From a virus: 23,101 bases of DNA. The stretch spans positions 1 to 23,101 of IMG/VR virus record IMGVR_UViG_3300044798_000377; one strand, written 5' to 3'. Below the pieces are notes generated by a model. The model saw only the letters and a program-made list of their open reading frames with translations. It did no database searches and was not told where the DNA came from. The position numbers and the translations under genes are program-made. How positions within the stretch are numbered: the stretch's first letter is position 1; each line of letters begins with the position of its first letter. This document shows, piece by piece, positions 1 through 23,101 of this stretch.

Positions 1-1
1 T

Positions 2-928
2 CGCGTAAACAATCCTTTTGAGCCGGATGATGATTTTCATTTTTGGATAAGCACTGTAGAAGATGAGATCAAGGACCACAAAAATCCAACCAAGAAAATT
101 AAAGGATATTGGGTTCATGATTACAGGCCAGAATATAGGCAATATGCTTCTTCATTAATTCGCTTCATCAGGCAATATAAAGGGATTACTTATACTCAAG
201 CTCTTGCAGAACTTTTAGGGAAAGACACAGGCAAGGATTTCAGACAATATCTTCAAAAACCTCAAGAGGAGCAAGAAGTTGAGAAAGAATATTCAATAGA
301 ATTGCCTCCTTTAAGCAAGTCGTTATTCGACCCAGAAGAACTTACTACTAAAGACATTGCTCTCAATTATCTTCACAGGCGTTGCATTGGAGATGAGACA
401 ATAAAAGCGGCGCAGTTGTGTTATACTCCTAGCACTATCGTTTTTCCTTATTTTGAATATGGAATTTTGGTGTATTGGCAAGAGCGGGATATTTTTGAGA
501 AAAGATTTAACTTTCCCAATGAAACCACTACTGGGTTATTGAAGACTGATTACATATATGGCTTTGATGATGTTGGCCCTAAACCTCAACTCATAATTGT
601 TGAATCAATTTTCAATAAGTTGTCTATTGGCCAGGATTGTGTTGCTACTGGTGGAGCCACTATTGTTGGCAGGCAAATTGAGAAACTTAAAGCTTTGGAC
701 CCAGAAGTAATAATTCTAGCACCAGATAATGATAAGGCGGGAATCAAATCACTTGTTAGCAATTATTACTTGCTTAAGAGTGCGTTTAAACTTGCGTATT
801 GCCTTCCTCCTGTTGAATTGGATTGGAATGACATGGACAGACAGGAGGGCAAGGACGCGGCTCTGAACTATATCCAGAAGAACACGAAGTTTTTGTCGCT
901 GGCTGTAATTGCGAACTTGAAGGCTTAA
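2..928 (+). CDS. DnaG-like primase with TOPRIM domain (5' end outside window)
   Basis: The frame is open from base 2 to the TAA at 926-928, giving 308 residues without a start, so the N-terminus (probably a zinc-binding domain) lies upstream. A TOPRIM fold is visible: a strand plus acidic residue (LIIVES, near residue 200), a glycine-rich turn (ATGGATIVG) and the metal-binding DxD region ILAPDNDKAG near residue 241. Before it comes a segment typical of the primase RNA-polymerase core (IVFPYFEYG, then RFNFP). Family knowledge: such proteins make RNA primers at the phage replication fork with a DnaB-like helicase. The first TOPRIM motif is divergent (VESIFNKL rather than VEGxxDAL), so a related TOPRIM replication protein is possible. 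The 3' end overlaps a convergent minus-strand ORF by about 140 bases with no visible terminator. Confidence 0.8.
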   Translation, partial: RVNNPFEPDDDFHFWISTVEDEIKDHKNPTKKIKGYWVHDYRPEYRQYASSLIRFIRQYKGITYTQALAELLGKDTGKDFRQYLQKPQEEQEVEKEYSIELPPLSKSLFDPEELTTKDIALNYLHRRCIGDETIKAAQLCYTPSTIVFPYFEYGILVYWQERDIFEKRFNFPNETTTGLLKTDYIYGFDDVGPKPQLIIVESIFNKLSIGQDCVATGGATIVGRQIEKLKALDPEVIILAPDNDKAGIKSLVSNYYLLKSAFKLAYCLPPVELDWNDMDRQEGKDAALNYIQKNTKFLSLAVIANLKA

Positions 929-1280
929 TCGGGTATTTTGCTTTTAAATCGTGTGTTTCTTCTCTCCATTTTTTGATTGCTTCTTCATAGTGTTCTTTGG
1001 TGTATTCACTGTCATAGCTAACAGGTAAGTCTTCATTGTCGAGGATTGCGTCTTCTATTGAATGTGTTCTAATACATACTTTCCAACCTGAACTTCTTAT
1101 TTCTGCTCCAACTATGTTATAATTTGTCTTTGTAGGATCTCTTTGCAAAACTTCTAAACAACCATCCCAGTAAGCTTGATCTTTATAAACATTTAATATA
1201 TCAGCGTTGCCAACACAGCACTCCAGCTCACCTGATGGATCTTCAGCCTGCAATAACTTTATCAAGTCTTTGGTCTTCAT
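786..1280 (-). CDS. Hypothetical phage protein
   Basis: This is a 164-residue minus-strand ORF beginning MKTKDLIKLLQAEDPSGE, a style of N-terminus common in small phage proteins of unknown function. I chose the ATG at 1280 over an upstream ATG (1322) because GGAG lies about seven bases before it and the extra residues look unlike the rest. The body to about residue 117 is well-formed, with acidic helical stretches such as EEAIKKWREE. The last ~47 residues are read opposite the primase 3' end and are Ser/Pro/Cys-rich, so the true protein may have lost an earlier stop. It overlaps the upstream gene by 38 bases, suggesting translational coupling. Function unknown. Confidence 0.7.
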   Translation of the reverse strand: MKTKDLIKLLQAEDPSGELECCVGNADILNVYKDQAYWDGCLEVLQRDPTKTNYNIVGAEIRSSGWKVCIRTHSIEDAILDNEDLPVSYDSEYTKEHYEEAIKKWREETHDLKAKYPIKPSSSQLQPATKTSCSSGYSSEPRPCPPVCPCHSNPIQQEEGNTQV

Positions 1281-1587
1281 GTGGCTTCTCCATTGGCTTA
1301 ACTTGAGTAGGTGTAATCTCATATTCTTTCAAAATGGTTGTGTTGTCTTTAATTAATGTCCGATAAGCAGTCCTATAAGCAGGAATATTTCCCTTCATCC
1401 ACTCCGCCATTTCTTCGGGTGTCATTTTATTGATTTGTTCAACATTGCTTCTAATTAGGTTTATTTGATCGATAGGAATGGATGTTTCGTCCAAACCAAT
1501 TAACTTAGTTTCATTTTCATATAAATATAAAAGGACGAGATGTTTGCTGTTCCCATTTTTGTCGTACTTTAGGTGTAATAATTTCAT
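1243..1587 (-). CDS. Hypothetical small phage protein
   Basis: The ORF encodes 114 residues from MKLLHLKYDKNG; an ATG five codons upstream (1602) is also possible, and neither has a strong SD. The sequence looks like a compact globular protein (LVLLYLYENETKLIGLDET, then the helix TPEEMAEWMKGN). I do not recognise a family. It is the first gene of a two-gene minus-strand unit and overlaps the next gene by 38 bases. Its 5' end lies only 11-26 bases from the divergent hub gene at 1614, so any promoter for either gene must sit within the other's coding sequence. Confidence 0.65.
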   Translation of the reverse strand: MKLLHLKYDKNGNSKHLVLLYLYENETKLIGLDETSIPIDQINLIRSNVEQINKMTPEEMAEWMKGNIPAYRTAYRTLIKDNTTILKEYEITPTQVKPMEKPHEDQRLDKVIAG

Positions 1588-1613
1588 ATGGGTATCTACC
1601 ATAGAGGCAATAG

Positions 1614-2981
1614 ATGAATATCCAATTTCCTATAAGCGGTCATCCCAAAGTATCTATTTCAATTAATGGTGGCCAAGAACTAGGAGGATGGTTCAACAAA
1701 TTTGAATGGAAGGCTATGGTTAATGGTGGTTACATTGTTAGGTGCAAATTATTGGATGTTGATAATATTATTTTACAAGATATTGCCACTAATTATTATC
1801 TTCAAAAGGGTTGTAATGAGCCAGTGAAAGTTGTTTTTGAGATAAGCCATCCTGGAGTTGTTGGGGAGAATAGCACTACAGGAAAATATCTCGCTTATTT
1901 GACAGATTTGGATGCTCGCGGGACCAACAAGAGCAGTTCCCTAGAGTTTGTTGCTGTTGACCCTCCTTCTTTTTGGCTTAATGCCGGTGCTGCTTCCGGT
2001 AAGGTTTATACTGGGAGCGTTAAAACAGTTATTAAACAAGTTTTAGATGAATGGTTTGCCGGTCCTGATAAGGGAGAAGTTAAAGTTAGTGATACCGTTG
2101 ATTCAGAGCAGAATAAGTGGTGGATGATGCGACAGGACCCCAAAACATTTATTCGCTCTTTACTAGATTGGTCAGCCAAATTAACCAAGAAGCAAACCAA
2201 TTGGATAGTATCAAGTGATGGGGCAGTGAGTGATGGTAATAGTATTCATATTGAGGAGCAAGCTGCTAAAGAAGTTAAATTTGTTGGTGTATTCTCTATG
2301 AATGTCAATACTCCTGGCGGCAATGATGTTGTGAATTTTGAATATATGGGAGATACTTTTATTTCACCCTTCCAGAAAGCTATTATTACCCAAGGGATAT
2401 CATCAGTATCGGAGAAATATTTTGACAGAACAACTGACACCCTACATACCGGAGATGATAAGGAATGTATTGTGCATGCACATTGGGAAAATACTCCAAA
2501 CAAGTATAACGTGGTCTTAAGTGATAAACAGGCTCATCATAAGCCTTCAAATGCTGATATTAATAGCAGTGTTGATGATAAGAAATGGATTTGGTCAACA
2601 AGTGCTTGGATGGTTCCAGAACATAATGCTATGGATGTTGGGAAGAAATATGCTGAGTATATTGATGGTAGAGCCAGAGGAATGTATTTAGATATGCTCC
2701 CGTTGGTTATGAGAATTAAGTTTAGGTGTTTTGGTATTGCTGTTCCAAACTTAAACTGTGCTCATAATCTTGGAGTGTCTTGGCTAACGATGAAGTGGAT
2801 GCAAGTTGCTCCAAAAATACAGCCATATTTCCTTTCTGGTGATTGGATGATTTATGGGTATCATCACATCATCACTAGGGGGCACTGGTTCACAGACATA
2901 TACTGCCATAGGGAATATTTGGCTAAAGATCAGGGGTTTATTCCTATACCGGGTAGCTCAGCAGACAGTGGAAGAGGCTAA
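1614..2981 (+). CDS. Putative baseplate hub protein (gp27 / late-control-D-like)
   Basis: This 455-residue protein has features of the phage hub family (T4 gp27, Mu gp44, P2 gpD) that forms the ring joining tail tube and central spike. Near residue 115 it has SSLEFVAVDPPSFWLNAG followed by a helix (TVIKQVLDEW), as in the hub domain that precedes the second beta domain. The C-terminus (WMIYGYHHIITRGHWFTD) matches the recurring pattern in which a hub protein ends with a strand-rich 'H.I..G.W.T' segment. GAGG at 1604-1607 supports the ATG at 1614. The gene precedes the tape measure gene rather than following it. Assignment is by pattern; an alternative is another tail-tube or baseplate protein with the same fold. 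Confidence 0.6.
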   Translation: MNIQFPISGHPKVSISINGGQELGGWFNKFEWKAMVNGGYIVRCKLLDVDNIILQDIATNYYLQKGCNEPVKVVFEISHPGVVGENSTTGKYLAYLTDLDARGTNKSSSLEFVAVDPPSFWLNAGAASGKVYTGSVKTVIKQVLDEWFAGPDKGEVKVSDTVDSEQNKWWMMRQDPKTFIRSLLDWSAKLTKKQTNWIVSSDGAVSDGNSIHIEEQAAKEVKFVGVFSMNVNTPGGNDVVNFEYMGDTFISPFQKAIITQGISSVSEKYFDRTTDTLHTGDDKECIVHAHWENTPNKYNVVLSDKQAHHKPSNADINSSVDDKKWIWSTSAWMVPEHNAMDVGKKYAEYIDGRARGMYLDMLPLVMRIKFRCFGIAVPNLNCAHNLGVSWLTMKWMQVAPKIQPYFLSGDWMIYGYHHIITRGHWFTDIYCHREYLAKDQGFIPIPGSSADSGRG

Positions 2982-3030
2982 TTTTGGGCGGTTGGAAATC
3001 CAGCCCTTTACTACTTGAGAACTTCAACAG

Positions 3031-3216
3031 TTAAAATTTAATTTGTTCAACTTTTATCTCAAGATCACGACTTGGTATTGACCAGATGCCATAGCCTGCT
3101 CTTCGAAGAGCTTTGGAAGCGAATGGCCTTACAATCTTCTTCAGACATTTTTTGATCTTTTCTGTTGGTATGCTTCCAACTGGTATTGTAAGTACTATTA
3201 TGCCTTTCATTTTCAT
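3031..3216 (-). CDS. Small basic hypothetical protein
   Basis: The ORF encodes 61 residues (MKMKGIIVLTIPVGSIPTE...). It is credible despite its size because AAAGGAG sits seven bases before the ATG. The protein is basic, with a Lys-rich helix (KIKKCLKKIVRPF), and has a short hydrophobic N-terminus that is too short to call a membrane segment. It lies alone on the minus strand between the hub and tape measure genes and would be transcribed against the late operon. I do not recognise it; a regulatory or host-takeover peptide is only a guess. Confidence 0.55.
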   Translation of the reverse strand: MKMKGIIVLTIPVGSIPTEKIKKCLKKIVRPFASKALRRAGYGIWSIPSRDLEIKVEQIKF

Positions 3217-3289
3217 TTTCTTTCTCCTTTCTACTTAAAATACATCTGCAAATATATCTCTGATAAATAGTTTCGGAGTTTTCTGTCCT

Positions 3290-6200
3290 ATGATGGACGA
3301 AGCCCTAAAAATTTCAATCCAGTTGGAGGATGCGGTCTCCACTGCGTTGGGTAATATCCAAATTAGGGCAGACGCTGCCCTAGGAAAGATCAATGAACTT
3401 AAGAAAGCAGTTGCAAGCTTCTCCTCTTCAGCGGTAAGCCAGACACAACAAGTTGTTCAACAAATTACCAATATAGGAAAAAGTGCTGTCAGCAATGCTT
3501 CAACTGTAAAATCTGCTGGCACAACTATGACCAGCAGTTATGAGAATATTGCAAAAAGATTACGAGAAGTAAATGATGAGATGTTGGAGTATGATGACCT
3601 GGCTTACCAGCAAACCACTAAAATTAATCATCTTATTAAATTGGAAAATGAACGCCAGGACTTGATGGTCAAGGTTGCCAAGTTCCAAAAAGATACTGGC
3701 AGTAAAGATAAAGATATCAACAAAGAAATTAAGGAATTTGAGGAATTACATGCAACTGACTTGAAGAGAAGAGAGAAATTGCTTAAGGATATTTCAGAGG
3801 TCTCAAAAGAATTGGGGGCTTATTACACCACCAATGCTACTTTGATGCAACTGAATGAAGAGCAGTTGGCTGCTATGGGTGAGGATAAGGTTAAGCAACT
3901 TAAGAAATTAATTGAGTTAGAAATTATCAAGGCTAAAATTGAGAATAACCCAGAGAGGGTTAGGCTATATAGGGACAATCTTGATAAACTTGGTGAAGCC
4001 GCTAAGAAGAATACTGCTGCACTTGGACCCTTGGCGTCTGTTCAAACCAAGGTTAGAGATGGTATTGGTGGATTAATATTTGGTACTACAAAATGGCAAA
4101 GCATTATAAATGACACAACACCAATTATTGGCAATATGACAATGCTGGGTGCTCTTAGTGCTGCTGTTGCTACTTTAGGTACGGCATTAGTACAGGCTGC
4201 TGCTAGGGCTGAAAAATTTCATACTGCTATGTTCCGTGGTCTTGGAACTATGGATCAGATTGCTGCAAAATCAGCAGATATGTCTATTAGGTATAATATG
4301 CTAGGGACGGAGATAGATGACACCATTACTGGTTTGAGGAATGTTGGTGCTTCAGCTAGCACTATTGATGAGGTTACCAACCATGTTTCAGCTTTGGTTA
4401 GGACTACCGGCGTTGGAGTTGAAGATGCTGCTAGGTTGGCTGTTAGGATTAAGGCCGTGGGAGGAAGTGCCAAGGAAGCGCAAGGTTATCTGATGTTCAT
4501 GTATGAAGCTGCTAAACAGTTTAATTTGAATGCTCAAGATTTAGGTGAAATAATGGATAAGGTTGTTGATTCTTCATTTAGACTAGCTTATCAAGGAATA
4601 GATGCTTCCAAAAAGTTCGCTGAGAACCTTACGAGTGCTGCTGCGGCAGCAAAAGAATTGGGTGTTAAAGGTGATATGCTTGAATCAATGTTCGAAAATA
4701 TGACTTATGATGTTCATGCTTGGGCTGGTATATTTAAAGGGGCAACTATGACCATGACAACCGAGCAAAAGCGTGTTAAGTTATTGTCTCAGGCTGTTGC
4801 CTGGGAAAAAGAAATGGCTGGCTATGCCACAAAGGGCGATGAGAGCAATATGAGAAGGCTTCGTTTCCAAATAGAAGGAATATCTCAAGGACAAGTACAA
4901 GTAAGAGATGTTGATAAATTTCTTCAATTGGCGGTAAAAATAACAGAAAAGGAAAAACAGAGAGTTGCTGCCAATCTTTCTATTAATAAAGCAATGGAAC
5001 AAACAGAGGCAATATTGAAAGCCGCTAGAACTGAATCAACAGGTGCTGTTCGTGCTTTTGAAGAAATGATGCAGACTTTATGGAATGGACTGCAAATAGC
5101 AGTAATGCCTTTGATGGTTATATTCAAGACAATTTTTACCCTTATTACAGGAATATTTAAAACAATTTATATGGCAATAGCTCCTTTGCTTAAAGTGGTG
5201 CAAACAATTGCTGGATGGCTTGATTTTAGTGAGCAACTTAGTGATGTATTTACAGCAATTGGAACTATTTTTGGTGGGATTGTTAAAGCACTGACACCTA
5301 TTATTACTATCATTGGAGGAATTTGGCTGGCTACAAATTATTGGTGGTTGTTATTAATACCAGTTGTCAAAATATTTAGCGATGTGTTAATACCAGTTTT
5401 AAATGTTATTGCTGGTGTTTTCGGTTTTATTGGTGATTTGGTGTTTGGAGTTGTTGAAGACATTAAAGAACTTATCTCCTGGTTTGCTGGTTGGATTACA
5501 TCATATAAATCAATTAATGAAGCTTTAAAAACGGTGAGTGGCTGGATGAAAGTGATAAGAGAGGTAGCTAGTGATGTTAGCAAGGTATTTATGAAGCTTG
5601 GTGGAGAGTGGGAGAATGTCAAGAAAGATCTTCCCCCTGTTTATTATGGTCTTAAAGCCATATTAGGGGTGGTTATGGCCATTGTTGCTGCTAAGTTATG
5701 GCAAAGTTGGGGTGGTGGAATAAAAGGAATGTTGCCATTACTCGGCGGTGTGAAGGATAGAGTATTAGGTGTAGGCGGCGCTTTATTGAAGGGAAACTTA
5801 GGCACAGCTATTTTTGGGAAAGCAAAAGAATCAATTGCAGATAAGATGGGAACTTGCACTAAAATTTGCCCAGATTCAGCCACAGCAATATCTAAAGACA
5901 TAAATGAAACTTTAATAGATAAATCCAAAACAACTGAATCAGCACTGGAAGGGGAAAAGAAAGCTGCGACAACTATAACCAAAGAAACAACAAAACAGGC
6001 AATAACAACTAATGGCGCAATTACTGCAACTCAAAATCTTTCTAGTAAGTTTAAGCTTACCACCGATCATGTTGCGAAATTTGGTAAAGTCTTAATGGGT
6101 GCCGGTGTTGCTTTGGGTGCGGCTGGTTTTATCGCTAGTACGATAGCGGAAAAGACAGGACATCCAGAAGCTGCTGCGGCAATAAGTTTTTGGGCGGATA

Positions 6201-7135
6201 TTGGTATGGCAGTTGCTTCAATTACTGGATTTTTAATGCAATTCAAATTCGTGCAGGGCTTGGTTGTAAGAGCTGGGCAAAGTTTGGTCACAACTTTTAC
6301 CAGATTTGCGTTGCCGGTGCTTACACGTTTTATACCAACTGTGGTTTCTTGGGTTGCGAGCTTGGCGACTGCCGCTGGAGCCATTGCCGCACTGACTGTC
6401 GCTATTACTGTTTTAGGGGCGGCTGTGATTGCTTACACTGGATACAAGGCTGTTCAAGCACTTAAAGCCTGGTGGGAGGCTGATGAAGCCGTTAAAAATG
6501 CTCAAAGAATGAAGGAAAGGAGAGTAAGTGAAGGTTTACTTAAGGACAATATAGAAAAGGCCAAATTGGAGGGATTAGATAAAGCAGTTAGGTGGGAAGG
6601 GGAAAGAGGCAATATTAAGAGGGCAACAGAACTTGAGAAACAATATAATAAGTTAATATTAGAAAGAAGTGAAAGACAACAAAAAGAATCAAAGTTATCA
6701 CCAGTCAATGTTGCAATTAGCAATATAAAAGTGGAACAAACACAATGGAAATTAACGGCTGCTCAAGCGCAAGAGCAGGCATATAGGGATGCTAGACAAC
6801 AAGGGATGACTGCACAAAAAGCTACAGAATTTGCACAGGCTCTAGACACTGGTGTTCAGGTACAAGAAACATATCAAAAGAGCATCTCAAAAGCCAAGAT
6901 AGATCCAATAATCACTGGACCAACAAAAGAAGAAAAAACAAAACGTGGAGATAATATTAGTACTTTAATAGAAGTAGAGGAACAGGGCAATAAAGATTTA
7001 AGTAAGTTGGTTCAGTTGTTAGATAAGTTTTCCAAAGACAAATCATTACTTGAGATGCTTCGCTCCACCTTACCAGAATTAACAGATAATACCAACGCAT
7101 CGGGTTTGGCGTCTCTTGCAAACCAATGGGGCTAG
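3290..7135 (+). CDS. Tail tape measure protein
   Basis: At 1281 residues this is the longest gene in the window. It has the usual tape-measure build: a charged N-terminus rich in predicted coiled coil (roughly residues 80-245, many Lys/Glu heptads), Ala/Gly-rich helices, and several hydrophobic blocks. The blocks are near residues 280-305, 605-640 (VIFKTIFTLITGIFKTIY), 655-720, 965-990 and 1015-1050 (TAAGAIAALTVAITVLGAAV). The C-terminus is again helical and charged. In the family this protein sets tail length, fills the tube and is ejected, with hydrophobic parts entering the host membrane. The start is ATG at 3290 or the adjacent ATG at 3293; GGAG lies 11 bases upstream. Two cysteines close together near residue 862 (GTCTKICPDS) are unusual. 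No peptidase or lysozyme motif was seen. Confidence 0.85.
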   Translation: MMDEALKISIQLEDAVSTALGNIQIRADAALGKINELKKAVASFSSSAVSQTQQVVQQITNIGKSAVSNASTVKSAGTTMTSSYENIAKRLREVNDEMLEYDDLAYQQTTKINHLIKLENERQDLMVKVAKFQKDTGSKDKDINKEIKEFEELHATDLKRREKLLKDISEVSKELGAYYTTNATLMQLNEEQLAAMGEDKVKQLKKLIELEIIKAKIENNPERVRLYRDNLDKLGEAAKKNTAALGPLASVQTKVRDGIGGLIFGTTKWQSIINDTTPIIGNMTMLGALSAAVATLGTALVQAAARAEKFHTAMFRGLGTMDQIAAKSADMSIRYNMLGTEIDDTITGLRNVGASASTIDEVTNHVSALVRTTGVGVEDAARLAVRIKAVGGSAKEAQGYLMFMYEAAKQFNLNAQDLGEIMDKVVDSSFRLAYQGIDASKKFAENLTSAAAAAKELGVKGDMLESMFENMTYDVHAWAGIFKGATMTMTTEQKRVKLLSQAVAWEKEMAGYATKGDESNMRRLRFQIEGISQGQVQVRDVDKFLQLAVKITEKEKQRVAANLSINKAMEQTEAILKAARTESTGAVRAFEEMMQTLWNGLQIAVMPLMVIFKTIFTLITGIFKTIYMAIAPLLKVVQTIAGWLDFSEQLSDVFTAIGTIFGGIVKALTPIITIIGGIWLATNYWWLLLIPVVKIFSDVLIPVLNVIAGVFGFIGDLVFGVVEDIKELISWFAGWITSYKSINEALKTVSGWMKVIREVASDVSKVFMKLGGEWENVKKDLPPVYYGLKAILGVVMAIVAAKLWQSWGGGIKGMLPLLGGVKDRVLGVGGALLKGNLGTAIFGKAKESIADKMGTCTKICPDSATAISKDINETLIDKSKTTESALEGEKKAATTITKETTKQAITTNGAITATQNLSSKFKLTTDHVAKFGKVLMGAGVALGAAGFIASTIAEKTGHPEAAAAISFWADIGMAVASITGFLMQFKFVQGLVVRAGQSLVTTFTRFALPVLTRFIPTVVSWVASLATAAGAIAALTVAITVLGAAVIAYTGYKAVQALKAWWEADEAVKNAQRMKERRVSEGLLKDNIEKAKLEGLDKAVRWEGERGNIKRATELEKQYNKLILERSERQQKESKLSPVNVAISNIKVEQTQWKLTAAQAQEQAYRDARQQGMTAQKATEFAQALDTGVQVQETYQKSISKAKIDPIITGPTKEEKTKRGDNISTLIEVEEQGNKDLSKLVQLLDKFSKDKSLLEMLRSTLPELTDNTNASGLASLANQWG

Positions 7136-7138
7136 TAA

Positions 7139-7786
7139 ATGGCTGACATAGCAATACAGGAGCAAAAAATTACTGCTGATAGCACTTTAGATCAGTATGA
7201 CCAACAATTGACTGGTCAGGTGTATTTTGCTGTGGTATTGGGTGGTGGTTCTAGTACTAGTTTTGGGACTGGTGGTACTCAGATATATTTCCAGTTCCCT
7301 CCAAAGATTACAGGAGAAAATAACGAAAGTTTATGGCTTCCAATAGATATTTGGGCTATTGAACCAGTAAAAATTCATAAAGGTTCAGCAGGACGAAAAT
7401 TAACAATGGAGTGGGAATATTTAGCCTCAAGTGCGATTTGGACACCAACAAAAATAAGCCAACAAATAAGAAATCTAAAATCATATTTTTTCGATTTTAA
7501 AGAGGAAACCTATCCATTAGTCATAGTGCAATACACACAAGTAATACCAGTACACACACATTTTAGATTGATGACATTTGCTGATACCTATTCCCCGGAA
7601 ATATTTGGTTTTGGTGATAATGCTCACCCATTACACACAAAAATCAGTTGTGGTTTAGAACTAGCAACAAACATTCAAATTGGGCTAAAGGGTGGCTCAA
7701 CCAAAAATGTTGGTCAAGAAACAGCCGACATGAAAGGCAAAGAACAACAAACTCCATTGACGTTTGCTGTTCCTGCTTGGTACTGA
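7139..7786 (+). CDS. Putative tail or baseplate protein, tube-associated
   Basis: This 215-residue protein starts three bases after the tape measure stop, so it is almost certainly co-translated. It is beta-rich, with a segment of the kind seen in small baseplate/tube-end proteins (IYFQFPPKITGE, then WAIEPVKIHKGSAGRKLTME). By position between the tape measure and the gp53-like gene it may correspond to a tube-initiator or hub-adapter protein (the role of T4 gp48/gp54), but I cannot assign it from sequence. The C-terminal ~35 residues are low in structure (polar, Gly/Gln-rich) and end PLTFAVPAWY. Confidence 0.55.
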   Translation: MADIAIQEQKITADSTLDQYDQQLTGQVYFAVVLGGGSSTSFGTGGTQIYFQFPPKITGENNESLWLPIDIWAIEPVKIHKGSAGRKLTMEWEYLASSAIWTPTKISQQIRNLKSYFFDFKEETYPLVIVQYTQVIPVHTHFRLMTFADTYSPEIFGFGDNAHPLHTKISCGLELATNIQIGLKGGSTKNVGQETADMKGKEQQTPLTFAVPAWY

Positions 7787-7788
7787 TC

Positions 7789-8103
7789 ATGGCTATAAAC
7801 CTTGATACATCATCACGCTTTGCCAATTCTCAACCAATAGTTGAGAACGGTGTGGCGACATTTGGTAGGTGGGCTAGGCCCACTTGGATGAATGCTGACA
7901 ACCTAGATGAAAGCTCCATGATAAAAGTGGTAATAGACCAATCCAATTCTGGCAGGCCAGACACAATAGCAAACCAATATTATGGAGATCCCAGATTAGA
8001 ATGGATAGTGGTATTGTTTAACAGACCACTAGAGCCAATAGGATGGCCACAAGTTGGAATGGTTATCAAAATACCAATTAGAACAGTAATATTCACGAGC
8101 TAG
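7789..8103 (+). CDS. Baseplate wedge protein, gp53-like
   Basis: The 104-residue product from ATG 7789 (MAINLDTSSRF) contains RPDTIANQYYGDPRLEWIVV followed by a W-P turn. This closely follows T4 gp53 in its region RPEEIANAIYGNPQLYWVLL. In T4, gp53 joins neighbouring wedges during baseplate assembly. The frame is open further upstream, but that would overlap the previous gene by 140 bases with a non-typical N-terminus, so the ATG two bases after the previous stop is preferred. No strong SD is visible, which fits coupling to the gene before. The protein is shorter than T4 gp53 and ends soon after the conserved part (PQVGMVIKIPIRTVIF), resembling the LysM-like minimal core. Confidence 0.8.
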   Translation: MAINLDTSSRFANSQPIVENGVATFGRWARPTWMNADNLDESSMIKVVIDQSNSGRPDTIANQYYGDPRLEWIVVLFNRPLEPIGWPQVGMVIKIPIRTVIFTS

Positions 8104-8126
8104 GTGCTCGGCTAAATATAATTAGA

Positions 8127-10493
8127 ATGTTAAGAGACCTCAGCAATTCTTCCGTTGTTTGGGAACGCTTTTTTGAAGAGCGTTGCAAGGACCTCCGTGA
8201 GCGCTTTCCTGGTTATTATAGAGCAATTGTGGTAGAAACAAATGATCCCTTGCAGATTTATAGAATTAGGTTCAAGTGTCCAGAGTTGCACGACAATACC
8301 CTCAAACCAGAGGAATGCCCTTGGGCTGTTCCGGCTCCTTGGTTGAGTGGTAAAGACTGTGGTTCCTGGCACCATCCAATAATCGGAGATACAGTATTCA
8401 TCACTTTTGAAAAGCAACACCCATATGGTCCAATATGGGTTGGCTTTGCTATGGGTACAAGGCGTAAGAGATACCCACTTGAATCAATTTACACCAAATC
8501 ACCTATACCTGTCGATAAAGAAGAAAACAAGAGGTCTGCACCAGATGAAGAATGGACCCCCATACAAGACTACCTCGCCAAAGACTTTCGACCAATGCAG
8601 ACAGGCTGGCGGGATAGATATGGCAATTCAGAAATCCACAACGCCATTGGTTTCTTCCCAATAGAACACAAACCCAAACCAGCACCCCAAGATGTAGATG
8701 CTTTAACTCAAAGTAAATTCACTCCAGAAGGCAAGGACCCCAAAATAAATGAGCCTGACAGGAAGTATTTGGCTCGCTTATCTAAATATGGGATATTTGC
8801 TCTTCACTCAGATATAGGGTATTATTGGAACAAAGAAACAGACCCTTATGGAGAATTCAAGGGTATTGGTGATGACCTGGATGATGGTGGAGCAGAGGAA
8901 AGGCAATTTGAAATAGACAGGTTCCAATATTTTGTCAAGCTTTTTAACGAAGATAAGCCAAATTCAGCAGATAGAGACCAGAGGCGTTATGAAATACGGA
9001 CTAGGGCAGGCCATAAGTTCGAGATGCGTGATGTTGGTTGGTCGCAAAAAGATGGTGGATTGGCTGGTTGCCAGAAAATTCAAGATGCAAAATGTAGGAC
9101 AGAGAATGGCACTTATGGTAAAGAGAGAGTATTGTCAAAATGGGAGAAAAGTGATGAACGCTGGTTGAAATTGCGTACTAAAGGTGGCCATTTATTTCAG
9201 ATGATGGATATGGGCTTTCATCCCGAAAAGGATACTTTCTATAAGAAAAAACTCATTGAGGAATGCGGGCCAGATGTTGACCATGAGAAAGATGCAAAAT
9301 GGATAAGCCGTGATTCAAGGCAAATGCGCTGGCTTACTCGTTGGGGTGTCAAGCTTGTTTTGGATGACCGTGGAAGCGATCCAAAAGACGCAGATACGAA
9401 ACAAAACCCTCGTGGCGTTGGTTGGATGCTTAAGACCAGACGCTCCTGGGAGCCAGAGGGTACTCCTCGTGGATTTGCTATTGAGGCTGTTGATAAAGAT
9501 GATTTAAATACCACCAGATGGTATACTCCGAAGTCTAAGATTATCGAGATGAATGATAGGAAGGATTATTGCTTATTTTGTACCGATATGAGTGGTGAGG
9601 TATCTCGCGAATGGAAGGGATTAGATGAAAATGAATTTGCTCTATCTATTGGTATGACTTTTAGCCCTGAACAAGACACTTATCACCTCAAACTTGATAA
9701 ACGCAATGGTTATATCCGCTTGAAGACTGCTGCTGGTGGCGATAATGGAAGAAGGCCGATACCAGAACCTGAAAGCCACGTTGCTGGGTTTGGGATGCAG
9801 GATCAAAAAGCAGATGGCGAACCTATGAAGGATGCTGATACTGGCCTGAACCAGGGCATAGAAATGCGTGATGCTGGTTTGAGAGCTACCCAGGACGGTC
9901 CTTGGACAGAAATAGTTGATTTGGAACATAGGGGGATGTGGTGGACCAAGAATTATAAAATGGGAATATGGCGGTCCAAGCAAGATAAGGATCAATTCAT
10001 TTTAATTCATGATGGTAATAATACTATTGTTCTCCGCAACAATGAAGATGGTCCGCTGCAGATTTATTGTCAGAAGGATATAGAAATTATTTCTGGGCAA
10101 GACATAAATCTAAAAGCAGATAGAGATATTTCCTTAAAGGCCGGGAGAAATATAATTATGGACGCTGAGGGTCAAATGACCAGCAGAGCCAAAATTTTGC
10201 ATGCTTGGCAATCTGCTGATTCACATGCTGCTTTACTTCCGGGGAGTTGGCTTATGGATGTTCCCGACAATGCTCCAATGCACACCGGTTTCTTACCTGA
10301 GGCCGCTCCCTGCCCTCCTCGTTATGGGTGTGGTGCGCAGAGTGATACTGGCGGTTCAACAGAAACATTGCCAGGAAATGAGCCAACACCAATAGAACAG
10401 GACCCAATCGAACCTACTGATAGGGCACTAACAAAAAATATGCCATTTGATGCAGTTGATGAGAAAGTCATCAAACAGTGTGATGGAGCGTGA
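8127..10493 (+). CDS. Baseplate central spike protein, gp5/VgrG-like, no lysozyme domain
   Basis: The 788-residue protein opens with an OB domain (about residues 25-110: GYYRAIVVETNDPLQIYRI... PIIGDTVFITFE... YGPIWVGFA), as in T4 gp5 and VgrG. Near residues 638-685 are short beta-helix repeats (IEIISGQDINLKADRDISL) typical of the trimeric needle. The end (residues ~705-735, PMHTGFLPEAAPCPPRYGCG) is rich in His and Cys and may bind metal at the tip. Between these lie about 500 residues with repeated 'RT..G..F.M.D.G' units near residues 287, 345 and 398. No lysozyme catalytic pattern was seen. The spike punctures the outer membrane on contraction. No convincing SD precedes the ATG at 8127. The stop overlaps the next small gene. 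Confidence 0.8.
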   Translation: MLRDLSNSSVVWERFFEERCKDLRERFPGYYRAIVVETNDPLQIYRIRFKCPELHDNTLKPEECPWAVPAPWLSGKDCGSWHHPIIGDTVFITFEKQHPYGPIWVGFAMGTRRKRYPLESIYTKSPIPVDKEENKRSAPDEEWTPIQDYLAKDFRPMQTGWRDRYGNSEIHNAIGFFPIEHKPKPAPQDVDALTQSKFTPEGKDPKINEPDRKYLARLSKYGIFALHSDIGYYWNKETDPYGEFKGIGDDLDDGGAEERQFEIDRFQYFVKLFNEDKPNSADRDQRRYEIRTRAGHKFEMRDVGWSQKDGGLAGCQKIQDAKCRTENGTYGKERVLSKWEKSDERWLKLRTKGGHLFQMMDMGFHPEKDTFYKKKLIEECGPDVDHEKDAKWISRDSRQMRWLTRWGVKLVLDDRGSDPKDADTKQNPRGVGWMLKTRRSWEPEGTPRGFAIEAVDKDDLNTTRWYTPKSKIIEMNDRKDYCLFCTDMSGEVSREWKGLDENEFALSIGMTFSPEQDTYHLKLDKRNGYIRLKTAAGGDNGRRPIPEPESHVAGFGMQDQKADGEPMKDADTGLNQGIEMRDAGLRATQDGPWTEIVDLEHRGMWWTKNYKMGIWRSKQDKDQFILIHDGNNTIVLRNNEDGPLQIYCQKDIEIISGQDINLKADRDISLKAGRNIIMDAEGQMTSRAKILHAWQSADSHAALLPGSWLMDVPDNAPMHTGFLPEAAPCPPRYGCGAQSDTGGSTETLPGNEPTPIEQDPIEPTDRALTKNMPFDAVDEKVIKQCDGA

Positions 10494-10645
10494 TGATGAT
10501 TGCCTTGTGGCTTTATATAGGTGCTATATCGCTTATATTTGTTTATGCCTTCATTGAATGGCGCAGCCATAAACGATGGAATAGACGACTAGACGCTGAA
10601 TGGCAAAAGCACGAGCAATGGCGAAGAAACATATGGAGAGGATAA
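10493..10645 (+). CDS. Small single-pass membrane protein
   Basis: This 50-residue ORF starts at the ATG overlapping the spike stop (10493; a second ATG at 10496 is equally good) with GGAG at 10485-10488. Residues 3-21 are hydrophobic (IALWLYIGAISLIFVYAF), followed by a Trp/Arg/His-rich cytoplasmic-type tail (RSHKRWNRRLDAEW). Topology is likely N-out, C-in. It is too short for most gene callers, but the start/stop overlap and SD on one side and the GTG of the next gene two bases after its stop on the other argue that it is real. A lysis role (holin or spanin partner) is possible but unsupported. Confidence 0.6.
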   Translation: MMIALWLYIGAISLIFVYAFIEWRSHKRWNRRLDAEWQKHEQWRRNIWRG

Positions 10646-10646
10646 T

Positions 10647-11357
10647 GTGGTCCTAGAACAACCAACAGCTTTATACCGGTCAATCCTTCCAGTTGGGACG
10701 GATGCTGGCAATATAACCTGGACCATATCTAGCAATGACCCACCCAGACAATCTTTCGATATACCACTATTAACCAGCGTAGATGAATATAGGCAGTTGC
10801 CAATTATGATCTTCAATCCCGCTTGCAGAGAACTTGATGTTGGGGAATACATTTTCAATTTATCATACACCTTGGCCACCCAAGCAGGAACTGGTAGGAA
10901 GCAATATGAAGCAGGACAGCTCATTGATTTCACACAAGAGACTTTACCAACTATTTCTACTCTTACTGTTCCGGATGTTGTTGAAATACAACAAAACACT
11001 AACATTATTGATTTGTCAAGCCTTGGGTTATCAGATGCTGATATAGCAAATCTTGACACAAATGCACGCGCAAATATGAATAATGCCATAGGTGATTTAA
11101 ATTCCATACAAGCTTTAATCAATACCACAGAAATAGCAATTAATGACAATCAGAAACTGCTAAATGAAGTCAAGAAGGCGCTTAATGCTGCTGCTACATT
11201 ATTCGGCACTGGTAATTCTATATTAGATAAGCTTGAGGACAAGCAAATTGTTTTATTAGTAGAGAGAGATGCTCTTGTTGCTCAACTTAATATTTATATT
11301 GCACAAGCAAATGCTGCTTATGATGTTATCCAAACTTTGAGGGAGCTAGTGAGATGA
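10647..11357 (+). CDS. Hypothetical baseplate-module protein with coiled-coil C-terminus
   Basis: The product is 236 residues from a GTG start with GGAGAGG five bases upstream. The first ~110 residues look beta-rich (ITWTISSNDPPRQSFDIPLL, VGEYIFNLSYTLATQ) like an immunoglobulin-type or jelly-roll domain. Residues ~150-236 form long helices with Ala/Leu/Asn heptads (IALN and QLNIYIAQANAAYDVIQTL) and probably make a coiled coil. Its place between spike and wedge genes suggests a baseplate or fibre-attachment component. I do not recognise the family. Its last four bases overlap the next start (ATGA), inside a 21-bp sequence that is repeated at 12031-12051. Confidence 0.6.
   Translation: MVLEQPTALYRSILPVGTDAGNITWTISSNDPPRQSFDIPLLTSVDEYRQLPIMIFNPACRELDVGEYIFNLSYTLATQAGTGRKQYEAGQLIDFTQETLPTISTLTVPDVVEIQQNTNIIDLSSLGLSDADIANLDTNARANMNNAIGDLNSIQALINTTEIAINDNQKLLNEVKKALNAAATLFGTGNSILDKLEDKQIVLLVERDALVAQLNIYIAQANAAYDVIQTLRELVR
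11337..11357 (+). repeat. 21-bp direct repeat, copy 1 (matches 12031-12051)
   Basis: An identical 21-base sequence containing GGGAGCTAGTGAGATGA spans the end of the 10647 gene and the SD/start of the 11354 gene. Copy 2 spans the end of that gene and the SD/start of the gp25-like gene. Both copies supply the SD (GGGAG) and the ATG. Confidence 0.95.
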
Positions 11358-12034
11358 AAAGATCGATAAGCAATAAGCGCTTGTCAAAATTTGGAGACAA
11401 TTTGGAAAAGTTGTTGTGTTTGGTTCTTGAAGGTATTAATTCTGATATAGCTAGGAAGCTTTATAGATATGGTCTTTTAGATAATCCAGTAATTCAGAAA
11501 ATAATATCTCACAATTCCTCACATGAGTTTGCTGGTGAAAAACCTGAAGCCCAAGAAATCCAAGAATTATTAGATAATACCAGGTTGGCCGCTTGGATGG
11601 ACCAGCCGATAAACGGCTTCAATTCAGTGCCATATACCGGGAATTGTTTGCTACCTGGTTTTCTGATATTTAAATCAGAAAACAGAGATGTTATTGAATT
11701 ATTAAAACAATTTGAAAATGCAAAACCAAGTGAAATAGCATTGCAAGATTTATTGCATGGGTTAATATTTGGTTATCATAGAGAGAAGGTTGTTAAATTT
11801 GTAAACCAACGCGAGTTATTACACAGAATAAGAAAATGGTTGTCTAGATTGGGATTAAACCCATCTATCCCTGATGTGGTCCCATATGGTGATATAGTTT
11901 TTCTCAATTTAAGGAAACCAAACATCTGGAAAGAAAAGTTTATGAAGAAAAATATCAAAACGTTTGAGCCTCCAATAAATTTTGCTCATCGCGATTGGTA
12001 TCTTGGAATTAAAATACCAGTGTTTAATCATTGA
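11354..12034 (+). CDS. Hypothetical protein between 21-bp direct repeats
   Basis: This 226-residue gene lies between two identical 21-bp sequences that each contain the SD and start codon of a gene, so it can be viewed as a 694-bp cassette placed before the gp25-like gene. The protein has a basic helical N-terminus (MKRSISNKRLSKFGDNLEKL), a middle region with YTGNCLLPGFLIFKSENR, and a helix DLLHGLIFGYHREKVVKFV. It ends with a beta-type region (HRDWYLGIKIPVFNH). The central pattern recalls small 'LxGLLxGYxxExVxxF' proteins seen in bacteria and archaea, but I cannot name a function. No nuclease or transposase motif is evident. The stop precedes copy 2 of the repeat, which starts the next gene 14 bases later. 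Confidence 0.6.
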   Translation: MKRSISNKRLSKFGDNLEKLLCLVLEGINSDIARKLYRYGLLDNPVIQKIISHNSSHEFAGEKPEAQEIQELLDNTRLAAWMDQPINGFNSVPYTGNCLLPGFLIFKSENRDVIELLKQFENAKPSEIALQDLLHGLIFGYHREKVVKFVNQRELLHRIRKWLSRLGLNPSIPDVVPYGDIVFLNLRKPNIWKEKFMKKNIKTFEPPINFAHRDWYLGIKIPVFNH

Positions 12035-12051
12035 GGGAGCTAGTGAGATGA
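12031..12051 (+). repeat. 21-bp direct repeat, copy 2 (matches 11337-11357)
   Basis: This second identical copy provides the TGA-proximal SD (GGGAG) and the ATG of the gp25-like gene at 12048. The copies are 694 bases apart, start to start. Confidence 0.95.
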
Positions 12052-12467
12052 CATCTACCCCACGCTGGTTTGGGATTAATGCTCCATTTATTGGTGGAAA
12101 TGAGAAAGTCTTGTCTCGGCAGGTAGATGATAAATTAATTAGGAATGATTTGCTGCAATTATTGCTAACAGGGCCTGGTGAGAGGGTGATGCGGCCAACT
12201 TTTGGTGCTGGCTTAAGAAGATTTCTTTTCCAACCTATTACTTCGGATCAGCTTGATTTGTTGCGTGCCAATATCCAGACTGCCATTGAGACTTTTGAGA
12301 CCAGGGTAATAGTCTCAGATATTCAGTTAATAACTACCCCAGATAATAATCTCATAACTATTCGGATATATGGTCGTTTTAATTATAATCCTGATACTAC
12401 TGCTGGGTTGCTGGTTGAATTAGGGCAACCAACCAGCAAAACCAAAAATATTCAGGTGGGGCAATGA
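12048..12467 (+). CDS. Baseplate wedge protein, gp25-like
   Basis: The 139-residue product has the gp25/IraD-family signature: a helix IRNDLLQLLLTGPGERVMRP followed by TFGAGLRRFLFQP, then a helix LLRANIQTAIETFETRV and a final beta strand region (NLITIRIYGRF). T4 gp25 has the same order (RKGSRPFDPEFGC... LFENMTP... IESAVRNYEPRI). In contractile systems this small protein sits in the wedge core beside gp6 and nucleates sheath assembly. The ATG at 12048 with GGGAG upstream is preferred over an in-frame start at 11982 that would overlap the previous gene by 53 bases. Its stop overlaps the start of the gp6-like gene, indicating coupling. Confidence 0.9.
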   Translation: MTSTPRWFGINAPFIGGNEKVLSRQVDDKLIRNDLLQLLLTGPGERVMRPTFGAGLRRFLFQPITSDQLDLLRANIQTAIETFETRVIVSDIQLITTPDNNLITIRIYGRFNYNPDTTAGLLVELGQPTSKTKNIQVGQ

Positions 12468-14188
12468 TGGCAATCACTACTGATAATTTTATTTTTAAAG
12501 TTCCGGACTCTCCTCAAGAATTTGGTGTAGTTTTAGCACCTCCTAACTTAAGAAACCTTGATTTTTCTGCTCTAGACTATCAAGCAATGGAAAGAGCGGG
12601 CATCGAGTACATCAGGTCGTATTTTGGGCAGTCGTACAACGACTACTATGCCTCCAACGGCGCTATGATGCTGCTGGAATTAGTTGCCTATATGAGTAAT
12701 ATCCTATCAGAAAGATCTGATATTCTCATTGACGAAGCTTTCCTACCGACAGCACAGACGAAGGAAGCTGTCATCGAACATCTAGCCCTAATTAATCAAG
12801 AAATCCTAAGGGCCACTCCGGCGACTGTTGATATAGCAATAACTGTCCCAAATAAGATACCAACGGAAGTGCGAATACCTGCTGGTATTAGTTTCTCTGT
12901 TGCTGGTCCTGATGGAAGTGCTGTTAATTTTGAGGTTTTTAGAGCACCTGGTGATTTCACTTCTGATATAATTATTCCGCCTGGACGTAGGGGTGTGATA
13001 GCTTACGGCATAGAAGGCTCAACCGCCAATTTACAGCGACAATCGAATGGAGGACCCGACCAATATATTGACATTATGGAAACAAATGTTCTAGATGATC
13101 CTATAAGCGTTTTTATTTCCACTGGGGCAGCACAAACACAGTGGCGTAGGGTTGAAGTGATTGCTACTGCTGGGGCTACTGATCGAGTTTATCAAGTTTC
13201 GTATTTGGGGGATAGAACGAGAATTCTTTTTGGTGATGGCAATAGTGGCGCAATCCCAATATCTGGACAGATGATTGGTGTTTCTTATAGGACAGGAGGA
13301 GGTTCTCGCGGTAGAATAGGTACAGGAATACTCAACGATACCAGACCTATAGCTCCTCAACCTCCTTCTTCTGCAGGCGTTGAAGTTTCTTTCAGTAATC
13401 CCTCTCCTTCCATAGGTGGTACTGATGAGGAAACTATTGATCAGGCTAGGAAGAGGGCACCACAAGAATTTTCTACTCATAATTCTGCAACCACTAGTGA
13501 AGATTATAGTATATTGGCAGTTAATTATAATCATCCTGTTTTTGGATCAGTTTCAAAAGCAGTTGGGACTATCAGAACAGGAGTAGATGCTGATTTAGAT
13601 GTTGTAGTAAATGCGATAAGATCTGCTCCCACTGTTGATGCGGCAAAATTCATCTTACAAAATAATTATGTTAATCGCAATATTGTAGAGATATATGTGC
13701 TAACTGCTGGTCCAGACAATGTGCCTCAGACGCCTAGCGCAGGGCTGCGACAAGGTTTGGTGTCGTATTTTAGTGATATTAATGTTCTGACTGATGAGAT
13801 CAGGATATTGGATGGGAAGGTTAAACCTGTTGATGTGAAGGCTACGATAGTGGTTAACAGGAATGCCGATCCAGGAACTGTTAAAGTTGCGGTGAATTTA
13901 GCAATTCGAAACTTTTTTGATATACAGAATTTTAGTATGGGTACTGGGTTATATATTTCTAACTTATATAATTTATTGCAGGCTATACCGGGTATAAAAA
14001 ATATTAATCTTTTTGAACCATCTACTAATATTATTCCTATAAGCAAAACGAGTTCAGCAAGTTCAGGTAGCACTGGTTCTAATATAGGAGTGGAGTTCAA
14101 TGAAGTAATTACTTTAGGGAATGTTGATTTGAAGTTTTTCTTTGAACAAGGAAGCTTCAGAATTCCTGCTGTGCATTGCGAGAATTAA
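12464..14188 (+). CDS. Baseplate wedge protein, gp6 / baseplate J-like
   Basis: At 574 residues this matches the baseplate J/gp6 family. The N-terminal helical part (NDYYASNGAMMLLELVAYM, then RSDILIDEAFLPTAQTKEAV) is the standard J-family opening. It is followed by the beta domain (IRIPAGISFSV) and the segment GGTDEETIDQARKRAPQEFSTHNSATTSEDY, which is highly characteristic. The C-terminus carries the usual regular domain (VKPVDVKATIVV... IRNFFDIQ...GTGLYISNLYNLLQAIPGIKNI). gp6 dimers link wedges into the baseplate ring. The start is ATG 12464, or ATG 12467, which sits better behind GGTGGGG; the gp25-like stop is overlapped. It closes the recognisable baseplate block. Confidence 0.92.
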   Translation: MMAITTDNFIFKVPDSPQEFGVVLAPPNLRNLDFSALDYQAMERAGIEYIRSYFGQSYNDYYASNGAMMLLELVAYMSNILSERSDILIDEAFLPTAQTKEAVIEHLALINQEILRATPATVDIAITVPNKIPTEVRIPAGISFSVAGPDGSAVNFEVFRAPGDFTSDIIIPPGRRGVIAYGIEGSTANLQRQSNGGPDQYIDIMETNVLDDPISVFISTGAAQTQWRRVEVIATAGATDRVYQVSYLGDRTRILFGDGNSGAIPISGQMIGVSYRTGGGSRGRIGTGILNDTRPIAPQPPSSAGVEVSFSNPSPSIGGTDEETIDQARKRAPQEFSTHNSATTSEDYSILAVNYNHPVFGSVSKAVGTIRTGVDADLDVVVNAIRSAPTVDAAKFILQNNYVNRNIVEIYVLTAGPDNVPQTPSAGLRQGLVSYFSDINVLTDEIRILDGKVKPVDVKATIVVNRNADPGTVKVAVNLAIRNFFDIQNFSMGTGLYISNLYNLLQAIPGIKNINLFEPSTNIIPISKTSSASSGSTGSNIGVEFNEVITLGNVDLKFFFEQGSFRIPAVHCEN

Positions 14189-14226
14189 TGACTTCTCAAA
14201 TGATGATATAATAATTGAAGGAGAAA

Positions 14227-14763
14227 ATGCTAGAACAAGCCGTAGCCAATATACAGAATATCAAGAACCTCAAATCAAAGCTTGAATCTCTTGCTGGGTT
14301 GGCTGGTGTTTGTGATAATAAGATTCAGAAAGCAATATCAAACAAGATGATTGATGATGTTGGTTCTTTGAATTGGGCTGTTGAGGAGTTAGTTAAAACA
14401 CATTTTACACCTGTCATATTGTGTGCTAGTAATTCTGTTGACGTTGCAAAAGACTTCCTAGGCTGGAGTAGTGATTTAATCATTGTTTGTTTTGCCCCAA
14501 CGAAGGTAGAAGCTACGGTATTACATAAATACTTTATTACTGAGGATATTGCTGATAAGAAATTGGAGATTAAAGATCTTCCTCCCTATCTAATTTGTGA
14601 TGGATATAGATTAGATAATATGATTTTCATAGAAGGTTTCATCCTTAATTCTCACATTGAAGAGGTGGGTAAAAAAGAAATAAAAGAGCAGTTGTCTGTT
14701 TGGGTAAAAGGATTGTTAAATGAAGACCACCAAACCTCTAATTCTGAAAACGCTCCAACCTAA
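14227..14763 (+). CDS. Hypothetical protein
   Basis: The 178-residue protein starts at ATG 14227 behind AAGGAG (spacing of only three bases); a TTG at 14215 is in frame but has no SD. It has an N-terminal helix with Asn/Lys/Leu pattern (NIQNIKNLKSKLESLAGLAG) and a mixed alpha/beta body with FTPVILCASNSVDVAKDFLG and DLIIVCFAPTKVEATVLHKY. It is acidic overall, with a polar tail. It directly follows the gp6-like gene and overlaps the next small ORF by 44 bases. I do not recognise the family; an accessory or assembly role is possible. Confidence 0.6.
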   Translation: MLEQAVANIQNIKNLKSKLESLAGLAGVCDNKIQKAISNKMIDDVGSLNWAVEELVKTHFTPVILCASNSVDVAKDFLGWSSDLIIVCFAPTKVEATVLHKYFITEDIADKKLEIKDLPPYLICDGYRLDNMIFIEGFILNSHIEEVGKKEIKEQLSVWVKGLLNEDHQTSNSENAPT

Positions 14764-14878
14764 ATATGGCTCAAAAAGGGTTGGAGAAATTGCTATAAGG
14801 CCAGATGGAAGTAGTCTGAAAATCAAGTGCGGGCACGATGTTTATCCTGGCGCTGGATGGTCATTTTGTGGAATTTGA
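14720..14878 (+). CDS. Small Cys/His protein
   Basis: This is a 52-residue ORF with AAGGA eight bases before its ATG. It overlaps the 3' end of the previous gene in another frame. The C-terminal half (KIKCGHDVYPGAGWSFCGI) has C-x-H and a terminal F-C-G that could bind a metal in a zinc-ribbon-like way, though only two Cys and one His are present. The composition looks coding (basic N-terminus, ordered C-terminus). No family recognised. Confidence 0.5.
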   Translation: MKTTKPLILKTLQPKYGSKRVGEIAIRPDGSSLKIKCGHDVYPGAGWSFCGI

Positions 14879-14897
14879 ATACAGAAAAGAGTGTTAG

Positions 14898-15170
14898 ATG
14901 TTAGTGGAATTAGAAAGACTATTAGATGTCGACAAATGCCTTTCAGAAAAACTGAAAAAGGCGCTATTGTTAGAAGAAAGACGATTACCTACTGAGTTAG
15001 AATTTCAGCAGTTAATAAATAATACAGAAAGAATTTTGGGAATTATTGAAAAGATTGAAAAGACGGGTAAAATTAAGAAAGGCAACACTTACTTGTTAAA
15101 ACTTAAAAAGGTGTTTGTGAATAATTTACGGCAGTTAGATACATTTCAAGTTGAGAACAGACAAGGCTAA
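14898..15170 (+). CDS. Small helical hypothetical protein
   Basis: The product has 90 residues, almost entirely charged helix: LVELERLLDVDKCLSEKLKKAL, then PTELEFQQLINNTERILGIIEKI and YLLKLKKVFVNNLRQL. It probably folds as a helical bundle or dimeric coiled coil. The ATG at 14898 follows 19 bases after the preceding stop, with a weak GAG upstream. It belongs to a run of small accessory genes (14227-16293). No recognised family. Confidence 0.6.
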   Translation: MLVELERLLDVDKCLSEKLKKALLLEERRLPTELEFQQLINNTERILGIIEKIEKTGKIKKGNTYLLKLKKVFVNNLRQLDTFQVENRQG

Positions 15171-15210
15171 CTCGGAAGTTAGCTGAAAACAAAGGAAAAG
15201 GAGAGCACAC

Positions 15211-15825
15211 ATGCAACGGGTAGCTATTTTCGTGGATGTCCAAAATATGTTTTATAGTGCTAAGAACATATTTGGAGCCAAGGTTAATTACAAGACATTG
15301 TTAGATGAGTTGGTCAACGGAAGGGAGTTGGTAAGGGCTGTTGCTTTTGTAATCCAACGTCCTGATATTTCACAAGAGGGCTTTATTGAAGCTTTGGAAA
15401 GGATTGGATATGAAGTACAAATCAAGGAAGTCAGAAATCGTTTGGATGCAGAAGGTAAGTCCAAGCCTGTCAAAGGCTCTTATGATCTAGACTTGGGTTT
15501 GGCTGCTATCCAAATTGCGCAGAAAGTTGATGTTATCGTATTAGTGTCTGGTGAAGGGACTTACGCTCCCTTGGCGATGCACCTCAGGACGCACGGGTGT
15601 AAAGTTGAAGTGGCTGGTTTTGAAGGCTGCACCTCTAATAACCTGATTGATAGTGCAGATGATTACATACCGATCGAGAAGGAATGGACACTGGAAGCTT
15701 CTGAAAAACCTGTCATTGCCGCTAGTGCTATTGCTGCTGGCATGGAAACGGAAAATATGGAAAATGATGAGGAAGAAACACAGCCGATAGTTGCAGGACA
15801 ACCAATACCGAGCATTAGAAAATGA
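15211..15825 (+). CDS. NYN-domain (LabA/DUF88-like) protein with altered active site
   Basis: The 204-residue protein opens with VAIFVDVQNMF (D9, N12), the first motif of NYN/PIN-like RNases. It next has VKGSYDLDLGLAAIQIA (D92, D94), matching the 'KGvDvdLa.D' motif, and then VLVSGEGTYAPLAMHLRTHG. In the family the third motif is usually SGDGDF; here both acids are changed (E115, T117). The last ~45 residues are Ala/Glu-rich and probably disordered. NYN proteins are metal-dependent RNases acting on RNA in processing or toxin-like roles. The change suggests altered or lost catalysis, perhaps an RNA-binding role. AAAGGAGAGC precedes the ATG, a strong SD. It is in the small-gene cluster after the baseplate block. 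Confidence 0.8.
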   Translation: MQRVAIFVDVQNMFYSAKNIFGAKVNYKTLLDELVNGRELVRAVAFVIQRPDISQEGFIEALERIGYEVQIKEVRNRLDAEGKSKPVKGSYDLDLGLAAIQIAQKVDVIVLVSGEGTYAPLAMHLRTHGCKVEVAGFEGCTSNNLIDSADDYIPIEKEWTLEASEKPVIAASAIAAGMETENMENDEEETQPIVAGQPIPSIRK

Positions 15826-15864
15826 CTAAAGTAGAAAAGTAGAAGTAGAAGCAAGGAGCAAATC

Positions 15865-16047
15865 ATGAGCATGAATGCCCATTTAGCATATTCTCCTAAA
15901 GGGAAAGTGCCTATCTTCATTGAAATTCGCCAAACAAGTACCGGGGAAAGCCAAGCAATACAGAAAGCTCGTGGTAATAAGCGCAAGGTGGCTGTCTATC
16001 TTGACTTTGTTTCTAACCCGGAACACCGTAGATTATGGAATGCCTAG
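15865..16047 (+). CDS. Small hypothetical protein
   Basis: The ORF is 60 residues (MSMNAHLAYSPKGKVPIFIE...). A clear AAGGAG lies seven bases before the ATG, supporting expression. The sequence is basic with mixed strand/helix character (PIFIEIRQTSTG, RKVAVYLDFV). No family recognised. An overlapping ORF in another frame (from 15920) lacks an SD and was not accepted. Confidence 0.6.
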   Translation: MSMNAHLAYSPKGKVPIFIEIRQTSTGESQAIQKARGNKRKVAVYLDFVSNPEHRRLWNA

Positions 16048-16104
16048 TCAAAGATTATGGCGAAGATTTGAAGTGGTCTTTTTGGTGAAAAGAGGTGAAA
16101 AGAA

Positions 16105-16293
16105 ATGATTTATCTGGGTATTGGTTTCTTTGTGATAAGCATAGGCTTAATCATGCTCTTTATTAAAAGGTTTCCATGGGAAATTAAAAGGTTTCCATGG
16201 GAAGACAAAGAAGGTTATAGATTAGAAGACTTCCATATGGAAATACCAATGCCACCAGTAAAACCACCAAAAATAGGCGCGGACCCAAAGTAG
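16105..16293 (+). CDS. Small membrane protein with internal tandem repeat
   Basis: The ORF is 62 residues with AGAGGTGAAAAGAA before the ATG. Residues 2-20 form a hydrophobic segment (IYLGIGFFVISIGLIMLF), giving one membrane span at the N-terminus. It is followed by two exact copies of the heptapeptide IKRFPWE (encoded by a perfect 21-bp tandem duplication at 16162-16203), and a Pro-rich tail (PMPPVKPPKIG). The repeat sits just at the membrane edge and carries positive charge and aromatics. Function unknown. Confidence 0.6.
   Translation: MIYLGIGFFVISIGLIMLFIKRFPWEIKRFPWEDKEGYRLEDFHMEIPMPPVKPPKIGADPK
16162..16203 (+). repeat. Perfect 2 x 21-bp tandem duplication
   Basis: Two adjacent identical 21-base units (16162-16182 and 16183-16203), each encoding IKRFPWE, lie in frame inside the small membrane protein gene. 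The identity at DNA level suggests a recent duplication by slippage or unequal exchange. Confidence 0.95.
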
Positions 16294-16308
16294 CTCGCTC
16301 TGGTTTGT

Positions 16309-16335
16309 ACCCCACCTGCTTACAACAGGTGGGGT
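16309..16335 (+). terminator. Strong hairpin before the homing endonuclease gene
   Basis: Perfect 10-bp inverted repeat ACCCCACCTG / CAGGTGGGGT (16309-16318, 16326-16335) with a 7-base loop. It is followed by TTATATT rather than a clean U-run, so termination may be partial. It ends the small-gene run and isolates the endonuclease gene. Confidence 0.6.
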
Positions 16336-16357
16336 TATATTCAAGCAAAGATATTGT

Positions 16358-17521
16358 ATGAATACAAATAGACAAATTGAGTTGTCCAAGGAAATTTGTG
16401 ATCTGCATGCCACTGGTAAGTACAAAATCAGGGAAATTGCTGTTAAGATGGGTATCTCCTGGACCTATTTATGGGATATACTAAAGAAGCAACATATTAA
16501 ACTAGAAAACAACAGCTTATTGCATAAATTAGCAGGCTTCAAAACGAAAGAGGAATTCCTAAATAGAGTGCGGGAATTATACAACAAACCGCTAACTATT
16601 GAACAAGTGGCGGAAGAAATGAAAATAAATCATCGAGCTTTGCAAGCTCATATGCAAAGAAATGGATTTGAAGCAAGAGATGGATCAGAAGCAATAGGAG
16701 TATTGGCGACACAGAGAGACTTTGAATTAACAAAAGAAGAAACAGAAGTAATAAATGGCTTATTGCTTGGAGATGGACACATAGAATTCCAGAAAAGTAA
16801 ACATGTCTATGCTGCAAAGTTGGTTTATACCTGCAAACACAAATCAGTTTTAGAAGGTCTCGCAAAACAACTACAAAGACTAAAACCCAGGATTTTCTAC
16901 AAGACTTATAAATCAAAAGGTAAAGTTAGGCATGGTTATAGATTGGCAACGAATAAGTACAAGTTCTTATTGGAATTAAGACACAAATGGTATCCAAACG
17001 GAAAGAAAATCGTGCCAGAAGATTTAAAACTAACACCAGAGACTTGCTATTGGTGGTATTTGGGAGATGGAATGAGCGGAAACTCCCAAATATTCTGCAC
17101 TCACTCATTTACTATCGCTGAGGTTGACAGGTTGATTTCGATGTTGCCAGTACATGCTCGCAGGTATATGGTCATATGCAGGAAGACTGGTATTAAATCT
17201 TTCCCAACCATTGTTATTGGCCGTATTAATGATAGAATTGATTTTTTTGATTATATTGGCTCATGTAGACATGAAGTTTATGCTTATAAATGGATTTTAG
17301 GTTCGAACACAAAGAAAAGAACTATAGAAGAAGCAAAACAAAGAAGAGCAAAAGGATTATATATTTTCGGCAAAGATAGTTTGGAAGTTGGGAGAACAAC
17401 AGAAAAGGAGGTGCTCTTTGTCGCAACCGTTAAATCAGTCGATCTCGGTGATGTATCGTCTTCGCCTTGTGCGCGAAAATCAGCGCCATACGAGTGTCAA
17501 GCACTTGACGACACCGTTTGA
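16358..17521 (+). CDS. LAGLIDADG homing endonuclease with N-terminal HTH units
   Basis: The ORF has 387 residues. Residues ~8-47 and ~65-103 look like two helix-turn-helix units (IREIAVKMGISWTYLWDIL; TIEQVAEEMKINHRALQAHM). The first catalytic LAGLIDADG helix is INGLLLGDGH (132-141) and the second is YWWYLGDG (231-238). The intervening WYPNGKKIVPEDLKLT is characteristic of the LAGLIDADG_2 type. Both motif aspartates are present, so it should be active. Such enzymes cut an intron/intein-less or empty target and copy themselves in. Here it appears freestanding between genes, with no obvious intron around it. Its last 104 bases overlap the next gene in another frame, so the true C-terminus may be accidental read-on. 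Confidence 0.88.
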   Translation: MNTNRQIELSKEICDLHATGKYKIREIAVKMGISWTYLWDILKKQHIKLENNSLLHKLAGFKTKEEFLNRVRELYNKPLTIEQVAEEMKINHRALQAHMQRNGFEARDGSEAIGVLATQRDFELTKEETEVINGLLLGDGHIEFQKSKHVYAAKLVYTCKHKSVLEGLAKQLQRLKPRIFYKTYKSKGKVRHGYRLATNKYKFLLELRHKWYPNGKKIVPEDLKLTPETCYWWYLGDGMSGNSQIFCTHSFTIAEVDRLISMLPVHARRYMVICRKTGIKSFPTIVIGRINDRIDFFDYIGSCRHEVYAYKWILGSNTKKRTIEEAKQRRAKGLYIFGKDSLEVGRTTEKEVLFVATVKSVDLGDVSSSPCARKSAPYECQALDDTV

Positions 17522-17804
17522 CGTGAATTACGTCGCGATACCTGGTGAAGAGACGCTCGTAGTGGAGAACCGGGACATTGCAACCAAGTCAGACGCCTTC
17601 CGTTATGGTAAGGCTGTGACGGTTGTCCCTCGGAAGCTCACCACTGCGCACTCCATCTTTGCTGGAGTTGCAAATATGGACTTCCCAGTTCGGATGGTTG
17701 GTAATCCGAGAGAAGTTCAGATCCAGAAGACCTACGCTGGCCGTGGAGATGACCTCTACGGGCAGGTCAGAGCGATTGGTCCTGGCGCTTACCGCACTGC
17801 TTAA
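17418..17804 (+). CDS. Hypothetical, probably structural, protein (TTG start)
   Basis: The 128-residue product begins at TTG 17418 (SQPLNQSISVMYRL...), chosen because the complete SD AAGGAGG (17405-17411) lies six bases upstream; an ATG at 17451 has no SD. The sequence is rich in strands with Arg and Gly (DVNYVAIPGEETLVVENRDIAT; VRMVGNPREVQIQKTYAG), suggesting a small capsid, tail or decoration protein, but no family is recognised. Its DNA is visibly GC-richer than the endonuclease before it (a sample line has 32 G/C in 60 bases against 20 in 60). The endonuclease coding frame overlaps its first 104 bases. The next gene lies 74 bases downstream. Confidence 0.6.
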   Translation: MSQPLNQSISVMYRLRLVRENQRHTSVKHLTTPFDVNYVAIPGEETLVVENRDIATKSDAFRYGKAVTVVPRKLTTAHSIFAGVANMDFPVRMVGNPREVQIQKTYAGRGDDLYGQVRAIGPGAYRTA

Positions 17805-17820
17805 TAAGTTGTTTGGATCA

Positions 17821-17852
17821 GCTAGATGGTGGGAACTTCACCACCATCTAGC
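17821..17852 (+). other. Perfect 12-bp hairpin between two genes
   Basis: GCTAGATGGTGG (17821-17832) and its exact complement (17841-17852) flank an 8-base loop. No U-run follows on either strand. The hairpin ends 19 bases before the SD of the next gene. It could be an RNA processing or stability element, or a terminator helped by other factors. Confidence 0.65.
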
Positions 17853-17878
17853 CGTAGCCAGACGCGGTAGGAGGAAAT

Positions 17879-18439
17879 ATGCAACTCTCAGAAGCTCCCA
17901 ACTCACCACATCCCTGGGTAGATGCTGAGTATCATGTTCCCTTCACGGCTTATTTGAAGATAGCACCAGCAAGGGGCAAAAGAGAAGAAATACGAAGATA
18001 CTATGAGATACTATCAGAGCGCATAGAACAAGTATTGGAGACTTTCTGTGGTAATGCTGCCAGCGCCGGGGAATATATTTCCTTTGACTTCTCTACACCA
18101 GTAGCCTGGACGCCACAATTTGGGAATGCCACAGCAAGATTCACAATTAACGGACATGCCTGTAAACGGAAAAAATTCACAAGTTTGCCAGTAGGACAAC
18201 AACAAATAGACGCTGATAACAATCTTCAAATTGGTAATGGTGCAGGCAACGCCGCAAATATGACACCCAGCACAACTTTAGATGCTGTAGCAAAAGAAGT
18301 AGTGGAAGCACTGGAAGTAGCACTTGGTCTAAAAGTCTTCAAAATTAAAGTTGCTGGTTATAATTATGGACTAAAAGGAACTACAATCCCAAGTTATAAA
18401 GAACAAGTTTCGACTGATGACTTGCTTATTGAAGCTTAA
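17879..18439 (+). CDS. Hypothetical, possibly structural, protein
   Basis: The 186-residue product has a strong SD (TAGGAGGAAAT before ATG 17879). The N-terminus contains WVDAEYHVPFTAYLKIAPARGK and then a helix (EEIRRYYEILSERIEQVLETF). The middle is beta-like (ISFDFSTPVAWTPQFGNATARFTINGHA). The end has an amphipathic helix (DAVAKEVVEALEVALGL) and FKIKVAGYNYG. The alternating helix and strand pattern with Gly/Asn-rich loops suits a small virion or tail-completion protein. No family is recognised. It is the last plus-strand gene before the minus-strand pair at 18493-18983. Confidence 0.65.
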   Translation: MQLSEAPNSPHPWVDAEYHVPFTAYLKIAPARGKREEIRRYYEILSERIEQVLETFCGNAASAGEYISFDFSTPVAWTPQFGNATARFTINGHACKRKKFTSLPVGQQQIDADNNLQIGNGAGNAANMTPSTTLDAVAKEVVEALEVALGLKVFKIKVAGYNYGLKGTTIPSYKEQVSTDDLLIEA

Positions 18440-18492
18440 TCTGCTCAGGAACTTTAAGGCGGGGTTATCAAGAGCATCTCTAATAGTAAGCA

Positions 18493-18597
18493 TTAAACCC
18501 TCACACGTGCTTTCCAACCTAGGACTAAAGTATGTTTATTACCTTCTACCTTAACCACTTCTACTTTGCACTTTCTCCATTTAGTTCTCTTTTTCAT
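18493..18597 (-). CDS. Very small basic protein
   Basis: A 34-residue ORF (MKKRTKWRKCKVEVVKVEGN...) has GGGAG six bases before its ATG. It is highly basic at the N-terminus and looks beta-like after. It follows a TAG at 18608-18610 that closes the reading frame apparently continuing the upstream minus-strand gene, with the SD directly adjacent, as in a coupled pair. No function can be named. Confidence 0.45.
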   Translation of the reverse strand: MKKRTKWRKCKVEVVKVEGNKHTLVLGWKARVRV

Positions 18598-18683
18598 CGT
18601 TTCTCCCTAGCAATTGGGTAAGCAAGGTTGTTTGATTACAGTTGGTGGGAATTGGCTCTTATCAGCAATCAACTGGAAACCAA

Positions 18684-18983
18684 TTAACTTGTTTCCCTTT
18701 TTATCTCTTTCCTCACTCCAATTAAGTTCAAGCTTTCACCTGTCAACTTAAACAAAACAGCATTGACCAAATCAAGAGCGCCAATGGTGCCAACTTCGTT
18801 TTTATCCATAGGTGCCCATGAAGGAATCATTGGGTACTCTCCTAATTCTTTAGTACAAGGAATTCTATTAGCAATAGTGAGGCGCATGGCCGTAGGATCG
18901 GCCTTATAAGCTTCATTGAACAATATTTCTTCTACTAAAAGCCTATTCATAATTTTCTCTGCTCCAATGTTGTGTGCACCCAT
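18684..18983 (-). CDS. Hypothetical protein, likely frameshifted near its 3' end
   Basis: The ORF has 99 residues from ATG 18983, with AAGAGGA eight bases upstream. It has helices around LLVEEILFNEAYKADPTAM and ALDLVNAVLFKLTGE. After the Gly-Glu the annotated frame ends oddly (SLNLIGVRKEIKRETS). The frame one base back reads KLELNWSEERDKKGN and goes on to QFPPTVIKQPCLPNC, stopping at 18608-18610 right before the SD of the 34-residue gene. A single base missing from an A-run near 18733-18736 would unite both into a protein of about 125 residues. This may be a sequencing error, a real mutation or, less likely, programmed shifting. Family unknown. Confidence 0.6.
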   Translation of the reverse strand: MGAHNIGAEKIMNRLLVEEILFNEAYKADPTAMRLTIANRIPCTKELGEYPMIPSWAPMDKNEVGTIGALDLVNAVLFKLTGESLNLIGVRKEIKRETS

Positions 18984-19077
18984 CTTTTGGTCCTCTTAAG
19001 TTAAATACTCAAAAATAAGTAGAGGAAGGATTGGTGGAATTATAGCTATTATTGGACCCTCACAACTCCCAGCAGTA

Positions 19078-19761
19078 TTGCGTCTAAACCAAGGCGCAAA
19101 CGATGCATTGAAAATGCAGGCTCTATCAACTCTAGGCCACCCCGTGGTGATGGTGGAATTAACTGAGCCACAACTAGAACAAGCAATAAGTATAACGGGG
19201 TCATTCATATCGCAATTCTATCCGTCAGAACATCAATATGCTTACTTCTACACTAACCCCTTGCAATCAACTTATCCCCTGCCACCAGATGCCTATTGGG
19301 TACAAGATGTGAAGTGGGATCCCGCTACGACGAGGATAGGGGATATATTCTCATCCGAGAGTTTCCTCTTCTGCTTTCCTGGTGGAACACAAATTCTTAC
19401 TGTTAAGGGGCCAATGATTTGTGAGGATTTATGCAAGAAGTTTGAAGATGTGAAAGTTAGAACTGCTTTCAGACCACATAAAGTTAGGATGCGTTGGAAT
19501 GAGAGAAAGCAACAAATAACTATCCTAAAAACAAAAAATGATTTCTTGATGTGCACTCCAAATCATCCAATAAATTGCAATAATAAATTCATACCAGCAG
19601 AAGCTTGCAAACTGGGAGATAAGTTGCTTAGCAGTAAAGATAAATTATGTGAAGTTATCGATAAATCAGCAAACCACACCATGGGAACTTGGTCAATTCA
19701 GAATAAGACTGGGAGCCAATATATAAGTGCGGCAGGAAAGGAATTCTATCTGACACATTAA
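19078..19761 (+). CDS. N-terminal half of a phage structural protein joined to a mini-intein
   Basis: From TTG 19078 the ORF encodes 227 residues. The first 98 are extein: they read like a neck or head-tail connector family protein (VELTEPQLEQAISITGSF... YFYTNPLQSTYPLPPDAYWV... IGDIFSSESFLF). The reading frame is open back to 19000, and a natural-looking N-terminus (AIIGPSQLPAVLRL) lies at 19042-19077, but that region has no ATG, GTG or TTG; an ATA at 19042 with GGTGG upstream is a candidate start. From residue 99 the sequence is an intein (see separate entry), which ends at the stop, so no C-extein is encoded here. The C-terminal partner seems to be at the end of the 22278 ORF. The role in the virion is inferred only. 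Confidence 0.7.
   Translation: MRLNQGANDALKMQALSTLGHPVVMVELTEPQLEQAISITGSFISQFYPSEHQYAYFYTNPLQSTYPLPPDAYWVQDVKWDPATTRIGDIFSSESFLFCFPGGTQILTVKGPMICEDLCKKFEDVKVRTAFRPHKVRMRWNERKQQITILKTKNDFLMCTPNHPINCNNKFIPAEACKLGDKLLSSKDKLCEVIDKSANHTMGTWSIQNKTGSQYISAAGKEFYLTH
19372..19758 (+). mobile_element. Mini-intein lacking its terminal Asn
   Basis: The 129-residue intein begins with Cys at 19372 (CFPGGTQILTVKG, block A). Block B is LMCTPNHPINC with Thr62 and His65, followed by FIPAEACKLGDKL. The C-terminal block F/G is recognisable in TWSIQNKTG, then QYISAAGKEFYLTH. A functional intein would end in His-Asn followed by Cys/Ser/Thr; here His is followed directly by TAA (19759-19761). No endonuclease domain lies inside, so it is of minimal size. 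Without Asn cyclisation, C-terminal cleavage and splicing should fail, though Cys1-dependent N-terminal cleavage could still occur. Confidence 0.8.
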
Positions 19762-19763
19762 CT

Positions 19764-20057
19764 ATGAAATCTAATCTTGAGCACAAATATGAAGCTTATT
19801 TAAAAAACAATAAAACAGTTAAGTTATATGAACATCGGAAGCAATATATCATCTATGTAGATGGCTTTACAGGAAAGGAGCACAAATATTACACTTCATT
19901 TAGGATAGAATTTGTTGATGGACATATTGAACATGTGGAAGTGAAACCACTGGAAAAACAATTTTATTGCGATAAATATCTCTATGCAGAAAATGTTCTT
20001 CCAGGGTGGCGCTGGATAACAAAAGAAGAATTGGCGATATGCTCCGAACTGATTTAG
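19764..20057 (+). CDS. Small PD-(D/E)xK nuclease-like protein, Asp position changed
   Basis: The product has 97 residues and starts two bases after the intein stop. It has the compact order seen in VSR/TnsA/T7-endonuclease-like small nucleases: an N-terminal helix with Glu (LEHKYEAYLKNN), a strand with YEHRKQYIIYVDG, then KYYTSFRIEFVDGHIEHVEVKPLEK. The E-x-K pair is present (VEVKP). However, the strand that normally carries the catalytic Asp (YPDF) reads YTSF, so activity is doubtful. The C-terminus (NVLPGWRWITKEEL) is also typical of this group. Standing next to an intein recalls the described 'fractured gene' arrangements, where a split intein flanks a freestanding VSR-like endonuclease. 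Alternatives are a head-completion nuclease-like protein. Confidence 0.65.
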   Translation: MKSNLEHKYEAYLKNNKTVKLYEHRKQYIIYVDGFTGKEHKYYTSFRIEFVDGHIEHVEVKPLEKQFYCDKYLYAENVLPGWRWITKEELAICSELI

Positions 20058-20095
20058 ATGAACATGTAAAGCGTAGTTCTTCCTTTTGGCTTTTC

Positions 20096-21358
20096 CTAAG
20101 GCTTAATTACCCCTATAACATCAACCTTTTGAATTGTCTGCGTATCACCGTTTTCGTCCTTTATGACATATGCATCATCTGCTTCAACGATTATTTTTAT
20201 AGCCTTAATTTCCTTGCCATCGCGCATATTAAAGAGAATTACCTTGATTAAGGAAAGTCTTGAGACTGATTCAACTTTCAATTTGTCCTGAACTGCAGGA
20301 ACGTTAGGTAGTGGGAATTGTTCGCCAATTGCGTGTATGAGGGCATCCGCTCGGCGGATTTCATCTGCCGACATTTCCAAATTGGCATCACTCTGACTTC
20401 GTTTTCTTATCCGTGCCGTATCCTGCAATATCAAATTCGCCACATCCCTTGGACTTTGGGTCAAGTCTATTTCTAAAGATTTTACTTGTGCGGCAATCGT
20501 CTTCCTATCGAGGCCCATTCCCTCAATCTTCCTTATTTGAGGTGCTAAATATGCAACTGTCCGCTGGGCTGAATCAAGCCTTTGCAATATATCGTCTCTA
20601 TCTGCGATAGCGTTATGCTGGCTTGAAACGGAATCTGTAGCTTCTTTGGCGGCTGAATTCCTCTTGAGATTTGCCGTTGCTATCTCCTGGGAGTGGTCAT
20701 ATCTTAATGTACTGGAACCACTGGCAGCAACGACCCTACCATGGGTCGTAATAAGGTCTTGAACCACCTTATTTTGTTCGGCAATCTTCCGGTTGGCCCC
20801 ATCGATCCTTTGGGCAAACCCTCTTACCCGGTTTTCAGCACTGGCGAGTTCCTCAGAAAGGTCCTTAACTACCCTCAGAGTGAGGTCATATTCGTTAAAC
20901 ATTCTTGCTATTGTTTCAACAAGCGCTTTTCTGTCCCTATAGGCGTCTTTCGTCTGGTTAGATAGACGCCGTTCTTCATCGGCTTTTTGCTGTGCAAGAA
21001 TCCTGGCTTGGTTTTCTGCTTCGGCTTTCGCTTGGTTTTCTGCTTCTCTATCTAATTTGTCTTGACGCTCTCTAGCTAGTTTGGCCTGCTGGTCTTGCCG
21101 GTTCTTTTCTAATTGATTTTTCCGCTCTTCGGCCTCGCGCCGTACTTTCTCTACGTGCTCTTCTCTCTCGGCTGCCAGTGCCTCGGCTCTCTCGGCTTCT
21201 TCCTTATGTCTGGCAACCTGTTCCTGTCTGGCGCGAAAGGCTTCCCTCATTTGCTGCTTTTCATATTCATCATATTTATGCCAGGCGAAATATCCAATTA
21301 TAAGGAACACGATAAGAAAAATAATTGCCGTGAAATTGAACAGCCACAAGCCTCTCAT
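20096..21358 (-). CDS. Membrane-anchored coiled-coil protein
   Basis: The product has 420 residues from ATG 21358, with GGAGGAGG six bases upstream. Residues 3-27 form a membrane span (LWLFNFTAIIFLIVFLIIGYF). Residues ~35-140 are continuous charged coiled coil with many EA, ER, KAE repeats. A second helical region spans ~140-270. The C-terminal ~80 residues look globular with strands (IKAIKIIVEADDAYVIKDENGD). The DNA is clearly GC-richer than its neighbours (a sample line has 37 G/C in 60), which points to separate origin. It is encoded against the interrupted structural gene, between its two halves. Function is unknown; a membrane-tethered stalk, as in superinfection exclusion or envelope-linked proteins, is a possibility only. 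Confidence 0.75.
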   Translation of the reverse strand: MRGLWLFNFTAIIFLIVFLIIGYFAWHKYDEYEKQQMREAFRARQEQVARHKEEAERAEALAAEREEHVEKVRREAEERKNQLEKNRQDQQAKLARERQDKLDREAENQAKAEAENQARILAQQKADEERRLSNQTKDAYRDRKALVETIARMFNEYDLTLRVVKDLSEELASAENRVRGFAQRIDGANRKIAEQNKVVQDLITTHGRVVAASGSSTLRYDHSQEIATANLKRNSAAKEATDSVSSQHNAIADRDDILQRLDSAQRTVAYLAPQIRKIEGMGLDRKTIAAQVKSLEIDLTQSPRDVANLILQDTARIRKRSQSDANLEMSADEIRRADALIHAIGEQFPLPNVPAVQDKLKVESVSRLSLIKVILFNMRDGKEIKAIKIIVEADDAYVIKDENGDTQTIQKVDVIGVIKP

Positions 21359-21418
21359 AAGCACCCTCCTCCCCTTTATATTATCATAGGGAAGGACTTA
21401 GTAAAGTATTTTACTCTG

Positions 21419-21574
21419 ATGACCCTTCTTGAATTCATAGTTCTTCGGGACCCCAGGCTTCCACAACTCCTTGAGCATCTGGGAGAGGAGAGGGAAGAAT
21501 TACTCAAAATCTCTCAACTTAATAGGCTTGACCTCCTTGAAGACATTATAAATACTGGAAAAAGAATAAAATAG
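21419..21574 (+). CDS. Small hypothetical protein
   Basis: A 51-residue ORF (MTLLEFIVLRDPRLPQLLEH...) is dominated by Leu/Glu/Arg helix (EEREELLKISQLNRLDLLED). Coding character is good, but no SD stands at a usual distance from the ATG (GGAAGGA is about 20 bases away); the frame is open upstream, so another start is possible. It lies between the minus-strand coiled-coil gene and a metallopeptidase gene fragment. No family recognised. Confidence 0.45.
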   Translation: MTLLEFIVLRDPRLPQLLEHLGEEREELLKISQLNRLDLLEDIINTGKRIK

Positions 21575-21592
21575 TTATACGAGGACTTCATT

Positions 21593-21658
21593 ATGAAGAC
21601 TATGGAAGATGTTGAGCATGACCTGAAGGCATTACCGGATGCGCAAGTTTTAATTTAG
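21593..21658 (+). pseudogene. 5' fragment of the metallopeptidase-like gene
   Basis: A 21-codon ORF (MKTMEDVEHDLKALPDAQVL) begins with GAGG eight bases before the ATG and stops at 21656. Its last codons (TTA ATT) can be joined across a 616-base interval to ATT AAT AGT ATG at 22269-22280, producing a continuous frame into the HExxH ORF. I read it as the original start of that gene, cut off by an insertion. Confidence 0.5.
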
Positions 21659-22271
21659 CAATAATTCTTTCTCTAATTTCTTCATCTTACCACATCTTTT
21701 CTGATCTAATTACTTGCATTTCTGGTTTATTGGCTGCTATTTTAGTTGCTTCTTGTTGTGGACGAACACGGATACCAAATTTTTGTAATGTGCTATGAAT
21801 GGTGCCTTCATCAGCGTGTAGAATGCTGGCTAATTCGGCAATGCTTTTCTCTTGGTTGACATATAGTTCATATAAATTCTCATAAGTGTCCCATTTTCTA
21901 GTTGCCTGAAACATATTTAATAATTTGCTGGTAATATCAGAGTGATTAGATCGTAAGTTTAATCGTTTATATATTCTTTTAATTATTATTTCACTAGCTA
22001 TATGAAACGTTTGCATTAATTCTTTTGTTGTGTGGCCTGACTGATGTAAAGTAATAAAGAGATTTTCATCTACTTTAGTGGATACACCAGCGTTTTGAGA
22101 TCTAGTGGTTTGGTCTTTTCTGATTAATACTCCTAATTTTAATAATTTCTTTTTCAAAGTGATTTTAGAGGTGTTGTATTCTAGTGCTAGTTGTCGAAGT
22201 GATAGACCACTTAGATATTTCTGTTTCAACTCTTCTAAGTTGATGTTGACTAAACATTTCTTTTCAAAATT
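21656..22271 (-). mobile_element. Inferred homing-element remnant inserted in a metallopeptidase gene
   Basis: The interval has ATT at both proposed ends (21653-21655 and 22269-22271). Removing one ATT plus the interval restores an open frame from the 21593 start into the 22278 ORF. It carries only the minus-strand helix-turn-helix ORF. Ends are inferred from frame restoration alone and could be off by a few bases. Confidence 0.45.
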
Positions 22272-22391
22272 AATAGTATGAAAATTGTTTTGCTGCCTTT
22301 GCATATTCATGGTGCCGCTGACTTGAGTGATGGCACCATCTACTTGTCTAGTGATCTTAGTTTCCTGGGGTTGATTAATTCTTTCTTCCAT
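21687..22391 (-). CDS. Helix-turn-helix array protein, homing-endonuclease remnant
   Basis: The ORF is 234 residues from ATG 22391, chosen because AGGAGGTG lies nine bases before it; ATGs at 22310 and 22304 lack an SD. The first ~38 residues are read opposite the HExxH ORF. Three helix-turn-helix units then follow: LSLRQLALEYNTSKITLKKKL, HTTKELMQTFHIASEIIIKRI, and KSIAELASILHADEGTIHSTL. They resemble the N-terminal units of the endonuclease at 16358. No nuclease motif is present. After the TAA at 21687-21689 the same frame continues as DEEIRERIIAKLK, like the helical repeats in HNH-type homing enzymes, so the C-terminus seems cut by a nonsense change and a deletion. Probably a decayed DNA-binding part of a homing endonuclease. 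Confidence 0.6.
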   Translation of the reverse strand: MEERINQPQETKITRQVDGAITQVSGTMNMQRQQNNFHTINFEKKCLVNINLEELKQKYLSGLSLRQLALEYNTSKITLKKKLLKLGVLIRKDQTTRSQNAGVSTKVDENLFITLHQSGHTTKELMQTFHIASEIIIKRIYKRLNLRSNHSDITSKLLNMFQATRKWDTYENLYELYVNQEKSIAELASILHADEGTIHSTLQKFGIRVRPQQEATKIAANKPEMQVIRSEKMW

Positions 22392-22940
22392 GAGTTTGGA
22401 CACCTCCTGTGTGGGAACCCGGATCACGATAAACGGTGGTTTGCACGATGCAAAGACCTCTATCCTTCCTTCTTAAATACATTTGATGTAGGTAATATAA
22501 ACGTTGGTAATATTGCTGGGAATGTGGGAAACATAACGGGGGTACAGAATTTGCTCACGGATTACCACTTACTTCAAAGCTATAGGAAGTTTTCACAACG
22601 CATTTTGGCCACTGAAGGTCAATGGGAGATTGGTGGGGACCAGAAAATACGCCTTTACCCAGTTCCTAGGGGAGCATTTCCTGTCGTTGTACAATACCTT
22701 CCTGTTGTTTCTCGTTTTAAAACTCCTGAGGCTGCAGAAATAGCAAAGAGAATGCTTGTAGCCGAATGTAAGATTATGCTTGGAAATATTCGAAGTAAAT
22801 TTTCTTCGTTGCCGACACCTGATGGTGGATCATTAACCATGAATGGTAATGAGCTTCGGACCGAAGGCAACGAAGAAAAGAAACAATGTATCTTAGATGC
22901 CATCAGTTATGGAAAGCCCTTGCCAATAATATTATGGTGA
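22278..22940 (+). CDS. HExxH metallopeptidase-like domain fused to the C-terminal half of a structural protein
   Basis: The ORF has 220 residues. Residues 1-67 look like a small zinc metallopeptidase domain: a strand (GTIYLSSDLS), a helix with the HExxH motif (FFHEFGHLLCG, His and Glu present), then HDKRWFARCKDLY, which could supply a third ligand. From about residue 73 the sequence changes to NINVGNIAGNVGNITGVQNL, then LTDYHLLQSYRKFSQRILATEG, KIRLYPVPRGAFPVVVQYLP, and a helical end. This second part looks like the missing partner of the extein at 19078. The ATG at 22278 has no SD and the domain's natural start seems to be at 21593, so expression is uncertain. The fusion point lies near YPSFLNTFDVGN. 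Confidence 0.65.
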   Translation: MKIVLLPLHIHGAADLSDGTIYLSSDLSFLGLINSFFHEFGHLLCGNPDHDKRWFARCKDLYPSFLNTFDVGNINVGNIAGNVGNITGVQNLLTDYHLLQSYRKFSQRILATEGQWEIGGDQKIRLYPVPRGAFPVVVQYLPVVSRFKTPEAAEIAKRMLVAECKIMLGNIRSKFSSLPTPDGGSLTMNGNELRTEGNEEKKQCILDAISYGKPLPIILW

Positions 22941-22997
22941 GTTAGTTTATAGATTGGATATAGGCTTTCTTTTTAATGTTTCAATAGTAAATAAAGC

Positions 22998-23101
22998 ATG
23001 ATAACAGCACAAGAAATTCAAGAGAACTACATTGATCAAAACAAGACACAAGGAGTGATGTGTAATGAGTTTAAATTGACTAAAAAGGTTTTTGTTAATC
23101 T
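22998..23101 (+). CDS. 5' end of an unidentified gene (runs off the window)
   Basis: The frame from ATG 22998 (MITAQEIQENYIDQNK...) stays open to the last base, giving at least 34 residues. It is polar and helical, too short to identify. No strong SD precedes this ATG; the 57 bases after the previous stop are very AT-rich and may hold a promoter. A later in-frame ATG (23058) lies right behind AAGGAG but too close for a normal start. Confidence 0.4.
   Translation, partial: MITAQEIQENYIDQNKTQGVMCNEFKLTKKVFVN

What the first reader, a model, noticed from the sequence alone, without database searches (positions are those of the whole stretch)
19042..22940. A phage structural gene broken at its intein, with the halves 2.5-2.7 kb apart
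Seen: 19078-19371 encodes the front of a protein ending IFSSESFLF, directly followed by an intein. The 22278 ORF holds, after residue ~73, a sequence fitting the rest of the same protein (GVQNLLTDYHLLQSYRKFSQ, RLYPVPRGAFPVVV). Between lie four ORFs on both strands. Known: fractured genes with split inteins around freestanding VSR-like endonucleases have been described in phages. Here the intein is not split in its middle; the break is at its C-terminal end, and no separate C-terminal intein piece was found. Inference: either the virion uses two separate chains, or this is a decayed or unusual system in which intein, nuclease and peptidase act together.
Basis: partly seen in the sequence, partly recalled or inferred. 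Interest (0 to 1): 0.85.

Follow-up and report, generated by a model that had tools for sequence, protein, structure and literature searches.

The report
Fractured phage neck gene with peptidase
A virus structural gene is broken in two, with an intein-like domain on the first half and a small metal-dependent peptidase domain on the second; about 15 phage loci share this layout at exactly the same point in the gene, which suggests an undescribed way of cutting, and perhaps re-joining, two protein chains.

Summary
Both ORFs are halves of one T4 gp13-like neck protein. More than 60 related phage records carry that gene intact (ESFLF|N[IV]GN); about 15 distinct loci are broken at exactly that bond, with no extein residue lost. 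In 13 the first half is visible: N-extein plus a complete ~130-aa Hint (intein) domain whose stop codon sits where the terminal Asn should be. The second half is always a ~65-110-aa minigluzincin/WLM-like metallopeptidase domain ([H/D]ExxH...Hxxx[W/F], 15/15) plus C-extein; the +1 residue is Asn, so canonical trans-splicing is not expected. A nuclease gene usually lies between. The linker ends hydrophobic-[AGS]-[AGS]|Asn in 14/15, a likely cleavage site. Hint and peptidase are under purifying selection. Hint + nuclease were exchanged between lineages independently of peptidase + exteins. Best reading: the Hint activates the N-half as a (thio)ester, the peptidase frees the Asn amine of the C-half, and the two join (or mature as two chains). 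Processing is inferred; ligation is unproven. This window's nuclease is a remnant and its start codon reads ATA.

The parts
19042..19371 (+). N-half of the gp13-like neck protein (N-extein, ends ESFLF). Start codon position reads ATA; relatives have ATG.
   Evidence: 52-73% identity to the N-part of intact relatives; start context
19372..19761 (+). Hint domain, 129 aa, Cys1, TPNH, ends YLTH then TAA where the terminal Asn would stand
   Evidence: Alignments; PDB profile hit to Hint domains over the full profile; TIGR01445 intein_Nterm E 4.5e-4 for the window's domain
19764..20057 (+). Remnant of the HTH + PD-(D/E)xK nuclease: 97 aa, without the HTH parts, catalytic Asp replaced by Ser
   Evidence: 47% identical to L017 nuclease residues 210-297; alignment
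21687..22427 (-). ORF of helix-turn-helix repeats (true start probably near 22310), related to HTH parts of such nucleases and to an ORF beside the neck gene in L137; role unclear
22278..22520 (+). Minigluzincin/WLM-like metallopeptidase domain, HEFGH (22389-22403) and third His (22425-22427), linker ending IAG
   Evidence: Motif in 15/15; proabylysin, selecase, Wss1 by profile and the first two by fold (poor model)
22512..22523 (+). Predicted cleavage site Ile-Ala-Gly|Asn: hydrophobic-small-small|Asn
   Evidence: 14/15 loci fit in full; cleavage itself is inferred
22521..22940 (+). C-half of the neck protein (C-extein, NVGNITGVQNLL...)
   Evidence: 50-71% identity to the C-part of relatives

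Best explanation
This is a conserved, mobile fractured-gene system in the neck (gp13-like) gene of large phages. ORF1 makes N-half + Hint; the Hint performs the intein's first step (acyl shift at Cys1/Ser1) and holds the end of the N-half (ESFLF) as a reactive (thio)ester. It cannot do the usual C-terminal step, because it lacks the terminal Asn and there is no +1 Cys/Ser/Thr. ORF3 makes a minimal metallopeptidase domain fused to the C-half; the peptidase cuts at hydrophobic-small-small|Asn and frees the amine of Asn(+1). The two neck halves find each other through their own fold, and the freed amine attacks the (thio)ester, giving a scarless neck protein in trans. An HTH + PD-(D/E)xK nuclease between them presumably drives homing. 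Shown by sequence: layout, exact junction, conserved motifs, purifying selection, module exchange. Inferred: Hint and peptidase activity and the cut site. Most speculative: ligation rather than two processed chains.
For: Same break at the same bond in about 15 loci, no extein residue lost. Hint complete but Asn-less with Cys1/Ser1 and TxNH in 13/13. Peptidase motif 15/15 and boundary motif 14/15. Omega 0.12-0.20 where dS is usable. One neck copy per record. In one assembly the halves lie on separate contigs, each with its processing domain. A stop codon at Cys1 would give the same N-half, yet the Hint is kept. Precedent: in type A BIL domains the proposed mechanism is attack of the freed C-terminal amine on the N-terminal thioester (PMC4031507).
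Against: No experiment. Peptidase similarity scores are weak, and 6 of 15 have Asp instead of the first zinc His. Hydrolysis of the (thio)ester would compete with ligation. Hint and peptidase modules recombine freely, so no specific Hint-peptidase contact is implied. This window has an ATA start and a broken nuclease.
Confidence: 0.52

Rival explanations
1. Two-chain neck protein: the Hint cleaves itself off by hydrolysis and the peptidase cuts itself off, leaving two processed chains that assemble non-covalently; no peptide bond is made.
For: All processing features fit equally well; BIL and Hint domains often cleave without ligating (PMC4031507, PMC7765530); the low-confidence segment 93-112 at the junction in the model may be a loop.
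Against: A stop codon at Cys1 and a later start in ORF3 would give the same chains without Hint or peptidase, yet both are kept under purifying selection; the residues beside the break stay invariant (F and N, 50/50 intact and 12/12 fractured).
Confidence: 0.3
2. The ORF3 domain is not an active peptidase: it is a structural partner or a passenger that stays attached to the C-half, and only the Hint acts.
For: First zinc ligand is Asp in 6/15; similarity to known peptidases is weak.
Against: Glu, second His and third His invariant in 15/15 while the rest is only 15-75% identical; the replacement is always Asp; the conserved hydrophobic-small-small|Asn boundary.
Confidence: 0.13
3. A decayed intein locus: the neck gene of this phage is broken and non-functional.
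For: In this window the nuclease is a remnant, foreign ORFs lie between the halves and the start codon reads ATA.
Against: Same layout in about 15 loci, some on long contigs, one neck copy in those searched, purifying selection.
Confidence: 0.04

Closest known systems
Fractured genes with split inteins and a free-standing endonuclease (Dassa et al. 2009, from my own knowledge; the PolB split intein of phage MIJ3, PMC6892783, is a described case)
   Same: Phage gene broken at an intein-like domain, with a nuclease gene in the gap and the halves as separate ORFs
   Different: There the intein itself is split and its C-piece ends in His-Asn before a +1 nucleophile (MIJ3: ILVHNS). Here the Hint is whole but Asn-less, +1 is Asn, and a metallopeptidase domain stands where the C-piece would be
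Bacterial intein-like (BIL) domains, types A and B
   Same: Hint domains acting without a +1 nucleophile; type A is proposed to ligate by attack of the freed amine
   Different: Type A cuts its C-terminus by its own His-Asn, absent here; type B lacks block G similarity, whereas here the strand up to the penultimate residue is kept. BILs sit in variable bacterial proteins; this sits in a conserved virion gene with a nuclease
Minigluzincin/WLM/SprT-like metallopeptidases (proabylysin, selecase, Wss1)
   Same: Minimal domain with HExxH and a third His; proabylysin's C-terminal tail lies in its own active site
   Different: Here fused to half of a virion protein and paired with a Hint; Asp replaces the first His in 6/15; scores are weak
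T4 gp13 neck protein
   Same: Fold of the intact homologue (Foldseek 9mkb, E 9e-10)
   Different: T4 gp13 is one uninterrupted chain

Membership tests
Canonical (class 1) intein or split intein | N-terminal Cys/Ser and block B TxxH | tested here: met
   13/13
Canonical (class 1) intein or split intein | Terminal Asn (or Gln/Asp) in the intein | tested here: not met
   Stop codon directly after the penultimate position in 13/13
Canonical (class 1) intein or split intein | +1 Cys, Ser or Thr in the C-extein | tested here: not met
   +1 is Asn in 15/15 fractured and 50/50 intact sequences
Canonical (class 1) intein or split intein | Separate C-terminal intein fragment on the second chain | tested here: not met
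   ORF3 begins with a peptidase-like domain
BIL domain type A | C-terminal His-Asn | tested here: not met
   Asn absent in 13/13
BIL domain type B | No similarity to intein block G | tested here: inconclusive
   Strand ending LVH/LIH etc. is kept and the profile matches to its last position, but Asn is absent
Minigluzincin/WLM metallopeptidase | HExxH plus third zinc ligand | tested here: inconclusive
   ExxH and third His 15/15; first His in 9/15, Asp in 6/15
Minigluzincin/WLM metallopeptidase | Sequence or fold similarity to solved members | tested here: inconclusive
   4jiu 0.0016, 4qhj 0.017, 5xbn 0.05; WLM in 4/9 members, best 0.0013, below the curated cut-off as far as shown; Foldseek on a poor model
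Minigluzincin/WLM metallopeptidase | Zinc-dependent proteolysis | not testable with these tools
   needs an assay
T4 gp13-like neck protein | gp13 fold across both halves | tested here: met
   Intact homologue L013 modelled (pLDDT 68); Foldseek 9mkb E 9e-10; the window's halves align on either side of the junction
Homing endonuclease of fractured genes (VSR-like) | VSR-type catalytic core | tested here: inconclusive
   HTH domains plus TnsA-like PD-(D/E)xK in 8/10 members by Pfam; no solved relative found

The most novel reading that the evidence does not exclude
A new class of natural protein trans-splicing, 'peptidase-assisted': an Asn-less Hint makes the N-half (thio)ester in one chain, while a metallopeptidase fused to the other half cleaves at small|Asn and frees the attacking amine. 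Splicing is thereby divided between two unrelated enzyme folds that evolve and recombine separately.
Probability: 0.5. Interest if true: 0.95.

Novelty: new variant of a known kind. Interest (0 to 1): 0.86.

Why it matters
Known inteins cut their C-terminal junction by cyclisation of the terminal Asn and join through a +1 nucleophile, with BIL domains as an exception. A natural system that hands the C-terminal cut to a separate metallopeptidase would widen the chemistry of protein splicing, show how a mobile element can sit in a virion gene at a site without Cys, Ser or Thr, and suggest scarless ligation without a +1 nucleophile. It can be tested directly with two short genes.

Tried and rejected
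Canonical C-terminal intein piece: rejected, the Hint is complete but for the Asn. Single-locus decay: rejected, about 15 loci. Second intact neck copy: none in six related fractured records. Scans for the same Hint, peptidase or nuclease in other genes: every confirmed hit was a fractured neck locus, but the scans reach close relatives only. Further Hint hits in the 341-kb and other records lie in long ORFs and may be ordinary inteins; not followed up. Structure of ORF3: poor model, used as weak support only. PDB sequence searches with the C-extein and the nuclease: nothing useful. Papers coupling an intein to a metallopeptidase: none found in the held open-access library; the 2009 fractured-genes paper is not held.

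Full report
WHAT IS THERE. The window is one whole IMG/VR record, a 23.1-kb fragment with tail and baseplate genes. ORF1 (19042/19078-19761) and ORF3 (22278-22940) hit the same family, phrog_211 (head-tail adaptor Ad2), at consecutive stretches 727-790 and 843-954; each hit is weak alone. Scans of viral contigs returned more than 60 records that encode both stretches in one ORF, mostly 245-260 aa, with no gap between ESFLF and N[IV]GN. AlphaFold2 of the intact homologue L013 on a 50-sequence alignment (pLDDT 68) finds T4 gp13 in the portal-neck-tail complex as best Foldseek match (9mkb, E 9e-10). So the two ORFs are the halves of a gp13-like neck protein.

THE FRACTURE IS CONSERVED. The same bond is broken in L010, L011, L014, L016, L017, L019, L040, L041, L118, L121, L126 and the window: 12 loci with ORF1, a nuclease ORF and ORF3 in order (in the window the nuclease is a remnant). 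L074, L077/L081 and L211 show ORF3, with no ORF1 on the same stretch. No extein residue is lost in any. For L211 (a contig filed under a Lokiarchaeota bin; possibly a binning error) a matching ORF1 with a full Hint lies on another contig of the same assembly, L222. The two contigs have nearly equal G+C and share repeats up to 97% identical. If they belong to one phage, the halves are at least about 6.7 kb apart in any arrangement (from the contig ends; my arithmetic).

ORF1. After ESFLF (EMFLF in L222) comes a 128-134-aa Hint domain: Cys1 (Ser1 in L016, L017), TxNH, and a C-terminal strand ending LVH, LIH, LTH, LVK, LTK, LVS or VGH, followed at once by a stop, 13/13. The profile matches the PDB Hint 8w20 over positions 1-126 of 126, including its VLVH. 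The domain is therefore whole except for the terminal Asn.

ORF3. The N-terminal part carries [H/D]ExxH...Hxxx[W/F] in 15/15 (His in 9, Asp in 6). A profile finds proabylysin (0.0016), selecase (0.017) and Wss1 (0.05) in the PDB; a poor model (pLDDT 54) finds the first two by fold; WLM is the Pfam family most members match, at weak scores. In Wss1 zinc is bound by HExxH plus a third His, and proabylysin's C-terminal tail lies in its own active site (PMC5557861). From the motif to the C-extein are 25-33 residues, ending hydrophobic-small-small|Asn in 14/15; L074 has Leu at the last position.

SELECTION AND EXCHANGE. Most pairs are saturated at synonymous sites. Where not fully (L016/L017; L016/L118 for the peptidase), omega is 0.12-0.20 for Hint, nuclease and peptidase (some of these dS values exceed 1 and are rough). 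Identity of Hint follows nuclease (Spearman 0.82) but not exteins (0.09), while peptidase follows exteins (0.38) (the domain ends of L118 and L121 were off by 1 and 3 residues there and were corrected for the trees; pairs are not independent, so the p values are only a guide). Trees agree: Hints of L016, L017 and the window form one clade (100/100), peptidases of L014, L016, L017, L019 and L118 another (98/98.8), and L016+L118 as a Hint clade is rejected (p 8e-54). Hint + nuclease thus moved as a cassette and stand beside different peptidases.

MECHANISM. Canonical splicing is not expected, given the missing Asn and the +1 Asn. The retained Hint chemistry plus a conserved small|Asn boundary points to formation of an N-half (thio)ester and release of the C-half amine by the peptidase. 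Ligation by that amine has a precedent in the mechanism proposed for type A BIL domains (PMC4031507). Two processed chains remain possible; but a stop codon at Cys1 would give the same N-half, and 13/13 keep the Hint. I put processing at both junctions at about 0.8 and ligation, given processing, at about 0.65. The homing role of the nuclease is inferred from its position and family.

THIS WINDOW. Its Hint and peptidase look intact, but its nuclease is a core of the L016/L017 type with the catalytic Asp replaced by Ser, foreign ORFs lie between the halves, the linker shows a near-repeat (VGNINVGNIAG next to NVGNITG), and the start codon reads ATA behind GAGGAAGG. It may be a late stage of the element, a rare start codon or a sequencing error.

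LIMITS. No experiment. Peptidase family by weak scores. The search for the same device in other genes reached close relatives only. Literature limited to open-access papers, and the 2009 fractured-genes paper is cited from memory.

Noticed in passing
window 16358-17521 (+): Free-standing HTH + LAGLIDADG homing endonuclease between tail genes (PF03161 E 3e-20); relatives in L080/L160.
   Followed up: partly
window 19042-19044: Start codon position of the neck N-half reads ATA where relatives have ATG, behind a good Shine-Dalgarno sequence.
   Followed up: partly
window 20096-21364 (-): 422-aa coiled-coil ORF with a likely N-terminal membrane helix, inside the fracture on the opposite strand; no relative in any locus fetched.
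   Followed up: partly
L211 4431-5096 and L222 2256-2981: Halves of the neck gene on two contigs of one assembly filed as a Lokiarchaeota bin; phage contigs in such a bin are probably misplaced.
   Followed up: partly
L010, L041, L121, L126, L081, L211 peptidase domains: DExxH instead of HExxH, always Asp: a possible unusual zinc ligand.
   Followed up: no
L126 4827-6512, L222 496-2256, L211 about 6186-6980: Related 560-590-aa HTH/treble-clef-like putative endonuclease genes beside both intact and fractured neck genes.
   Followed up: no
L081 1-2796: Collagen-like repeat ORF and three further ORFs stand upstream of the peptidase-C-half gene, where ORF1 would be expected; no ORF1 in the 26.8-kb record.
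   Followed up: partly
window 18684-18983 (-): 99-aa ORF on the opposite strand just upstream of the neck gene, weak hit to phrog_21281 (unknown function).
   Followed up: no
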